A stretch of DNA of 64,000 nt from Beggiatoa alba B18LD (GTDB taxonomy: Bacteria > Pseudomonadota > Gammaproteobacteria > Beggiatoales > Beggiatoaceae), in assembly GCF_000245015.1 (NCBI RefSeq), contig NZ_JH600070.1:575594-639593 (forward strand), read 5' to 3'. Positions within the stretch are counted from its first letter, which is position 1. Every line of letters starts with the position of its first letter. Under the pieces are notes generated by a model that had not been told where the DNA came from, ran no database searches, and saw nothing but the letters and a program-made list of their open reading frames with translations. Below are positions 1-64,000 of this stretch, in pieces. Position numbers and translations under genes: made by a program.

Positions 1-1212
1 CATAAAAATAATGGTTTTTCTAATGCGGTAGATGCCCGTCAAAACACGGATTATAAAGTTAGTAAACCCATGACATCCGCTAGTAAAACAGACACAAGCC
101 CCATTATGGCAGAGCCTGAACTCATGGAAGAAAAAAAACGCTTTATTTTCCCTGTTTCCAGTAGCCTATCCCCTGTTAGCATTGGGGCGCGTCGTCCTGA
201 TGCCAGTGCGGTAAAAATTATTGGTGGACAAGGTTATGATGTCCGTCAACCAATTCCCTTGAAATATCCTAATATTCGTCAGCATTTTCTCAACGCCCGT
301 AATAATTTCTGGACACCCAACGATATCGCGATGGGTGACGATAAAATGCAATGGAATACAGGAAAATTGACAGAGGAAGAGGCATGGATGTTTAAATGCA
401 ATATTTCCTACCTCACCGCCTCTGATAACCTAGTGCCTGACAATTTAGACAATGCGATTCTGGCACAAATTACCGCAAATGAAATGCGCCAGTATTTACG
501 CTGGCAAATGGCAGAAGAAGCTAATCATATTGAATCTTATTTCTTTATATTAGAATCTTTTGGGCTAGACGTAGAAGGACAAGGGCAAATTTTCAATTTA
601 TACCAACAAGTCCCTGAATTAACCGCAAAATTAAACTGGAATTTGACATTTACCAATAACGTCGTAAATTGTGACGCGCCACTTGGTTCACGAGAAGCCA
701 ACCGTGCGTTATTAGAAGATTTAATTAGCTATTACATCTTTGAATACCTATTTTTCCCCTTAGGATTCTCCCAAGTATTTGCATTAGCCCGTCAAGGCAA
801 ACTCAGAAACACGGCACAACAATATCAATATATTTGGCGCGATGAAAACCTTCATGCCATCAATGGTCGTTGGTTAATTCGCCAAATTATCAAAGAAAAC
901 CCAGAATTATGGGATAAAGCCATGCGTGAACGGGCGCGTGCCATTATTAACGAAGCAGTTGCGTTAGAAACAAATTTCGGCAAAGCAACCATGCCCAATG
1001 GGGGAATTCCTGGTTTATCCATTAACTCTTACACCAGCTATGCTCGCTTAATGGCAAACAACATTTGCCAAGCTTTAGGCTTAGATTTACTCTTTGATAT
1101 CAAAGAACATCCTATGCCTTGGTTGTCTGAGTACGAAATGAAACAAGAAGTAAATTTCTTTGAAGGACGTGTCCGTGACTATCGAGTAGGTAGCGACCTT
1201 AAATGGGAATAG
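1..1212 (+). CDS. nrdB: Ribonucleoside-diphosphate reductase, beta subunit (class I), left end cut by window
   Basis: Small radical-carrying subunit of aerobic ribonucleotide reductase, which supplies dNTPs together with the alpha subunit. Counting from the ATG at 70, the metal and radical motif EEANHIESY gives E150, H153 and Y157, matching the E-x2-H-x3-Y pattern of Fe ligands and tyrosyl radical. A second ligand set, WRDENLHAING, and the conserved FEYLFFPLGF follow. The C-terminus NFFEGRVRDY resembles the tail that docks to NrdA. The frame stays open from base 1 to the ATG at 70, with ordinary codons and no clear ribosome site before 70, so I treat the gene as starting left of the window. 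If the ATG at 70 is the true start, the protein has 380 residues. Confidence 0.93.
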   Translation, partial: HKNNGFSNAVDARQNTDYKVSKPMTSASKTDTSPIMAEPELMEEKKRFIFPVSSSLSPVSIGARRPDASAVKIIGGQGYDVRQPIPLKYPNIRQHFLNARNNFWTPNDIAMGDDKMQWNTGKLTEEEAWMFKCNISYLTASDNLVPDNLDNAILAQITANEMRQYLRWQMAEEANHIESYFFILESFGLDVEGQGQIFNLYQQVPELTAKLNWNLTFTNNVVNCDAPLGSREANRALLEDLISYYIFEYLFFPLGFSQVFALARQGKLRNTAQQYQYIWRDENLHAINGRWLIRQIIKENPELWDKAMRERARAIINEAVALETNFGKATMPNGGIPGLSINSYTSYARLMANNICQALGLDLLFDIKEHPMPWLSEYEMKQEVNFFEGRVRDYRVGSDLKWE

Positions 1213-1252
1213 CTCATCTCATTTTTTGAAAAACGGGATCATGATGAGATTC

Positions 1253-1445
1253 TTTTAAAAAGACAACAGGTTGTCTGAATCAGAATTCTCAGGATTTTCA
1301 GGATTAGCAGAATTAAAAAGCGTGATTCACCTGACTTTTTGGTTTAAGGGTTTTAAATCCTGCTAATCCTGATTCAGACAATGTTTTAATCTTCTCTGAT
1401 AAATCCTTTTCGCGTGTTCCGACAGAGCTGCTAGGTTTTCAAAAC
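1253..1445. repeat. Composite palindromic repeat, degenerate copy
   Basis: A dyad lies downstream of nrdB. The left arm TTGTCTGAATCAGAATTC (from 1271) with AGGATTAGCAG pairs with AATCCTGCTAATCCTGATTC and CAGACAA near 1359-1383. A decayed GCTGCTAGGTTTTCAAAACC hairpin follows at about 1427. It is the same composite family found near 5.7, 12, 18.7, 25, 31, 46, 49 and 61 kb, but here the outer CTGAGTTCGG ends are not clear. Confidence 0.75.
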
Positions 1446-1703
1446 CGACTCTAACAACATCTGCTTTCATCATGGTATAAACCATGGACAAAAGTCGTCG
1501 ATTGCACAGAATAAATTTGTTATCGTACTCATTATTGTACCTGTGGAACGCAGTAGCAGACATTTAGCGATGCTCCATTATTCCTATTTTTCCTTTGGGT
1601 ACAACTTATTATTGCATCCATTCTGCTTTTTTACTGGTTTTACCATTGATAGCCTGTTTTATATCAAATATCTCGCCGAACTGGGGTTACATAGGAATCA
1701 TTT
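1446..1703. other. Intergenic region, possible decayed gene remnant
   Basis: No convincing gene. A 66-codon minus-strand frame (1363-1563) starts in unique sequence, and its last third is translated from the repeat at 1253-1445, so it cannot be an intact conserved protein. The promoter of the following pncB should lie in the last 100 bases, but I see no strong match to a consensus. Confidence 0.4.
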
Positions 1704-3194
1704 ATGAAGCATCTGCAACCACTCTACGGACATTCGCTAGCGTTACTCACCGACTTATATCAATTAACCATGGCTTATGGTTATTGGAAAACAGGCAATC
1801 CACATCAAGAAGTTATTTTCAGCCTCTTTTTTCGTAAACCCCCCTATCAAGGCGGTTATACCATTACCGCAGGGCTTGCCAGTGCCTTAGAACTTGTTGA
1901 GCAACTGCGTTTCACGGCTGAGGATGTTGCCTATCTTGCGACAATTAACGGTAATGATGGCAAACCGCTTTTTGAAAAAGGCTTTTTAGATTATCTCTAT
2001 GAACTACGTTTTACCTGTGATATCGACGCAATGCCTGAAGGGACTATTGTATTTCCTCATGAACCCTTATTACGTGTTCAAGGTGAGCTACTTCAATGCC
2101 AATTGTTAGAAACGGCATTACTCACTTTACTAAATTATCAAACACTTGTCGCTACAAAAGCCACTCGTGTATGCCAAGCCGCACAAGGTGATATGGTGCT
2201 AGAGTTTGGTTTGCGTCGTGCACAGGGTATCGATGGTGGTCTCAGTGCTAGCCGTGCTGCTTATATTGGCGGGTGTACAGGCACATCAAACGTTTTAGCG
2301 GGTAAACTCTTTGATATGCCTGTGAAAGGGACACATGCGCATAGTTGGGTCATGGTTTTCCCGAATGAATTAACCGCATTTCAAACTTATGCCAATGTTT
2401 TACCTAATAACTGCATCTTCCTTGTTGATACCTATGACACCTTACAGGGGGTACAACATGCTATCGAAGTTGGTCAATCGCTACGTCAACAAGGGCATGA
2501 AATGGTAGGTATTCGCTTAGATTCAGGGGATTTATGCGAACTTAGCCGACAAGCTCGCCAACAACTTGACCAAGCGGGATTTACTGACGCGCTGATTGTC
2601 GCCAGTAATGACCTAGATGAATATGCTATTCAAAGCCTAAAACAGCAGGGTGCAGCAATTAATGCTTGGGGAATTGGCACAAAATTAGTGACCAGTTATG
2701 ATGAACCTGCACTCGGTGGCGTGTACAAATTAACAGCGATTAAAAATCAAGAAAATTGCTGGGAATATCGCATTAAAGTGTCTGAACAATCTATTAAAAC
2801 AACGAACCCTGGTATTTTACAAGTTCGTCGTTTCTACAATGATCAAGGGTTTTTCCTTGGTGATATGCTTTATGATATTTTACAACCACCATCTGGTAAC
2901 CCTGTACTGGTGAATATTAATGACACACAAAAATTATTAAAAATTAGTCCTGAAGTGCTATATGAGGATTTACTCATCCCTGTGATGCGTCAAGGCAAAA
3001 CCCTAGCAAATCAGCCAAAGTCTTTACTAGACATTCGCCAATATCTACAACAACAATTACAGCGTTATCCCGATAATTTCAAACGCCTTGAAAATCCTGA
3101 TATATATCCCGTCAGTTTAGAAGGAAGCGTCTTCTTACATAAAGAACACCTGATCAACCAAACTAAACAATCAAAAACCCGTTACCAAATGTAA
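1704..3194 (+). CDS. pncB: Nicotinate phosphoribosyltransferase
   Basis: Converts nicotinate, PRPP and ATP to nicotinate mononucleotide, the first step of the Preiss-Handler NAD salvage route, in the cytosol. The N-terminal LALLTDLYQLTMAYGYWKTG is characteristic of the family, as are EFGLRRAQGIDGGLSASRAA and CTGTSNVLAGKLFDMPVKGT, which is followed by HAHSW containing the conserved His region. RLDSGDL contributes to the phosphate and ribose site. At 496 residues it matches the long bacterial NAPRT type rather than the roughly 400-residue E. coli PncB. It is separated from nrdB by a repeat and is followed 68 bases later by gcvR; cotranscription is possible but not shown. Confidence 0.95.
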   Translation: MKHLQPLYGHSLALLTDLYQLTMAYGYWKTGNPHQEVIFSLFFRKPPYQGGYTITAGLASALELVEQLRFTAEDVAYLATINGNDGKPLFEKGFLDYLYELRFTCDIDAMPEGTIVFPHEPLLRVQGELLQCQLLETALLTLLNYQTLVATKATRVCQAAQGDMVLEFGLRRAQGIDGGLSASRAAYIGGCTGTSNVLAGKLFDMPVKGTHAHSWVMVFPNELTAFQTYANVLPNNCIFLVDTYDTLQGVQHAIEVGQSLRQQGHEMVGIRLDSGDLCELSRQARQQLDQAGFTDALIVASNDLDEYAIQSLKQQGAAINAWGIGTKLVTSYDEPALGGVYKLTAIKNQENCWEYRIKVSEQSIKTTNPGILQVRRFYNDQGFFLGDMLYDILQPPSGNPVLVNINDTQKLLKISPEVLYEDLLIPVMRQGKTLANQPKSLLDIRQYLQQQLQRYPDNFKRLENPDIYPVSLEGSVFLHKEHLINQTKQSKTRYQM

Positions 3195-3262
3195 TGGAAT
3201 GACGGTATGCTATAACCGTTAATACTAAAAACTCACAATTCCACCTAAGCTATTAAACATTC

Positions 3263-3784
3263 ATGCAACTTGTGATTTGTGCCATCGCGCCACATAAACC
3301 CCAACTTATTAAACAACTCAGCCGTACACTGGTTGACAGTGGTGGCAATATTGAAGAACTGCGCCTAACGACACTGGGTGACCAAGTCAGTTTATTTCTA
3401 TCTATCTCTGGCACGTGGAACGCTATTGCCAAAATAGAAACGCAATTCCCCCGTTTACAAGAACAACTGGGAATTACTATCCTAAGTCAACGCGCAGAAA
3501 CCCTACCCAAACTGACGAATCACTTACCCTACCTGATTGAAGTTGTCGCAATTTACAACGCAGAAATTCTACCCAATATCGTGCGTTTTTTTAGCGATGC
3601 AGATGTTCGGATTGAAGACATCAATAGCCATACTTATACCCTTGCACAACTTGAAACCCTCATGCTCTCCCTCACATTACGTATTTACGTTCCGAATACT
3701 ATCGTCATCAGTAATTTACGCGGTGATTTTTTTGACCTTGCTGACGAACTCAACCTAGATGCCGTGATGGAACCCATCAAATAA
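3263..3784 (+). CDS. gcvR: GcvR-like ACT-domain regulator
   Basis: A 173-residue protein of two ACT domains. The first, about residues 1-75, begins VICAIAPHKPQLIKQLSRTL and contains GGNIEELRLT. The second, about 90-165, carries YNAEILPNIVRFFSDADVRI. In E. coli, GcvR binds GcvA and glycine to control the glycine cleavage operon; no gcvA or gcv genes are in this window. It lies 21 bases before the bcp peroxiredoxin gene. The gcvR-bcp order is common in gammaproteobacteria, which supports the call. There is no DNA-binding domain, as expected. Confidence 0.88.
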   Translation: MQLVICAIAPHKPQLIKQLSRTLVDSGGNIEELRLTTLGDQVSLFLSISGTWNAIAKIETQFPRLQEQLGITILSQRAETLPKLTNHLPYLIEVVAIYNAEILPNIVRFFSDADVRIEDINSHTYTLAQLETLMLSLTLRIYVPNTIVISNLRGDFFDLADELNLDAVMEPIK

Positions 3785-3805
3785 CACAAAAAATAGGAAA
3801 CTAAC

Positions 3806-4276
3806 ATGAGTTTAACGATAGGCGACGCGCTTCCAGACATCAGCCTACCCGCGACGGGTGATAAAACCATTTCCCTCCGAGACTGTCGCGGACAAATCCT
3901 TGTCCTTTATTTCTACCCCCGCGACGATACCCCAGGATGCACACAAGAAGGTCAAGATTTCCGCGACCACTTTGCCGATTTTCAAGCTAAAAATGCCCTT
4001 ATCCTTGGCGTATCCCGCGACAGCGTCAAAAAACACGAGAAATTTAAATTAAAATACGAATTTCCCTTTGATTTACTCGCCGATGAAGAAGAAAAACTCT
4101 GCGCAATTTTTGACATTGTCAAAGCTAAAAATATGTATGGCAAACAAGTTCGCGGAATAGAAAGAAGTACCTTTATTTTTGATAAAGACGGCATTCTTCG
4201 CCACGAATGGCGCAAGGTAAAAATTCCCGACCACGTTAAAACCGTGCTTGCTTGCGTAGAAGCACTAAACCAATAA
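3806..4276 (+). CDS. bcp: Thioredoxin-dependent thiol peroxidase (Bcp/PrxQ family)
   Basis: A 156-residue peroxiredoxin that reduces H2O2 and organic peroxides in the cytosol. The peroxidatic Cys is C45 in FYPRDDTPGCTQEGQDFRDH, and R118-equivalent family features such as GIERSTFIFDKDG are present. The resolving Cys usually five residues after the peroxidatic one in E. coli Bcp is replaced by Gln, so the enzyme may be 1-Cys or use C99 (in EEEKLCAIFD). The start is preceded by AGGAAA (TAGGAAACTAACATG), a good ribosome site. It is likely cotranscribed with gcvR, with a gap of 21 bases. Confidence 0.94.
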   Translation: MSLTIGDALPDISLPATGDKTISLRDCRGQILVLYFYPRDDTPGCTQEGQDFRDHFADFQAKNALILGVSRDSVKKHEKFKLKYEFPFDLLADEEEKLCAIFDIVKAKNMYGKQVRGIERSTFIFDKDGILRHEWRKVKIPDHVKTVLACVEALNQ

Positions 4277-4360
4277 CCCCGCGCCTAACTCCCCCTACAA
4301 GCGGGGGAAACAATCACACATCATAAATAGTCTGGTGCATTAATGAGGTCAAACTGATTT

Positions 4361-5704
4361 ATGTACTATGAACACTTCGGCTTAGAATCCCCCCCCTTCA
4401 AAATTACGCCTGACACCCATCTTTTTTACTCAGGCGGAAAACGTGGGCTTGTCCTAGATGCCTTACTATATGCCATCAAAACAGGTGAAGGCATCATTAA
4501 AGTCGTTGGTGAAGTGGGCAGCGGAAAAACCATGCTTTGTCGAATGCTAGAGGCCCGTTTACCTAAACAAGTTGAAGTCGTTTACCTTGCAAACCCCCAT
4601 GTTTCCCCCGACATGGTTTTACACGCTATCGCGTTTGAAATGCGCCTGACGATTAAAACCGAAGATAACCGTTTACACGTGATGCATCGCCTACAAGCCG
4701 CCCTCCTTGAAAAACATGCACAAGGTCGACAAGTTGTCGTGTTTATCGAAGAAGCGCAAGCCATGCCATTGGAAACACTAGAAGAAATTCGCCTATTAAC
4801 TAATTTAGAAACAAACCGCGATAAACTCCTACAAATGGTACTGTTTGGACAGCCAGAACTCGATGCTAACCTTGCAAAGCCCCATGTTCGCCAACTAAAA
4901 GAACGCATAACCCATAATTTCTACTTAGAACCCCTAAATAAACAAGAAATAGAAAACTACCTCTATTTTCGTATGCAATCTGTTGGCTATCGTGGGCTTC
5001 CCGTCTTTGATAAAGCCGCAATTAAAATGCTATACATTATTTCACAAGGACTTATCCGCCGACTGAACATACTCGCTGATAAAGCCTTATTGATTGCATT
5101 TATGGAAAATACACACTTTGTACAAAAAAAATACATCCTACGCGCTGCACAAGACAGCAATTTTTCCATTCCTTATCAAAACAAAATACCGCTAAAAAGC
5201 GTTAGCTTAATCCTACTTATCCTATTGCTGACTTTTCTACTCTCTCCCCATAACACATGGATAAATCAACAATTACAACAACTATTTTCACCGCCACAAA
5301 ATTCATTACAGCCCATCACCACACCACCACCGATTAAGCCCTCTCCGTCGCAAAACACACCCGCAACAGACTCGATAACCCTACCCAGCCAGTTACAACA
5401 ACGCTTAATCGACTCAAACACACGCTTAAAACAACTCAATCCCCAATCCTACACCTTGCAACTTTTCCAAATTAATGACGATAAGCCTGAAGAATTAGAA
5501 CGTTTTTTACGCTTGCCTGATGTACAACGCTTGCAAACAGAACTTTTAGTGCTAGATATTGGACAAAGTTTGATAATCATTTACGGCATATATCCTGATG
5601 AAATACAGGCGGATAATGCATTAAAAAATTTAGCCGAGCGGTTACAACGGAATAAACCGTTTATCCGTCAAATCAATAATCTGCTGAAAGTTAAATCAAC
5701 CTGA
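4361..5704 (+). CDS. ExeA/DamX-like AAA ATPase with membrane segment and SPOR-like C-terminus
   Basis: A 447-residue protein. The N-terminal YYEHFGLESPPFKITPDTHL is typical of the ExeA/MshM family. Walker A is VGEVGSGKTMLC (about 46-57), Walker B VVVFIEEAQAMP and the sensor region VLFGQPELDANL. One membrane span lies at about residues 278-297 (SVSLILLILLLTFLLS), then a Pro/Gln-rich linker and a C-terminal domain with QSYTLQLFQINDD that looks SPOR-like and may bind peptidoglycan. Relatives work in type II secretion, type IV pili or cell division. No secretion genes adjoin it, so the exact partner is unknown. The stop codon lies inside the left end of the following repeat (CAACCTGAGTTTGG). Confidence 0.85.
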   Translation: MYYEHFGLESPPFKITPDTHLFYSGGKRGLVLDALLYAIKTGEGIIKVVGEVGSGKTMLCRMLEARLPKQVEVVYLANPHVSPDMVLHAIAFEMRLTIKTEDNRLHVMHRLQAALLEKHAQGRQVVVFIEEAQAMPLETLEEIRLLTNLETNRDKLLQMVLFGQPELDANLAKPHVRQLKERITHNFYLEPLNKQEIENYLYFRMQSVGYRGLPVFDKAAIKMLYIISQGLIRRLNILADKALLIAFMENTHFVQKKYILRAAQDSNFSIPYQNKIPLKSVSLILLILLLTFLLSPHNTWINQQLQQLFSPPQNSLQPITTPPPIKPSPSQNTPATDSITLPSQLQQRLIDSNTRLKQLNPQSYTLQLFQINDDKPEELERFLRLPDVQRLQTELLVLDIGQSLIIIYGIYPDEIQADNALKNLAERLQRNKPFIRQINNLLKVKST

Positions 5705-5955
5705 GTTTGGCGAAATTTTATAAGATTAACGCGAGTTTCTTTTGAAATGACAACAGCTTGTCTGAATCAGAATTTTCAGAATTAACAGAATTTTCAGAAT
5801 TAAAAAGACAAGAAAACTAAAAGAATAAAAAATTATGTTTTTAATTCTGCTAATTCTGAAAATTCTGTGAATTCTGATTCAGACAAAAAAAGACCTGCTA
5901 GGTTTTGAAAACGTAGCAGGTCTTTGTTTTATAACACACGCAAAACTGGGGTTAT
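5697..5955. repeat. Composite palindromic repeat element
   Basis: Outer inverted ends are AACCTGAGTTTGGCGAAATT at the left and the AACACACGCAAAACTGGGGTT type at the right. Inside are a long imperfect dyad (TTGTCTGAATCAGAATTTTC at about 5759 pairing with the AATTCTGATTCAGACAA end near 5885) and a short hairpin at 5892-5925, GACCTGCTAGG with AGCAGGTC. The left end supplies the stop codon of the ATPase gene, so the element probably trimmed or replaced the original 3' end. This 345-base stretch between genes holds nothing else that I can support. Confidence 0.85.
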
Positions 5956-6049
5956 ATTTTAAACGCAAGCGCAACCAGTCTTCACAAAACCAGTGCAATA
6001 ATGGAAAGAGAAGAGAGAGGGATATAAAAAAACAACTCGTTAAAAGAGA

Positions 6050-6361
6050 TTACAATTCATTTTGCAGATATAACAAAAAGGCTTTAATCACGTCTTCATT
6101 CCGTTTATAAAATACCCATTGCCCGACTCGTTGCGAAGTTACCAAGCCTGTACGTTGCAAAATTGCCAAATATGCTGAAATCGTCGATTGAGATAAGCCC
6201 GCACGTTCATAGATACGTCCAACACAAACGCCTGTTTCTTCTAGCGAATGCTCCTGCGGTTGAAAGTGTTTTTCAGGCTCTTTTAACCACATTAATATTT
6301 CTCGACGCACTGGATTAGACAGTGCTTTGATGATGCCATCGATATCTATTTCATTACTCAC
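6050..6361 (-). CDS. ArsR-family winged-helix regulator
   Basis: A 103-residue helix-turn-helix protein. IIKALSNPVRREILMWLKEP opens the ArsR fold, and the recognition helix region is RAGLSQSTISAYLAILQRTG followed by the wing LVTSQRVGQWVFYKRNE. There is a single Cys in TGVCVGRIYER just before the recognition helices and no CxC or His-rich metal site, so a thiol or electrophile switch is more likely than metal sensing (inference). It lies downstream of the flavin reductase gene on the same strand, separated by 175 bases containing a terminator-like hairpin, so it is probably transcribed on its own. It may control the reductase. Confidence 0.85.
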   Translation of the reverse strand: MSNEIDIDGIIKALSNPVRREILMWLKEPEKHFQPQEHSLEETGVCVGRIYERAGLSQSTISAYLAILQRTGLVTSQRVGQWVFYKRNEDVIKAFLLYLQNEL

Positions 6362-6463
6362 GTACTACTACCTCAACTTAACATAGCGACTGCGTTTAAG
6401 ACGCGCTCTTTATTTAATTTTAAAGTTTATTTCAGCAGGTGTATTAAAAATGTTTATAAATAA

Positions 6464-6500
6464 AGACCCGACGGGAAGTATATCGCCAGTCAGGTCTTAA
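6464..6500 (-). terminator. Probable Rho-independent terminator of the flavin reductase gene
   Basis: Read on the minus strand, AAGACCTGACTGG pairs with CCCGTCGGGTCTT around a 10-base loop, with two mismatched pairs, and is followed by TTTATTTAT. It lies 37 bases after the stop codon of the reductase, between that gene and the ArsR-type gene. Confidence 0.65.
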
Positions 6501-6536
6501 AAAACGTCAACAAGTCGCCATTTTACCGCGTTATGC

Positions 6537-7667
6537 TTAAACAATCAGTGTTGTTAATGCCTCACTGCTAAAATTTTTAATGGATTCGTAATGTCCTGAG
6601 CGTACTTTATTTGCCCATTCAGGTTCGGATAATAACGCTCTTCCTACTGCAACTAAGTCAAATTTATGCTGTTCTAACCGTTCAGCTAAGGTGCTGAGTT
6701 GTTCGAATTGAAGGCTGGGATAATCTTTGCCTTGGAATTGTTCTAAGGAAAAAGCACGGTCAAGTCCAATGCTACCAACGGTAATCACTGATTTATTAGT
6801 TAAGCGTTGTGTCCATGTGGCTAAGTTATCGGGCGAATCGGTAAATTCTGCCTCCCAAAAACGCCGTGTGCTGGCGTGAAACACATCAACCCCAGCATTA
6901 GCTAAGGGTTGCAGAATGCGTTTTAACTCGTCAGGGGTATTGGCTAAACGTGCTTTATAATCGCGTTGTTTCCATTGTGAAAAACGGAAAACAATCGGAA
7001 AATCAGGGTTAACCGCTGCCCGCACGGCTTTGACAATTTCAACAGGAAAGCGCACTCGATTTTCAATTGAGCCACCATATTCATCCTGCCGTTGGTTTGT
7101 CCCTTCCCATAAAAAGTTATCTAACAGATATTCGTGTGCGCCATGAATTTCAACACCATCAAACCCAATACGCTCCGCATCACGGGCTGCTTGGGCAAAG
7201 GCTTCTACCACGGCTTGAATATCTGTTTTGGTCATTGCCCGTACAACCAGCTTGCCATCTTCTTCAATATCCATAGGACCCACACCGCCAATGGTCGGGT
7301 CAGGCTCTAACCCTGCACGGCGAATAATGCCGACGTGCCATAATTGCGGAATAATTTTTCCACCGGCTTGATGCACGGCATCAACGACCTTTTTCCAACC
7401 CGCAAGGGCTTGTTCACCATAGAATGCAGGCACATTAGGATATCCATTTGCGGAAGGATGATTGATATAAGTTCCTTCCGTAATGATTAAGCCGACACCG
7501 CCTTCTGCCCGTCGCCGATAATAATTGGCTACGTCTGTAGTTGGGATACCGTTGGGAGAATGGTTTCTTGTCATTGGTGCCATTACAACACGATTCGGTA
7601 ATTGTTGGCGACCAAAGGCAAAAGGTTGAAAAAGGGTTGCATTTAAACGTTCAGTCAGTGCTTGCAT
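6537..7667 (-). CDS. nemA: Old-yellow-enzyme family NAD(P)H:flavin oxidoreductase / alkene reductase
   Basis: A 376-residue FMN TIM-barrel enzyme that reduces activated C=C bonds, quinones, nitro compounds or N-ethylmaleimide-like electrophiles with NAD(P)H. Visible family signatures are LPNRVVMAPMTRNHS at the N-terminus, PQLWHVG, the His pair in VEIHGAHEYLLDNFLWEGTN (HxxH instead of HxxN; both occur in the family), DEYGGSIENRVRF, and VAVGRALLSEPEWANKVRSG at the C-terminus. TAAGGAATAAAAA before the ATG is a good ribosome site. The downstream ArsR-type gene may be its regulator. The symbol is by family resemblance; substrate preference cannot be read. Confidence 0.9.
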   Translation of the reverse strand: MQALTERLNATLFQPFAFGRQQLPNRVVMAPMTRNHSPNGIPTTDVANYYRRRAEGGVGLIITEGTYINHPSANGYPNVPAFYGEQALAGWKKVVDAVHQAGGKIIPQLWHVGIIRRAGLEPDPTIGGVGPMDIEEDGKLVVRAMTKTDIQAVVEAFAQAARDAERIGFDGVEIHGAHEYLLDNFLWEGTNQRQDEYGGSIENRVRFPVEIVKAVRAAVNPDFPIVFRFSQWKQRDYKARLANTPDELKRILQPLANAGVDVFHASTRRFWEAEFTDSPDNLATWTQRLTNKSVITVGSIGLDRAFSLEQFQGKDYPSLQFEQLSTLAERLEQHKFDLVAVGRALLSEPEWANKVRSGHYESIKNFSSEALTTLIV

Positions 7668-7719
7668 TTTTTATTCCTTAACAATATTTTACGGTTAATT
7701 TATTTACAGGTATATTTAT

Positions 7720-7739
7720 ATATTTAAAATATTAAATAT
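7720..7739. promoter_or_regulatory. AT-rich palindrome upstream of the flavin reductase, candidate operator
   Basis: ATATTTAA and TTAAATAT form perfect 8-base arms around AATA, 53 bases upstream of the reductase start codon. ArsR-family proteins often bind AT-rich palindromes of similar form. In an AT-rich intergenic region such palindromes also arise by chance, so the call is tentative. Confidence 0.35.
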
Positions 7740-7796
7740 TCAAGACCACTAAGTTAAAATATTTTTTACTTTTGTAAAATCAAGTTGTTGTAGTTA

Positions 7797-7868
7797 ATGA
7801 ATTCAAGTTCAACGAGTTTTCTAAACAAGAACAGAGACCTGCTAGGCTTTCAACATTTAGCAGGTCTG
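7797..7868. repeat. Short copy of composite repeat (TAGCAGGT hairpin with decayed left end)
   Basis: TTCAAGTTCAACGAGTTTTC resembles the CTGAGTTCGGCGAG end of the family, followed by the hairpin GACCTGCTAGG / TTTAGCAGGTC at about 7834-7867. The long internal dyad is absent. It lies between the divergently placed small membrane protein's 3' end and the reductase promoter region. Confidence 0.65.
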
Positions 7869-7912
7869 TTGGGGCGCGGTGAAAACCTTTCCCAACGTGT
7901 ACGTTTGAATAT

Positions 7913-8104
7913 TTAGTATTTTAATCGCACCGTTTTATCACCGGGTCCTACGATATACCATGCAATAAAACCCAAGACAGGCAGTAATAAAATAATCACT
8001 ATCCAAATAACTTTATGTTCAACAGGCACGCTGGATTGTGTAATTTTCAGAATGGCAAAAATATCAGCAACAACAATTAATAAGCTCAGTATAAAGTGCA
8101 ACAT
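7913..8104 (-). CDS. Small PLDc_N-type membrane protein
   Basis: A 63-residue protein with two predicted membrane helices, LHFILSLLIVVADIFAILK and IWIVIILLLPVLGFIAWYIV. The ending GFIAWYIVGPGDK matches the PLDc_N module found at the N-terminus of cardiolipin synthases and as free-standing small proteins; no catalytic HKD motif follows, so it is not itself a phospholipase. The ATG at 8104 is preferred over one 25 codons upstream because AGGAAAC lies five bases before it. Function unknown; probably a membrane accessory protein. Confidence 0.75.
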   Translation of the reverse strand: MLHFILSLLIVVADIFAILKITQSSVPVEHKVIWIVIILLLPVLGFIAWYIVGPGDKTVRLKY

Positions 8105-8231
8105 AAAATGTTTCCTGTGAGAATTACTATTGTCTAACGAGATAATATGATTCAATGCGGTTTTTCTGAGGACATTCAAGCCCTCTATCGTTTAAGTTGT
8201 TTAATCACTGCTTGATTTTGACAGAGTCGTA

Positions 8232-9227
8232 ATGAGTCAATTTATTGAAATAATAGATATTTACAAACATTTCCCTGTCATTCGCGGCTATCGTGATTTT
8301 TTATGGCATTCGATACGTCCGCGATATGTCACTGCATTACATCAAGTCTCTTTATCCATTACGCAGGGCGAACTTTTTTGTATTTTGGGGGAAAACGGTG
8401 CAGGAAAGACGACTTTATTAAAGATTTTATGCACATTAATGTTACCAAACAGTGGCAGGGTTCTTATTCAAGGCTTGGAAGTCACCCAACACGCACGACA
8501 AATTAAAGCATTGATTGGTTATGTTTTAAGCGATGAGCGAAGTTTTTACTGGCGATTGACAGGGAGAGAAAATTTACAATTTTTTGCGACCTTACAAAAT
8601 TTATCCAAAGCTGTTGCTAAAGCGCGGATTCAAACCTTAAGCGAACAATTTGCCCTAACTGCATATTTAGACAAGCCCTTTCAAACCTATTCTACAGGGA
8701 CGCGACGCAAATTAGCATTTATTCGTGGCTTATTAACCGACCCCCCATTAATTTTGATGGACGAGCCTAGCAATGCTTTAGATAGTTTGTCTGCTATGCA
8801 AATATGGCAATACATTCAGCAAACCTTGGTCAAACAACAGGGTAAAACCGTTGTTGTTACTGAACATAATTTGCAAAAAGTAGAACAATTTGCAGACCGT
8901 TTTGCCATTTTGAAACAAGGACAGGTTAAAACAGTAGAAACGTTGCGCAGTTTACGCCAACAATTACAGTCGACGACTCGTTATCAATTGTCGTTGCAAA
9001 CATCAAGCCCAACGGTGATGAATTGGCTGAAACAACAAGGTGTTATTCATCAACAAATACCCCTTGCACCAGACCAATATACGATTGAAATTGAATTAAA
9101 TCCGCAAGTCATTACGCCCAGTGCATTTTTAACGCAACTGGTTGGACTAGGCGCGAGTGTTTCTTGTTTTGTTTCTATTACCCCCTCGTTAGAAACCCTT
9201 TTTACCGCGTATTATCAACATGTCTGA
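8232..9227 (+). CDS. ABC transporter ATP-binding protein (ABC-2 exporter type), no adjacent permease
   Basis: A 331-residue ATPase. Walker A is GENGAGKTTLLKIL (about 54-67), the signature is YSTGTRRKLAF in place of LSGGQ, as usual in ABC-2 drug and polysaccharide exporters, Walker B is LILMDEPSNALD and the switch His is in VVVTEHNLQ. About 110 extra C-terminal residues follow the core. It overlaps the next gene by eight bases, implying translational coupling to a signal-peptidase-like protein. No permease is adjacent; ABC-2 permeases without ATPases lie at 20.4, 42.0 and 59.9 kb, so its partner may be one of these. Substrate unknown. Confidence 0.9.
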   Translation: MSQFIEIIDIYKHFPVIRGYRDFLWHSIRPRYVTALHQVSLSITQGELFCILGENGAGKTTLLKILCTLMLPNSGRVLIQGLEVTQHARQIKALIGYVLSDERSFYWRLTGRENLQFFATLQNLSKAVAKARIQTLSEQFALTAYLDKPFQTYSTGTRRKLAFIRGLLTDPPLILMDEPSNALDSLSAMQIWQYIQQTLVKQQGKTVVVTEHNLQKVEQFADRFAILKQGQVKTVETLRSLRQQLQSTTRYQLSLQTSSPTVMNWLKQQGVIHQQIPLAPDQYTIEIELNPQVITPSAFLTQLVGLGASVSCFVSITPSLETLFTAYYQHV

Positions 9228-9648
9228 GCCAAGCACTTTTTTTTGGCTTACGATGACATCGGGTAGCATGATGCCCTTAATGCCACCACAAGCAAAAATT
9301 GGGGTTCATGTTATCGCAAAGACGGCTTTGCAAATGGGGGATATTGCGGTTTTTATTGCAGAGAATAAATTAATCGCTCATCGTGTCTTACGCATAGAAA
9401 CGGATGGCTTTTGGCAATGTGGTGACACCAATTTATCAGCCAGCAAAATCTTGTATGCGCAATTGATTGGCAAAGTAGAACAAATTCAAACCGTTAAAAA
9501 CACACGGTTTTTAAAAAAGTCGGTTTATTTACAACGAAGTATTGCACGTTGCAATCATTTTATTGTGCGTTTATACCCGCGTTACCCCCGTTTCAGCTTG
9601 TTTTTACACCATTTAAAATATTATGTCCTGAAAGGCTTATTTCATTAA
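9220..9648 (+). CDS. S24/S26-family peptidase homologue with Ser-His (SipW/ER-type) dyad
   Basis: A 142-residue protein. TSGSMMPLM provides the candidate nucleophile S16, MGDIAVF the following conserved GD, and KLIAHRVLRI a His (H54) where bacterial LepB has Lys; Ser-His is the arrangement of ER-type and SipW-like signal peptidases. CGDTNLSAS matches the later GDxN motif. No N-terminal membrane anchor is visible, which is unusual for a signal peptidase, so the active site would face the cytoplasm unless a partner anchors it. It is coupled to the ABC ATPase by overlap. Such short proteins occur near ABC exporters and PF14907 nucleotidyltransferases (family knowledge); their target is not established. 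Confidence 0.8.
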   Translation: MSEPSTFFWLTMTSGSMMPLMPPQAKIGVHVIAKTALQMGDIAVFIAENKLIAHRVLRIETDGFWQCGDTNLSASKILYAQLIGKVEQIQTVKNTRFLKKSVYLQRSIARCNHFIVRLYPRYPRFSLFLHHLKYYVLKGLFH

Positions 9649-9724
9649 TTGCAACCCTTATCAGGTAGGATACGTTGCATACAATAAATTGTTGCAAAAA
9701 AGTTTAAAAAATTAAGGGGATATT

Positions 9725-10948
9725 ATGAATTACTTAAAAAATAAACGGATTTTACTGGGTGTTACAGGCGGGATTGCCGTTTATAAAAGTCCTGACCTCG
9801 TTAGACGGTTAAAAGAACAAGGCGCAATCGTTAAAGTCGTGATGACGAAAGCGGCGCAGGCGTTTGTCACACCGTTGACTTTTCAAGCTGTTTCAGGGCA
9901 AGCCGTACACACAGAATTGTTAGACGCAGATACAGAATCCGCAATGGGACACATTGATTTAGCCCGTTGGGCGGAGTTAATTATTATTGCGCCTACCACA
10001 GCGGATTTTATCGCACGTTTAACCGTTGGGATGGCAGATGACTTGCTCACAACCTTATGTTTAGCCAGCACAGCACCGATTGTCCTTGCCCCCGCGATGA
10101 ATCAACAAATGTGGCGTGCTGCCATTACTCAAGAAAATTGTCACCGCTTACAACAGCGAGGCATCACGCTATTAACCCCTGATGAAGGGTCACAAGCCTG
10201 TGGCGAAGTGGGGGCAGGACGAATGCCCGAACCATTAGCCATTGTCGCGCATTTACAAAACTTCCTTACTCCTCACCGTCTTGCAGGTCGTAAAGTGTTA
10301 ATCACCGCAGGCGCGACCCGCGAAGATATAGACCCCGTTCGTTTTATCAGTAATCGCAGTTCGGGCAAAATGGGATATGCCATTGCCAATGCGGCAATTG
10401 CCGAAGGCGCGGACGTGATTTTAATCAGTGGTAATAGTAATTTACCCCCTCCAGCCAATGCACAACTCATTTCAGTTTACAGTGCGCAAGATATGTATGA
10501 AGCGGTGATGTTTAACATAGAATCCGCAGACATTTTTATTGCGGCGGCGGCTGTTGCTGATTATCGCCCCGCACAAGTTGCTATTCAAAAATTGAAAAAA
10601 ACCGCACAAGCAGAGCTTCATTTACCCTTAGAACGGACAACCGATATTTTGGGAGAAGTTGCCAAGCTGGAAAAACGCCCGTTTACGGTTGGCTTTGCCG
10701 CTGAAACGCAAAATGTCGCCAATTATGCATGGGAGAAATTAAGTCGGAAAAAATTAAATATGATTGCAGCAAATCAAGTGGGGAAAAATCAAGGTTTTGA
10801 CATGGATGAAAATGCCTTATTGGTGTTATGGGAAGGGGGCGAACAAGATTTAGGATATGGACTGAAACAAGATTTAGCCGTTGATTTATTGGACTTGGTC
10901 ATTAAGCGGTTTATGCTAACCAAGCACACAGACAAAGTGACTGCCTAA
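9725..10948 (+). CDS. coaBC: Bifunctional phosphopantothenoylcysteine decarboxylase / phosphopantothenate-cysteine ligase
   Basis: Two steps of coenzyme A synthesis: CTP-dependent ligation of 4'-phosphopantothenate to Cys (CoaB), then FMN-dependent decarboxylation (CoaC). The CoaC half, about residues 1-190, has [20 protein letters not shown], the catalytic His in [11 protein letters not shown], the PxMNxxMW motif as APAMNQQMW and the catalytic Cys in [16 protein letters not shown]. The CoaB half has [20 protein letters not shown], then NRSSGKMG. The 407-residue length is standard. AAGGGGATATT precedes the ATG. It stands alone between the peptidase-like gene and trpD2. Confidence 0.96.
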
Positions 10949-11020
10949 ATTAATAGGCTGACTCACTGTGGGATAAATGGATTTTCCCTTTTTTATTGAT
11001 TTATTATTCAAGGCATTATC

Positions 11021-12064
11021 ATGAGCGACACACATAGCGAGTTATTTAACCATTACACCGAACACCCTTTTGCACAATATATCCGTGCGTTAGGAAAAGG
11101 CAAAAATGGCGCACGCCCTTTAAGCCGTGAAGAATCCTATCAAGCAATGCGGATGATTGTGGCAGGAGAGGTTGAACCAGTACAACTCGGTGCGTTTATG
11201 ATGTTAATGCGAGTGAAAGAAGAAACACGGGAGGAGTTAGCAGGCTTTGTGCAAGCTGTGCGTGATTCCTTCCAATTACCGCAAGCACTTACCCCTGTTG
11301 ATTTAGATTGGTCTTCTTATGCGGGGAAACGTCGGCATTTACCATGGTTTTTATTAGCCACGTTATTGTTAGCCAATAATGGGATTAAAGTCTTTATGCA
11401 CGGTGCGGGCGGACATACAAACGGGCGAATTTATACCAAAGATGTTTTACACTTTTTAGGCTTACCCTATGCCACCACTTTTGCCGAAGCGGTGAGCCAA
11501 TTAGAACAGCATCATTTTAGTTACTTTCCCTTAGAATATTTATGTCCTAAATTGCAAGAAATAATGGATTTACGTCCTTTAATGGGTTTACGTTCCCCCA
11601 TTCATACCGTTGTACGAATGATTAACCCCTTTAACGCACCGTATATGATGCAAGGCATTTTCCACCCCAGTTTCCGTGATGTGCATCAAGAAGCAGGACA
11701 ATTATTGAATCAGCCTCATTTAGCCGTGATTAAGGGGGAAGGGGGAGAAATTGAGCGGAATCCTGATGTTGAATGCTTGGTAAAAACCTTACATGATGGC
11801 GAGCTGGGCGAAGAGTTATGGCAACCATTATTTAAACAACGGCATATCAAAGAAATGGATATGAATCCTGAACGATTAGCTGCCTTATGGCGTGGCGATA
11901 TTGAGGATGAATTTGCCGTTGCTAGTATTACAGGCACTGTTGCAATTGCATTGAAATTTATGGGTAAAGCCAACACTCAAGAGGAAGCGCAAGCCTTAGC
12001 AGACACATATTGGGCTAATCGTCATAAAGATAAATATGGTAAGAATTTAGCCATGGTTGGATAA
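11021..12064 (+). CDS. ybiB: TrpD2/YbiB-family protein
   Basis: A 347-residue relative of anthranilate phosphoribosyltransferase. PFAQYIRALGKGKNGARPLS and QLGAFMMLMRVKEETREELA match the helical N-terminal domain, and VFMHGAGGHTNGRIYT lies where TrpD has its PRPP-binding GTGGD loop. E. coli YbiB is not an anthranilate enzyme; it binds DNA and is LexA-linked (family knowledge). No trp genes are near, which fits TrpD2 rather than TrpD. The gene is followed at once by a composite repeat whose first hairpin and T-run could terminate it. Confidence 0.88.
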   Translation: MSDTHSELFNHYTEHPFAQYIRALGKGKNGARPLSREESYQAMRMIVAGEVEPVQLGAFMMLMRVKEETREELAGFVQAVRDSFQLPQALTPVDLDWSSYAGKRRHLPWFLLATLLLANNGIKVFMHGAGGHTNGRIYTKDVLHFLGLPYATTFAEAVSQLEQHHFSYFPLEYLCPKLQEIMDLRPLMGLRSPIHTVVRMINPFNAPYMMQGIFHPSFRDVHQEAGQLLNQPHLAVIKGEGGEIERNPDVECLVKTLHDGELGEELWQPLFKQRHIKEMDMNPERLAALWRGDIEDEFAVASITGTVAIALKFMGKANTQEEAQALADTYWANRHKDKYGKNLAMVG

Positions 12065-12067
12065 ATG

Positions 12068-12310
12068 AACTTGAGTTCGGCAAGTTTTATAAAACAAAAC
12101 AGAGACCTGCTAGGTTTTCAAAACCTAGCAGGTCTTTTTTTGTCTGAATCAGAATTCACAGAATTTTCAGAATTAGCAGAATTAAAAAACGTGATTCGCG
12201 TTAATTTCTTGGTTTAAGGGGGTTTAAATTCTATTAATTCTATTAATTCTGAAAATTCTGATTCAGACAATCTCTTGTCTTTTTAAAAGAATCTCGCCGA
12301 ACTCAGGTAT
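12068..12310. repeat. Composite palindromic repeat element, well preserved
   Basis: The outer inverted ends are ACTTGAGTTCGGCAAG at the left and CTCGCCGAACTCAGGT at the right. Inside, in order: a hairpin GACCTGCTAGG / CCTAGCAGGTC (about 12105-12134) followed by seven Ts, and a long dyad from TTGTCTGAATCAGAATTCAC (about 12141) to GAAAATTCTGATTCAGACAA (about 12269). It contains an uninterrupted copy of GATTCGCGTTAATTTCTTGG, the target region into which a 73-bp element has inserted at 61.0 kb. Confidence 0.9.
12101..12141 (+). terminator. Repeat-borne hairpin with T-run, probable terminator of ybiB
   Basis: AGACCTGCTAGGTTTT and AAAACCTAGCAGGTCT form a nearly perfect 16-base stem, immediately followed by TTTTTTT. 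It lies 37 bases after the ybiB stop codon. The same hairpin with a T-run occurs in the repeats at 46.6 and 60.9 kb. Confidence 0.6.
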
Positions 12311-12316
12311 AAATGA

Positions 12317-12388
12317 CGATAATCCCGCTGAATCCTGATTCAGACAACATTAGACCTGCTAGGTTTTCAAAATTTAGCAGGTCTCTGT
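12317..12388. repeat. Fragment of composite repeat
   Basis: The right half of the long dyad (TGAATCCTGATTCAGACAA) followed by the hairpin GACCTGCTAGG / TTTAGCAGGTC, directly after the full element. This gives a head-to-tail pair of related repeats in the 330-base gap after ybiB. Confidence 0.75.
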
Positions 12389-12394
12389 TCCGTC

Positions 12395-12595
12395 TTAATA
12401 CGCAGAGGTTTCATATTCCAATGCATACAAGCATTGCATAGAACCTTCATTTTTTGCCATTTGGTAAAAATGTTGCCATGTTGCATATTCAGGCGTATCA
12501 ACAGGATAAGGATTTGCACTGGCTTTTAAACCTTGATGAGCGGCTTGGCGGGCTGTCAGTATGATTTGACGTTTTTCTACTAAATTTTCACTCAT
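12395..12595 (-). CDS. Small protein resembling ribosome modulation factor/CrpP type
   Basis: A 66-residue basic-to-neutral protein. ARQAAHQGLKASANPYPVDT then ATWQHFYQMA resembles the RMF/CrpP pattern A-x2-G-x2-A-x3-NPY-x6-W-x2-G. The resemblance is loose, as the usual second half GW is replaced by HF. GGAGT lies ten bases before the ATG. It ends ten bases from the repeat fragment and sits 37 bases downstream of the yciA gene on the same strand, so the two may be cotranscribed. The specific function is a guess. Confidence 0.6.
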   Translation of the reverse strand: MSENLVEKRQIILTARQAAHQGLKASANPYPVDTPEYATWQHFYQMAKNEGSMQCLYALEYETSAY

Positions 12596-12632
12596 AATGC
12601 GGTGACTCCATGGTATGACTTACTGATTGAGT

Positions 12633-13025
12633 TTATTCACTAATTTTGCGTTTTTTACCATTGGCATCTAAAGCAACAAAAATAAAACTGCCTTCTGTGA
12701 CTTTTACAACTTGGCTGTCTTTATGCCGTCTGACCCATGTTTCTATATGCACCGTAATCGAGGTTGTACCAATACGGCAGGCATTGCAATAACAACTGAC
12801 TTCATCACCAACATAAACAGGGAGGTGAAAACTCATGGCTTCAATACCAACCGTTGCAACCCGACCTTTTGCCTGTTGAAACGCATAATTTCCCCCTGCA
12901 ATATCCATTTGTGCCAGTAACCAACCGCCAAAGATGTCTCCATTGTAGTTGGTATCCGCAGGCATCGCGATAGTACGGAAACTTAATTCATAATGAGCGG
13001 GTGGGGTTTTAGCTTGTGCATTCAT
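12633..13025 (-). CDS. yciA: YciA-type acyl-CoA thioesterase
   Basis: A 130-residue hotdog-fold enzyme that hydrolyses acyl-CoA to free acid and CoA. RTIAMPADTNYNGDIFGGWL contains the catalytic Asp-bearing segment NGDIFGGW of the YciA/BACH group, and GIEAMSFHLPVYVGDEVSCY and SITVHIETWVRR continue the fold. Length matches the family. On the same strand as and downstream of the Amt-GGDEF-EAL gene (50-base gap). Confidence 0.92.
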   Translation of the reverse strand: MNAQAKTPPAHYELSFRTIAMPADTNYNGDIFGGWLLAQMDIAGGNYAFQQAKGRVATVGIEAMSFHLPVYVGDEVSCYCNACRIGTTSITVHIETWVRRHKDSQVVKVTEGSFIFVALDANGKKRKISE

Positions 13026-13074
13026 ACAGGTTCTCTTTGACTAACAGATTTAATTCAATCTAGCAAGTACATAG

Positions 13075-16000
13075 TTATCGTGGCATCATCCAAACCCCTG
13101 CTAATTGTTCTAAGGGTTTCGGTTCTGCCACATGATAGCCTTGCGCAAAATCGACACCGACTTCACGCAGTTTATTCAAAACGGTTTCACTTTCTACAAA
13201 TTCAGCAATCGTTTTAAATCCCATCACGTGGGCAATGTGATTAATTGAGGCGACTAACGCATAGTCAATTTCTTCTTTTGCAATGTCTTTCACAAATGCA
13301 CCATCAATTTTTAAAAAATCGACATGCAGTTCTTTGAAATAGGAAAAGGAGGATAAACCGCGCCCAAAATCATCAACAGAAAAGTAACAGCCTAATGCAT
13401 GTAAGGCATGAATAAATTGTGCTGATTTAGCAATATTGGCGATTAAAACGGATTCAACAACCTCAAAACAAAGGATATGCGGGGGAATTTGGTGCTTACG
13501 AATCAATTCTGCAACCAGTTTTAAAAAATCTTCGTCACCGACAGCTGTTGCGGAAAGATTGACCATACAGAGTTTTAATGGATATTTTCCACCACGCAAA
13601 TAGTCGCCAACCCATGCGCAAATATTGCGAATAACCCAGCGGTCAATTAAGGGCATGATATTGTAGCGTTCTGCCGCTGGGATAAATGCTCCTGGGGGAA
13701 TAAGGCGGTTGTGTTGGTCTAGCAGGCTGACAAATATTTCATAATAACCTTCAGTACCTTCCGCAGTGTGTAACGGGCAAATAGATTGATATAGCAGGCG
13801 CAAGCGGTCAGTTTGTAGCGCGTGTTCAATTCGATGTAACCATTGCACAGGTTCAGGCTGTTCTTTGCCTTCTAAATCGCTGGGGCGGAAAATATGGATA
13901 CAGTTGCGCCCTGAATCTTTAGCGATATAACAGGCGGTATCTGCGGCGGCTTGTATGCTAGCAAGTGTTTCTCCACAGCCTTTTATCTCTACTAAGCCGA
14001 TGCTAACGCCAATACGGAAAGTGTAGGTATTCCAAACAAAGCGGAAGCGGTGAACCGATTCGCGGAGTTGTTCGGCAATGTTTTCGGCTTGCTCAACAGC
14101 GCAGTTTTGGAACAAGAGACCAAATTCATCCCCCCCTAAACGCGCTAAGGTATCCGTACCGCGCACACGGGTTTTAAATAATGCTGTAATTTGGCGGAGT
14201 AACTCATCACCAGCAACATGTCCACAGGTATCATTCACAACTTTAAAGTTATCTAAGTCTAAATAACATAAAACATGGCGAGCGCGTTCTTGTTCAGAAT
14301 TTTCAAGGAGATGTTGTAAGCGATATTCAAATTCTGTGCGATTAACTAAGCCAGTTAATGCATCATGTTTGGCTTGATAAGACAGTTGTTGTGCTAATTT
14401 ACGGGTTTTTGTCACATCGTGAAAAACAACCACAATACCCATTACACTGCCTTGTTGGTTACGAATCGGTGCAACGGAATCCTCTAAAGCGATTTCGTGC
14501 CCATCGCGTCGAATTAAAACAGCATGGTTAGGTTTATGCGTATTTGGATTATGTTGATAAGCGCGATGCATGGGTGATAACAACACATCGCGTGTGACTT
14601 CATCAATTAAATAATAGACTTCATGAATTGGCTGTCCAACGGCATCAGCTCGTATCCAACCTGTCAATGATTCGGCTGTCGGGTTTAAATAAGCAATTGA
14701 ACCTGTTGCATTGGTTGTAATCACCGCATCACCAATGGAGGCGAGTGTTGTTTGTGCTAATTCTTTTTCCGCAAATAATTGAGCTTCCATCTGCTTACGC
14801 TCGGTAATATCACGAATCAAGGTCGTGTACATCACATCGCGTTGTAACCAACTTTGTGTAATGGTTAACTCTACCATCAGCGTTGTTGTATCTTGCCGTT
14901 TAACCTCAATTTCCCGTTTGATACCAACAGGTAAGGTCATTTCATAAGCAGCGGATAAAAAATGCGGGTCTGCTTGTTGCCATAAAACGGTGACAGGATG
15001 CCCAATGATAGAAGTTGCTGAATAACCGAATAATTGCTCTGCCCCCGCGCTAAAGCTGGTGATAACCCCTTGACGATTAAAGGTAATAATGCCATCTCGA
15101 ATATCATGAATGATAGCCCGCAATTGCATAGAAGCTTTATCCAAAGCGGTCATGACCCGATTATATTGGCGGGCAATTTGTCCGACTTCAGTAAACGGCT
15201 CTACAGGCACATAATTACCGATATACCCATTTTTCTCATGGGTTTGCATTATCGTTAATAATTCGACTAAATCTGTTTTTGCCCCATGCTCCGCCAGATT
15301 TAACCCTTGTTCTTCTGCTTCTAAACTGACCCGTAACGGGAAAATTCGATTTAACGTCATGAGGAAAAAATAGGCACACCCAAATGCCCACACCGCACAG
15401 ACTAAAATCCCCAACAGTTGTACATTAATCTGCTCTAAACGGCTTAAACCCGTATTTAAAATACTCAAATCCCCAAAAAAACCAACGGCTAATGTACCCC
15501 AAATGCCCGCCGCTAGATGGGTAGGAACAGCTCCAACCGCATCATCAATTTTTAAATACAAGAGTAATTGATTCGCAAAGCAAAAAATTAAACCACCGAT
15601 ACCGCCAATTAATATCGCTTGTGATACAGTAATTGCATGACAACCCGCTGTAATGGCGACTAATCCTGCAAGCATTCCATTGATTAAGTAACCAACCTCC
15701 GCATAACCATAACGATACCAACCCCATGCAGAAGCCGTTAATGCCCCTGCAACTCCTCCCAGCAAAGTATTGACAATAATCGCGGGCACGGCATGATTTA
15801 GCGCAAGCGTACTTCCCCCATTAAAACCAAACCATCCAAATAACAGCAGACAAACACCTAGCATTGAGAGGGGTAAATTCGAACCGTGAATTTGCCTTAC
15901 TGTTCGTCCTTGTGCAAAACGCCCTGTACGTGCACCAATAATGAGAAGTGCGGCAAGAGAAACCCAGCCACCAACACTGTGCACCACACTAGAGCCTGCA

Positions 16001-16482
16001 AAGTCTACAAAACCACGTACTTGTAACCAGCCTTGTGTCGCGGTTAACGCCCCACCCCACGCCCAATGACCAAATAAAGGATAAATTAATCCAGAGGTAA
16101 ACGCTGTTGCAAACACATAGGCTTTTAACTGAAACCGCTCGGCAACTGCACCTGATAAAATCGTGGTTGCTGTTGCACAGAACATGACTTCAAACACGAA
16201 AAATGCTACAACGCCCGCTGTTTCTGCTTGCACAGGCAATAAAAAATAACTCTGTCCAAACCAACCTTGAAAACTGATACCAAACATCAGCGCGAAACCA
16301 AACGCCCAGTACAGCATGACCGCGATGGAAAAATCGACTAAGTTTTTAAAGGCAACATTAATGGCGTTTTTACTACGTGTAAACCCAGACTCTAAACATA
16401 AAAACCCTGCCTGCATCAGGAAGACTAAAAAAGCACTGATACAAATCCATAACACATTAATATCAATATTAATATTTTCCAC
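13075..16482 (-). CDS. Ammonium transporter fused to PAS-PAS-GGDEF-EAL (cyclic-di-GMP signalling)
   Basis: A 1135-residue fusion. Residues 1-400 are a complete Amt channel: SGFTRSKNAINVAFKNL, both pore His residues (DFAGSSVVHSVGG and GAVPTHLAAGIWG) and about eleven membrane helices. A linker and two PAS domains follow (about 465-575 and 590-710), then a GGDEF domain with intact RLGGDEF and an RxxD inhibitory site (RGTD) five residues before it. The C-terminal EAL-type domain has EIF in place of EAL, but DDFGRGLSSF, DFLKID and IAEFVES are retained, so phosphodiesterase activity is possible. It probably couples ammonium transport or availability to c-di-GMP. It lies 42 bases after trkH on the same strand. 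No glnK is adjacent. Confidence 0.95.
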   Translation of the reverse strand: MENINIDINVLWICISAFLVFLMQAGFLCLESGFTRSKNAINVAFKNLVDFSIAVMLYWAFGFALMFGISFQGWFGQSYFLLPVQAETAGVVAFFVFEVMFCATATTILSGAVAERFQLKAYVFATAFTSGLIYPLFGHWAWGGALTATQGWLQVRGFVDFAGSSVVHSVGGWVSLAALLIIGARTGRFAQGRTVRQIHGSNLPLSMLGVCLLLFGWFGFNGGSTLALNHAVPAIIVNTLLGGVAGALTASAWGWYRYGYAEVGYLINGMLAGLVAITAGCHAITVSQAILIGGIGGLIFCFANQLLLYLKIDDAVGAVPTHLAAGIWGTLAVGFFGDLSILNTGLSRLEQINVQLLGILVCAVWAFGCAYFFLMTLNRIFPLRVSLEAEEQGLNLAEHGAKTDLVELLTIMQTHEKNGYIGNYVPVEPFTEVGQIARQYNRVMTALDKASMQLRAIIHDIRDGIITFNRQGVITSFSAGAEQLFGYSATSIIGHPVTVLWQQADPHFLSAAYEMTLPVGIKREIEVKRQDTTTLMVELTITQSWLQRDVMYTTLIRDITERKQMEAQLFAEKELAQTTLASIGDAVITTNATGSIAYLNPTAESLTGWIRADAVGQPIHEVYYLIDEVTRDVLLSPMHRAYQHNPNTHKPNHAVLIRRDGHEIALEDSVAPIRNQQGSVMGIVVVFHDVTKTRKLAQQLSYQAKHDALTGLVNRTEFEYRLQHLLENSEQERARHVLCYLDLDNFKVVNDTCGHVAGDELLRQITALFKTRVRGTDTLARLGGDEFGLLFQNCAVEQAENIAEQLRESVHRFRFVWNTYTFRIGVSIGLVEIKGCGETLASIQAAADTACYIAKDSGRNCIHIFRPSDLEGKEQPEPVQWLHRIEHALQTDRLRLLYQSICPLHTAEGTEGYYEIFVSLLDQHNRLIPPGAFIPAAERYNIMPLIDRWVIRNICAWVGDYLRGGKYPLKLCMVNLSATAVGDEDFLKLVAELIRKHQIPPHILCFEVVESVLIANIAKSAQFIHALHALGCYFSVDDFGRGLSSFSYFKELHVDFLKIDGAFVKDIAKEEIDYALVASINHIAHVMGFKTIAEFVESETVLNKLREVGVDFAQGYHVAEPKPLEQLAGVWMMPR

Positions 16483-16524
16483 AGTATTTCATAAGTTGAG
16501 ATGAAGACAGTTTAAAAGCATTCA

Positions 16525-17970
16525 TTATCTACGCCAAAAAGCAGGGGTGATTAACACTAACAGGGGAAAAATCTCTAGCCGTCCAAGTAGCATAGAAAAG
16601 CTTAGAATCCATAATCCTGTATCACTAATGCCTGAAAAACTATAGACAACTGTCCCAAGTCCAGGACCTGCCATTGTAAAACAGGTCGCCACACCAGAAA
16701 ACGCGCTGACCATATCCACGCCTGTTGCCATCAATAAAAAGGAGAGAATCACATAACTGGCAATAAACCAAATCGTAAATTCCCAAACGGTTTGTAAAAC
16801 GTTATCAGGAACAGATTTACCCTCTATTTTTATGCTAAATACCGCATTAGGATGAATCATCCGCATTAATCCACGCATGGCTTGCTTATATAAAATGATT
16901 AAACGAATAACCCGATATCCCCCAGCCGTTGAGCCGACACAACCACCAATAAAAGCACTAAGAATAATCAAAGCAGGCACAAATAACGGCCATTGACTAA
17001 AATCGTCTGTTAAAAAACCTGTTGTCGTCATGACCGAAATTAATTGAAAACTGGCGTAGCGTAAACTGGTTAAAAAGTCAGGATAAATACCATTTAGCCA
17101 CAGCGTAAGCGTAATAATGCCTACAAGAGCAATCACTAAGTATAAAAACACGCGGGTTTGCACATCTCGCCAATAACGTCCTAAATCAAACTGTGCCCAC
17201 GACATATAATGCAATGTAAAGCTCAAGCTCCCCAATAGCATGAAAACAATAGCAATTACCTCAATTAAAACACTATTAAAATACTTCAAACTGTCATCAT
17301 GCGTTGAAAATCCCCCTGTAGAAACGGTGGAATAGCTATGTGCAATTGCATCAAATAAGGACATGCCCGCCGCCCAAAATGCCAAGGTACAGGCAACAGT
17401 GATAACTAAATAAGTTAATAAAAATCGCCAAACGGTATGCTGTAAACGGGGCGTGATTTTGTCATCATGCATTGGGCCTGGCGTTTCTGCACGATAAAGC
17501 TGCATCCCCCCAATCCCTAACATGGGTAACACCGCGACCGCGAAAACGATAACCCCTAAACCGCCAATCCATTGCAATTGTTGCCGATAATACAAAATAG
17601 AGGGTGGCAGATGATCTAAACCAGACATCACCGTCGCGCCTGTTGTTGTAAATCCTGAAACCGCCTCAAAGACAGATTGCGCTAAATTTAAATGAGGGGT
17701 AATTAAGAACGGCACGGCACTGACCACGCTCAATACAATCCAGAATAAAGAGGTCACAATAAATCCGTCATGTAAATACAATTCTTTTTTCACATGGCGA
17801 GCGGGTAACCAACTGACTAATCCCAACGCAAACATGACTAAAAAAGAAATAGTAAACGCATGTAAATTATTATCTTTATACCAGAGGGACACTAACATCG
17901 GCGGAATCAAGGTAACGCTAAATGACATTAGCAATAAGCCAAGAATGCGTTGAATAAGGGAATATTGCAT
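16525..17970 (-). CDS. trkH: Trk-type potassium uptake channel subunit
   Basis: A 481-residue inner-membrane protein. VFEAVSGFTTTGATVMSGLD is the first pore loop and selectivity filter; SYSTVSTGGFSTHDDSLKYF, SVMTTTGFLTDDFSQWP and ATCFTMAGPGLGTV form the others; AFIGGCVGSTAGGYRVIRL lies in the conserved gating region. TrkH needs the cytosolic NAD-binding TrkA ring, which is not in the window. The C-terminus LLVLITPAFWRR is the usual end. It lies upstream of the ammonium-transporter fusion on the same strand, 42 bases apart, so a joint transcript is plausible. Confidence 0.95.
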   Translation of the reverse strand: MQYSLIQRILGLLLMSFSVTLIPPMLVSLWYKDNNLHAFTISFLVMFALGLVSWLPARHVKKELYLHDGFIVTSLFWIVLSVVSAVPFLITPHLNLAQSVFEAVSGFTTTGATVMSGLDHLPPSILYYRQQLQWIGGLGVIVFAVAVLPMLGIGGMQLYRAETPGPMHDDKITPRLQHTVWRFLLTYLVITVACTLAFWAAGMSLFDAIAHSYSTVSTGGFSTHDDSLKYFNSVLIEVIAIVFMLLGSLSFTLHYMSWAQFDLGRYWRDVQTRVFLYLVIALVGIITLTLWLNGIYPDFLTSLRYASFQLISVMTTTGFLTDDFSQWPLFVPALIILSAFIGGCVGSTAGGYRVIRLIILYKQAMRGLMRMIHPNAVFSIKIEGKSVPDNVLQTVWEFTIWFIASYVILSFLLMATGVDMVSAFSGVATCFTMAGPGLGTVVYSFSGISDTGLWILSFSMLLGRLEIFPLLVLITPAFWRR

Positions 17971-18107
17971 GTGATATCAATAAGCTCAGTGGTAAGAGAC
18001 GAAAGGGTTTATATCGTTACAGCGTGCTTACAATGACAATAACGACGGCTCGCAAGAGAATGTCAGCCAGTACTTCTATTGTTATCAATCATGAAAAAAC
18101 GGACATA
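17971..18107. other. Intergenic region upstream of trkH
   Basis: The first part of a 388-base gap. It should hold the trkH promoter (minus strand), but I see no clear consensus boxes. No coding sequence is supported here. The 73-bp repeat follows at 18108, and the remaining 178 bases before the 18.4-kb gene also show nothing definite. Confidence 0.4.
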
Positions 18108-18180
18108 TAGTAAACGCACTATAAAACGATGCGAAGGACTGGCAGTCCTAAATTTAAATCACTTTATGATACGTTTACTA
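18108..18180. mobile_element. 73-bp MITE-like element, copy 1
   Basis: Terminal inverted repeats TAGTAAACG and CGTTTACTA, exactly 73 bp, flanked on both sides by TA (18106-18107 and 18181-18182). The centre holds AGGACTGGCAGTCCT, itself a palindrome, and the arms ACTATAAAACGATGCGA / TCACTTTATGATACG pair imperfectly. TA duplication plus short inverted ends suggests mobilisation by an IS630/Tc1-mariner-type transposase; none is encoded in the window. Confidence 0.88.
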
Positions 18181-18358
18181 TATATAAATCTCGTATCGTC
18201 ATGAGCACATAAAGGGTGAACCGTTGTTAAAGTGAAGCGAGTATAACGAGCAGAGTATGATTATGGTAGTGCTCTGCAACATTGAAATTGCAGGACAAAA
18301 AAACACCTTGTTTTAATCGCGTAACCTGCAAAGAATCAACAAATTAATTTATTGATAA

Positions 18359-18694
18359 ATGAGTATAAATATGAATGTATGGGCATTAAACAAAACGGAA
18401 GATATAAAAAAACTGCTGATTATGCTGACCAGTCAATTGGGAAAAGAAGCGTTTGAACTCAGTGAACGTTGGCAAGATGATTTATCGGCGGTAGGACTTT
18501 GCAAACGGGGAGACCCCAGTTTAATCGCCTATATTTATACACATGGTCAAGAAACAGACCGTTACGGCATTCATTTGTTATATCCCGACTTACCCGATGT
18601 CGATACACGGGGGATTATTGATGCAAAAGAAAATGTTAAATTTGAACAATTAGTTGATTTAATTATCATGCACTTAGAAATTGTTCCTTCATAA
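18359..18694 (+). CDS. Hypothetical protein, 111 residues
   Basis: I do not recognise a family. The protein is acidic with a regular alpha/beta look: an N-terminal helix (WALNKTEDIKKLLIMLTSQL), strands around LIAYIYTH and IHLLYPDL, and a C-terminal helix (FEQLVDLIIMHLEIV). It has no signal peptide or membrane segment. The ATG at 18359 is used; one at 18371 is equally possible, and no strong ribosome site distinguishes them. It stands alone between a 73-bp element and a composite repeat. Confidence 0.65.
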   Translation: MSINMNVWALNKTEDIKKLLIMLTSQLGKEAFELSERWQDDLSAVGLCKRGDPSLIAYIYTHGQETDRYGIHLLYPDLPDVDTRGIIDAKENVKFEQLVDLIIMHLEIVPS

Positions 18695-18702
18695 GCTGAC
18701 TC

Positions 18703-18896
18703 AACCTAAGTTCTGCGAGATTTTTTTAAAAAGACAATAGCTTGTCTGAATCAGGATTAACAGGATTGAAAACCTTAATTTTTTGGTTTAAGGGTTTTAA
18801 ATTCTGCTAATTCTGAAAATTCTGATTCAGACAATGTTTTAATCTTGCCGATTAAAGTCAGGTCTCTGTTTTATAAAACTCGCAGAACTGGGGTTA
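18703..18896. repeat. Composite palindromic repeat element
   Basis: Outer ends AACCTAAGTTCTGCGAGATT and AAAACTCGCAGAACTGGGGTT; internal dyad CTTGTCTGAATCAGGATTAA (about 18741) with GAAAATTCTGATTCAGACAA (about 18815). Only a shortened AGGTCTCTGTT remnant of the TAGCAGGT hairpin remains. Lies in the 277-base gap between convergent genes. Confidence 0.85.
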
Positions 18897-18901
18897 CTCA
18901 A

Positions 18902-18940
18902 TAAAAAAGCGCGAATAGGTAAAATTCGCGCTTTTTTATT
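18902..18940. terminator. Bidirectional Rho-independent terminator
   Basis: AAAAAAGCGCGAAT and ATTCGCGCTTTTTT are perfect inverted arms around an 11-base loop. A-runs and T-runs on both sides allow it to serve the pseudopilin gene on the minus strand and the 18.4-kb gene on the plus strand. Confidence 0.85.
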
Positions 18941-18971
18941 AAAAATCTATAACAGTATGATTTATTTTGAT

Positions 18972-19604
18972 TTATAAAGTTAAAAATAAATCATAAATCT
19001 CAACAGGGTTATAAGTCGTTACGGCATTATTACCTGTATTCGTTAATGCTTGAATACTGCCTGTATCCCCTTGCGTATCATCGGAACGGGTTTCCAAAAT
19101 TTGTGCAATCTTACCAGGAATGACCGCGAAACCAACATACATACCAGAAACATCCGTCGGTTTTGTGGCGGTTGCATCGCTGGAAATCCCCACTTTCCCC
19201 CCATAAGGGTTGGTTGGTTGCTCAAAAGCATTCGCGTCAGAGGGATTAATTGCACCAGGAACTAAGCCTGCATTGCGTAAATGCAACCAGAATAATCTGG
19301 ACTCATCTGTATTCGTCGTACTTTTAAACTGACCTGCAATAATCCCGTTACCGTTACCATTTTCTGTGCTGGTGATGCTGGTAAATCGCGTGTCGGCTTT
19401 GCTGTCATCCCCTGGTAATGCCCGATAGCGATCTTGATAACTAAAGATTGCCGCAGAAATTCCGCTAAAAGAATTCTCTATATTGACGACCCGCGCATTT
19501 GTGATAATTTCCTGCCCTTTTAAAACTCCACCAATCAATAAACCAATAATCACTAAGACAATGGCTATTTCAACTAAGGTAAAGCCAGATTGTTGCTGTT
19601 TCAT
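18972..19604 (-). CDS. Type IV pilin-like / pseudopilin protein
   Basis: A 210-residue protein with a prepilin leader MKQQQSG cut before Phe: GFTLVEIAIVLVIIGLLIGG has the +5 Glu and the hydrophobic assembly helix. The globular part is polar with NGNGNG and many Thr/Asp residues and holds no Cys pair. Substrate of prepilin peptidase; could be a minor pilin or type II secretion pseudopilin. No pilus or secretion genes adjoin it, apart from the ABC-2 pair upstream on the same strand (61-base gap). Length fits minor pilins. Confidence 0.87.
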   Translation of the reverse strand: MKQQQSGFTLVEIAIVLVIIGLLIGGVLKGQEIITNARVVNIENSFSGISAAIFSYQDRYRALPGDDSKADTRFTSITSTENGNGNGIIAGQFKSTTNTDESRLFWLHLRNAGLVPGAINPSDANAFEQPTNPYGGKVGISSDATATKPTDVSGMYVGFAVIPGKIAQILETRSDDTQGDTGSIQALTNTGNNAVTTYNPVEIYDLFLTL

Positions 19605-19664
19605 AGTTAAAACCTCAATTTCATCATTTCGGCAATGATAAACGATAATGACAGATAACCGTTA

Positions 19665-20396
19665 CTATTCATCGCGTCCTGTTATATTCTTTTTTATCTT
19701 TGCTACTAACTCATCTTGTTTATGCTGAAGGAACTGTAATTCCTGTGGGTCGATTATTTGATGATTCAGTAGCAAATCATGTACAACCCTCTGTGCTTCT
19801 TCCCATTTTTTCATATCCTCAAGAATAAATATTTGCATCTCCTGCGCCCACAATGGAGTATCACGACTTGCATGTTGCGCAATTGCCTGAGCATATTTTA
19901 AAGCCAGTGGTAACTCTTTAAGACGGTGTTTAGCCATCACGGTGACATAAGCAAGCCATAACCAACGCTGAGACGGATTGATAAAAAACTCACTATATAC
20001 AAATTCTAGCATTTTTCGTTGTTTCTGAGCGTCACTCACATCAGTATATAAATGACTGGCAGCGAATAACGGATAATTGGCTAATGGATCTAACGCTAGA
20101 ATAACCTTCAGCCATGCAATTAACGTGTCATAATCAAGTTGTTGATTAGCAAGAAACTGTCCTTTCTGCACGCTAAAGCTTTGTAACCACAACATTAATA
20201 ATTTCGCGCTAACAATAGAATCACCAAGACTGAGCGTTTTTACTAAATCAACGCGGGGCGGGGCGGGTAATTCATGTGGGGTAAACGTAGAAATGGGACG
20301 ATATACAGCATAAATAACTTGCAGGCTTAAGCCACACAATAAGAATGCAAAAATAAGCCATGGAACGGATTTCAGCGGACGCACTAACTGCTTCAT
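19665..20396 (-). CDS. Membrane-anchored helical-repeat protein paired with ABC-2 permease
   Basis: A 243-residue protein with one N-terminal membrane segment (PWLIFAFLLCGLSLQVIYAV), then a periplasmic helical region with TPR-like features: ALDPLANYPLFAASHLY, PSQRWLWLAYVTVMAKHRLK and ALKYAQAIAQHASRDTPLWA. I cannot name a family. Its start overlaps the stop of the upstream permease gene by four bases, which argues that the two products work together. Confidence 0.7.
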   Translation of the reverse strand: MKQLVRPLKSVPWLIFAFLLCGLSLQVIYAVYRPISTFTPHELPAPPRVDLVKTLSLGDSIVSAKLLMLWLQSFSVQKGQFLANQQLDYDTLIAWLKVILALDPLANYPLFAASHLYTDVSDAQKQRKMLEFVYSEFFINPSQRWLWLAYVTVMAKHRLKELPLALKYAQAIAQHASRDTPLWAQEMQIFILEDMKKWEEAQRVVHDLLLNHQIIDPQELQFLQHKQDELVAKIKKNITGRDE

Positions 20397-21193
20397 AAAT
20401 TTTTACGATACAAATCGAATAAACTGGCACTGACTAATAAAAAAACATAAATAATTGTTTGCATAACAATGCTTAAAAACTGTGCAGTTGTTCCAGAGTT
20501 ATAAACTAACCATGCTGATTGTGCAAATTCATCTAAATTAGGCAACATCAAGGCTAATAAATAAATAAACCCCCGAATAAATTGATCACTAAATGTATTA
20601 GAACTATATAAAACACCCAAGCTCATTAGTTGTAATGTACTGATACTTCTTGCTAATAAATAAAACGCAATCACCGCACTAAAGGCTTGCACAGTATTGT
20701 TGAAATTCAGCACAAACAATAAAGCAATTGTACTGACTATTAAAAGCTCACAAAACAACGTCCCAATCCATAACAAAACCTGCTGAAAATCAGCATAATA
20801 AAGCAGAAGCAAACCAAACAATAAGCTCGTAATCCCCGCCGTTAAGCAAAAACCAAAAAACTTACCTAATAAATAAGTTGTGCGTGAAAATGGTAAGGAT
20901 AGGAATAAACTGATACTTTGCTCGTTAAATTCCCTAACCATGCTAGTAACCACAAAAAGACTGATGACATACACCGCACTGATTCGGAAAAAAGCCGCTA
21001 ATAAACTGCTTTGATATGCCACTGTTTCTACCAAAGTAACTTGCCCTAAAAACAGCACTAACCCAAGCCCAATTCCAAAAAGGGATAAAACCACCATGAA
21101 AAAACGGGTACGCAAGGCTTCCAACACAACATAGTAAGCTAATGTAAAAATTGGCGAAGTCATCAGTTTTTTTATTATTGTCATCTCAATCAT
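20393..21193 (-). CDS. ABC-2 type permease subunit
   Basis: About 266 residues with six membrane helices; FVVTSMVREFNEQSISLFLS followed by LPFSRTTYLLGKF matches the cytoplasmic loop of NosY/ABC-2 permeases (the E..G/S-loop region). An N-terminal helix LAYYVVLEALRTRFFMVVL precedes. The exact start is unsure: ATGs at 21193, 21184 and 21163 are all possible, and none has a clear ribosome site. No ATPase gene adjoins it, so it needs an ATPase from elsewhere. Coupled by four-base overlap to the anchored helical-repeat gene. Confidence 0.8.
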   Translation of the reverse strand: MIEMTIIKKLMTSPIFTLAYYVVLEALRTRFFMVVLSLFGIGLGLVLFLGQVTLVETVAYQSSLLAAFFRISAVYVISLFVVTSMVREFNEQSISLFLSLPFSRTTYLLGKFFGFCLTAGITSLLFGLLLLYYADFQQVLLWIGTLFCELLIVSTIALLFVLNFNNTVQAFSAVIAFYLLARSISTLQLMSLGVLYSSNTFSDQFIRGFIYLLALMLPNLDEFAQSAWLVYNSGTTAQFLSIVMQTIIYVFLLVSASLFDLYRKNL

Positions 21194-21298
21194 GACGGTT
21201 AAATTCAAAGGAGGAATAACACGACGATAATGTATAATCCAGTTTTATTTATATAAAAAGGCGGTGCATTGCAAATATGACACCGCAACAGTTTAATT

Positions 21299-21745
21299 TT
21301 AAAGCGCAATAATCACTTCTGTTTTTACGGAATTACCGATAAAACAGTTACGATGAGCACTCTCATGTAATTTTTCCAACTGTTCAGCAGTTGGTTGATT
21401 ATCCCCTAAAAAAGTGACTTTAGGATTTAAAGTAACCCGTGTAACAGCCATTTTTCCTTCGGTATTTTTCTCTAAAACGCCCACGGCTTGATCGAGATAA
21501 TGCGCTAATTGATAACCCCGTTTTGCAGCAACTGCCAAAAAAGTCAACATATGACAGTTTGACAACGCAGCAACTAATAACTCCTCAGGATTTGTATAAG
21601 CTGTATTTCCATTAAACTCAGGCGCAGAAGAGGCATTTATTTGAATCCCGCTTGGAAATGTTACGGTATGGTCACGACTAAAATTATCCGCTGAAAAACT
21701 AGCCGCTACATTTCGCCACTCAATCGTTGCTTGATGTTCAGACAT
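21299..21745 (-). CDS. OsmC/Ohr-family peroxidase
   Basis: A 148-residue thiol peroxidase of the OsmC superfamily, reducing organic hydroperoxides. Two conserved Cys residues are visible: ALSNCHMLTFLAVAAKRG and HRNCFIGNSVKTEV. ASSAPEFNGNTAYTNPEELL is the usual N-terminal region. It belongs to the YhfA/OsmC-like group rather than classical Ohr, as far as the motifs allow. AGGAG lies six bases before the ATG. It has 25 bases to the cupin gene upstream on the same strand. Confidence 0.9.
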   Translation of the reverse strand: MSEHQATIEWRNVAASFSADNFSRDHTVTFPSGIQINASSAPEFNGNTAYTNPEELLVAALSNCHMLTFLAVAAKRGYQLAHYLDQAVGVLEKNTEGKMAVTRVTLNPKVTFLGDNQPTAEQLEKLHESAHRNCFIGNSVKTEVIIAL

Positions 21746-21770
21746 ACAAACTCCTTATATGACAGATTAC

Positions 21771-22283
21771 TTAAGAAGAGGATGGGTGAGTTAATTGATG
21801 AATTAATGCTTGATGTTGTGGATAAGTGCTCAATAAATCTTCACGCTGTGCTAATTCAAAATCGGCAAATTCAAAGGCTGGCGCGACGGTACAACCTAAC
21901 AGCGCGTAACTATCAGCCTGATTCAAATGCGCACCAAACCAACACCCCGCAGGGACAACGGCTTGAAAAACTTGCCCTTGCTCAGGGTTTGCGCCTAACA
22001 CACACTTTAATAAATCTCCCTGATGATTAATCATGTATAAACTAATACTTGTTCCTGCGTAAAAGTGCCACAATTCATCCGAGCGAATTCGATGTAAGGC
22101 AGAAAATTGAGTATCGCGTAATAAATAATAAATCGCACTACTGATGAATCGTGAGGCTTGAAAACGCGAGGGTAATCCCTGAATCGGCAAGCTTTCCGTT
22201 GAACAATAAGTGCGTCGATAATATCCTCCTTCAGGATGTATTTGTAAATCTAACGTTTTTATCCAAAAATTAGCATCCCGCAT
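21771..22283 (-). CDS. Cupin_5 (DUF985) family protein
   Basis: A 170-residue cupin. WIKTLDLQIHPEGGYYRRTY is the family's N-terminal signature, followed by SAIYYLLRDTQFSALHRIRS, DELWHFYAGTSISLYMI and PAGCWFGAHL, which provide the beta-barrel and the His residues around the pocket. The frame extends eight codons to a TTG, but the ATG at 22283 is preceded by CAGAGAAA and is preferred. Function of the family is not firmly known; sugar or nucleotide-sugar binding has been proposed. Probably cotranscribed with osmC. Confidence 0.88.
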   Translation of the reverse strand: MRDANFWIKTLDLQIHPEGGYYRRTYCSTESLPIQGLPSRFQASRFISSAIYYLLRDTQFSALHRIRSDELWHFYAGTSISLYMINHQGDLLKCVLGANPEQGQVFQAVVPAGCWFGAHLNQADSYALLGCTVAPAFEFADFELAQREDLLSTYPQHQALIHQLTHPSSS

Positions 22284-22532
22284 TATTTTTCTCTGTTTTA
22301 AAATCAATATATTACAAAATTAAATACGCTGAATATTCCATTCACCCTATAGAAGCGGCTTGCTTATATCCCTATATCAGCAATCAAATGATGTGGTTTC
22401 GCAATACATACAGTCATGCTGTCATTTTTGATAAAATAGTGTGTAAGCCCTCAGTCAATAGAATGGCATAAACTTAGCATAATTGAACATTATTCAATTA
22501 TGCCCAATTCTTTACTTTTAGGAGTATTTAGT

Positions 22533-22988
22533 ATGAAGTCCAACGCTGTAAGCTTGTTAGTCATTCTGTCTATTCTCACGGTTGGTTGTGCCGAAGCCCC
22601 TTCTAAGCAAACCATGGGCGCGGTTGTTGGTGGTGCGTTAGGCGGTATTGGAGGCTCACAAATCGGCAGTGGTAAAGGTAAAACAACGGCTATTATTGCA
22701 GGTACATTGTTAGGGGCTATTATTGGGGGAGCTATTGGGCAATCAATGGATTCTACCGACCAACAACAAGCCTATCGCGCTTTAGAAAATATGCCAGATA
22801 ATCAACCAGTTGCTTGGAAAAATCCGAATACCAATTCACAATATACCGTCACGCCTACCAGCACTTATATGAGCAATGGCAGTACTCCTTGCCGTAATTA
22901 TTCCACAGTTGCCGTGATTGATGGTCAACGCGAAACGTTATACGGAACAGCCTGCCGTCAATCTGATGGTACTTGGAAATCCTCTTAA
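22533..22988 (+). CDS. Glycine-zipper 2TM outer-membrane lipoprotein
   Basis: A 151-residue lipoprotein with signal peptide MKSNAVSLLVILSILTVGC; the lipobox TVGC places the acylated Cys at about 19. MGAVVGGALGGIGGSQIGSG and AGTLLGAIIGGAIGQSMD form the two-helix glycine zipper of the 17-kDa surface antigen/SlyB-like family. DQQQAYRALENMPDNQPVAW and the C-terminal domain with two Cys (STPCRNY and GTACRQS) follow. The start 11 codons inside the longest frame is chosen because AGGAG precedes it (TTTTAGGAGTATTTAGT). Likely roles are envelope stability; no closer assignment. Confidence 0.9.
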   Translation: MKSNAVSLLVILSILTVGCAEAPSKQTMGAVVGGALGGIGGSQIGSGKGKTTAIIAGTLLGAIIGGAIGQSMDSTDQQQAYRALENMPDNQPVAWKNPNTNSQYTVTPTSTYMSNGSTPCRNYSTVAVIDGQRETLYGTACRQSDGTWKSS

Positions 22989-23024
22989 TCTCAGCTATTT
23001 TTTATCGCTATTCGTAAATGCGCA

Positions 23025-23065
23025 AAGCGACTTGTGTGCAAGCAACACAAGTCGCTTTTCTCTTT
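23025..23065 (+). terminator. Rho-independent terminator after the glycine-zipper lipoprotein
   Basis: AAAGCGACTTGTGT and ACACAAGTCGCTTT are perfect 14-base arms around a 7-base loop, followed by TCTCTTT. Confidence 0.85.
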
Positions 23066-23152
23066 AACCCCGCATGACAATGATGTGTCATAAAGTTGCT
23101 GACATCCGTTTTTTCACATAATTGTCATAATCACTTCTTAGCATAAACGCAC

Positions 23153-25084
23153 ATGGCTTCTTTCTCTTTTAACACAGGCAAAACAATGTCAAAACCAGCA
23201 TGGGATATTAATCAGTCTAAAGCACTTTACAGTATTGAGCACTGGAGCGGTGGTTATTTCGATGTCAATGATAAAGGGGAAATATTGGTTAAGCCTATCC
23301 CTTCTCAACCCGCCATTAATTTCAGCCTGTACGAACTTGCACAAAATTTTACGGCTCATGGCTTATCTTTGCCTGTTCTCGTCCGCTTTCCTAATATTCT
23401 GCATCATCGCGTCAGCCTTATCCGTAATGCGTTTGCAACTGCGATGAATGAGCATAAATATGAGGGTAATTATACGGCGATTTATCCGATTAAAGTCAAT
23501 CAACAACATCATGTTGTTAAAGAAATCATGAATGCGGGTATGCAGGGGGGGGTTGGCTTAGAAGCGGGTAGTAAATCTGAACTCATGGCAGTGTTAGCCC
23601 TCGCGCCGCTACAAGGCGGTGTTGTTGTCTGCAATGGTTATAAAGACCGTGAATATATTCGCCTCGCCCTGATTGGTCAGCAAATTGGTTTACGTCCCTA
23701 TCTCGTCATCGAAAAAGCGTCAGAATTAAAGATGATTATTGAAGAATCCCGTGATATGGGGATTGTGCCACGTATTGGCGTACGCATTCGCCTTGCGTCC
23801 GTAGGGACAGGTAAATGGCAAAACAGTGGCGGTGAAAAATCAAAATTTGGTCTTTCTGCGGCTAAATTGCTTGAGGTTATACAAGCGATTAAAGATGAAG
23901 GACTTATCGAGTCCCTGCAACTCATGCATTTTCATATCGGTTCACAAGTTGGCAATATCCGTGAAATGCAAAAAGCCTTGCAAGAAGCGGCTCGTTGTTA
24001 TGCAGAATTGCTGGCTATTGGTGTGCCCATTAATGTGGTTGATGTGGGTGGCGGTCTTGGTGTTGATTATGATGGCACGCGCTCACGTCATGCTTGTTCT
24101 GTCAATTATTCTGTTCAAGAGTATGCCAATAATGTCGTTTATGAACTGAAAAAAATCAGTGAATTACACGACCTTCCACATCCTAATATCATCAGCGAAT
24201 CAGGTCGCGCGATGACGGCACATCATGCAGTTTTAATCGTCAATGTCAACGATATCGAATCCGCGCCAGGACTGACTCCCCCGCCACCTGTGCCTGAAGA
24301 TGCACCGACTATTTTGAAAGACATGGCGGAAAACTTGCGTACCCTTAACCAACGTTCTGCGATAGAAGTCTATCACGATGCCGTTTATTGGCTAAACGAA
24401 GCCCACGCCCTCTTTACGCACGGCATTATTAACCTTGCTCAACGCGCTCATGCTGAACAACTTTATTATGCGATTTGCCGAGAAGTGCGCGAAATGTTAC
24501 AAGCAGGCTCTCGCACTCACCGCGAAATTTTAGACGAACTCAACGATAAACTTGCGGATAAATATTTCTGCAATTTCTCGCTTTTCCAGTCTGTTCCCGA
24601 TGCATGGGCAATTGACCAACTGTTTCCTATCATGCCGTTACATCGTTTAGAGGAATGCCCAGAACGACGTGCGACTTTACAAGATTTAACTTGTGATTCT
24701 GATGGACAATTTGACCGTTATGTTGACGGTGCTGGTGTAGAGACCAGTATGCCTGTTCACGTTCCCCGCGAAGATGAACCCTACTTAATTGGTGTCTTTC
24801 TCGTTGGGGCTTATCAAGAAATTTTAGGTGATATGCATAATCTGTTTGGCGATACCTTCTCTGTCAACGTTTACGTAACGGAAGATGGTGGATACGAGCT
24901 GGTCAACCCCATGGAAGGCGACACCGTGCAAGAGATGCTCCGCTATGTCAATTTTGACACGGACTTCTTACGCAATACTTACCGCAAACGTCTCCAAGCG
25001 GCTACTATCACGCCTGAACAACGTGCTGCCTATCAACGTGAAATTGATTCAGGCTTAGTCGGTTATACTTACTTAGAAACTTAA
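23153..25084 (+). CDS. speA: Biosynthetic arginine decarboxylase
   Basis: PLP enzyme converting arginine to agmatine for putrescine and spermidine synthesis. YPIKVNQQHHVV contains the PLP Lys, followed by GLEAGSKSELMAVLAL, FGLSAAKLLEVI, HFHIGSQVGNI, NVVDVGGGLGVDYDG and, near 350, ISESGRAMTAHHAVLI. The late DAWAIDQLFPIMPLHRLEE and GAYQEILGDMHNLFGD are typical of SpeA. The ATG at 23153 gives 643 residues; another at 23186 (MSKPAWDINQSK) matches the usual family N-terminus at least as well, and neither has a strong ribosome site. It stands alone; no speB adjoins it. Confidence 0.95.
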   Translation: MASFSFNTGKTMSKPAWDINQSKALYSIEHWSGGYFDVNDKGEILVKPIPSQPAINFSLYELAQNFTAHGLSLPVLVRFPNILHHRVSLIRNAFATAMNEHKYEGNYTAIYPIKVNQQHHVVKEIMNAGMQGGVGLEAGSKSELMAVLALAPLQGGVVVCNGYKDREYIRLALIGQQIGLRPYLVIEKASELKMIIEESRDMGIVPRIGVRIRLASVGTGKWQNSGGEKSKFGLSAAKLLEVIQAIKDEGLIESLQLMHFHIGSQVGNIREMQKALQEAARCYAELLAIGVPINVVDVGGGLGVDYDGTRSRHACSVNYSVQEYANNVVYELKKISELHDLPHPNIISESGRAMTAHHAVLIVNVNDIESAPGLTPPPPVPEDAPTILKDMAENLRTLNQRSAIEVYHDAVYWLNEAHALFTHGIINLAQRAHAEQLYYAICREVREMLQAGSRTHREILDELNDKLADKYFCNFSLFQSVPDAWAIDQLFPIMPLHRLEECPERRATLQDLTCDSDGQFDRYVDGAGVETSMPVHVPREDEPYLIGVFLVGAYQEILGDMHNLFGDTFSVNVYVTEDGGYELVNPMEGDTVQEMLRYVNFDTDFLRNTYRKRLQAATITPEQRAAYQREIDSGLVGYTYLET

Positions 25085-25086
25085 TA

Positions 25087-25319
25087 TAACCTGAGTTCGG
25101 CGAGATTTTAAAAAAAGACAAGCATTTGTCTGAATCAGGATTTTCAGAATTAACAGGATTTAAACCCCTTAAACCAAGAAATTAATGCGAATCACGCTTT
25201 TTAATTTTGCTCATTCTGAAAATTCTGTGAATTCTGATTCAGACAAAAAAAGACCTGTTAGGTTTTGAAAACTTAGCAGGTCTCTGTTTTATTTTATAAA
25301 ACTCGCCAAACTCAGGTTA
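25087..25319. repeat. Composite palindromic repeat element with clear outer inverted ends
   Basis: TAACCTGAGTTCGGCGAGAT at the left pairs with ACTCGCCAAACTCAGGTTA at the right. The internal dyad runs from TTGTCTGAATCAGGATTTTC (about 25126) to AATTCTGATTCAGACAA (about 25244), and the hairpin GACCTGTTAGG / CTTAGCAGGTC follows. Read on the minus strand it contains GATTCGCATTAATTTCTTGG, the exact empty site matching the filled site at 61.03 kb. Confidence 0.92.
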
Positions 25320-25415
25320 ATATATCTTTATAAACTGCCAGCCCCAGCATGTCACAAAAAATCATAAAAAGACTATACAGGCTATAAACAACCCTATATA
25401 ATAGTCGCTTCTTTA

Positions 25416-25721
<306 letters not shown>

Positions 25722-26387
25722 ATGTCCACAACGCCTGTTTCACAGCGAACAGATACCACTGCTATTGCTGAAAATATGACTATATTAAATGAAATAGATG
25801 CGGGGAGAGCGCGACTTTACGCATTATTAGCAGGTTTATTAGCAAATCCACCAAGTGACACATTATTGCAACAATTAGGTCAACTTGTCAGTGAGCCATT
25901 ACAAAATGACCCAGATTTGCAACATAACACCGCATCCTTACCCCACGCATTACAAGCATTACAACAGTGTGCACAACAAAGATGTGCAGACCTTGTCGCA
26001 GACGAATATCAAAATTTATTCATTGGATTAGGTAAAGGCGAAATTGTTCCTTATCGCTCTTGGTATGTCACAGGGATGTTAATGGATAAACCATTAGCAT
26101 TGTTACGTGAAGACTTAGCGCGTTTAGGGCTAGCCCGTCATGAAGATACTTATGAATCAGAAGACCACGCAGCTGCCTTATGTGAAGTAATGAATTTACT
26201 GATAATTCATGCTGATGAATATACTTTTGAAACACAAAAACAGTTTTTTATTAACCACTTAAGCTGGTTACATAAATTTTTCCATGATATGCAACACGCG
26301 CCCAGTGCGCAGTTTTACAAACAAGTGGGACTATTAGGAAAATGTTTTATCCAGATTGAACAACAAGCCTTTGCAATGTTACGGTAA
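25722..26387 (+). CDS. TorD/DmsD-type chaperone for the molybdoenzyme
   Basis: A 221-residue all-helical protein of the TorD family, which binds the TAT leader of molybdopterin oxidoreductases and helps cofactor loading before export. DAGRARLYALLAGLLANPPS, VADEYQNLFIGLGKGEIVPY and RSWYVTGMLMDKPLALLREDL are the conserved segments; the last resembles the family's YxSxxxxG-like motif. The frame can start at a GTG four codons earlier; the ATG at 25722 is preferred. It heads the formate dehydrogenase operon, 204 bases before the small TAT protein, which identifies its likely client. Confidence 0.88.
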   Translation: MSTTPVSQRTDTTAIAENMTILNEIDAGRARLYALLAGLLANPPSDTLLQQLGQLVSEPLQNDPDLQHNTASLPHALQALQQCAQQRCADLVADEYQNLFIGLGKGEIVPYRSWYVTGMLMDKPLALLREDLARLGLARHEDTYESEDHAAALCEVMNLLIIHADEYTFETQKQFFINHLSWLHKFFHDMQHAPSAQFYKQVGLLGKCFIQIEQQAFAMLR

Positions 26388-26591
26388 GGATACCGCCAAT
26401 TTTTTAGCGACAATTGAATCAGTACTATACTGTTTCGACACAGATAACAGCACATAATAATAAAACCGCAGTGACGTGTTAGGCAGGACAATCATCAAGG
26501 GAAACTATTCTTTATAATGATTCGGCTTTCCGCAATATCACTAAATATAAATAGATAGTAGTGGACACACTCTACACTTGGAGAAACTCAA

Positions 26592-26798
26592 ATGACTATC
26601 CAAAAAGAACGCCGTGAATTTTTAAAAAACTTAGCGGTACTTGGTAGTGCAACAGCGGTTGTTAGTAGTACCGTTGTCAATGCAGAAACTGCCATTCCTT
26701 CCGAATCGCCTGCAAGAGACGCGACTCAAGCGACACATGCGCAAGGCTATCACCTCACGCCCCACATAGAAGCCTACTATAAAACCCTGCAATTTTAA
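26592..26798 (+). CDS. Small twin-arginine-signal protein of formate dehydrogenase operons
   Basis: A 68-residue protein that is mostly a TAT leader: KERREFLKNLAVLGSATAVV, followed by a short polar tail ending HIEAYYKTLQF. It matches the formate-dehydrogenase-region TAT protein family (TIGR02811 type) in size, leader and position just before fdhA. The RR pair is E-R-R-E-F-L-K, close to the consensus. GGAGAAACTCAA before the ATG is a good ribosome site. Its role is unknown; assembly or electron transfer has been suggested for the family. Confidence 0.88.
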   Translation: MTIQKERREFLKNLAVLGSATAVVSSTVVNAETAIPSESPARDATQATHAQGYHLTPHIEAYYKTLQF

Positions 26799-26830
26799 GC
26801 GGTTGTTGATAATTTAACGAGGGGTATTTT

Positions 26831-29734
26831 ATGAAATTAGTCAAACGACAAACCACGAGTACCGCAACCGTTAGCGGTCACACCTCCCCACTAAATGCCA
26901 TAGACCGTCGCACGTTTTTACAACGTTCGGGGGTTGCTGTTGGTGGACTTGCCGCACTCACAAGCCTTGCTCCCAGCTTAATGAAAAAAGCAGAAGCTGG
27001 CGAACGTGAAAAAAACTATTCAACCGCTGACACTAAAACCGTGCGTTCTATCTGTACGCACTGTTCTGTCGGCTGTGGCGTGATTGCAGAAGTGCAAAAT
27101 GGCGTATGGACGGGGCAAGAACCCGCTTTTGACCATCCTTTCAATTTAGGCGCACATTGTGCGAAAGGCGCATCAGTACGAGAACATGGACACGGCGACC
27201 ACCGCTTAAAATATCCGATGAAACTTGTCGCTGGTAAATGGCAACGCCTTTCATGGGAACAAGCGATTAACGAAGTCGGAGACAAACTGCTCACCATTCG
27301 AGAAACCGCTAGCCCTGACTCCGTTTACTGGCTCGGCTCTGCCAAATTTAGCAACGAACAAGCCTACTTATTCCGCAAATTTGCCGCGCTATGGGGCACG
27401 AATAACGTCGACCATCAAGCCCGTATTTGCCACTCCACCACCGTTGCAGGGGTTGCTAATACATGGGGTTATGGCGCGATGACTAACTCCTACAATGACA
27501 TGCACAATGCAAAAGCAGTCATGATTATTGGGGGAAATCCTGCCGAAGCCCATCCCGTCTCTTTACAACATATTTTCCGAGCGAAAGAACGCGGGGCAAA
27601 ACTCATTGTTATCGACCCCCGCTTTACCCGCACGGCCGCCCATGCTGACCACTATGTCCGCCTTCGCCCTGGTACGGATGTACCATTTATTTGGGGTACG
27701 TTATGGCATATTTTCCAAAATGGTTGGGAAGATAAAGACTATATTCATCAACGGGTTTACGGTTTAGAAGACGTTCGTAAAGAAGTTGAAAAATGGACAC
27801 CCGCAGAAGTCGAGCGTGTGACAGGCGTTCAAGAAGCCGACGTGAAAAAAGTCGCGCAACTGATGGCAGAAAATCGCCCTGGTACGTTTGTCTGGTGCAT
27901 GGGTGGCACACAACACACTGTCGGCAATAACAATACCCGTGCTTACTGCATTTTCCAGCTTGTGCTTGGCAACATGGGCGTGTCTGGTGGCGGTACAAAT
28001 ATTTTCCGTGGACACGATAACGTACAAGGCGCGACCGATTTCGGCTTAGATACAACCACCCTACCTGGTTACTACGGGTTAGCTGATGGCGCGTGGAAAC
28101 ACTGGGCGCGGGTTTGGAGCGTGGACTACGAATGGCTAAAATCTCGCTTCGATAGCAATAGCTACGAAAAAGAGAAAGTCAAAGACGAGATGAAACCCGT
28201 TAGCCCAATGAGCACCAAAGGGATACCCGTTTCACGCTGGATTGATGGCGTTTTAGAAGCCAAAGAAAATATTGCGCAAAAAGACAATATTCGCGCGATG
28301 ATTTACTGGGGACACGCACCTAATAGCCAAACCCGTGGCACAGAAATGAAAAAAGCCATGGAAAAGCTAGATTTATTAGTCGTTATCGACCCCTATCCCA
28401 CTGCAACAGCCGTGATGCAAGACCGTACTGACAATATGTATCTCTTGCCCGCTTGCACCCAATTTGAAACCTACGGGTCTGTCACCGCCTCCAATCGCTC
28501 CGTACAATGGCGCGACAAAATCATCGACCCCTTATTCGAATCCAAGCCCGACCACACCTTAATGTATCTGTTTGCGAAAAAATTCGGCTTTGCAGAACAA
28601 CTGGTTAAAAATATCAAAGTCAATGGCAACGAACCTTTAATTGAAGATATTGTCCGTGAATACAATCGTGGTATGTGGACCATTGGCTACACAGGACAAA
28701 GCCCAGAACGCTTAAAAGCCCATCAACAACATTGGGGCGATTTTGACACCACCACACTACGCGCTGAAGGTGGCACGCTAAACGGCGAAACCTACGGCTT
28801 GCCTTGGCCTTGCTGGGGAACACCAGAATTAAAACACCCTGGAACACATATTCTTTATGACCCTAGCCAACACGTGATGCAAGGCGGGGGCAACTTCCGC
28901 GCAAACTGGGGCGTAGAACGTAATGGCGAAACCCTCTTGTCTGAAGGCAGTTACCCCAAAGGCGCGGAAATTCAAGATGGACATCCCGAATTTGATGCCG
29001 AATTATTAAAAAAACTCGGCTGGTGGGACGATTTAACCGCCGAAGAAAAAGCCGAAGCTGATGGCAAAAACTGGAAAACAGACTTATCAGGTGGGATTCA
29101 ACGCGCTGTCTTAAAACGCGGTTGCTTACCCTTTGGCAATGGCAAAGCCCGCTGTGTCGTGTGGACATTCCCAGACCCCGTACCGATTCACCGCGAACCC
29201 TTATACGCGCCCGACCGCGAATTAGCCGCCAAATACCCCACCTATGAGGATAGAAAATCCTACTACCGTTTACCCACTCGTTATCAATCGATACAAGCGA
29301 AAGATTATTCTAAAGATTTCCCGCTCATCATGACCAGCGGACGCTTAGTCGAATATGAAGGCGGTGGCGATGAAACCCGCTCTAATCCATGGCTTGCCGA
29401 ATTACAACAAGACATGTTTATCGAAATTAATCCCAAAGATGCAAACGACGCAGGAATTAAAAACGGTGGCATGGTTTGGGTCAGCTCTCCTGAAGGCGGA
29501 AAAATCAGAGTAAAAGCCATGATTACCCGTCGCGTTGCTGCGGGCGTGGTCTTTATGCCCTTCCACTTTGCGGGCTATTTCCAAGGCGAAAACCGTCGCG
29601 CTAAATACCCTGAAGGCTCTGCGCCATTGGTCTCTGGTGAATCTTGCAACATTATCTTTACCTACGGTTACGACTCCGTCACCGCCATGCAAGAAACCAA
29701 AGTATCTCTATGTAAAATCACTGCCGCCGCGTAA
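26831..29734 (+). CDS. fdhA: Formate dehydrogenase, catalytic alpha subunit (Mo/W-bisMGD, Cys type)
   Basis: A 967-residue molybdopterin oxidoreductase oxidising formate to CO2. The TAT leader is DRRTFLQRSGVAVGGLAALT (from about residue 25). The Fe4S4 ligands are in CTHCSVGC and GAHCAKGA. The active-site residue is Cys in QARICHSTTVAGVANTWGYG, in place of the selenocysteine of FdnG. GAMTNSYNDMHNAKAVMIIG and GGNPAEAHPVSLQHI follow, with the C-terminal GLVEYEGGG-like segment GRLVEYEGGGDETRSNPWLA binding the dinucleotide. GAGGGG precedes the ATG. The TAT leader places it on the periplasmic side with the beta and gamma subunits encoded next. Confidence 0.96.
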   Translation: MKLVKRQTTSTATVSGHTSPLNAIDRRTFLQRSGVAVGGLAALTSLAPSLMKKAEAGEREKNYSTADTKTVRSICTHCSVGCGVIAEVQNGVWTGQEPAFDHPFNLGAHCAKGASVREHGHGDHRLKYPMKLVAGKWQRLSWEQAINEVGDKLLTIRETASPDSVYWLGSAKFSNEQAYLFRKFAALWGTNNVDHQARICHSTTVAGVANTWGYGAMTNSYNDMHNAKAVMIIGGNPAEAHPVSLQHIFRAKERGAKLIVIDPRFTRTAAHADHYVRLRPGTDVPFIWGTLWHIFQNGWEDKDYIHQRVYGLEDVRKEVEKWTPAEVERVTGVQEADVKKVAQLMAENRPGTFVWCMGGTQHTVGNNNTRAYCIFQLVLGNMGVSGGGTNIFRGHDNVQGATDFGLDTTTLPGYYGLADGAWKHWARVWSVDYEWLKSRFDSNSYEKEKVKDEMKPVSPMSTKGIPVSRWIDGVLEAKENIAQKDNIRAMIYWGHAPNSQTRGTEMKKAMEKLDLLVVIDPYPTATAVMQDRTDNMYLLPACTQFETYGSVTASNRSVQWRDKIIDPLFESKPDHTLMYLFAKKFGFAEQLVKNIKVNGNEPLIEDIVREYNRGMWTIGYTGQSPERLKAHQQHWGDFDTTTLRAEGGTLNGETYGLPWPCWGTPELKHPGTHILYDPSQHVMQGGGNFRANWGVERNGETLLSEGSYPKGAEIQDGHPEFDAELLKKLGWWDDLTAEEKAEADGKNWKTDLSGGIQRAVLKRGCLPFGNGKARCVVWTFPDPVPIHREPLYAPDRELAAKYPTYEDRKSYYRLPTRYQSIQAKDYSKDFPLIMTSGRLVEYEGGGDETRSNPWLAELQQDMFIEINPKDANDAGIKNGGMVWVSSPEGGKIRVKAMITRRVAAGVVFMPFHFAGYFQGENRRAKYPEGSAPLVSGESCNIIFTYGYDSVTAMQETKVSLCKITAAA

Positions 29735-29751
29735 AGGGAGTTATTAAAATC

Positions 29752-30336
29752 ATGGCAAAAATGAAATTTTTATGCGATGCAGAACGCTGTATCGAATGCA
29801 ATGCCTGCGTCACCGCCTGCAAAAATGAACACGAAGTCCCTTGGGGCATCAACCGCCGTCGTGTAGTCACGCTAGATGACGGTGTCGCGGGAGAAAAATC
29901 GATTTCAGTCGCCTGTATGCACTGTAGCGATGCACCTTGCGCGGCAGTCTGTCCCGTCGACTGCTTTTACACCACCGATGACGGCATTGTTTTACATGAT
30001 AAAAATCTCTGCATCGGTTGCGGTTACTGCTTCTATGCCTGCCCGTTTGGCGCGCCCCAATATCCCAAAGTCAGCGAATTCGGTGCACGCGGAAAAATGG
30101 ACAAATGCACCTTCTGCGCAGGCGGTCCAAGTCCCGACAACAGCGAAGAAGAATGGCAAAAATACGGACGCAACCGCATTGCAGAAGGCAAACTGCCCTT
30201 ATGTGCAGAAATGTGCTCAACCAAAGCCCTATTGGCAGGCGATAGCGACATGGTTTCTATGCTCTATCGTGAACGCATTGTTCGCCGTGGCGGACGTTCC
30301 GAACTCTGGGGCTGGGGCACAGCCTACAAAGACTAG
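29752..30336 (+). CDS. fdhB: Formate dehydrogenase, iron-sulfur beta subunit
   Basis: A 194-residue ferredoxin-like subunit carrying electrons from FdhA to the cytochrome. Four Cys clusters are visible: CIECNACVTACKNEH, CMHCSDAPCAAVCPVDC, CIGCGYCFYACPFGAPQYP, and the fourth spread over DKCTFCAGG and LCAEMCSTKALLAG. It lacks the C-terminal membrane anchor of E. coli FdnH, so it resembles the shorter FDH3 type. It starts 17 bases after fdhA; the ribosome site is AAAGGGAGTTATTAAAATC. Confidence 0.95.
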   Translation: MAKMKFLCDAERCIECNACVTACKNEHEVPWGINRRRVVTLDDGVAGEKSISVACMHCSDAPCAAVCPVDCFYTTDDGIVLHDKNLCIGCGYCFYACPFGAPQYPKVSEFGARGKMDKCTFCAGGPSPDNSEEEWQKYGRNRIAEGKLPLCAEMCSTKALLAGDSDMVSMLYRERIVRRGGRSELWGWGTAYKD

Positions 30337-30345
30337 GACATCATC

Positions 30346-30534
30346 ATGCGATATTTATCTTTTTTCAGCGTTCTTGTCTGCTTATTAACCCTAACCGCCT
30401 GCTATGAAGACCCGAAAGATGTCACCTTACACCATCAAGGGCAATACAAAGGGCAAGCCGACAATTTACCCCCAGCCGAACAACGCACAGCCCAACTCGC
30501 CGCGCGTTTTAAAATGGTACAAGCTGACCGTTAA
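30346..30534 (+). CDS. Small lipoprotein inside the formate dehydrogenase operon
   Basis: A 62-residue protein with signal peptide MRYLSFFSVLVCLLTLTAC; the lipobox LTAC predicts acylation of Cys19. The mature part, about 43 residues, is polar: YEDPKDVTLHHQGQYKGQAD then PPAEQRTAQLAARF. It is placed between the Fe-S and cytochrome subunits with gaps of nine and eleven bases, so it is clearly part of the operon. I do not know a function; HHQGQYKG resembles tails seen in small formate dehydrogenase-linked proteins. Confidence 0.82.
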   Translation: MRYLSFFSVLVCLLTLTACYEDPKDVTLHHQGQYKGQADNLPPAEQRTAQLAARFKMVQADR

Positions 30535-30545
30535 GGAGCAGGGTT

Positions 30546-31604
30546 ATGACACGTAAAACACGTTATCGCATGATGAGCTGGAGTTTCCTACTCATCCTCG
30601 CGCTGGCTATTCTGATACCAACCGCTAGCAGTTTACTATGGTTAAATACCGCCACAGCGACCGCCGAAGCCCCCGCAACCAATCCCCGTGCTGACTACTG
30701 GCGCGAAGTGCGGAGTGGTGAAGTCGGTTATACCACTATTCAAGGCGTTGACCGTGGGATTTTAATCCAAAATGCAGGACAAAACTGGCGACAATTACGC
30801 AATGCACCGATTGCAACCTATGGCGCGTACTTACTTATCGGCGTGATTGGTGCGATTGGACTGTTTTACCTCCTCCGTGGCAAGCTCAAACTAGAACACC
30901 CACGAACAGGAATAAAAATTCTGCGCTGGTCATTTTTTGAACGCTTACTACACTGGTACACCGCGATTTTATTCATTATTTTAGCCATCACAGGCTTAAG
31001 TTTATTATACGGACGCGCAGTGTTAATTCCACTACTGGGCAAAGAAAGTTTTGCTGCTTATGCTAGCTATGCACATGAATTACATAACTTTCTTGGCATC
31101 TACTTTGCGGGCGGTGTTATCCTTATGGTCTTACTCTGGTTACGCCACAACATACCGATAAAAGCCGATTTAGACTGGTTTTTAAAAGGCGGTGGCATGA
31201 TAGGACACGGACACCCTTCCGCAGGACGGATGAATGGCGGGGAAAAAACATGGTACTGGGTTGTAGCGATTGTCGGCTTAACGGTTTGCGCAACAGGCTT
31301 ATTCCTACATTTCCCCAGCCTATTTGAACAAACCCGCAACCAACTACAAACTGCACACTTACTACATGTCACCCTCGCGCTAGCATGGATAGCCTTCACT
31401 TTCGGACATATTTACATTGGCACAATGGGCAGTGAAGGCTCACTGGAAGGAATGGTAACAGGCTATGTTGACGAATCATGGGCAAAGCAACACCATGATT
31501 TATGGTATGAAGAACTAAAACAAGCCAATGCAATTCCTAACAACGCGACAGAACAAACGGATAAATCCACCGCACCGACTTCGGATGCACTTGCACATCA
31601 TTAA
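30546..31604 (+). CDS. fdhC: Formate dehydrogenase, cytochrome b556 gamma subunit
   Basis: A 352-residue membrane subunit that passes electrons to the quinone pool. An N-terminal hydrophobic segment (SFLLILALAILIPTASSLLW) and a periplasmic stretch are followed by four helices: YLLIGVIGAIGLFYLLRG, WYTAILFIILAITGLSLLYG, FLGIYFAGGVILMVLLWL and, further, HVTLALAWIAFTFGHIYIGT. His residues in FERLLHWYTAI, SYAHELHNFLGIY and HLLHVTL are the expected heme b ligands. GTMGSEGSLEGMVTGYVDE is the family's C-terminal signature. The tail is longer than usual and low in complexity. Confidence 0.94.
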   Translation: MTRKTRYRMMSWSFLLILALAILIPTASSLLWLNTATATAEAPATNPRADYWREVRSGEVGYTTIQGVDRGILIQNAGQNWRQLRNAPIATYGAYLLIGVIGAIGLFYLLRGKLKLEHPRTGIKILRWSFFERLLHWYTAILFIILAITGLSLLYGRAVLIPLLGKESFAAYASYAHELHNFLGIYFAGGVILMVLLWLRHNIPIKADLDWFLKGGGMIGHGHPSAGRMNGGEKTWYWVVAIVGLTVCATGLFLHFPSLFEQTRNQLQTAHLLHVTLALAWIAFTFGHIYIGTMGSEGSLEGMVTGYVDESWAKQHHDLWYEELKQANAIPNNATEQTDKSTAPTSDALAHH

Positions 31605-31626
31605 CCAACAGTCTTAAACCACTTTT

Positions 31627-31668
31627 AGCAGACGTTTATCACATCCCTTAAACGTCTGCTTTTTTTTG
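31627..31668 (+). terminator. Rho-independent terminator of the formate dehydrogenase operon
   Basis: AGCAGACGTTTA and TAAACGTCTGCT are perfect 12-base arms around a 10-base loop, followed by eight Ts. Confidence 0.9.
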
Positions 31669-31677
31669 GAAGTTCTA

Positions 31678-31981
31678 TAACCTGAGTTCGGAGAGATTTA
31701 TAAAACAAAACAGAGACCTGCTAGGTTTTCAAAACCTAGCAGGTTTGTCGGAACACGCGAAAAGGGTTGAAGGACTGGCAGAGATTACTCTCTTGTTTTT
31801 CATCGGGATTCATCAGATAAAATTAAAACATTGTCTGAATCAGGATTAGCAGGATTTAAAACCCTCAAACCAAAAAGTCAGGTGAATCACGCTTTTTAAT
31901 CCTGCTAATCCTGAAAATCCTGTGAATCCTGATTCAGACAAGCTGTTGTCTTTTTAAAAGAAACTCGCAAAACTCAGGTTA
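31678..31981. repeat. Composite palindromic repeat element, long version
   Basis: Ends TAACCTGAGTTCGGAGAG and AACTCGCAAAACTCAGGTTA; the hairpin GACCTGCTAGG / CCTAGCAGGT at about 31712-31746; then GTCGGAACACGCGAAAAGGG, also found at 1.4 and 49.8 kb; then the dyad TTGTCTGAATCAGGATTAGC (31831) to AATCCTGATTCAGACAA (about 31941). The rest of the 492-base gap to 32096 holds nothing else that I can support beyond the terminator. Confidence 0.88.
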
Positions 31982-32096
31982 ATGCTAAACTGAAACTGTG
32001 TTTTATCAGACTCATGATTAAACGACTTGTTTCTTTTTAAACATTTCAAATCGGTTCTATAGAATTTGTTCATTAATAATGGGCTTTTTCATTTTT

Positions 32097-33110
32097 TTAA
32101 CAAGCGTAAAAATCTCGATACCATGTAACAAAACGTTGCAGTCCTTCCTCAATATTAGTTGTCGGTTTGTAAGAAAAATCTCTTATTAAGTCATCAATAT
32201 CTGCATAAGTAGTGACAACATCACCTGCTTGCATCGGTAAATAATTTTTTTCGGCTTGCTTACCTAATATCATTTCTAAAACTTTTATAAAATCAAGTAG
32301 TTTAACAGGTTGATTATTACCAATATTATATAAACGATAAGGCGGAGTATTTAAACTGATTTGTGGGGGTGAGGCTAACACGTGCAACATACCGTTGATA
32401 ATGTCATCAATATAGGTAAAGTCTCGTTGCATTTGCCCATTATTATAAATATTGATGGGTTTACCCGTTAAAATCGCTTGTGTAAAAGAAAAATAAGCCA
32501 TATCAGGTCTGCCCCATTCGCCATAAACGGTAAAGAAGCGTAAGCCTGTACTGGGTAGTTGATAGAGATGGGCATAAGTGTGTGCCATAAGCTCATTCGC
32601 TTTTTTACTGGCAGCGTATAGGCTGGCGGGCTGGTCGGTTGTATCGTGTACAGAAAAAGGAATTTTAGTATTTAACCCATAAACACTGGAACTACTCGCA
32701 TAAATCAGATGTTGTACAGGATGATGTCGACAGGCTTCTAAGAGATTTAGAAAGCCAACAATATTGCTACTGATATAACTGTGAGGATTTTCTATGGAGT
32801 AGCGCACCCCCGCTTGTGCTGCCAGATTAATAACAATCTCAAATTTTTCTTGCGCAAAGAGTGCTTGTAAGGCGGGGTTATCTTCTAACTGTAATTGAAT
32901 AAAACGATAGTTAGTTGCAAATTTACTGATAATTAATTGCTTATAAACAGGGTTATCAATTCCGCTTTTTGCTAAACGTCCTAATTTCAGACGTGTATCG
33001 TAATAATCATTAATGCTATCCAATCCAATAACATTATCTCCCCGTGCTATGAGACGTTGAATAAGATGAAAACCTATAAACCCAGCAGCACCTGTTACTA
33101 AAATTTTCAA
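32097..33110 (-). CDS. NAD-dependent nucleotide-sugar epimerase (UDP-glucuronate 4-epimerase type)
   Basis: A 337-residue extended short-chain dehydrogenase. KILVTGAAGFIGFHLIQRLI binds NAD; the catalytic set is YASSSSVYG and YAASKKANE (Tyr-x3-Lys). AAQAGVRYSIENPHSYISSN matches CapI/LpsL-type UDP-GlcA 4-epimerases, as do FFTVYGEWGRPDMAYFSFTQ and MQRDFTYIDDI. The start is TTG, with AGGAT six to seven bases before it; no ATG fits the conserved N-terminus. Last gene of the leftward exopolysaccharide arm; supplies a uronic-acid precursor (inference). Confidence 0.9.
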   Translation of the reverse strand: MKILVTGAAGFIGFHLIQRLIARGDNVIGLDSINDYYDTRLKLGRLAKSGIDNPVYKQLIISKFATNYRFIQLQLEDNPALQALFAQEKFEIVINLAAQAGVRYSIENPHSYISSNIVGFLNLLEACRHHPVQHLIYASSSSVYGLNTKIPFSVHDTTDQPASLYAASKKANELMAHTYAHLYQLPSTGLRFFTVYGEWGRPDMAYFSFTQAILTGKPINIYNNGQMQRDFTYIDDIINGMLHVLASPPQISLNTPPYRLYNIGNNQPVKLLDFIKVLEMILGKQAEKNYLPMQAGDVVTTYADIDDLIRDFSYKPTTNIEEGLQRFVTWYRDFYAC

Positions 33111-33123
33111 TAGTTATCCTCAC

Positions 33124-34539
33124 TTAGTAGGCATTTTTATTTAAGAACCCTTTATAAACCGTCGCAAAAATAATTTCTAAATCTAACCAGACTGACCAAT
33201 TACGAATATATTCTAAATCGTACTCTACCCGTCGCTCCATTTTTTCTAAAGTATCCGTTTCGCCACGCCAACCGTTAATTTGCGCCCAGCCTGTAATACC
33301 GGGTTTTACTTTATGGCGCAGCATGTAGCGGGGAATCAATTTGCGGTATTGTTCATTATGTGCGATTGCATGAGGACGAGGTCCTACGATAGACATACGA
33401 CCTTGTAATACATTAATAAATTGGGGGAGTTCATCTAAAGAAGTTCGCCGTAAAAAACGACCTAAACGGGTTATTCTGGGGTCATGACGTTGCGCTTGCG
33501 TGACAATTGAACCATTTTCACTGACTCGCATTGTGCGAAATTTCCATACTTCAATCACTTCACCATTTAAGCCGTAACGGTGTTGTTTAAAAATAATGTC
33601 CCCTTTAGAGGTCAATTTAATCAGCCCAGCAATGATTAACATGGGCACACTGATTAAAAGTAGAATAAAACTTGCTAATATAATGTCTTCTAAGCGTTTT
33701 ATCCATGCACCATATCCAGAAAATGGGGTTTCATAAATACTCACAGCGGAAAAATCCCCAAAATTAACTAGCCGAGCATGAAGCATTTCCAACATAAATA
33801 AATCAGGCAGGAGGATATAAACAGAGGCAGTCGCATCAGCAAAAGCCGTGACTAACTCTTGTATCCGCGCTTCCGCTTTGATGGGTAAAGCAATATAAAT
33901 CAGGTCAACCGCTCCATTTCTTGCCTGCTCTAAGGCAACATCTGGTGTTCCTAAACAGGTTAATTGAGTGCCTTCAATCAATGCAGTATCGCTTGCGGGT
34001 TTATGATCATCACAAAATCCTTGTAAACGAATCCCTGTTTCTGGACGTTCTAACAAGGCTTTTGCAAATGAAACACCTAAATGATCTGCACCGATAATAA
34101 TGGCAATCCGACCATTGCGCCCTGATTCACGGACATAGCCTAAAAAAGAACGTAAAGCTAAACGCCATACACTTAATATAATTGGCACAGTGACTAACCA
34201 CGTTAAAACCACTGCCCTAGAGAGTGAATCAAAGGCTTTAAAGGTAAACCCTAAAATCAATAGAATTCCTGTGACTAGAAACCAGACTCGCCAAATAATT
34301 CGTAATTCACCCACTAACACATCGCCACGCCATGAGTGATATAAATGATTAAATTCGGCAATGAAGAAAAAGAGCATCATTGCCAATAAAGTCATGAGGG
34401 AGTAATGAGAGTGTTCCCAAAAAGAAATATGCCATTGTTGGGAAAGTAACCATAGGAGAGTGCCTATTAACAATGCATCCACTAAGCGAAACAATACCGC
34501 AAGTTTTGCATGATGCGGACGAATCAGACCTCCTGCCAT
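33124..34539 (-). CDS. Undecaprenyl-phosphate sugar phosphotransferase (WcaJ/EpsL-type initiating enzyme)
   Basis: A 471-residue polyprenyl-phosphate hexose-1-phosphate transferase that starts exopolysaccharide repeat assembly. Four N-terminal membrane helices are followed by a Rossmann-like CoA-binding region (NGRIAIIIGADHLG), another helix, and the catalytic bacterial sugar transferase domain: VWKFRTMRVSENGSIVTQ, RITRLGRFLRRTSLDELPQF, SIVGPRPHAIAHNEQYRKLI and KPGITGWAQINGWRGETDTL. The C-terminal SVWLDLEIIFATV is normal. AAGGG lies nine bases before the ATG. Thirteen bases from the epimerase gene. Confidence 0.94.
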   Translation of the reverse strand: MAGGLIRPHHAKLAVLFRLVDALLIGTLLWLLSQQWHISFWEHSHYSLMTLLAMMLFFFIAEFNHLYHSWRGDVLVGELRIIWRVWFLVTGILLILGFTFKAFDSLSRAVVLTWLVTVPIILSVWRLALRSFLGYVRESGRNGRIAIIIGADHLGVSFAKALLERPETGIRLQGFCDDHKPASDTALIEGTQLTCLGTPDVALEQARNGAVDLIYIALPIKAEARIQELVTAFADATASVYILLPDLFMLEMLHARLVNFGDFSAVSIYETPFSGYGAWIKRLEDIILASFILLLISVPMLIIAGLIKLTSKGDIIFKQHRYGLNGEVIEVWKFRTMRVSENGSIVTQAQRHDPRITRLGRFLRRTSLDELPQFINVLQGRMSIVGPRPHAIAHNEQYRKLIPRYMLRHKVKPGITGWAQINGWRGETDTLEKMERRVEYDLEYIRNWSVWLDLEIIFATVYKGFLNKNAY

Positions 34540-34554
34540 TACAATACCCTTTAG

Positions 34555-35544
34555 TTATTTAATCCAACCTTTTTCACGATAATATTTTTCAGCCCCTGCA
34601 TGTATTGGCGCGGTGTTACCTAACATCATTTTTTCAGGGGTGAGCGGGGCGAAAGCAGGATGTAATTTTTTCCCTTCGGCAAATGTCGAGAAAACGGCTT
34701 TTACCAGTTCATAAACAACATCATCAGGAACATTTGCATTGGTCACTAAAGTCGCTTTTGTGCTAAAACTGGCGATATCATTGGCATGTCGTTCATAGGT
34801 ATTCGCGGGAATATTGGCTTGATAATAATCTTTTTGTTTGGCAATAAATTGTGTAACTGCATCACCTGTAATATTTAAAATTTCTGCCTCAACACATGTT
34901 TTCTCAGAAAACTCACGTTGTCTGCTAATATCAATTGCTTGACGTACAGAAACATTAGGATGTCCAGATAAATAAACAAAAGCATCTATCTGGTTGTTAC
35001 ATAAAGCATCTGCTTGTTCAACATCACGAATGGCAAAGGCTTGGAACATACTGGTATCCCAACCAAAGGCTTGCATTAAATTTTCCATGGTCGTCCGTTG
35101 TCCTGAGCCAGTTTCACCAATATTAATACGTTTTCCTTTTAAATCTTCTAAACTTTTCACATTTGCATCTTTTCTAACCACAACGGTGAAAACTTCATCA
35201 AATAATGAAAAAACGGAGCGTAGATTTTTATAATCATCAGCAGCTTTTGTTTGCCAGTCTGCGCCTGCAAAACCGAATTGTAATTGACCTTTAGCCACTT
35301 TTTCTAAATTATCAATTCCACCCGCAGTCAACTCTACCGTACAACGTAGATGATGTTTTGCAAAATTCTGGTTAATCGCGTGGCATACAAAACCACCCGT
35401 TGGAAAATAGAGATTAATCACACTACCAGAACCAATATGAATATAGCGGGTAAGCACCTCTTCAGCCGCTACAGAGATAGAAGAAACAGCACTCAGCAGA
35501 CTAACGCTGAAAAATAGTAGTAGGGTACGTATAGAAAATTGCAT
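34555..35544 (-). CDS. TAXI-family TRAP-type solute-binding protein
   Basis: A 329-residue periplasmic binding protein with signal peptide MQFSIRTLLLFFSVSLLSAV ending around VAAEE. RYIHIGSGSVINLYFPTGGF and GKRINIGETGSGQRTTMENL are the signatures of TAXI proteins, along with QLQFGFAGADW-like QFGFAGADWQTKAADDYKNL and DAFVYLSGHPN. The start inside the longer frame is chosen for CGGAGTGATGTGAAA before it. No TRAP permease genes (DctQM-type fusion) lie nearby, and the gene sits inside the exopolysaccharide operon, which is unusual. It may use a distant permease or sense a precursor (inference). Confidence 0.9.
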   Translation of the reverse strand: MQFSIRTLLLFFSVSLLSAVSSISVAAEEVLTRYIHIGSGSVINLYFPTGGFVCHAINQNFAKHHLRCTVELTAGGIDNLEKVAKGQLQFGFAGADWQTKAADDYKNLRSVFSLFDEVFTVVVRKDANVKSLEDLKGKRINIGETGSGQRTTMENLMQAFGWDTSMFQAFAIRDVEQADALCNNQIDAFVYLSGHPNVSVRQAIDISRQREFSEKTCVEAEILNITGDAVTQFIAKQKDYYQANIPANTYERHANDIASFSTKATLVTNANVPDDVVYELVKAVFSTFAEGKKLHPAFAPLTPEKMMLGNTAPIHAGAEKYYREKGWIK

Positions 35545-35561
35545 TTTCACATCACTCCGCA

Positions 35562-36245
35562 TTAGGAACAAATTTTGGTTAGTAATGGGGTATTGGGTTG
35601 TTGAGTTTGGCAAATGACCGCATGACGACGATATTGTTGAATAAGCTGAGAAACTTGATTAAATGGCATCTGTAATCCGTGTTCAATGGTTTGCACGACT
35701 ACAGTTTGTAAGGCTGGCGGTAAGTAGTACCAGTTAATCAGTCCGATTTCTATGACTTGTCGTTGCATTAATGGCTCCCATGAACCTAATAATGCGGTAT
35801 TCTTCAATGCTTGAAAGAATTGCGTATCATATTGACGTAAATAATATTTTAATAAAGCAATGTTACTCCATGTATAGGCTGAACTGGGTCTTTTCTGCGC
35901 AGCATATAGAAAATGATTTAATGCTTGTGTTTGTACCATTTCATGTAAGGTTTGAACATCCGCAACAATAAAACGCAGTTGCCAATAATACAGTTGCGCT
36001 TGCAGTTCTAAAACATCAGGACTTTGAGGAATTAACTCTGCAAGAGTTTGAGTTTTTCGATAAATAAAACTCCAGCGAACTTGATTCACATGTTCGGGCG
36101 TTTGTTTCCACTGTTGCATCTCCTGCCTTATTTGACGGGTTAATACATCTGCTACCCCTAAACGCCCCGCATGATAAATGCCAAGCAATAAACCCAGCAT
36201 AAAAAAGAGACTCATCCACTGCGAGTATCTTAATGATGCAATCAT
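35562..36245 (-). CDS. VpsP-like polysaccharide biosynthesis protein
   Basis: A 227-residue protein with an N-terminal membrane anchor (WMSLFFMLGLLLGIYHAGRL) and a helical periplasmic region. AAQKRPSSAYTWSNIALLKY, YLRQYDTQFFQALKNTALLG then SWEPLMQRQVIEIGLINWYY resemble the VpsP family of Vibrio-type and related exopolysaccharide loci, which is TPR-like in character. Two Cys lie near the C-terminus (AVICQTQ and TKICS). It follows the tyrosine autokinase with a 28-base gap, consistent with a role in the export machinery. Family call by pattern only. Confidence 0.7.
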   Translation of the reverse strand: MIASLRYSQWMSLFFMLGLLLGIYHAGRLGVADVLTRQIRQEMQQWKQTPEHVNQVRWSFIYRKTQTLAELIPQSPDVLELQAQLYYWQLRFIVADVQTLHEMVQTQALNHFLYAAQKRPSSAYTWSNIALLKYYLRQYDTQFFQALKNTALLGSWEPLMQRQVIEIGLINWYYLPPALQTVVVQTIEHGLQMPFNQVSQLIQQYRRHAVICQTQQPNTPLLTKICS

Positions 36246-36273
36246 CTTATTTATTATCTCTGTTCATGGCAGT

Positions 36274-38502
36274 TTATCCCGCTGCTTTCTTCTTTTCTAA
36301 GCCATAAGTGCCGTAATAGTCACTGTAACCGCCATAATAGCCATATTTCGCGCCGTAGTATTGTGATAAGGCTTTAGGAATAACTTGATTGAGAACAATA
36401 CCTATTGGTGCTTTATCAATAGCGGTCAAGCGTCTAATATCCCCTTTAATCAGTTGATAGGGTGTTGAATCTGCTTTAGTCACATAAATAACAGCACTTG
36501 CAACACGGGCTATCATTAGCGCGTCACTGACAGCATGAATGGGCGCACTATCAATAACTACATATTTATACTCAGTTTCCAGTTTTTTCAAAATCTCTGA
36601 AAAATGTTGAGAAGATAAAAGTTCTAAAGGATTCGGCGGTAACATACCACTTGGAATTAAATCAATATTCATGCCTTCTAAGTGGTGTACACATTCTTCA
36701 AACGGTTTTGTACCTGCAACCATTTCAGAAAGTCCAGGGGCGTTTTCATTCAGTCCAAAGCCCTTGCCAACAGAAGGACGACGCATATCTGCATCGATTA
36801 AAATTGTTTTGTCTAACTGTCCCAATGCAAACGCCTGATTAGTTGCAAACGTTGTTTTTCCTTCAGAAGGCAATGAAGACGTAATTAACAAAGTTTTATG
36901 CGGATTGTCCACATTCGATAACATAATGCCTGTTCGCATACTTCGGATAGATTCAGCAAAATAGGAATGTTCTTCTTCAAGCACAATAAATAAGGGTCTT
37001 TGCTTACTCTTCCGTTGTAGTTTGGGCAAAATGCCTAATAAAGACATGCCTAATTTTTGTTCTACATCATCACCATGTTTTAGCGTGTTATTTAAATATT
37101 CTAATAAAAAGGCAAGAAATATAGAGAAAAACAGTCCAAATACAAAGGCAATTGCCACCACTTTTAATTTTTTAGGTTTATCAGGACGTGTGGGAGTTAC
37201 GGCAGCATCGACAATTCGTCCGATGGTTTTTTGTTCAGTTTGAGTCACGCCTGTTTCTTTAAAACGGGCTAAAAACATATCGTAAAGTTGACGGTTTGCT
37301 TCTACATCACGTTGTCGCACGCCTAAATCATATTGTTTACGGTTAATATTTTGAATTTCGCCTTCTTTTTGGCGCATATTACGTTCTAATGTCGCTGCAT
37401 TAGCACGATCAACTTCATATTGTTTGGTGACGCTGTCAATAATCCGTTGCACTGCTCGAGCAAGGTTAGCACGATTCGTTTCTAATTCTGTACGAACGGC
37501 AATCATTTCAGGGTGTTGACTGCCATAGCGTTTGCTTAATTCAGAGGCTTTTTGTTCTAAATTGGCTTCAGTTGCTTTTAAACTACTGACTAATGGATCA
37601 GCAAAAACGACAGGAATGGTCACTAAAATATCTAAGGGTTTTCCTTTAACCCCTTGTATCTGCGAGTACATATTGCTGGTTTCTGCTAATTTACGCCGAG
37701 CAGTTCCTAAATCTAAACTGATTTGGGATAACTCTTGCGTGGCAACACTTTTAACCCCTGAAACATCAACTAATTTTTGGTTTTCTGTAAAGTTTTGTAG
37801 GGTTTTTTCTGATTCTTCTAATTTACTGCGTAAGTTATCTAAACGTTCCGTCAGCCAAACTGTTGCTTTTTGTGTCATTTGTAGCCGTGATTCTAAATCA
37901 TTTTCTACATAAACCTCGGCTAAAGTATTGGGAATCGCACTGGCTAATTCAGGGTCAGGTGAATCGTATTTAATTTCTATAACTTGACTGCCCTTGGTAT
38001 CAATAATGGATAAATTACCTTTTGCGGGTAAAGGGGGAGGAACGAGAGCGGCTTCAGTTTGTTGTTCAGGCAGGGTAATCCCTAACCGACTTATCCAAGT
38101 TTGCCAATCTAAGGTAATGCCTAATAAATTAAGTGGCTGTTGGGGTTGCAGTTGAAATTTATGTGGAAATTGCTTTTGAATCCGTGCAACAGTTTCTTCC
38201 CACACTTGCATAGAGTTTAAGATATCTATTTGTGTTTTCATTTGGTCATTTCTGACCGTAAACTCTTGCACAGAAACGATATTAGGGGACTCTACATTAA
38301 TTAGAAAAGTCGCTGTTGCGGTATAAATGGGTTGAAGTGTGTAACTAACAAGCCACGCTAATAAGCTAATTAAGAGCGTGAGGCGAAGAATTCGCCATTT
38401 ATAACGGTTAAGAATATTCAGGTAAATGCGTAAATCAACTTCGCTTTCATCCACTGAGTGTGTGAATTCATTTGCTATTAATTGTTTTTGTGTGAAGTTC
38501 AT
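36274..38502 (-). CDS. Polysaccharide co-polymerase/tyrosine autokinase (Wzc type)
   Basis: A 742-residue inner-membrane protein setting polysaccharide chain length. The Wzz domain begins VDLRIYLNILNRYKWRILRL, with membrane helices at about 35-55 and 445-465. Between them is a long coiled-coil periplasmic section. The cytosolic BY-kinase has Walker A SSLPSEGKTTFATNQA, Walker A' TILIDADMRRPSVGK and Walker B YVVIDSAPIHAVSD. The C-tail is Tyr-rich: QYYGAKYGYYGGYSDYY, with nine Tyr in about 22 residues, the usual autophosphorylation cluster. It is followed by no separate Wzb phosphatase in this arm. Confidence 0.95.
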   Translation of the reverse strand: MNFTQKQLIANEFTHSVDESEVDLRIYLNILNRYKWRILRLTLLISLLAWLVSYTLQPIYTATATFLINVESPNIVSVQEFTVRNDQMKTQIDILNSMQVWEETVARIQKQFPHKFQLQPQQPLNLLGITLDWQTWISRLGITLPEQQTEAALVPPPLPAKGNLSIIDTKGSQVIEIKYDSPDPELASAIPNTLAEVYVENDLESRLQMTQKATVWLTERLDNLRSKLEESEKTLQNFTENQKLVDVSGVKSVATQELSQISLDLGTARRKLAETSNMYSQIQGVKGKPLDILVTIPVVFADPLVSSLKATEANLEQKASELSKRYGSQHPEMIAVRTELETNRANLARAVQRIIDSVTKQYEVDRANAATLERNMRQKEGEIQNINRKQYDLGVRQRDVEANRQLYDMFLARFKETGVTQTEQKTIGRIVDAAVTPTRPDKPKKLKVVAIAFVFGLFFSIFLAFLLEYLNNTLKHGDDVEQKLGMSLLGILPKLQRKSKQRPLFIVLEEEHSYFAESIRSMRTGIMLSNVDNPHKTLLITSSLPSEGKTTFATNQAFALGQLDKTILIDADMRRPSVGKGFGLNENAPGLSEMVAGTKPFEECVHHLEGMNIDLIPSGMLPPNPLELLSSQHFSEILKKLETEYKYVVIDSAPIHAVSDALMIARVASAVIYVTKADSTPYQLIKGDIRRLTAIDKAPIGIVLNQVIPKALSQYYGAKYGYYGGYSDYYGTYGLEKKKAAG

Positions 38503-38566
38503 AGAAAAATAGGTGTTATTTGACTAACACCTTTACCTTGATTTCCTTAGCAATGGACTATTATGG

Positions 38567-39133
38567 TTAGAAGAAACTTTCTTCTACTGTAATAATATCA
38601 CCGGGTTGAATATAAGTATGGAGTTCTGCTTGAATGGGTTTACTACCTTCTCGCAAAATATAAATTTTGCGACGTGATGCACGTTCTGTAAATCCACCTG
38701 CAATCGAGGCTGCTTTTAAAATCGTCAGCCCTGGTAAATAGGTATATCCACCAGGTAATTTGACTTCACCGTTAATAAAAAACTTGCGATATTCTGCGCT
38801 AGAAACAGTGACTTTAGGGGAGACCAGATATTTACCTTCTGTTAAACGGGTTGCAAGTAATTTTTCTAAATCCCCAATGGTTAAGCCAGAAATCTGCAGT
38901 TCTCCTAGCAGGGGATAGGATATCGTCCCTGCGTCGCTCAAGCGGTAATTACCACTTAAGCTGTCTTCACCAAATACGGTAATCGTAATCTGGTCACCAC
39001 TTGCAAGCTGATAACTGGACATATCAGCAATATTCGTTGGATTAACAGGAACTTCTTTTGAGAAATCGTCTCCACCACATGCGGTTAAAAGAGCGGTTAA
39101 GCCTATCAATATTAAGAATAATATAGCACGCAT
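38567..39133 (-). CDS. Polysaccharide export outer-membrane lipoprotein (Wza type, short)
   Basis: A 188-residue lipoprotein with signal ILIGLTALLTACGGDD; the lipobox LTAC places the lipid on Cys19. The poly-export domain (PES) is visible as QLASGDQITITVFGEDSLSG, GTISYPLLGELQISGLT and YLVSPKVTVSSAEYRKFFIN. One SLBB domain follows: GEVKLPGGYTYLPGLTILKA and ERASRRKIYILREG. This is the EpsE-like short form without the C-terminal membrane helix of E. coli Wza, so another protein, perhaps the upstream barrel, may form the outer-membrane path. Confidence 0.94.
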   Translation of the reverse strand: MRAILFLILIGLTALLTACGGDDFSKEVPVNPTNIADMSSYQLASGDQITITVFGEDSLSGNYRLSDAGTISYPLLGELQISGLTIGDLEKLLATRLTEGKYLVSPKVTVSSAEYRKFFINGEVKLPGGYTYLPGLTILKAASIAGGFTERASRRKIYILREGSKPIQAELHTYIQPGDIITVEESFF

Positions 39134-39148
39134 ATGTTTTATAACCGA

Positions 39149-40312
39149 TTAAAAGCTGGAGAATAGGGTTAAAGATACAACATTTTGATTGTAATCTTCA
39201 TCAGGGTAATTAGAGCTAAAATCGATAAAGTCGAATCCACCACGTAAGCTCAACCAACGTCGCATTTGATAATTAAGGTTTACATATAAGCCGTTTTTCT
39301 TATCGTTTCTATCCGTTCCTGCAAAATCGATATCGGCGTAGTCATAGCCTAGTGTGGAGGATACCCGCGTAGTCCATGCATAAGTCCATGCTAAACCTAA
39401 TGCATTTGTTAAGCTATAGTCCCCAAAGCCCTTACTTTCTCCTGTCATTCTTGAGGCTTTCACATCAAATAATGAGTAAGTTCTTGGTCTCCAGTTGACA
39501 AGTGCTTGTACATAAGTACCTGTGTAATCAGGAATAGTGTCATTATCCATTGCTTTATTGTTGTAACCGACATTCAACGTACCTGTTGTTTTTGCGGTTG
39601 CAAACCAACTTGCGCCAATACCATAACGATATTCTTTACTGTCTAAACGGGTGTTTGTTTCGTAATTTGTATCAACAACATCAGCATTAATAAATAAATA
39701 GGTTTTTGGCTGAATTCGATAGTGGAAAGCACCGCCTAGGCCAAAAAGATGACGATCAGTGATTTGTGCAACGTCGAACTCATCATAGCGAACAGTGGCA
39801 TAATTTGCTTTAAGCTCAATGCGTCCTTTCGCCCCTGGACTGCCATACGTTAATTTTCCATCTAGCGTACTTGTATCCCACTTATTTGGGTTTCCATCCT
39901 CATCAAAATCCGTTGTACCTCTAGGATCATAATATTTATGGTAACCCGCACTTAAAAATGCATGAAATTTATCGGGCAAATCTAAATCCGCAGAACCTGC
40001 TAAACCATAACTTTCTGCATTGTCTGCGGAACTGTCAAAATAGCGTATGATATTTGTATCAAAATCAATTATATATTTATCAGTTAATCGTTCTAACTCC
40101 CACTTAACCGCTGGCGTTAAACGCATATACATAGATTGAATTTCATCATGACTAGATTGTATAACGTTATCATTATGTCCAAGTTCTACTCCTATCGAAG
40201 GGTGTAAAACCGTAGGTCCAACGGGAAAACCACTTTCAGCCGCGAGAGAATAAGGGGCGTAAGTAATTAAACAACAAGTTAGGAAAGTTTTTATACAAGG
40301 TCTCATAAGCAT
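39149..40312 (-). CDS. Outer-membrane beta-barrel protein of the exopolysaccharide operon
   Basis: A 387-residue protein with signal peptide (KTFLTCCLITYAPYSLAAES) and a repeat-rich amphipathic strand pattern ending in Phe (NVVSLTLFSSF), the C-terminal signal of outer-membrane barrels. HPSIGVELGHNDNVIQSSHD resembles the N-terminus of EpsL/BBP2-type barrels of gammaproteobacterial exopolysaccharide loci. Aromatic-girdle strands include YRYGIGASWFATAKTTGTLN and RVSSTLGYDYADIDF. It is first in the leftward operon, just before the Wza-like gene, and may be the outer-membrane outlet. Confidence 0.87.
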   Translation of the reverse strand: MLMRPCIKTFLTCCLITYAPYSLAAESGFPVGPTVLHPSIGVELGHNDNVIQSSHDEIQSMYMRLTPAVKWELERLTDKYIIDFDTNIIRYFDSSADNAESYGLAGSADLDLPDKFHAFLSAGYHKYYDPRGTTDFDEDGNPNKWDTSTLDGKLTYGSPGAKGRIELKANYATVRYDEFDVAQITDRHLFGLGGAFHYRIQPKTYLFINADVVDTNYETNTRLDSKEYRYGIGASWFATAKTTGTLNVGYNNKAMDNDTIPDYTGTYVQALVNWRPRTYSLFDVKASRMTGESKGFGDYSLTNALGLAWTYAWTTRVSSTLGYDYADIDFAGTDRNDKKNGLYVNLNYQMRRWLSLRGGFDFIDFSSNYPDEDYNQNVVSLTLFSSF

Positions 40313-40533
40313 TATCCATGTTAAGCGTTTGCCTAGTTTAGTAAAAACACCTACATGTAGTATGATGTTTTCCTATAGCATTTACTGTACCATTCAAAAA
40401 CCTGATACTCTCAATATCTTATAATTTCAATCGTTATGATAAAACATCCATAACCATCTCGAGGGTATTCGTGCAATTTTACCATTATATTTAAGTATTT
40501 TTATAAACTGCACGATAGCGCAATTACGAATAG
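40313..40533. other. Intergenic region between divergent exopolysaccharide arms, left part
   Basis: AT-rich sequence that should include the promoter for the leftward arm. TTGACA/TATAAT-like boxes cannot be placed with confidence. No gene is supported here. The right part holds the palindromes listed separately. Confidence 0.4.
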
Positions 40534-40549
40534 TTGTAACTAGTTACAA
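40534..40549. promoter_or_regulatory. Perfect 16-bp palindrome between exopolysaccharide arms
   Basis: TTGTAACTAGTTACAA is a perfect 16-base inverted repeat with no spacer, 125 bases before the start of the rightward arm and 222 bases before the leftward arm. Its half TTGTAAC resembles the TGTTGTAA half-sites just downstream, suggesting one regulator for the whole region. A dimeric transcription factor site is the simplest reading. Confidence 0.6.
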
Positions 40550-40599
40550 AGTAACACTTAACAACATATTCTGATATTGAGTATATTATGCCATGTCTT

Positions 40600-40646
40600 T
40601 ACAACTGCACAGAATTTTACAACAGTATGTTGTAAGTTTACAACAA
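40600..40646. promoter_or_regulatory. Cluster of TTACAAC half-sites upstream of the rightward exopolysaccharide arm
   Basis: TTACAACT at 40600-40607, TTACAACA at 40618-40625, the inverted TGTTGTAA at 40629-40636, and TTACAACA again at 40639-40646. The middle pair forms a perfect dyad with a 3-base spacer, and the last pair a second dyad with a 2-base spacer. The last site ends 12 bases before the ATG at 40659, so a bound regulator would block or overlap transcription start or translation. Confidence 0.6.
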
Positions 40647-40658
40647 AAATAATGCGTT

Positions 40659-42068
40659 ATGTCAACACCACCCCTTGCTGATCGTTACTTATTTATTAGT
40701 TTATTGTTGCTTATTATTTGGTTACCCATTCCATTTGCGAGCAATCATGCTTGGGCATGGGCAATCATGGAAATCAGCATTTTCTCGTTATGGTTTATTT
40801 GGATTATTTCTTTTTTACAACAGAAAATAAGCTTTCCTGCAACATTTTATCGAGCCTATCCGCTCTTAATTCTCTGGAGTGTGTGGTTACTCTATTTGAT
40901 TCTACAATGTTTACCATTGCCCTATTACTGGGTAAACACCTTATCTCCAAGCACGGCGCGACTTTATCAGTTAGCTACTTTTGGCACTACCCCCACCACG
41001 CTAACCCTTTCTGTTGATGTATTTAGCACACAAGCGGCGTTGTTAAAGAGTATCAGTTATGTCCTACTCTTTGCATTAGTGCTAGTGTTAGTTAATCGTC
41101 ACTCACGGCTACGTTGGGTTGCCTACTGTTTATTAATCAGTGGTGTAGTACAGGCTGTTTATGGCAGTGTCATGACATTGACAGGTTGGGAATATGGTTT
41201 TTTACGCCCGAAAACGGCTTATGAAGGCTTTGCAACGGGGACTTTTGTCAATCGCAACCATTTTGCAAATTACTTAATCCTCAGTTTTTCTATGGGATTA
41301 GGCTTACTTATCAGTCAATTACGTGACACTCAGTATGAAACATGGCGACAACGCTTGCGTGCTTGGCTGACGTTTCTATTTAGTCACAAAATGCGTTTAC
41401 GGTTATACCTGATTATTTTAGTCATTGCCTTAATTCTAACGCGCTCACGCATGGGCAATATTGCTTTCTTTGGTAGTTTGCTAATAACAGGGTTTATCGG
41501 GTTATTTTTCGCGCGTCATACTGCCCGCTCAGTCAGTCTTTTATTATTCAGTTTAATACTGATAGATTTAGCCGTGATGGGTACTTTTTTCGGTATAGAG
41601 CAACTGAGTCAACGTATTAATGTGACTCACATCACGGGTGAAGAACGAGGTGATGTTTATCTATATGCTTTTCACTATTGGAAAGATTTTTTTTGGATGG
41701 GCTCAGGATTAGGCAGTTTTTATGCGGTGTTTCCAAGTTATTGGCAGTCAGGACTTGGAGGATACTATGACCATGCGCATAATGATTATTTGGAATTTGC
41801 GACGGAAACAGGATTAATCGGATTAAGCATACTAGCCTGTATTGTGCTTGCTTCCCTATTAGCAACTTTTTTAACGTTATTTCGTCGACGTGACCCTCTA
41901 TGTCGTGGAATTGCCTTAGGTGTCATGATGGGAATTTTGGCAATGTTGATTCACAGCATGGTTGATTTTAGCTTACAAATTCCCGCCAATGCGGCGACTT
42001 TTATCATATTCCTTGCCTTAGCTTGGGTGAGTTATTTGATGCCACGTCATGTATCACGAACTCGCTAA
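40659..42068 (+). CDS. O-antigen ligase/polymerase-family membrane protein
   Basis: A 469-residue polytopic protein with about twelve helices. The long periplasmic loop and WaaL/Wzy-type motifs are visible: GFATGTFVNRNHFANYLILS (the FxNRNHF segment is typical of exopolysaccharide-linked ligases), and GLGSFYAVFPSYWQSGLGGY with YDHAHNDYLEFATETGLIGL, where the HAHND-YLE stretch carries the conserved His and Asp. It probably polymerises or ligates the exopolysaccharide repeat at the periplasmic face. It is first gene of the rightward arm and overlaps the next gene by 20 bases. Confidence 0.92.
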   Translation: MSTPPLADRYLFISLLLLIIWLPIPFASNHAWAWAIMEISIFSLWFIWIISFLQQKISFPATFYRAYPLLILWSVWLLYLILQCLPLPYYWVNTLSPSTARLYQLATFGTTPTTLTLSVDVFSTQAALLKSISYVLLFALVLVLVNRHSRLRWVAYCLLISGVVQAVYGSVMTLTGWEYGFLRPKTAYEGFATGTFVNRNHFANYLILSFSMGLGLLISQLRDTQYETWRQRLRAWLTFLFSHKMRLRLYLIILVIALILTRSRMGNIAFFGSLLITGFIGLFFARHTARSVSLLLFSLILIDLAVMGTFFGIEQLSQRINVTHITGEERGDVYLYAFHYWKDFFWMGSGLGSFYAVFPSYWQSGLGGYYDHAHNDYLEFATETGLIGLSILACIVLASLLATFLTLFRRRDPLCRGIALGVMMGILAMLIHSMVDFSLQIPANAATFIIFLALAWVSYLMPRHVSRTR

Positions 42069-42864
42069 AATAAGGGCTTTTCTTATTCGTGATTGGCAAC
42101 ATGAAAAAAGCTATCGATTGGTTTTTTTGCCCGCTTTTTTCAGCCTATTTACCTTATTATTTACTTTCTTTTTTTTAGCTCGTCTTTTAAATCACGCCCA
42201 ATTGCCTGCGTTACAACCCTATGGCGGTGATTACTTTGCCTTTGTCCTCATTGGCTTTGCCTTTTTTAATTATTTAGAAGTTTTATTGAAAGGACTCCCG
42301 CAACAGATTCGTGAAGGGCAATTGCTTGGCACATTAGAGGCTTTATTAGTCACACCAACTGCGCTACCAACCTTAATTATTGCGAGTATCTGCTACCAAT
42401 TACTAGGAGCAACAGCACGAGTAGTGGTTTATCTTGGATTAGCCATCGGTATTTTTCAGATTACCTTGCATGGTGCAAACCTAATCGCAACGGGCTTATT
42501 TTTATTACTTACCCTGATGGCTTTTAGCAGTTTGGGCATTTTAACCGCGAGCGTTGTTATCCTACTGAAAAAAGGCGAGGCTCTCAGTAGCCTATTTGTC
42601 AGTATTGCCCGTTTACTCTGCGGCTTATACTATCCTATTAGTATATTACCTGATAGTTTACAACTGGTTGCCCATTGGATACCTGTGACATATGCCTTAG
42701 AAGGACTACGCCTTGCACTCTTACAAGGCTATTCACTAACACAACTAATGCCTAACTTATTGCCTTTAAGTTTATTTACCCTGTTTTTACTACCAAGCAG
42801 TTTATGGGCTTTTCACCATGCCATACAACGCGCAAAACGTGACGGCACATTAACCCAATATTAA
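42049..42864 (+). CDS. ABC-2 type permease in exopolysaccharide arm, no adjacent ATPase
   Basis: A 271-residue permease of the ABC-2 membrane family with six helices. IRAFLIRDWQHEKSYRLVFL begins it; GQLLGTLEALLVTPTALPTL is the conserved cytoplasmic loop (E-A-L-L-V-T-P), and RLLCGLYYPISILPDSLQLV and WIPVTYALEGLRLALLQG the C-terminal part. Such permeases export polysaccharide, lipid-linked or natural-product substrates with a separate ATPase. No ATPase gene lies in this arm; the orphan ATPase at 8.2 kb is a candidate. Overlaps the preceding ligase gene by 20 bases. Confidence 0.87.
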   Translation: MYHELAKIRAFLIRDWQHEKSYRLVFLPAFFSLFTLLFTFFFLARLLNHAQLPALQPYGGDYFAFVLIGFAFFNYLEVLLKGLPQQIREGQLLGTLEALLVTPTALPTLIIASICYQLLGATARVVVYLGLAIGIFQITLHGANLIATGLFLLLTLMAFSSLGILTASVVILLKKGEALSSLFVSIARLLCGLYYPISILPDSLQLVAHWIPVTYALEGLRLALLQGYSLTQLMPNLLPLSLFTLFLLPSSLWAFHHAIQRAKRDGTLTQY

Positions 42865-42888
42865 TAAGCGCATTAACCCCTAAAAACC

Positions 42889-44067
42889 ATGAAAATATTA
42901 CACGTTATTGCCAATTTAGCCCCGCGTTATGGTGGCCCTGCAAAAGCCTGCTTTGAGTTAGCACGTGCCGTTGCACAACGGGGGCACGAAGTCACTATTT
43001 ATACAACCAATCAAGACGGTGATGGCGAACTTGATACCCCTTTAAATCAAATTATTCAACGCGAAGGGGTGCAATTACGGTTTTTTCCGATTCAATCCCC
43101 CCGTTTTTGGGGCACATCCCTGCCCATGGCGCGGGCATTAGCGCAAATGATTCCCACAGTTGATATTGTCCATATACATTCCCTGTATTTATTTCATAAC
43201 CTTATCGCGCCTTGGCTATGTCGCTGGTACAAAAAACCTTATGTCATGTTGCCACATGGCACATTAGACCCCTTCCTATATCAACGTCATCGCCAACGAA
43301 AACGACTAATGGAATGGACATTTGAAAATCGGAATATGCGACAAGCAACCGCAATCCACTTTATTACACAAGAAGAACAACTCCTTGCCCAACCATACAC
43401 CCATAACGCCCACAGTGTTATCGTACCGTTAGGACTGACATTAAACGAATATGATAAACCGCGTCCATCCCAATGGTTAGCCCATTATTACCCTGAAACC
43501 AAAGATAAAAAAATCATCCTCTTTTTTGGGCGCATTCATTTTAAGAAAGGCTTAGACCTTCTGATTCCTGCGTTTATCGCGTTAGCAAAACAACAAGACG
43601 ATATTCACCTCGTTATTGCAGGTCCAGACGATGAAAGATATGCCGACCATTTAAAGCACTTATTAAGCGTGGATAACATGTTAGACCGTGCCACCTTCAC
43701 AGGCATGATACAAGGGGATGAAAAACTCTCCCTCCTGCGAGAATCCTACCTATTTGCATTACCCTCTTATTCAGAAAATTTCGGTATTGCCGTGTTAGAA
43801 GCCATGGCATGTCGCTGTCCTGTACTGATTTCTGACAAAGTGAATCTGCATCACGATATTCAACAAGCAAAAGCGGGTGTTATCGTCCCCTGCGAACAAA
43901 ACGCAGTACAACAAGCCCTTGCAGATTTACTGGCTAACCCATTCCAAGCCCGTTACTATGGAGAAAAAGGCAGACAACTCGTCGAAAATCGCTACCAATG
44001 GCAACAAATTGGCGAATTAATGGAACAAACCTATCAACAACTGATTGAAAAACACCATGTCCGTTGA
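42889..44067 (+). CDS. Glycosyltransferase family 4 protein
   Basis: A 392-residue GT-B enzyme. The N-domain has VIANLAPRYGGPAKACFELA and AQRGHEVTIYTTNQD; the C-domain GT1 region has KIILFFGRIHFKKGLDLLIP, DDIHLVIAGPDDERY, and the nucleotide-sugar site ALPSYSENFGIAVLEAMACR with the E-x7-E pattern. It would transfer a sugar to the growing lipid-linked repeat at the cytoplasmic face. Sugar specificity cannot be read. Overlaps the following gene region by a few bases. Confidence 0.93.
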   Translation: MKILHVIANLAPRYGGPAKACFELARAVAQRGHEVTIYTTNQDGDGELDTPLNQIIQREGVQLRFFPIQSPRFWGTSLPMARALAQMIPTVDIVHIHSLYLFHNLIAPWLCRWYKKPYVMLPHGTLDPFLYQRHRQRKRLMEWTFENRNMRQATAIHFITQEEQLLAQPYTHNAHSVIVPLGLTLNEYDKPRPSQWLAHYYPETKDKKIILFFGRIHFKKGLDLLIPAFIALAKQQDDIHLVIAGPDDERYADHLKHLLSVDNMLDRATFTGMIQGDEKLSLLRESYLFALPSYSENFGIAVLEAMACRCPVLISDKVNLHHDIQQAKAGVIVPCEQNAVQQALADLLANPFQARYYGEKGRQLVENRYQWQQIGELMEQTYQQLIEKHHVR

Positions 44068-45181
44068 GTTTCAACTCCTCTGCCAAGCCCACCAACCTGA
44101 TAAACTCGCTCAACTGCTCAATCAAACGATTGCATGGCAAACCGTATTAAAACTTACAGACCGTCATCGAGTTGCCCCACAACTCTATCAATCACTAAAA
44201 AATAACAACTTAATTCCCAACCCCATACGCCAAGCCCTACGCACCCGCTACGAAAAAAACACCCTGCGGGCAATGCGCAATTTAGTGACTATACAAACAC
44301 TCTTACAATCCTTTACACAACACAATATCCCCTGCATCGTCCTAAAAGGCATAGGACTTGCGCTACAACTATACGGCAATATTGGCGCACGCCACGCGGG
44401 CGACATAGACCTACTCATTGATCCCCAACACCTCCGCCACGTTGACACCCTATTACAACAACAAGGCTACCAACGCATTCAACCCGCATTTTCCCTGACA
44501 GAAGCCCAATTTTTAAAAATTCAACAACTATGGAATCAATTTGAATACTACCACCCACAAGGACAATGCTACCTAGATATTCACTGGCGACTTTCCTACA
44601 ACCACCATCTTTGCCCGATTCCATTTAACGAACTCTATCAACAACATCAAACCATTTACGTACAGACTCAAGCACTCCCCGTCCTAGCCCCCTTACACAA
44701 CCTACTCTACCTCTCTGCACATGGCAGTCAACACGTATGGGGCTGTTTATTCTGGCTTTGGGACATCGCCACACTCTTACAACAAACCACTTTTGACTGG
44801 GATAAAGTCATTACCAACGCGCAACACATAGGCTGTTTACCCTCACTCATTCAAGGCATACACCTTGCCCATCACCTACTAAACAGCCCTTTACCTGATA
44901 CACTTCCCCCCTACCAACAACAAACACGCTATAAACGGCTTCAACAAGCGGGAGAACGCTACTTACAATTACCAATACCTATCCCCTTACGGACAGTTTT
45001 ATGGCAACGCTTCTACTACGATTTACAACTCAATAGCTCATGGGCTTATCGACGCGAACTGCTCCAACATATTTTTTTACATCCCCATGATTGGCAAGCT
45101 CTACCACTCCCCCCCGTCTTATTCCCGCTCTATTATGTAATAGGTAGCATTCTCTGGTTGAAGCGACAACTCATAAAATAG
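44057..45181 (+). CDS. PF14907-type nucleotidyltransferase-fold protein
   Basis: A 374-residue protein. The core NIPCIVLKGIGLALQLYGNI followed by GARHAGDIDLLIDPQHLRHV is the signature of the uncharacterised nucleotidyltransferase family (G-D-I-D-L-L metal site). The remainder is helical: HNLLYLSAHGSQHVWGCLFW (with LW-D) resembles the C-terminal region. The family occurs near PqqD-like, S24/S26 peptidase and ABC exporter genes in polysaccharide or peptide loci (family knowledge). The ATG at 44057 overlaps the glycosyltransferase end by eleven bases; a TTG four codons earlier is less likely. Confidence 0.85.
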   Translation: MSVEFQLLCQAHQPDKLAQLLNQTIAWQTVLKLTDRHRVAPQLYQSLKNNNLIPNPIRQALRTRYEKNTLRAMRNLVTIQTLLQSFTQHNIPCIVLKGIGLALQLYGNIGARHAGDIDLLIDPQHLRHVDTLLQQQGYQRIQPAFSLTEAQFLKIQQLWNQFEYYHPQGQCYLDIHWRLSYNHHLCPIPFNELYQQHQTIYVQTQALPVLAPLHNLLYLSAHGSQHVWGCLFWLWDIATLLQQTTFDWDKVITNAQHIGCLPSLIQGIHLAHHLLNSPLPDTLPPYQQQTRYKRLQQAGERYLQLPIPIPLRTVLWQRFYYDLQLNSSWAYRRELLQHIFLHPHDWQALPLPPVLFPLYYVIGSILWLKRQLIK

Positions 45182-45224
45182 CCCAACGTTAAACCCTCTA
45201 TGTATCATCAGGATTAACAAAACC

Positions 45225-46514
45225 ATGCATAAAACACATGACTGGTTAATAACCCAACCCAGCACAAGCACACACCTGATTTTATGGCTAAGTGCCTTAT
45301 TTCTTCTACTTGCTGGCATCTGGGCAAACTATGCCGAACTAGATGAAGTCACACGCGGTATGGGCAAAGTTATACCCTCAAGTCAAGTTCAAATCGTGCA
45401 AAACCTAGAAGGCGGCATTATCTCCGAACTACCTGTTAAAGCAGGTGATATTGTCGAAAAAGGACAAATTCTACTACGTATTGACGACACCCGTTTTTCC
45501 TCCTCCTATCGAGAAAACAATGTCGGCATCGCAGAACTACAAGCCAAAATTGCCCGTTTAAGTGCCGAAGCGGAAGGAAAACCATTTGCTTTACCCGCAA
45601 AAATACCTGAAGAACAACAAAGTTTTTTTAAAAACGAATTAGCCCTTGCAAACTCCCGTCAACAAGCCCTACAAGCCAATATAGATATTTTATTACAACA
45701 AAAACGCCAAAAAACACAAGAAATCAATGAATTAAAATCAAAACTGACTCAACTACAACAAAGTTACGAATTAGCCAAAAAAGAACTGAATATTACTGAA
45801 CCTCTAGTAAAAAAAGGCGTAATGTCAGAAGTAGAACTACTCCGCTTACAACGTGAAGCAACTGATTTAAAAGGCAATGCCGAAAGTATTCGCTTAAGCA
45901 TTCCCCGCGCAGAAACCGCCGTCGATGAAATAGAACGCAAAATAAAAGAACTCACCGCCACTTTTCGCGCGGGCGCACTAGCAGAACTCAATGATAATAA
46001 AGCCGAATTAGCCAAAAATACCGAATCAGGTCTAGCCCTACAAGACCGTGTGACACGAACACTTGTTCGCTCCCCCGTCAAAGGCACAATAAAACGAGTA
46101 AAAGTCACAACCATTGGTGGCGTTGTACAACCAGGAATGGATTTAGTAGAAATTGTGCCGTTAGAAGACACATTACTGATAGAAGCACAAATTCGCCCCT
46201 CAGACATCGCTTTTTTACACCCAGGGCAACCAGCCATGATTAAGTTTACCGCCTACGATTTCTCAATTTTTGGCGGACTATCCGCAACGCTAGAACATAT
46301 CAGCGCGGACACCATTATGAATGAACGCAATGAAGCCTTTTTCTTAATTCAACTACGCACAACACAAAATTTCTTAAAAAATGGCGATAAAAACCTGCCG
46401 ATTATTACAGGGATGACTGCCAACGTAGATATTTTAACGGGCAAGAAAACCCTGTTAAATTACCTATTAAAACCCATCAAAAAAGTGCATGACGAAGCAT
46501 TGCGGGAACGCTAA
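45225..46514 (+). CDS. HlyD-family membrane fusion protein (type I secretion adaptor)
   Basis: A 429-residue periplasmic adaptor. One N-terminal membrane helix (ILWLSALFLLLAGIWANYA), then GMGKVIPSSQVQIVQNLEGG and SELPVKAGDIVEKGQILLRI, the lipoyl-half signature. A coiled-coil hairpin (about 120-290) with KKELNITEPLVKKGVMSEVE follows, then VRSPVKGTIKRVKVTTIGGV and the barrel domain ending TGMTANVDILTGKKTLLNYL. Normal for the family. Neither an ABC exporter nor a TolC-type gene adjoins it; the downstream repeat ends the arm. AGGATTAACAAAACC precedes the ATG. Confidence 0.93.
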   Translation: MHKTHDWLITQPSTSTHLILWLSALFLLLAGIWANYAELDEVTRGMGKVIPSSQVQIVQNLEGGIISELPVKAGDIVEKGQILLRIDDTRFSSSYRENNVGIAELQAKIARLSAEAEGKPFALPAKIPEEQQSFFKNELALANSRQQALQANIDILLQQKRQKTQEINELKSKLTQLQQSYELAKKELNITEPLVKKGVMSEVELLRLQREATDLKGNAESIRLSIPRAETAVDEIERKIKELTATFRAGALAELNDNKAELAKNTESGLALQDRVTRTLVRSPVKGTIKRVKVTTIGGVVQPGMDLVEIVPLEDTLLIEAQIRPSDIAFLHPGQPAMIKFTAYDFSIFGGLSATLEHISADTIMNERNEAFFLIQLRTTQNFLKNGDKNLPIITGMTANVDILTGKKTLLNYLLKPIKKVHDEALRER

Positions 46515-46519
46515 AAATA

Positions 46520-46592
46520 TAGTAAACGCACTATAAAACAATGCGAAGGACTGGCAGTCCTAAATTTAAATCGCTTTGTGGTACGTTTACTA
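46520..46592. mobile_element. 73-bp MITE-like element, copy 2
   Basis: TAGTAAACG and CGTTTACTA ends, exactly 73 bp, flanked by TA at 46518-46519 and 46593-46594, five bases after the HlyD stop codon. It differs from the 18.1-kb copy at only a few positions (for example ACAATGCG for ACGATGCG, TCGCTTTGTGG for TCACTTTATGA). It lies directly beside a composite repeat. Confidence 0.9.
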
Positions 46593-46594
46593 TA

Positions 46595-46793
46595 TTAAAA
46601 ATAAAAACCTGTTAGGCTTTGAAAACCTAACAAGTCTTTTTTTGTCTGAATCAGAATTCACAGAATTAGCAGAATTAAAAACAATTAAAAACATAATTTT
46701 TTATTCTTTTAATTTTCTTGTCTTTTTAATTCTGAAAATTCTGATTCAGACAAGCTGTTGTCTTTTTAAAAGAAACTTGCCGAACTCAGGTTA
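46595..46793. repeat. Composite palindromic repeat element lacking its left end
   Basis: Hairpin AACCTGTTAGGC / CCTAACAAGTC (about 46608-46637) with seven Ts, the dyad TTGTCTGAATCAGAATTCAC (46641) to GAAAATTCTGATTCAGACAA, and the right end CTTGCCGAACTCAGGTTA. The left CTGAGTTCGG end is missing where the 73-bp element now lies. The hairpin can serve as terminator for the HlyD gene. Confidence 0.85.
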
Positions 46794-46796
46794 AAA

Positions 46797-47369
46797 TTAA
46801 TAATCCCTAAAAAATCTATCCCCATTGTTTGGCAAATAATGACGAACATAACGACTGCTTAACGTCACCGTGCTTTGTAACTCACCAAATGTCGTGGTTG
46901 GTGCACCATTTCTTGCAAATCCAGTCGCCACAAAAATATCAGGCACAGAGACATGGAAAAAATTCACGTCAACACGTCCACCCCGATCAATCCAAACTTT
47001 GACATAAACCTCTGGATTATTAAAACTTCCCCAACTCACATCCGCTGGATTCACATAAAAAAATCCCCAAATAACACGGTCTCCGCCAGACGTTTGTTCT
47101 TCCCCTCCTTTACGCCAAACTGTCCGTATTTCACGAGTTTGTGTTTCTCCCTCAACAGTACGTACCGTAACAGCAGCAAATAATTCACGCCCGTTATTAT
47201 CAAAAAAAGTAAAACCATCCGCTGAATTTTCCTGTATAGACAAAGTATTGTCTGAACTTTCTACAGGGGCTAATAAGGTGTTTTGTACAATCTGGCGCAA
47301 AGGCTCTGCTTCTGTCGCAGAAAGTTCGCCCGCTAAAACACATAAACAGACAAGAATAAAGTGACGCAT
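46797..47369 (-). CDS. Hypothetical exported protein
   Basis: A 190-residue protein with signal peptide MRHFILVCLCVLAGELSATE. I do not recognise a family. The mature part is beta-rich: DGFTFFDNNGRELFAAVTVR, DRVIWGFFYVNPADVSWGSF, EVYVKVWIDRGGRVDVNFFH and TTFGELQSTVTLSSRYVRHY. It has no Cys in the mature part. AGGAGTTTACCC before the ATG sets this start rather than the upstream TTG. It lies 39 bases downstream of the LprI-like gene on the same strand, so the two are probably coexpressed in the periplasm. Confidence 0.72.
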   Translation of the reverse strand: MRHFILVCLCVLAGELSATEAEPLRQIVQNTLLAPVESSDNTLSIQENSADGFTFFDNNGRELFAAVTVRTVEGETQTREIRTVWRKGGEEQTSGGDRVIWGFFYVNPADVSWGSFNNPEVYVKVWIDRGGRVDVNFFHVSVPDIFVATGFARNGAPTTTFGELQSTVTLSSRYVRHYLPNNGDRFFRDY

Positions 47370-47408
47370 GGGTAAACTCCTCTTATCCAACAAGGATAAA
47401 TAAGCTGA

Positions 47409-47798
47409 TTATTCAAGATATGATTTTTCTAAACTGCGGATTCGTTCCTCTGTCATGTCTTGTAAACACGCATTCAGAAAGCCTGAAAATCCTGTACCAC
47501 CTCGCGCACCGTAAACCGCATATTCACAATGTTCATCACGAAACTTTATCCATGTCCGTTGCGCTGTTTTCAATAACGCCTGTTCCTCTGCGGATAAACC
47601 ACTATTCATCAAATTTTTATACGCTCTATTCAACGCCGCATCAGCAGATTGATACGCTTTTTCAGCGCAATAATTTATCTCATAAGTTGATTGTGGGTCG
47701 TTACAATCAACTTTAGGTGTACCCTCTGCGCTCACAGCCGTGACGGTGTAAAACAAAAAAGGAAGTGAGTAAAGGAAAAGTGTTCGTAAGTGCATCAT
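47409..47798 (-). CDS. LprI-type (DUF1311) lysozyme-inhibitor-like periplasmic protein
   Basis: A 129-residue exported protein with signal peptide ending about VTAVSAEG. The mature domain is the small helical DUF1311 fold: CNDPQSTYEINYCAEKAYQS, ADAALNRAYKNLMNSGLSAE and AQRTWIKFRDEHCEYAVYGA, NACLQDMTEERIRSLE, with four Cys for two disulfides. Some relatives inhibit lysozyme (LprI); others have unknown roles. It is paired with an unknown exported protein and lies divergent from an amidase gene. Confidence 0.88.
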   Translation of the reverse strand: MMHLRTLFLYSLPFLFYTVTAVSAEGTPKVDCNDPQSTYEINYCAEKAYQSADAALNRAYKNLMNSGLSAEEQALLKTAQRTWIKFRDEHCEYAVYGARGGTGFSGFLNACLQDMTEERIRSLEKSYLE

Positions 47799-48000
47799 AA
47801 TGCCTCTTTAATGATTAATTGAGTCTTGAAATAACTGAGTATGACAACTTGAAAAGATAAGAAATAGTGGAGAATTTGACAATAAGCATAATACCCTGAG
47901 ATATCTTGTTGCTTGACACTATAACGGTGTTTAATATGCGGAAAGGTGGGCGGCATGTTGTATGCTAATAGCATTATTTTTCGGGTATCGTATTTTTGGC
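47799..48000. other. Intergenic region between LprI-type and amidase genes
   Basis: Divergent promoters are expected here; no clear boxes are placed. A frame that opens at 47962 continues into the amidase gene, but the stretch up to 48186 consists largely of the inverted-repeat element at 48001-48144 and is not thought to be coding. Confidence 0.4.
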
Positions 48001-48144
48001 AGTGCGAAACAAGTCAAGTTTTACACGTTAATCTTAACGCGGTTGTCTGAATCAGGATTCACAACGTTTTCAGAATTAGCAGGGCTTAAAAGATTCATTA
48101 GACAATCGGGTTTTATGCGTTTAAAGCCTGACTTGTTTCGCACT
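48001..48144. repeat. 144-bp inverted-repeat element with perfect 16-bp ends, upstream of amidase gene
   Basis: AGTGCGAAACAAGTCA at 48001-48016 and TGACTTGTTTCGCACT at 48129-48144 are perfect inverted ends; flanking bases (TTTTTGGC / ACCCTATTTTT) also partly match. The interior contains half of the TTGTCTGAATCAGGATTCAC dyad of the composite family. The outer ends differ from the CTGAGTTCGGCGAG type, so this is a distinct or hybrid element. The frame of the downstream amidase stays open through all of it. Confidence 0.8.
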
Positions 48145-48186
48145 ACCCTATTTTTTAATCGGTTTTTATTTCCTCTTAGAGTTAAG

Positions 48187-49554
48187 ATGATGTGGTATTT
48201 AACGAAATTTCGGGTATTTCTACTTGTTTTCCTTTGTGTTATTGCAACACATGTACGGGCAGAAAGTGTTCAGTTACAGTCCATGCAAGTTGCAACTGAC
48301 ACAGCAACCAGTGTGCGTTTACTATTTGATTTTAGTAGCCCTGTACGCTATCGCATTTTTAGCCTCTCTAATCCTGAACGGCTAGTGATTGATTTGGAAA
48401 ACACCAAATTATCAACATCGCTTGTCAATTTTGCGAAAAATCACCCGTTGATTCAAAACATACGCAGCGCACCACGTAATAACAATGATTTACGGATTGT
48501 TTTAGACTTACATGCCCCTGTACGTACTAAAAGCTTCTTATTAAAACCTGCGGGCATTATCGGGCATCGTCTCAATATCGACATACTCAGTGGGCAAACC
48601 ACACAAATCACACAAGCCCCTCCCGCAACACAGCGTAGCCTCGCACAAATGGCAAGCACATCCTCTCCGCGTAACCCGCTCGTTATCAGCCTTCCCCCGC
48701 CATCAACGAACTCCACCCTAGCGAATCAATCATTAAACCAAACAGCCCCCAACAATCGCCTCAATGCACAAGCCACAATTCCAACCAATCGCCCACGTCA
48801 ATTAACCCCAGTTATCCCGAAAAAAGATGGTAATGGACGAGAATTAATTGTAGCCATTGATGCAGGACATGGTGGTATTGACCCTGGGGCAATTGGTAAG
48901 CAAGGCACTTATGAAAAAACAGTCGTATTAGCCATTGCCCGCCAATTAGCGAGTTTATTAGAACGAGAATATGGTATGCGTCCTGTTTTAATTCGAGATG
49001 GCGATTATTTTTTAAAGTTACGTGAACGTATAGACCTTGCACGTCAACATCAAGCTGATTTATTCATATCTATTCATGCAGATGCCGTAGCGGAAGGAAA
49101 TGGCAATGTACGAGGCTCATCGGTTTACATGTTGTCACAACGTGGCGCGAGCAGTGAAGCGGCATTATGGTTAGCAGAAAAGGAAAACGCGGCAGATTTA
49201 TTAGGCGGGGTGAGCTTAAATGATAAAGATGATTTATTAGCCTCTGTTTTACTGGATTTATCTCAAACAGGCACATTAGAAGCCAGCGCACACGCGGCCG
49301 AACAAATTTTAAACGGACTACGTCAAGTGAATAAAACCCATTTATCTAAAGTACAACGTGCAGGCTTTTTAGTCTTACGTTCCCCCGATATTCCATCTGT
49401 TTTAGTCGAAACGGCATTTATTTCTAATCTGGAAGAAGAGCGCAAATTAAACGACCCAGTTTATCAACGCCAATTAGCACAAGCGATTTTGCAGGGTATT
49501 CGCGGTTATTTTGCTAAGTACGCCCCACCGGGAACACAATTAGCACAGCGTTAA
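48187..49554 (+). CDS. amiC: N-acetylmuramoyl-L-alanine amidase with AMIN domain (AmiC type)
   Basis: About 455 residues. Signal peptide FRVFLLVFLCVIATHVRAES; an AMIN septal-targeting domain (about 25-125) with ATSVRLLFDFSSPVRYRIFS; a Pro/Asn/Thr-rich linker; and an Amidase_3 zinc domain: ELIVAIDAGHGGIDPGAIGK (first Zn ligand), TYEKTVVLAIARQLASLL (Glu), FISIHADAVAEG (His) and SVLVETAFISNLEEERKL (catalytic Glu). It cleaves the amide between MurNAc and the stem peptide during cell separation. The frame can start at 47962 through a repeat, but the start at 48187, just before the signal peptide, is far better. Confidence 0.93.
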   Translation: MMWYLTKFRVFLLVFLCVIATHVRAESVQLQSMQVATDTATSVRLLFDFSSPVRYRIFSLSNPERLVIDLENTKLSTSLVNFAKNHPLIQNIRSAPRNNNDLRIVLDLHAPVRTKSFLLKPAGIIGHRLNIDILSGQTTQITQAPPATQRSLAQMASTSSPRNPLVISLPPPSTNSTLANQSLNQTAPNNRLNAQATIPTNRPRQLTPVIPKKDGNGRELIVAIDAGHGGIDPGAIGKQGTYEKTVVLAIARQLASLLEREYGMRPVLIRDGDYFLKLRERIDLARQHQADLFISIHADAVAEGNGNVRGSSVYMLSQRGASSEAALWLAEKENAADLLGGVSLNDKDDLLASVLLDLSQTGTLEASAHAAEQILNGLRQVNKTHLSKVQRAGFLVLRSPDIPSVLVETAFISNLEEERKLNDPVYQRQLAQAILQGIRGYFAKYAPPGTQLAQR

Positions 49555-49557
49555 TTT

Positions 49558-49912
49558 TAACCTGAGTTCTACGAGTTTTATATAGTAACCGTACCATAAA
49601 GTGATTTAAATCTAGGACTGGCAGTCCTCCATGTCGTTTTATAATAACGCGAGTACGGCGAGATTCTTTTAAAAAGACAAGAGCTTGTCTGAATCAGAAT
49701 TTTCAGAATTAAAAAGACAAGAAAATTAAAAGAATAAAAAATTATGTTTTTAATTGTTTTTAATTCTGCTAATTCTGAAAATTCTGTGAATTCTGATTCA
49801 GACAAAAAAAGACCTGCTAGGTTTTCAAAACCTAGCAGGTCTGTCGGAACGTGCGAAAAGTTCTGACTAGACAAAATTAAAAACCTTGTCTGAATCAGGA
49901 TTTTCAGGATTA
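49558..49912. repeat. Composite palindromic repeat element interrupted by 73-bp element
   Basis: The left end AACCTGAGTTCTACGAGTTT is cut at 49582 by a 73-bp-type element; GAGTACGGCGAGATTCTTTT resumes at about 49650. The dyad TTGTCTGAATCAGAATTTTC (49686) to AATTCTGATTCAGACAA (about 49787-49803) and the hairpin GACCTGCTAGG / CCTAGCAGGTC (49811-49842) follow, then GTCGGAACGTGCGAAAAG and a further dyad half at 49889. This fills the 382-base gap after amiC. Confidence 0.85.
49583..49643. mobile_element. 73-bp MITE-like element, copy 3, right end lost
   Basis: TAGTAACCGTACCATAAAGT and the core TAGGACTGGCAGTCCT match the copy at 61.03 kb. TA precedes it at 49581-49582. The right terminus GTGCGTTTACTA is absent; the sequence passes from GTCGTTTTATA straight into the composite repeat, so about 12 bp are missing. 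Confidence 0.8.
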
Positions 49913-49936
49913 ACAACAAGAACGATAATATTGCGT

Positions 49937-51157
49937 CTAACCCATCTCGACCAATAACTGTCCATAACGTTGCGCAATAATTTGCCAATCATAACGGGCA
50001 ACGACAAATTGTCGTCCTTGTTCACCCAATTGACGCGCTTTAGCAGGATTTGCCAATAAGGTACATAATGCCTCAGCTAATGCAGATACATCACGTTGAG
50101 GCACAATTAAAGCGGTTTGTTGGTCTTGCAAAATATCTTGCATCGCGGGCAAATCTGTTGCAATCACGGCACATTCACACCCTAACGCCTCTACCAATAC
50201 CAAGCCAAATCCTTCTCTATCTCCATCATTAGCAATAATGGATGGAAAAATTACAATTGCATGTGACTGATAAAGTTGAGGTAAATTTTTATTCTCGACT
50301 GCACCGATAAATTGTACATGTGGAACGATTTGCAACTGTTGTGCTAAATCTTGTAAGGCTTTTGCCTCTGTACCTGTGCCGATGATACGCAGTTGCACAT
50401 GAGGATAACGGGCTAATACGGTCGGCATGGCTTGCAGTAAATAATGAATGCCCTTTTTTTCTACCAATCGTCCGACAAACAACAGGCTATCTGCATGACG
50501 TGTGCAAGTTGCGTTTGGAATAAACTGCGTTTGTACATCCACCCCCATCGGAATAACATACATTTTTTGCGCATCTGCCCCTAAACGTAAGGCTTCTTGA
50601 AACATTGCCTCACTAACAACCGTCATAGCAGACACATTTTTTAAAACATAGGTTTTTAACTGTGTTAAGCCTTTACCACGTAACGCAAATAAATCTCCAC
50701 CGTGTGACGTACATAAGATTTTAGGAACAGGGCGAGGTAGTAACTTACAAACGAGTAATGCAATTAAACCTTGTGGAATTAACCAATGCGCATGAATCAC
50801 ATCAAAAGACTCACGACGTAATAACCGCCATAAGGCAATGGCTTCCCCTAACATAAAAAAAGGTACAAGTGCATATCGCCAACGATTTTGCTTTAAATTC
50901 GCTAAGATACCACCTGCATAAGCCAATGTTTGCCACTTTTCAAAAAAATATCGAAAGCGTGTAATTTTTAACCCTTCCCATTCTTCTGTCAGTGCAGCTC
51001 CCTGTGCGTGAGGGGCGAGCACATGCACATTAGCAATGTGAGGATGTTGTACCAAGCGACGGCTTAATTCATAGACAAACGGTGGTTCTTTATCCCCCTG
51101 CCAACGTGGAAACGTAGAAGCTAATACCAACACTTTCAGAGAGGAAGGCGCGTTCAT
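49937..51157 (-). CDS. Glycosyltransferase family 4 protein
   Basis: A 406-residue GT-B glycosyltransferase. The N-domain starts LKVLVLASTFPRWQGDKEPP FVYELSRRL in outline, the DV-IHAHW segment FDVIHAHWLIPQGLIALLV binds acceptor, and the C-domain has SLLFVGRLVEKKGIHYLLQA, QLRIIGTGTEAKALQDLAQQ and the donor site GDREGFGLVLVEALGCECAV with E-x7-E. Very close in form to colanic-acid WcaL-type enzymes. Last of four genes transcribed leftward; upstream is the methyltransferase, eleven bases away. Confidence 0.92.
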   Translation of the reverse strand: MNAPSSLKVLVLASTFPRWQGDKEPPFVYELSRRLVQHPHIANVHVLAPHAQGAALTEEWEGLKITRFRYFFEKWQTLAYAGGILANLKQNRWRYALVPFFMLGEAIALWRLLRRESFDVIHAHWLIPQGLIALLVCKLLPRPVPKILCTSHGGDLFALRGKGLTQLKTYVLKNVSAMTVVSEAMFQEALRLGADAQKMYVIPMGVDVQTQFIPNATCTRHADSLLFVGRLVEKKGIHYLLQAMPTVLARYPHVQLRIIGTGTEAKALQDLAQQLQIVPHVQFIGAVENKNLPQLYQSHAIVIFPSIIANDGDREGFGLVLVEALGCECAVIATDLPAMQDILQDQQTALIVPQRDVSALAEALCTLLANPAKARQLGEQGRQFVVARYDWQIIAQRYGQLLVEMG

Positions 51158-51168
51158 AGTGTCATTGC

Positions 51169-51831
51169 TTATATTTGTTTTTGATAAATGAAAAAGTCTG
51201 AGGGAGAATGTTCTTTATTATTTATTTGATTCTCTAATGGATATTCATTCGGAATGTGTTGCAATAATTGCCATTGCGGACAATTTTTTTCGACCCAGTT
51301 TGAAAATTGACGATGTTTAACATGTTTTAACTGATAGGCGGGGTTGTCATCGGTATTACTGGCATAAACGATAACAAAACGCTGTGCTGTTGCAAATAAA
51401 TGCGTCATGTAAGTATGAAAGACTTCATCTTCAATAAGATGATAAATAACATCTAAAGATAAGGCTAAATCACACTGGAAAATGCCTTGTTTATCTGCAA
51501 AACAATCAGCGTGGTATAAGAAAAAACTTTTTGTCTTATCCTGCTTATATTGCGCAATGCAGGCTTTTAACGCGGTGATGGAAACATCTAAACCGATATA
51601 ACGGGGATAATGTGCCAGCGATAATTGATGACCATCACCACATCCAAACTCAATAACAGACTGAATTTGTTTATCAATCACAAACTGATTTAACACTCGT
51701 GCCTTAAATTCAGATAATCGTCCATAAGAGCCTGTTCCAGAATTTCCCCCTAATTGATAGCGAGTTTCCCAATAGTCACGAGAAGAAGAAACAAACAATT
51801 TATTCATTAAGCGTTTAAAAAAAATTAGCAT
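51169..51831 (-). CDS. Class I SAM-dependent methyltransferase
   Basis: A 220-residue protein. Motif I is VIEFGCGDGHQLSLAHYPRY, followed by IGLDVSITALKACIAQY and the acidic loop CDLALSLDVIYHLIEDEVFH. The N-terminal SRDYWETRYQLGGNSGTGSY and GRLSEFKARVLNQFV are typical of sugar or glycolipid methyltransferases found in polysaccharide loci. The frame can also start at a TTG at 51855 that overlaps the stop of the preceding gene (TTGA), so translational coupling is possible; the ATG at 51831 is chosen for being conventional. Likely modifies a glycan. Confidence 0.85.
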   Translation of the reverse strand: MLIFFKRLMNKLFVSSSRDYWETRYQLGGNSGTGSYGRLSEFKARVLNQFVIDKQIQSVIEFGCGDGHQLSLAHYPRYIGLDVSITALKACIAQYKQDKTKSFFLYHADCFADKQGIFQCDLALSLDVIYHLIEDEVFHTYMTHLFATAQRFVIVYASNTDDNPAYQLKHVKHRQFSNWVEKNCPQWQLLQHIPNEYPLENQINNKEHSPSDFFIYQKQI

Positions 51832-51851
51832 GGTATTTTCTATCAATCCAA

Positions 51852-52787
51852 TCAATGGTTAAAAGGCTTTTTACCTAACCAAAATAATAATATTAATCCA
51901 GTGAGTAATTCTGCTCCCACCGTCCAAAACCGAAATAAAAGACTACTCATCACTGCTTGTTCTAATGGCATTATGTTTAATAAAAACATCGTTGTAATTG
52001 ATTCACGTACACCAATACCCGCAGGCGCAAACAGGGCAAAAAATCCTAATGTTACCCCAATTGTATTCGCAAGGGTTATCCATGCAATACTGGGTAATAT
52101 TGGTAACGTTTGTAAGGTAAACGTAAAGTAAACGCCACTGTATAACAAGCCTAAGACGAGCCAAGCTAACATAAAACCACTAACCATCATCAAATATTCA
52201 TAATGACTGGGCAATTGCAAATTTTCCAAAGAAATAGGGTGTTTCTTTAAAAAAAGCTGTCCTAACTGTTGATAGAGGTAAAAAGCAAGTATTAACACTT
52301 GTTTGCCTAAAAAAATGCTGATAAATGCAATAACCGCTAATCCCCACCAAATGAGTTGATTATATAAAATAGCTAAAAAACAAGCACTCACAACCCCACC
52401 AGCATGTACAAGTGTCAATTGTTCTTGCAACGTTAAATTAACCACTTGTTGCCAATTTAATCCCACTGCTTTGAGTTGTGAACCACGCGCAATCATGCCC
52501 CAAACTTTACCTGGTAAGTATTTACCCATTGTTAGCAATGTTTGTTGGATGAAAGATTGATTAAAGGTAATATTTGCTTTACCAATGGTAAAAACGATGT
52601 ATTGCCAAACACTTGCAGTGATTGATAAAAATAAGATTTGCAGTAATAGCGTAAACCAAAATAATGCTGTGTTAAACGTGAGTGGGAATGTGAATTTATG
52701 TGTTTCTATCCATAAATAGCGGATAATAAAAATTAATGCGCATATTATGAACCCAATCAACCAAAAACGCTTAATTAACCGTAGCAT
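51852..52787 (-). CDS. Lysylphosphatidylglycerol-synthase-TM / flippase-like membrane protein
   Basis: A 311-residue polytopic protein of the UPF0104/LPG_synthase_TM family with eight or so helices. VWQYIVFTIGKANITFNQSF, YLPGKVWGMIARGSQLKAVG and FALFAPAGIGVRESITTMFL are the conserved segments (G-x3-P-G-K and A-P-A-G-I-G-V-R-E). Family members move or modify lipid-linked molecules; this one lacks the catalytic lysyltransferase domain of MprF. It lies between the polytopic 52.8-kb gene (6-base gap) and the methyltransferase, suggesting one glycolipid pathway. Confidence 0.85.
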   Translation of the reverse strand: MLRLIKRFWLIGFIICALIFIIRYLWIETHKFTFPLTFNTALFWFTLLLQILFLSITASVWQYIVFTIGKANITFNQSFIQQTLLTMGKYLPGKVWGMIARGSQLKAVGLNWQQVVNLTLQEQLTLVHAGGVVSACFLAILYNQLIWWGLAVIAFISIFLGKQVLILAFYLYQQLGQLFLKKHPISLENLQLPSHYEYLMMVSGFMLAWLVLGLLYSGVYFTFTLQTLPILPSIAWITLANTIGVTLGFFALFAPAGIGVRESITTMFLLNIMPLEQAVMSSLLFRFWTVGAELLTGLILLFWLGKKPFNH

Positions 52788-52793
52788 AATCTT

Positions 52794-54089
52794 TTATCGT
52801 GTCGCTTTAGTAGAGGCTGGAGAATTGATATCATGTGTCTTGTTAGCCGTTTTTTTTGGTAAAAAACATAACGGGAAAAAAACAAGGAAAAAAAACAGGT
52901 AAATCAAGGAAATATTGACCCATCCACCACCAAGACCACCATACCAATTATTAAAAATTAATAGGTAGTTATCATGTTCCTCTAAACGCAACGGCATTAA
53001 AGATACTCTTAGTTTAAAAATTACAACACTTAACAATAATAGATATAAAAGATAATATTTATTCTTTAGATACAAAATATTATCTTTTATTTCATATAGA
53101 TAGAAAATAGAAAAAGGAAGTATCATAAAAAAGAGGATAAATTCAATTCGAATTTCCCGCATCCGTGCAAGGGCTAATACAATCGTTGTTGTAATTACAA
53201 CAAGATAAGGAAATGCTTTAACCAGCGCAGATAAAACATCATTTAAATACGGCTGTTTTCTTAAGCGAAGATAACCAAGAACGCCCGTTATCCAAAAAAT
53301 GGTAAAAACAAGCAGAAAAAATATTAAGCTTTCATATAGATACTTAATATTAAGCTGTGCCCCTTCTAATGGGTTATAGTGACTATACCAGATTAAGCGA
53401 TAAGTGAGTAAAGCCATTGCTAGTAATGCCGTTATCAATAAGCGTTTTTTGAAATTAATCGCGGTATAAAAGAATAAAAATAGAAAAACAATAATAAAGT
53501 TAGTTTCTCTACAAAAAATACTAATAAACATAATAATACTGAAGTAAAAAATATTTTTATATTGCAGACTTATCAATGCAATAAGAATGAGTGCATATCC
53601 TAAAAAGTCGTTAGGACTCCCATGTACAGGAAATTTAAAGGCGCATAGTATCGGAGGGCAAAGGGCAAGAAAAATACTTGAAATTTGCGCAAATTGTTCA
53701 TTGGGTTCAAATTCATGAAATAATTGTCGAACAAATTGATAAAAAAAGAAAAATGTTAGAAATAAACTTATAAATGACCAACATAAAAAAGCGTTATAAA
53801 ATGCGATGGAATAATGTGAAAAATAGCTTTTTCCTAAAACATAGGTCGGTAAAACAAGGAGTTTGCCTAAAATACGGTAATGACTAGGGGCTGTTTGTCC
53901 CCATATCCAAGTATCGACCCATTCGTCAATCAATTCATTGGTTAAATAAGGCGTATCAACAACTTCAAACCCTGCGATTTCTCCAATTAATGCAAATCTA
54001 TCTGTAATGCTACTGCCTTTTAAAAAATAGACGTTAAAAATGATGACACTGCTGGCTAATAATAATGAAAGAAGACAGTTTTTCAGCAT
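52794..54089 (-). CDS. Polytopic membrane protein, possibly glycosyltransferase-like
   Basis: A 431-residue protein with about ten to twelve helices. I see no firm signature. FALIGEIAGFEVVDTPYLTN sits in the first periplasmic loop, the conserved-looking WIWGQTAPSHYRILGKLLVL and FPVHGSPNDFLGYALILIAL follow, then FCRETNFIIVFLFLFF. The overall shape (helix, large extracytoplasmic loop, many helices) resembles GT-C or EpsG-like proteins, but the catalytic DD/DE pair is not apparent. First gene of the four-gene leftward cluster; its promoter should lie within 54090-54313. Confidence 0.75.
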   Translation of the reverse strand: MLKNCLLSLLLASSVIIFNVYFLKGSSITDRFALIGEIAGFEVVDTPYLTNELIDEWVDTWIWGQTAPSHYRILGKLLVLPTYVLGKSYFSHYSIAFYNAFLCWSFISLFLTFFFFYQFVRQLFHEFEPNEQFAQISSIFLALCPPILCAFKFPVHGSPNDFLGYALILIALISLQYKNIFYFSIIMFISIFCRETNFIIVFLFLFFYTAINFKKRLLITALLAMALLTYRLIWYSHYNPLEGAQLNIKYLYESLIFFLLVFTIFWITGVLGYLRLRKQPYLNDVLSALVKAFPYLVVITTTIVLALARMREIRIEFILFFMILPFSIFYLYEIKDNILYLKNKYYLLYLLLLSVVIFKLRVSLMPLRLEEHDNYLLIFNNWYGGLGGGWVNISLIYLFFFLVFFPLCFLPKKTANKTHDINSPASTKATR

Positions 54090-54313
54090 TCTAAATACCT
54101 GAAAAAAACGATGGAATATATCATGCTATTACAAAGCCCTTCTTAAAAGCAATGTGATAAATATGGTATAAATTTGAGCATTTATACCTATTTTTACCGC
54201 TCCCTTTTTTCATTGCCATCTTATGGCATAGCAGAATAACTAAATATTCTTGGTAAACACTGAGTTGTTTTTATCTAATAAAGGCTTCATTTGCATTATG
54301 GAGCATTTTATTT

Positions 54314-54616
54314 ATGTCCATTGGTCAACAAATCTTGTTCAGTGTGGGCTTATGTTTATTAAGTCCTCTCTTATTGGCGGTCGTTCCCACTCATGTAGAG
54401 ATTCAGGCAAATACGTGTAATGTTTGTCACGGTGAAGCGGGCGAAAGTGCGGGCACTGTGCCTAGTTTGAAAGGTAAGCCTGTGGCTTATTTAGAACAAA
54501 TTTTATTGAATTATAAAACGGATAAACAACTGGGTACGATTATGAATCGTGTGGCAAAAGGCTTTACGGATGAGGAAATTAAAGCAATTGCCAATTATTA
54601 TGCTGGTTTAAAGTAG
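54314..54616 (+). CDS. fccA: Monoheme cytochrome c, subunit of flavocytochrome c sulfide dehydrogenase
   Basis: A 100-residue periplasmic c-type cytochrome with signal peptide ending about LLLAVVPTHVE. The heme site is ANTCNVCHGEAGESAGTVPS (CxxCH); the Met ligand probably lies in GTIMNRVAKGFTDEEIKAIA. One heme rather than the two of Allochromatium FccA. It lies four to ten bases before fccB, which fixes its role as the electron acceptor of the flavoprotein. GGAGCATTTTATTT precedes the ATG. Confidence 0.92.
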   Translation: MSIGQQILFSVGLCLLSPLLLAVVPTHVEIQANTCNVCHGEAGESAGTVPSLKGKPVAYLEQILLNYKTDKQLGTIMNRVAKGFTDEEIKAIANYYAGLK

Positions 54617-54626
54617 GGGAATGCTC

Positions 54627-55928
54627 ATGACTATGAATCGTAGAACGTTTTTAGCGTCTCTCTCTACCAGTGTTGCTGGTTTGGCAATTGCCAGTTGTGC
54701 CAGTGCAGATAATAAGCACAGTGCGCAAAGTGGGAAAAAAGTGGTGGTTGTCGGTGGGGGGTTTGCAGGAGCAACGGCTGCTAAATATTTGCGGAAGTTT
54801 GACCCTAGTTTAAACGTGACTTTAATTGATGAAAGTCCGCAATATGTCACTTGTCCCGCAAGTAATTGGGTGATTGGTGGTTTTCGTGAGCTTCCAACTA
54901 TCACATGGGATAGAGGTGCATTACAGCGTAAATATGGGGTTAATTTAGTTCAAGACACGGTTGTCGACATTGAACCAACTGCGAAATATGTAAAAACCAA
55001 GCAGGGGGAAAAATTCGCGTATGACCGTTTAATTGTCGCGGCAGGTATTTCTATTAAATGGAATGCGTTAACGGGATATGATGAAGCTGCCGCAGAGTTA
55101 TTGCCCCATGCGTGGAAAGCGGGAGCGCAAACAACGCTGTTACGCAAGCAATTGGAAGCCTTACCTGATGGCGGTAGAGTCTTTATGGTTTGTCCTGCTA
55201 ATCCATTCCGCTGTCCCCCCGGTCCTTATGAACGGGCGAGTTTGATTGCGCATTATTTGAAAACCCACAAGCCTAAATCTAAATTAGTACTATTTGATGC
55301 AAAAGATAATTTCTCTAAACAAGGATTGTTTGAGAAAGCATGGACTGATTTATATGGTTATGGGACGGCAAAGAGTTTAATCGAGTGGGTGCCTGCGTCT
55401 AAAGATGGGAAAATCGTAGAGGTTGACGCGAAGAATAAAACTATCATCAGCGAATTCGGTGAGAAGCATAAAGGCGATGTGATTAATGTGATTCCGCCTC
55501 AACAAGCAGGGATTATTGCGCAAACAGCGGGTTTAGTGAATGAAACAGGTTGGAGTCCCGTTGACCATCAAACATGGGAATCGAAAAAACATCCTTTTAT
55601 TCATGTTATCGGTGATGCAAGTATTGCGGGGGCAATGCCAAAATCAGGCTCTTCGGCGAATTCACAAGCGAAGTTTTGCGCGGCAGCAGTCATTGCTTTA
55701 TTGAATGACATAACTCCGCCAAAACCAAACTGGTTGAATATCTGCTATAGCCTTGTTAATCCTGAGTATGCGATTTCTGTAACATCAGTTTATGAATTAG
55801 ACGCAGAAAAGAAAGTCGCGGAGATTAAAGCATCGGCTGGGGTGAGTAAGCCTGATAGTGATAAACAGCTTGAGGCGTTATATACAGAAAATTGGTATAA
55901 AAATATTATTCAAGATTCGTTTTTATAA
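54627..55928 (+). CDS. fccB: Flavocytochrome c sulfide dehydrogenase, FAD subunit
   Basis: A 433-residue periplasmic flavoprotein oxidising sulfide to sulfur and passing electrons to FccA. A TAT-type leader NRRTFLASLSTSVAGLAIAS is visible; the FAD-binding GxGxxG is VVVVGGGFAGATAAKYLRKF. Conserved Cys-containing motifs of the FCSD/SQR group are YVTCPASNWVIGG, MVCPANPFRCPPGPYERASL (Cys of the redox disulfide) and SQAKFCAAAVI. The C-terminal NICYSLVNPEYAISVTSVYE is the usual end. Start at 54627 is preferred (AGGGG eight bases before) over 54621. This is the clearest sulfur-oxidation marker in the window. Confidence 0.94.
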   Translation: MTMNRRTFLASLSTSVAGLAIASCASADNKHSAQSGKKVVVVGGGFAGATAAKYLRKFDPSLNVTLIDESPQYVTCPASNWVIGGFRELPTITWDRGALQRKYGVNLVQDTVVDIEPTAKYVKTKQGEKFAYDRLIVAAGISIKWNALTGYDEAAAELLPHAWKAGAQTTLLRKQLEALPDGGRVFMVCPANPFRCPPGPYERASLIAHYLKTHKPKSKLVLFDAKDNFSKQGLFEKAWTDLYGYGTAKSLIEWVPASKDGKIVEVDAKNKTIISEFGEKHKGDVINVIPPQQAGIIAQTAGLVNETGWSPVDHQTWESKKHPFIHVIGDASIAGAMPKSGSSANSQAKFCAAAVIALLNDITPPKPNWLNICYSLVNPEYAISVTSVYELDAEKKVAEIKASAGVSKPDSDKQLEALYTENWYKNIIQDSFL

Positions 55929-55947
55929 GTCAGTGAGCCATAAAAAA

Positions 55948-56023
55948 GGCGTTATACATCAAATACATAACGCCATCAAGTATCGTTGTAACCGTGCCAC
56001 GCCACTGTTGCAACGATTTTTTT
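55948..56023. terminator. Terminator region after fccB
   Basis: Two hairpins: GGCGTTAT / ATAACGCC at 55948-55974, and ATCGTTG / CAACGAT at 55982-56017 followed by six or seven Ts. The second is a typical Rho-independent terminator for fccB and can also act on the convergent gene ending at 56022. Confidence 0.75.
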
Positions 56024-56462
56024 AGTTGATATTAGACTTATTAGTGTCGTGTTCGCCTTCGGGTTCTTGATCCTCTATGATAGAAACATCGACATATTCG
56101 TCATAAACATCCACTTTAATCAGCGGTGTGCCTAAGACGATTTCTTTTAAAGAGTTGCTAGAGGCAGTCCCTTGCGATAGGCGTTTTTCTAATAACGCCC
56201 GCTTTTGTTTGTCATCAAATACGCAATCTGTCTCGTCTTCCGCATCGCGTTTTTTAAACTCGTGATAGTTGGCGCGGTCTTGACGAATAACAGCGGCTGC
56301 AATGGCTGGGGTGATTTTGCCACCACTGACTAAAGAATCACCTTTACTACTCATTTTGTCTTGCGCGCTGATTCTTGCTGTGTAACTGCATAAAAATTCA
56401 GCAGAATAAGCACTGTTCATTCCTGCAAAAGATAATGCGGCAATGAGTAAATAACGACGCAT
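56022..56462 (-). CDS. Hypothetical exported protein
   Basis: A 146-residue protein with signal peptide MRRYLLIAALSFAGMNSAYS. No family is recognised. The mature part is charged: SYTARISAQDKMSSKGDSLV, IRQDRANYHEFKKRDAEDET and a very acidic C-terminal tail (VSIIEDQEPEGEHD), with two Cys (FLCSY, TDCVF). It is preceded by AGGAG six bases before the ATG. Follows the M15 peptidase by eight bases on the same strand, so both may act in the envelope. Confidence 0.72.
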   Translation of the reverse strand: MRRYLLIAALSFAGMNSAYSAEFLCSYTARISAQDKMSSKGDSLVSGGKITPAIAAAVIRQDRANYHEFKKRDAEDETDCVFDDKQKRALLEKRLSQGTASSNSLKEIVLGTPLIKVDVYDEYVDVSIIEDQEPEGEHDTNKSNIN

Positions 56463-56470
56463 GAAAACTC

Positions 56471-57286
56471 CTAATGATTTGTAGAACAATGGATAAGTTC
56501 GGGACGATATTCAAAGTGCATGGTGTCGAAGTGATACCATTTTCCACCCCAAATAAAGCCAAACTCTTCAAAAATAGTAACAATACGTTGCAATTTCGTA
56601 TCTTGTAATACCTGTGTTGGGTAAGTACAAGGTTTATTGGGTTTGCAACCACCCCATAACCAGTATTTATATAAGTTTTTGGGTAACTGAAAATCAACCG
56701 CAGTGCCGAAACTATGGTTGCTTAAACGGCTCGTGCCTTGAATGGTACGCCAGTTGAAAGAGCCAACAGGGTTACTAACATAAGCAATTAAATCAGGTTG
56801 TTGGGCAATGCGTTTACCGACTTCGGCAAGGGCTTCATCTGCACCATTGACGCTTGAAAATAGAATGCTGGTTTTACTGGGTAGCCATGAGACTTTTTTC
56901 AATTGCTTACGGACTTGTGCTTCTGTACTGCCGTACATTTTTTTAAAAAAATCAATATGGCGAATGCGTCCAGCATCTTCGTTAAAAGCAGGGGCTTGTG
57001 TTAAGGGAGCTAAAGAATAAGGGATTGATAACTGTTCTTTTAAGTCTCCATTATTTAATAGTTCTTCAAAATCAGTATATTGCTTTCCATCGTCATAAAT
57101 CATCCGTGTGCCATCTAGCCAAAGCAACTCATTTCCATTGATGTCTGTCTCTGGGGATAAAAATTGTGGATAGGCTTCTACTAAACAACGCAAACCATTA
57201 TCAGCAGATGCGGGCAGTTGCCACAGACTGAAGAGAGTAAAAATGAATATAGGTAAGCGGTTATAAAAAAAATGAACAACGTTCAA
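56471..57286 (-). CDS. M15-family zinc peptidase (D,D-carboxypeptidase/endopeptidase type)
   Basis: A 271-residue exported protein. SRLSNHSFGTAVDFQL is the S-x-H-x6-D zinc motif of M15 peptidases, and the third ligand region is GGKWYHFDTMHFEYRPEL (H-F-D-x2-H-F-E). The middle region ILFSSVNGADEALAEVGKRI and PVGSFNWRTIQGT matches the M15_4/VanY-type architecture. It probably cuts peptidoglycan stem peptides in the periplasm. The signal peptide is IFIFTLFSLWQLPASADNG. It is upstream of the 56.0-kb exported protein gene. Confidence 0.88.
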   Translation of the reverse strand: MNVVHFFYNRLPIFIFTLFSLWQLPASADNGLRCLVEAYPQFLSPETDINGNELLWLDGTRMIYDDGKQYTDFEELLNNGDLKEQLSIPYSLAPLTQAPAFNEDAGRIRHIDFFKKMYGSTEAQVRKQLKKVSWLPSKTSILFSSVNGADEALAEVGKRIAQQPDLIAYVSNPVGSFNWRTIQGTSRLSNHSFGTAVDFQLPKNLYKYWLWGGCKPNKPCTYPTQVLQDTKLQRIVTIFEEFGFIWGGKWYHFDTMHFEYRPELIHCSTNH

Positions 57287-57649
57287 AATAACTCCTTTAT
57301 CTCAATAATCATCCCTGTTTTTCTCTGTTTTACAATGACACACGTTGATAGTTATGAATCGTTGTATAACGTGGAACTTATTACGGGAATTTTGGGGGGA
57401 ATCGTGAATAGTTTATTAAGTCGGTGTAATAATGCAGGAGGCGAGTTTTTTGACAGGTTTTTAATGTAGATAATACATAGTAGTAGCGTTTTTATGCCTG
57501 TGGGTCGTTACATTTTTATACATTACCCAACCGCTTATAAAACAGCTATAGGCGTGATTCATTATTTACAGGTCGTATATATCAGTTAAGACATGCAACA
57601 ATAGGTAGGTCAATAACCCATTTAACCTACCCGCATAACTTTTAACTTG
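57287..57649. other. Intergenic region, 363 bases
   Basis: Between the start of the M15 peptidase gene and the 3' end of the AcuI-type gene. It contains a 65-codon frame (57272-57469) overlapping the peptidase start, without a ribosome site or recognisable motif, so I do not call it. No repeat of either main family is present. Confidence 0.5.
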
Positions 57650-58645
57650 CTATAACTTCACAACAACTCGTCCGAGTGCTTGTCCTTGCAGAATTTTATC
57701 AATGTATTGATTATTTAACGTTGCAAGGTCACATTCATCTGTCATCAGTTGGGTTAAATCAATTTTCCAATCGCTCGCCATGCGTTGCCAGAGTGGCAGA
57801 CGAATCGACATGGGACATTCCACAGAGTCCACGCCTAACAAATCTACCCCTCGTAAGATAAAAGGGTAAACATTCGTGTTTAAATCAGGCGAGGCAACAA
57901 GCCCACAACAAGAGACATATCCCATGTATTTAGTGGATTTTAATGCCGTTGTCAGAATATCACCGCCAACCGTATCGAGGACTCCTGCCCAACGTCCTTT
58001 TGATAAGGGACGGTTACTGATTTCGACCAGTTCTTCACGGGGAATAATGGTTGTTGCTCCCAGTTGTTTTAGAAAGTCATGTGAACTAGCCTTGCCTGTT
58101 CCCGCAACAACGTGATACCCCAATTTTGCTAATAAAGCGACCCCAACACTGCCCACCCCACCTGTTGCGCCTGTGACCAATACCTCACCTTTTTCAGGTG
58201 TCAGTCCTGCGTGTTGTAATTTATGGACTGATAACGCTGCGGTAAATCCTGCTGTCCCATAAATCATGCTTTCTTGTAGGGTTAAGCCTTGCGGGAGTTT
58301 TACAACCCAATTGGCAGGCACACGAATATATTCTGCAAAACCACCTGCGGTATTCATCCCTAAATCGTAACCCGTCACAAGTACCGACTCGCCTACTTGA
58401 AAGCGATTATCAGTCGTCGCGGCAACTGTACCTGCTGCGTCAATGCCTGGGGTGTGTGGATATTTGCGTGTGACTCCCTTATGTCCTGTTGCAGAAAGTG
58501 CATCCTTATAGTTGAGCGAAGAATAAACCACTTTGATAAGCACATCGCCAGTAGGAAGTTCATCAATTGAACGCTCAAGCACTTGGCGAGTGACGGTTTT
58601 ATCAGAATTTTCTGTTACCCATAATGCCGTGAATTTTTGATTCAT
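57650..58645 (-). CDS. YhdH/AcuI-family quinone oxidoreductase (acryloyl-CoA reductase-like)
   Basis: A 331-residue zinc-free medium-chain dehydrogenase. SSLNYKDALSATGHKGVTRK and PHTPGIDAAGTVAATTDNRF start the fold; VLVTGATGGVGSVGVALLAK is the NADPH site; GLVASPDLNTNVYPFILRGV and DLLGVDSVECPMSIRLPLWQ are AcuI/YhdH signatures. It reduces acryloyl-CoA or quinone-like substrates with NADPH. The frame extends 47 codons further, but GAGGTATTTTTTAAC before the ATG at 58645 and the family N-terminus set this start. Confidence 0.92.
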   Translation of the reverse strand: MNQKFTALWVTENSDKTVTRQVLERSIDELPTGDVLIKVVYSSLNYKDALSATGHKGVTRKYPHTPGIDAAGTVAATTDNRFQVGESVLVTGYDLGMNTAGGFAEYIRVPANWVVKLPQGLTLQESMIYGTAGFTAALSVHKLQHAGLTPEKGEVLVTGATGGVGSVGVALLAKLGYHVVAGTGKASSHDFLKQLGATTIIPREELVEISNRPLSKGRWAGVLDTVGGDILTTALKSTKYMGYVSCCGLVASPDLNTNVYPFILRGVDLLGVDSVECPMSIRLPLWQRMASDWKIDLTQLMTDECDLATLNNQYIDKILQGQALGRVVVKL

Positions 58646-58901
58646 GTTAAAAAATACCTCACAAATATAATGGATATTGGCGCAATATATGCCTATTTTT
58701 GGGCGTTCAGACAGGTAAATAAGCATAATAACACGGTATAGTGTATGCCAAATTATCAATGGTTTATTGAAAAAATAACCTGTCATTTATTTGTCACATA
58801 TCCTGCTTATAATCAGTTTGTCAAAAACTAATAACACTATAAATAAAGACAAGGATGGACTGTTGGAGTTTCACTAGGGTTAAAACAAAGGGGACGTTAT
58901 C

Positions 58902-59102
58902 ATGCAACTCGATCAACAATTAGCAACTTATTTACAAAGAACAGGCAAATCTTTTTCAGTGCAATTCATGCCAGAAAATGATGAATGGTGTGTGACTGTT
59001 GGCTCTGCTAGTACAAATCATACACGGTTAGAAGATGCCATGCGCTTTGTCTGGGGCGATGTTGAAGACTACAATAAAGTCGTGAATAATCATCTCGTTT
59101 AA
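58902..59102 (+). CDS. Hypothetical small protein
   Basis: A 66-residue acidic protein, soluble, with no signal. QLATYLQRTGKSFSVQFMPE and DEWCVTVGSASTNHTRLEDA then MRFVWGDVEDYNKVVNNH. I do not recognise a family; the alternating pattern suggests a small alpha/beta fold. GGGGACGTTATC before the ATG is a good ribosome site, which supports it as a gene. It stands alone between the AcuI-type gene and the DUF1028 gene. Confidence 0.72.
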   Translation: MQLDQQLATYLQRTGKSFSVQFMPENDEWCVTVGSASTNHTRLEDAMRFVWGDVEDYNKVVNNHLV

Positions 59103-59173
59103 GTCTCGAGTTAGCTTCTCAGATTGCAAAAAATTTGGGAAGCTATGTCAATCTTTTCCCACCTTACTTTTTT

Positions 59174-59902
59174 CTATTTCCCGCGCTCAATAACGGGCTT
59201 TCTCATCAGCGTAAAATAAGGATGTTCTGCGGGTGGCATACAGCCTGCGGGATTATCTTGAGTGGGCAACAGCGGCATTAAAGGTAACAATTGTTGTTGA
59301 CAGACTTGATATATTCGCGCTAGTTCAGCAACAGGGGTTTGATGCTCATCGACACGGATATCTAAATAAGGATAAGCCTCTTTCTGTACAAGTTGTAAAC
59401 AAGCCGATTGTCGTCCGCGATAATCACCGCCAGTTTTATCTCCTGCAATCAATGCCATTAATAAACGTTCTGCAAAGGGCAAATCGTCTGCCTTAAGAAA
59501 AGCTGTTTCCATTGCCTCCACCGTCTGTACATCTTGCATCATATTTGCGGCAATGACATACCCCTCACCTTGACGATGTCCACACCATGTAAAACAGGCT
59601 TGCCCCGTATGCACAGCCGTGTTGCCTTGTGCATCAACAATACTAATTTGACGTGTTTCAAATGCAGGGTCGTATAGACGTAATTGTTGCAAAACAGCGT
59701 CTGCTTTTAACCCTGTTGCTAATTGAGCAAGCCCCAATTTTCCTAGATAAGGATTTAATTTTGCCTGTGTTGCAATCGCGCCGACTTGCGCCTGTAAATG
59801 TAGTGCAAGCCCACCAATGGCAGGAATTGCCGTACACATGGCAATACCTAACATGTGCGTTTGTGGGCAACGAGCAACGATGGAAAAAGTCGATAAATAC
59901 AT
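59174..59902 (-). CDS. DUF1028-family protein (Ntn-hydrolase-like)
   Basis: A 242-residue protein. YLSTFSIVARCPQTHMLGIA and AIPAIGGLALHLQAQVGAIA then TQAKLNPYLGKLGLAQL match DUF1028, a family with an Ntn-hydrolase-like fold; VDAQGNTAVHTGQACFTWCG and GYVIAANMM and GDKTGGDYRGRQSACLQLVQ are the other conserved segments. The biochemical role is not established. It starts nine bases after the stop of the ABC-2 permease gene on the same strand, so the two are probably coexpressed. Confidence 0.88.
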   Translation of the reverse strand: MYLSTFSIVARCPQTHMLGIAMCTAIPAIGGLALHLQAQVGAIATQAKLNPYLGKLGLAQLATGLKADAVLQQLRLYDPAFETRQISIVDAQGNTAVHTGQACFTWCGHRQGEGYVIAANMMQDVQTVEAMETAFLKADDLPFAERLLMALIAGDKTGGDYRGRQSACLQLVQKEAYPYLDIRVDEHQTPVAELARIYQVCQQQLLPLMPLLPTQDNPAGCMPPAEHPYFTLMRKPVIERGK

Positions 59903-59911
59903 ATATTGACG

Positions 59912-60733
59912 TTACGGTATTGCCGTTGCGGGACGACCTGCTTTACGTAAAATGCCACGTTGAGGGTCATAACCAACAACTGCCAGTATGAAAAAGAGCA
60001 AAAATGTACCGACAACCACTAAGCAAGAAACCATGTTGAAGTGACCATATAAGGCAAAGCGAATAAATTCTACTGCATGGGTAAACGGATTATAGCTTGC
60101 AAGCCAATGTATCCATTTTGCGCCTGACTCCTCCAATTTCCACAAAGGATACAAGGCAGAAGAAATAAAAAACATGGGGAAAATCACAAAATTCATTGTT
60201 CCCGCAAAGTTCTCTAACTGCTTGATATGTACAGATAATAGCAATCCTAATGCACCCAGCATCATACCGCTTAATATGATAGGAATTAATGCATAAAGCC
60301 AACCTATTAGCGGAATATCAACCTTATACAACCATGTGATCATTAAAAAAGCATAAACTTGTAACACCGACAATAAGGTGCCTGCACAAAGTTTACAAAA
60401 TAAGAGATACCAACGTGGTAACGGTGCCGTCAACAATAAACGCATCATCCCCATCTCTTTGTCATATACCATCGATAAAGATGACTGCATCCCATTGAAT
60501 AACAAAGTCATTCCCAGCAAACCTGGTACGGCATACACTTGATATTCAATATAAGTTTCATAAGGGGGAATGATGGACACACCAAACACATTTTGAAAAC
60601 CCGCTGCAAAAACAACAAGCCAGAGGGTAGGACGGACAAGCGCAGACAGTAAGCGTCCTGTTTGCGTGGTGAATTTAATAATTTCACGACTAGAAACGGC
60701 AATGAGTGCTTGTAATGCATGGCTTAATGTCAT
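59912..60733 (-). CDS. ABC-2 type permease, no adjacent ATPase
   Basis: A 273-residue membrane protein of the NodJ/DrrB-type group with six helices. RLLSALVRPTLWLVVFAAGF, YVVPG-like YAVPGLLGMTLLFNGMQSSL, YDKEMGMMRLLLTAPLPRWY (the conserved cytoplasmic loop E-x-G-x5-L-L-x-A-P-L) and ISSALYPLWKLEESGAKWIH are visible. The ATG at 60733 is chosen over one 39 codons earlier because AGAGAGGAAATA directly precedes it. No ATPase gene is in the neighbourhood; a DUF1028 gene follows. Confidence 0.88.
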   Translation of the reverse strand: MTLSHALQALIAVSSREIIKFTTQTGRLLSALVRPTLWLVVFAAGFQNVFGVSIIPPYETYIEYQVYAVPGLLGMTLLFNGMQSSLSMVYDKEMGMMRLLLTAPLPRWYLLFCKLCAGTLLSVLQVYAFLMITWLYKVDIPLIGWLYALIPIILSGMMLGALGLLLSVHIKQLENFAGTMNFVIFPMFFISSALYPLWKLEESGAKWIHWLASYNPFTHAVEFIRFALYGHFNMVSCLVVVGTFLLFFILAVVGYDPQRGILRKAGRPATAIP

Positions 60734-60894
60734 TATTTCCTCTCTCTTCCTTTGCAACATAAGTGATTTATAGTAAACCGTTGCTCGATAGAGTTCCAAA
60801 TATTTCACATGACATAACGCACTTGTCATTTTTACAGTATTTTGACCCAAGTTCTGCGAGCAAAAAGCTAAATCAGAGGCTTGATAGACTTCTG

Positions 60895-61193
60895 TAACCC
60901 GAGTTCGGCGATATTTATAAAATAAAACAGAGACCTGCTAGGTTTTGAAAACCTAGCAGGTCTTTTTTTGTCTGAATCAGAATTCACAGAATTTTCAGAA
61001 TTAGCAGAATTAAAAAACGTGATTCGCATTATAGTAACCGTACCATAAAGTGATTTAAATCTAGGACTGGCAGTCCTTCGCATCGTTTTATAGTGCGTTT
61101 ACTATAATTTCTTGGTTTAAGGGGTTTAAACTCTGTTAATTCTGGTTCAGACAAATGCTTGTCTTTTTAAAAGAATCTCGCAGAATTTTGGTC
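60895..61193. repeat. Composite palindromic repeat element with nested 73-bp element
   Basis: The left end TAACCCGAGTTCGGCGATAT; hairpin GACCTGCTAGG / CCTAGCAGGTC with seven Ts; dyad TTGTCTGAATCAGAATTCAC (about 60969); the 73-bp element at 61032-61104 between GATTCGCAT and ATTTCTTGG; then the remaining half with GGTTCAGACAA and the right end AATCTCGCAGAATTTTGGT. Another end-like fragment (CCCAAGTTCTGCGAG) lies at 60846. Together these fill the 462 bases upstream of the ABC-2 permease's start and downstream of the sensor kinase. Confidence 0.9.
61032..61104. mobile_element. 73-bp MITE-like element, copy 4, nested in composite repeat
   Basis: Exactly 73 bp with TAGTAACCG and CGTTTACTA ends, flanked by TA at 61030-61031 and 61105-61106. 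The surrounding sequence GATTCGCAT-TA-(element)-TA-ATTTCTTGG corresponds to the uninterrupted GATTCGCATTAATTTCTTGG found on the minus strand within the repeat at 25.1-25.3 kb. This shows that the element inserted at a TA and duplicated it. Confidence 0.93.
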
Positions 61194-61195
61194 AA

Positions 61196-62650
61196 TTAGG
61201 TACGCTTTAGTGGAAATCCAAGAGAAATTTTTAAGCCTTCCTGATTCATCCCTGTACTTAACGTCAATGTTGCTTGATGTAATTCAGCGATGCGTTTCAC
61301 AATGGATAATCCTAATCCACTACCCTTCGTATCTGCATGTCGCCCCCGTTTAAAGCGTTCAAACATTTGTTCGCGTTCTGCTTCAGGAATTCCGATACCG
61401 TTATCTATCACAGCCAGTACGATTTCTTGCGGATTTACCTGAATCGCAACAGTCACAACCCCCAACGGTGGCGTATAACGAATGGCATTATCAACCAAAT
61501 TACGAAGCAGTAAATATAACGCATCGATATTACCCATGATAAAAACAGGCTGTTCACCGCCATCTAAGCCCAAGTCGATATTTTTTTCCTGTGCGGCAGG
61601 CATTTGTTCACCAATCACATCGATAGCGAGTGAGACTAAATCAAGCGGTTTTGTTTCTAAACTAGTTTGTGCATCAATGCGTGCTAAATTCAATAACTGT
61701 GTGACCAGATGTGAAGCTCTATCCATACCCAGCAAGGCTTGCTGAAAGGCTTGATTGCGTTGAGTCTCATCTTTAGCTCGTTGCGCTACTTCAATCTGTG
61801 TTTTTACCCCTGCTAATGGGGTTCGCAATTCATGTGCGGCATCTGCTGTAAAACGGCGTTCATTTTCAAACGCATAGTTAAGCCGATTTAAAAAATGGTT
61901 GAGCGCGTCGAGCAAGGGTTTAATTTCTAAGGGAATAGCTTTTAATTTAATCGGATGTAATTGCGTAGAATCACGTTGCATGATTTCCGTTTGCACTTGA
62001 CGCAACGGCTTTAAACTCTTGCCCACGCTAAACCAAACCATTAAACCAAAAACAGGCAGGGAAAATAAAAATGGACTGAGGACAGAATATAAAATGTCAT
62101 TTAACAATTCATCGCGCACAGCATAGCTTTCGCCTGTTTGTACCACTAATTGACTTTTTGTATCGTAGAGATTGAAAACGCGCCATGTTTGGTCGTTAAT
62201 GTGCTCATCAGAATAACCATAGTCATCCTCTTCATCATCATCATCTTCTTTGTCATCCTCATCACAATGGTCTGCATTGTCTTTAGGTGGTTGAAAACAT
62301 AAATCGGTCGCACGGATAGGCAGCGGAGGGGCAAAGTCAGGCGCGGAAGCAGAGCGAAATTTTTTACCATCCGCAAAATAAACAATAAAAGCAACATTTG
62401 CCTCATAACGATGACCATTGCGATTTTTACGCTTAACAGAGACATCTTGCAGGGCAAAATTTTTAATATCTTCATGATGACGAATAAGACTTAACAGCGT
62501 CCGTGCTGTTTGTGCAAGGGTTGCATCCTGAACCTCTTCAATTTCATGGGCAGCCTCTTGCTCAACCCAAATCACGATAACACCCCAGCACGCCAGAAAA
62601 GTGCTAGCAAGAAACAGCAATAAATATCTACGCAGTGAATAAGTTTTCAT
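61196..62650 (-). CDS. Two-component sensor histidine kinase (QseC/PmrB type) with acidic sensor loop
   Basis: A 484-residue inner-membrane kinase. TM1 is about 9-29 and TM2 about 175-195; the periplasmic region carries DNADHCDEDDKEDDDD and more acids at residues 126-150 (about 18 Asp/Glu in 25), a likely cation or cationic-peptide site (inference). HAMP-like region, then the H-box FTADAAHELRTPLAGVKTQI, N-box LLLRNLVDNAIRYTPP and G-boxes AVIDNGIGIPEAE and GSGLGLSIVKRIAELH. It overlaps the response-regulator gene by four bases; the two form one operon. Confidence 0.94.
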   Translation of the reverse strand: MKTYSLRRYLLLFLASTFLACWGVIVIWVEQEAAHEIEEVQDATLAQTARTLLSLIRHHEDIKNFALQDVSVKRKNRNGHRYEANVAFIVYFADGKKFRSASAPDFAPPLPIRATDLCFQPPKDNADHCDEDDKEDDDDEEDDYGYSDEHINDQTWRVFNLYDTKSQLVVQTGESYAVRDELLNDILYSVLSPFLFSLPVFGLMVWFSVGKSLKPLRQVQTEIMQRDSTQLHPIKLKAIPLEIKPLLDALNHFLNRLNYAFENERRFTADAAHELRTPLAGVKTQIEVAQRAKDETQRNQAFQQALLGMDRASHLVTQLLNLARIDAQTSLETKPLDLVSLAIDVIGEQMPAAQEKNIDLGLDGGEQPVFIMGNIDALYLLLRNLVDNAIRYTPPLGVVTVAIQVNPQEIVLAVIDNGIGIPEAEREQMFERFKRGRHADTKGSGLGLSIVKRIAELHQATLTLSTGMNQEGLKISLGFPLKRT

Positions 62651-63309
62651 GGAGTCGCGTTAATCATATATCCAACCCCTCGCACGTTTTGGATCAAATC
62701 TTTTCCCAATTTTTTACGTAAATGATGAATATAAACTTCTACGGCATTACTTTCTACAAATTCATTCCAACCGTATAAGCTATCTTCTAAACGGGCGCGA
62801 GAAAGAACTTTTCCTTTATTTTCAAGTAATATTTTTAAAATGGCGAATTCTTTCGGCGATAAACTCACTGGCTCATCGGTCAGTGTGACATGATGCGCGG
62901 CAGGGTCTAGGCATAAATCGCCATGCCATAATTTAGGGGTTGCGCGTCCATTGGCACGCCGTAATAAAGCCCGTAATCGAGCTAATAATTCAGTAAAACT
63001 AAAGGGTTTAACCAGATAATCATCAGCACCTGCATCCAATCCTTGTACTCTATCATGAACAGTATCCCGTGCGGTCAACACTAAAACAGGTAGCGTATTA
63101 TCTGCAAGACGTAATTGTTTTAATAAACTTAAACCATCTTTTTTAGGTAAGGCTAAATCTAAAATCAATCCATCATATTGTTCAGCCTGTAACGTATGCT
63201 CTGCATCCTCCGCTGTTTTTACCCAATTGACGGCGTAGCCCTCCTGACTTAATCCAATTTTTAAACCATCTCCAATTAATAAATTATCTTCGACGACGAG
63301 TAAGCGCAT
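62647..63309 (-). CDS. OmpR-family response regulator (QseB/PmrA type)
   Basis: A 220-residue regulator. The receiver has the acidic pair VVEDNLLIG, phospho-acceptor Asp51 in GLILDLALPKKDGLSLL, and Lys in ADDYLVKPFSFTELLARLR. The winged-helix DNA-binding domain has LSPKEFAILKILLENKGKVL, SRARLEDSLYGWNE and VEVYIHHLRKKLGKDLIQNV-type elements. Cognate kinase overlaps its end by four bases. It is preceded, 21 bases away, by the cyclase gene on the same strand. Confidence 0.95.
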   Translation of the reverse strand: MRLLVVEDNLLIGDGLKIGLSQEGYAVNWVKTAEDAEHTLQAEQYDGLILDLALPKKDGLSLLKQLRLADNTLPVLVLTARDTVHDRVQGLDAGADDYLVKPFSFTELLARLRALLRRANGRATPKLWHGDLCLDPAAHHVTLTDEPVSLSPKEFAILKILLENKGKVLSRARLEDSLYGWNEFVESNAVEVYIHHLRKKLGKDLIQNVRGVGYMINATP

Positions 63310-63330
63310 GATGATGAACTCCTTGAGAAA

Positions 63331-64000
63331 TTAAAGGCTAATGACAGGTAAAGGCTCGGCTTTACCCTTCATGTTGATTGTGCGTTGTGTTTGCACAAGT
63401 GGTTTTTGTAACAATTTGTTAAACAGAATTTGAGAAATTAATAATTCATCACGTTGGGCGTGGTCACAAATCCGTTTTGTGGTGTTGACTGTATCGCCAA
63501 TCACATCATAGGCTTTCAGGGTATTTCCCCCTAATAAGCCTTCGACTAATGGCCCTGTGTGTAAGCCAATGCCTACCCCTAATTGATAAGGTGCAAGCAA
63601 TGTTGCAATCTGTGTTTTCAACTGTTGCGCAACTGTTAGAGCAGTTTGTGGGTCAGGAAAAACCATCATGATTTCATCGCCTGTGAGTTTGACTTTAATA
63701 ACGGTGGTATTTATCCAAATTTTTTCAGCAGTTGCGCAATATTGATTCAACATATCAACCACTATTTCAGGGGGATGGCTTTCACTCCAACGGGTAAACC
63801 CGCGAATATCCATAAATAATAGGGTGCGTTCTTTGCGGGTGAGACTGAGTTGATTAGGGTCTATCACCGCGACCGCTAACATATCTTGTCCTAAAAACCA
63901 TTCGGAATAACGGCGTAGTTGTTCGCTGGTTGTGCGAAGCAAGCGGAGAAAGGATTCTGCATTGTATTGAGCAACGCCCAAAATAATGCCGATAAGGGTT
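63331..64000 (-). CDS. Class III adenylate cyclase, N-terminus beyond the right edge
   Basis: The frame is open to the window end (LIGIILGVAQYNAESF just inside), so the upstream, probably membrane-bound, part is cut off. The catalytic domain has metal Asp residues in LLFMDIRGFTRWSE and VKLTGDEIMMVFPDP, Lys in VKLTGDE and Asp in AYDVIGDTVNTTKR. The Lys/Asp pair is the adenine-selective combination, so it probably makes cAMP rather than cGMP. GIGLHTGPLVEGLLGG is the conserved GIHTG-type segment. It is the first of three genes with the two-component pair. Confidence 0.9.
   Translation of the reverse strand, partial: TLIGIILGVAQYNAESFLRLLRTTSEQLRRYSEWFLGQDMLAVAVIDPNQLSLTRKERTLLFMDIRGFTRWSESHPPEIVVDMLNQYCATAEKIWINTTVIKVKLTGDEIMMVFPDPQTALTVAQQLKTQIATLLAPYQLGVGIGLHTGPLVEGLLGGNTLKAYDVIGDTVNTTKRICDHAQRDELLISQILFNKLLQKPLVQTQRTINMKGKAEPLPVISL

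Follow-up and report, generated by a model that had tools for sequence, protein, structure and literature searches.

A gene of Beggiatoa alba B18LD encodes what is, in good likelihood, a membrane receptor for ammonium with a built-in two-way enzyme for c-di-GMP, a signal for bacterial attachment; the balance of this enzyme would be set by ammonium outside the cell. Its channel-like Amt half has probably been turned from a channel into a receptor, and we infer that it binds ammonium, no longer transports it and signals through the linker that follows. The receptor reading is favoured because the residues of a known ammonium site are present, because Sd-Amt1 and 6EU6 are the nearest structures, because the Amt half falls on a branch of fused Amts in the tree, and because uptake is covered by a separate glnK-amt-amt cluster. 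The first-pass annotation of the 64,000-nucleotide stretch analysed (the window) had suggested a transporter or transceptor that sets c-di-GMP according to ammonium; the coupling is well supported by homology, through the site shared with Sd-Amt1, and it is the transporter that gives way to a receptor. Receptor Amts with kinase and cyclase outputs are already published, and the window protein is a widespread but little-described version of this receptor type with solved structures. A partial literature search found no paper on a bifunctional PAS–PAS–GGDEF–EAL receptor Amt.

Table 1. Features of the fused gene and its neighbour, with positions in the window
Feature	Position	Strand	Residues	Basis and remarks
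Whole gene, Amt–HAMP-like–PAS–PAS–GGDEF–EAL protein	13075..16482	(-)	1135 aa	GTG start at 16482, stop at 13075
Amt domain, probable receptor type	15277..16452	(-)	11-402	Pfam PF00909 Ammonium_transp, E 1.9e-110; structures, site table, tree
HAMP-like linker	15109..15273	(-)	about 404-458	Signature FTEVGQIARQYN at 430-441; family HAMP matches; model
PAS domain 1	14773..15126	(-)	about 453-570	PF13188 453-509, sensory_box 453-569
PAS domain 2	14413..14751	(-)	578-690	PF00989
GGDEF domain	13903..14373	(-)	704-860	PF00990, 3.7e-39; I-site RGTD 774-777, GGDEF 783-787
EAL domain, EIF variant	13120..13833	(-)	884-1121	PF00563, 1.4e-59; motif table
TrkH potassium uptake subunit	16525..17970	(-)		PF02386; 42 bp upstream, same direction

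One gene in one frame

The fusion of an Amt channel to a PAS–PAS–GGDEF–EAL tail was placed correctly by the first-pass annotation. Translation gives a single minus-strand frame without an internal stop, in which the Pfam domains are found. A frameshift or assembly error between the Amt and PAS parts was looked for and none was seen: a full-length ortholog with 80% identity is present in a genome of the same genus (locus L005), and the fusion recurs in 39 of 80 relatives. An artefactual join is thus ruled out, since both genomes of the genus and many relatives have the gene in a single frame. Between the two same-genus genes every domain is under purifying selection (pN 0.085-0.18 against pS 0.57-0.75). 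A plasmid search for the gene found no full-length match.

Relation to Sd-Amt1 and the proposed mechanism

Sd-Amt1 of Shewanella denitrificans (structures 8QJ3, 8QJ4 and 8QPF) is reportedly a receptor in which an Amt has a diguanylate cyclase output (said to be the work of Pfluger et al., Sci Adv, 2024). It resembles the window protein in having a receptor-type Amt, a probably homologous linker and a GGDEF domain, the two Amt parts being about 48-49% identical. It differs in having neither PAS nor EAL domains and in its length of 644-661 aa. By sequence and by fold the solved structures closest to the Amt half are those of Sd-Amt1 (8QJ4 and 8QJ3), then 6EU6, with AmtB and Af-Amt1 behind; the fit to the ON and OFF states of Sd-Amt1 is 1.7 Å rmsd with a TM of 0.95. 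The PDB titles of these entries are 'Receptor Sd-Amt1 (ON-state)' for 8QJ4, the OFF-state for 8QJ3, and 'Sensor Amt Protein' for 6EU6.

In the proposed mechanism, NH4+ from outside would enter the selectivity filter of the Amt half and be retained at an intramembrane site (Q24, E31, N47, D50, T107 and S110) rather than passed through. The Amt C-terminus would then shift, and this change would pass through the HAMP-like linker and both PAS domains to the RbdA-type GGDEF–EAL pair. Altered packing of the GGDEF–EAL dimer would finally change the balance of c-di-GMP synthesis against hydrolysis.

The GGDEF–EAL half and the direction of the response

Both the GGDEF motif and the I-site (R774-x-x-D777) are intact in the motif table, in agreement with the first reading of the gene. 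The EAL domain has EIF in place of EAL with its catalytic set complete, namely E915 (of EIF), N975, E1007, E1010, D1037, D1038, K1058, E1094 and Q1114. The substitution had therefore been described accurately, although the possible loss of activity attached to it does not follow, given that full set. Of the three letters the E alone takes part in catalysis, and the other two differ among relatives (EIL, EVL, EMF, EIF or EAL), so EIF is ordinary variation rather than a defect, and its reading as the sign of a dead EAL domain is rejected. In two relatives (L006 and L062) the EAL domain is without some of its catalytic residues while the GGDEF domain is intact.

The nearest match to the C-terminal half is RbdA (PA0861) of Pseudomonas aeruginosa (5XGB), with about 46% identity over 560 residues. 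RbdA (PDB 5XGB and 8PPS) has the same PAS–GGDEF–EAL order and the same catalytic residues, but its sensor is periplasmic and is not an Amt (PMC11372557). Its phosphodiesterase is restrained by its own cyclase domain and stimulated by GTP (PMC11372557).

The ammonium-bound state may favour cyclase output, with the EAL domain as the opposing default activity. The lean towards a rise in c-di-GMP is slight, and is made because of the analogy with the ON and OFF states of Sd-Amt1 and because GGDEF outlasts EAL in L006 and L062. The same receptor could act with the opposite sign, ammonium switching the EAL domain on, the GGDEF domain serving as a GTP-binding regulator only, and c-di-GMP falling, which would favour dispersal or movement. 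Such control is plausible, if on the unlikely side. It would agree with the closeness to RbdA, a cyclase-restrained and GTP-stimulated phosphodiesterase, and with the presence of every EAL catalytic residue. Set against it are the intact I-site and GGDEF motif, the better conservation of the GGDEF domain, as seen in the two relatives with a degenerate EAL domain, and the fact that the related Sd-Amt1 carries GGDEF only.

In a tree of effector domains, 32 of the 33 Amt-fused effectors of the RbdA type cluster apart from RbdA-like proteins free of Amt (SH-aLRT 94; this and the Amt tree are quick trees with support by SH-aLRT only). One Amt-free sequence falls within the Amt-fused group; in Vreelandella maris (L084) it comes immediately after a broken fused gene, on its downstream side, and probably represents the second piece of that gene. 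The L084 gene is apparently split into two frames, one with the Amt–PAS part and one with the GGDEF–EAL part. A second type of GGDEF–EAL effector, in Marinomonas, Methylophaga and Alteromonadaceae, has its own branch in both the Amt and the effector trees. This suggests that a receptor Amt was joined to GGDEF–EAL a second time, independently.

Binding and transport in the Amt half

The pore histidines H168 and H322, both of which had been noticed at the outset, are confirmed by the site table, together with D160 and W142. The twin histidines occur in 89 of 89 fused Amts and in all receptors and transporters checked, and being common to both kinds they are not diagnostic; they cannot be taken as proof of transport. 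Neither are the pore-plugging residues F27, L30 and F34 a mark of lost transport, as F27 and L30 are also found in unfused Amts.

Ks-Amt5 of Ca. Kuenenia stuttgartiensis (6EU6) holds two ammonium ions on Q24, E31, N47, D50, T51, T109 and T112, and binds ammonium without translocating it (PMC5764959). The window protein aligns to this site with Q24, E31, N47, D50, F51, T107 and S110. Six of the seven ligands are kept, one of them as a conservative change of Thr (T112) to Ser; T107 matches T109, and T51 is replaced by Phe as in Sd-Amt1, with which all seven positions are identical. The output of Ks-Amt5 is unlike that of the window protein, being a histidine kinase described as having neither HAMP nor PAS (PMC5764959).

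The residues Q-E-N-D-T are kept in 86 of the 89 fused Amts. The set is absent from E. coli AmtB and from the glnK-linked uptake Amts of the same genome, which have the fold, the twin histidines and D160 in common with the window Amt but are unfused and distant in the tree. Some unfused Amts do share it: when 399 genomes of the phylum were searched for the pattern, five with Q-E-N-D turned up among 24 intact frames, and with L115 and L116 these make seven sampled unfused Amts with a Ks-Amt5-type site (L115, L116, L125, L130, L131, L137 and L138). The site residues are therefore insufficient alone for calling a receptor, and their value as proof of receptor function is weakened. In a quick tree a single branch (SH-aLRT 98) splits 107 fused Amt domains from 14 unfused ones, including the seven with the site residues.

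Assimilatory Amt transporters are stand-alone channels, usually linked to glnK. The window Amt has their twin histidines and aspartate, but it is fused and glnK lies elsewhere. The Amt half might still conduct, as a true transceptor in which c-di-GMP output follows flux through the pore and does not depend on a dead-end site being occupied. This is unlikely. In its favour, the protein retains the twin histidines, D160 and every filter residue, and the unfused Amts that share the site residues are presumably transporters; however, Ks-Amt5, likewise a fused Amt, binds without translocating (PMC5764959), and uptake Amts with glnK exist elsewhere in the genome, with no glnK beside the fused gene.

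Linker and PAS domains

Residues 398-456 follow a pattern conserved across different outputs, with the consensus GDLSLRVPVEPFTEVGQIAxxYNxVMxALE. Pfam HAMP is matched by 15 of 19 linkers of the family (best E 2.5e-6), the linker of the window protein itself having no match, and the linker profile aligns to the linker of Sd-Amt1 (E 0.0075). An AlphaFold2 model of modest confidence here places linker helices at 404-418 and 432-458, joined by a connector; its pTM of 0.47 reflects low confidence between domains.

PAS domains often act as sensors. That the Amt half is a membrane anchor only, with activity set by the PAS domains in response to redox, oxygen or another ligand, is very improbable: two PAS domains do stand between Amt and enzyme, but many genera retain the site residues and the pore histidines, the Amt half is under purifying selection like the remainder, and the same Amt–linker module is found with other outputs, among them kinases, an adenylate/guanylate cyclase and phosphatases, as well as a chemoreceptor domain in a relative.

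Distribution of the fused family

The best 80 matches to the Amt–linker part in named genomes are all fused Amts, and 39 of these 80 have GGDEF and EAL-type tails. The fused proteins sampled, in the Amt tree too, were gathered by searching with the window protein and do not amount to an unbiased census. Carriers of Amt–GGDEF–EAL fusions include Halomonas, Vreelandella, Salinicola, Kushneria, Ectothiorhodospira, Thioalkalivibrio, Azoarcus, Marinobacter, Marinomonas, Methylophaga, Paraglaciecola and others. Pfam matches to Amt, PAS, GGDEF and EAL were all obtained in 37 of 37 fusion proteins, that of the window included.

Other outputs joined to the module are histidine kinases, an adenylate/guanylate cyclase (L040), SpoIIE-type phosphatases (L045 and L109) and a HisKA_2 kinase (L052). 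In a genome of the same family as Beggiatoa (G014), an Amt with all the ammonium-site residues is fused to a methyl-accepting chemotaxis domain (L028, 1576-3801, minus strand); from its sequence this protein is a candidate ammonium chemoreceptor.

Genomic surroundings

The gene immediately upstream, trkH, is a probable operon partner of the receptor gene, the gap of 42 bp leaving little space for a promoter. The same arrangement is found at L005, where trkH (15-1460) lies about 40 bp upstream and its product has 86% identity. TrkH was not found adjoining the gene in relatives outside the genus; the pairing is kept in the same genus only, and TrkH as a general partner is ruled out. The position of trkH beside an ammonium receptor may reflect the interplay of K+ and NH4+. 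No match to a sigma-54 promoter was found upstream in 17971-18360, with counts over the window at chance, and scans for sigma-70 promoters and terminators were at chance level.

The glnK-amt-amt cluster for uptake lies apart, at C2:3.207 Mb. The genome holds 29 GGDEF genes, and the fused protein is therefore one of many c-di-GMP inputs. The large exopolysaccharide locus that had been described as next to the fused gene is real (Wzz/tyrosine kinase, Poly_export, Bac_transf, Wzy_C and glycosyltransferase, at about 33-44 kb in the window), but it starts about 14 kb or more away. The link proposed by the first-pass annotation to this locus, or to gliding, has presence in one window as its sole support and is speculative. 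Elsewhere in the window are a flavocytochrome c sulfide dehydrogenase flavoprotein (54621-55928), consistent with a sulfur-oxidising host, and a large molybdopterin oxidoreductase of 967 aa (26831-29734).

Significance

A wider reading is offered tentatively, at somewhat less than even confidence. It holds that a receptor driving both the making and the breaking of c-di-GMP in one chain is widespread, that the PAS domains may add a second input, such as redox, to be weighed against ammonium, and that the receptor module would have been joined to GGDEF–EAL at least twice independently.

Few ammonium receptors are proven; to these the window protein and its relatives would add a branch that is bifunctional, and the receptor Amt with its linker would be a plug-in sensor for many outputs. 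With the ammonium site known, the link from ammonium to c-di-GMP can be probed directly through point mutants of culturable bacteria, for example Marinomonas or Halomonas relatives.
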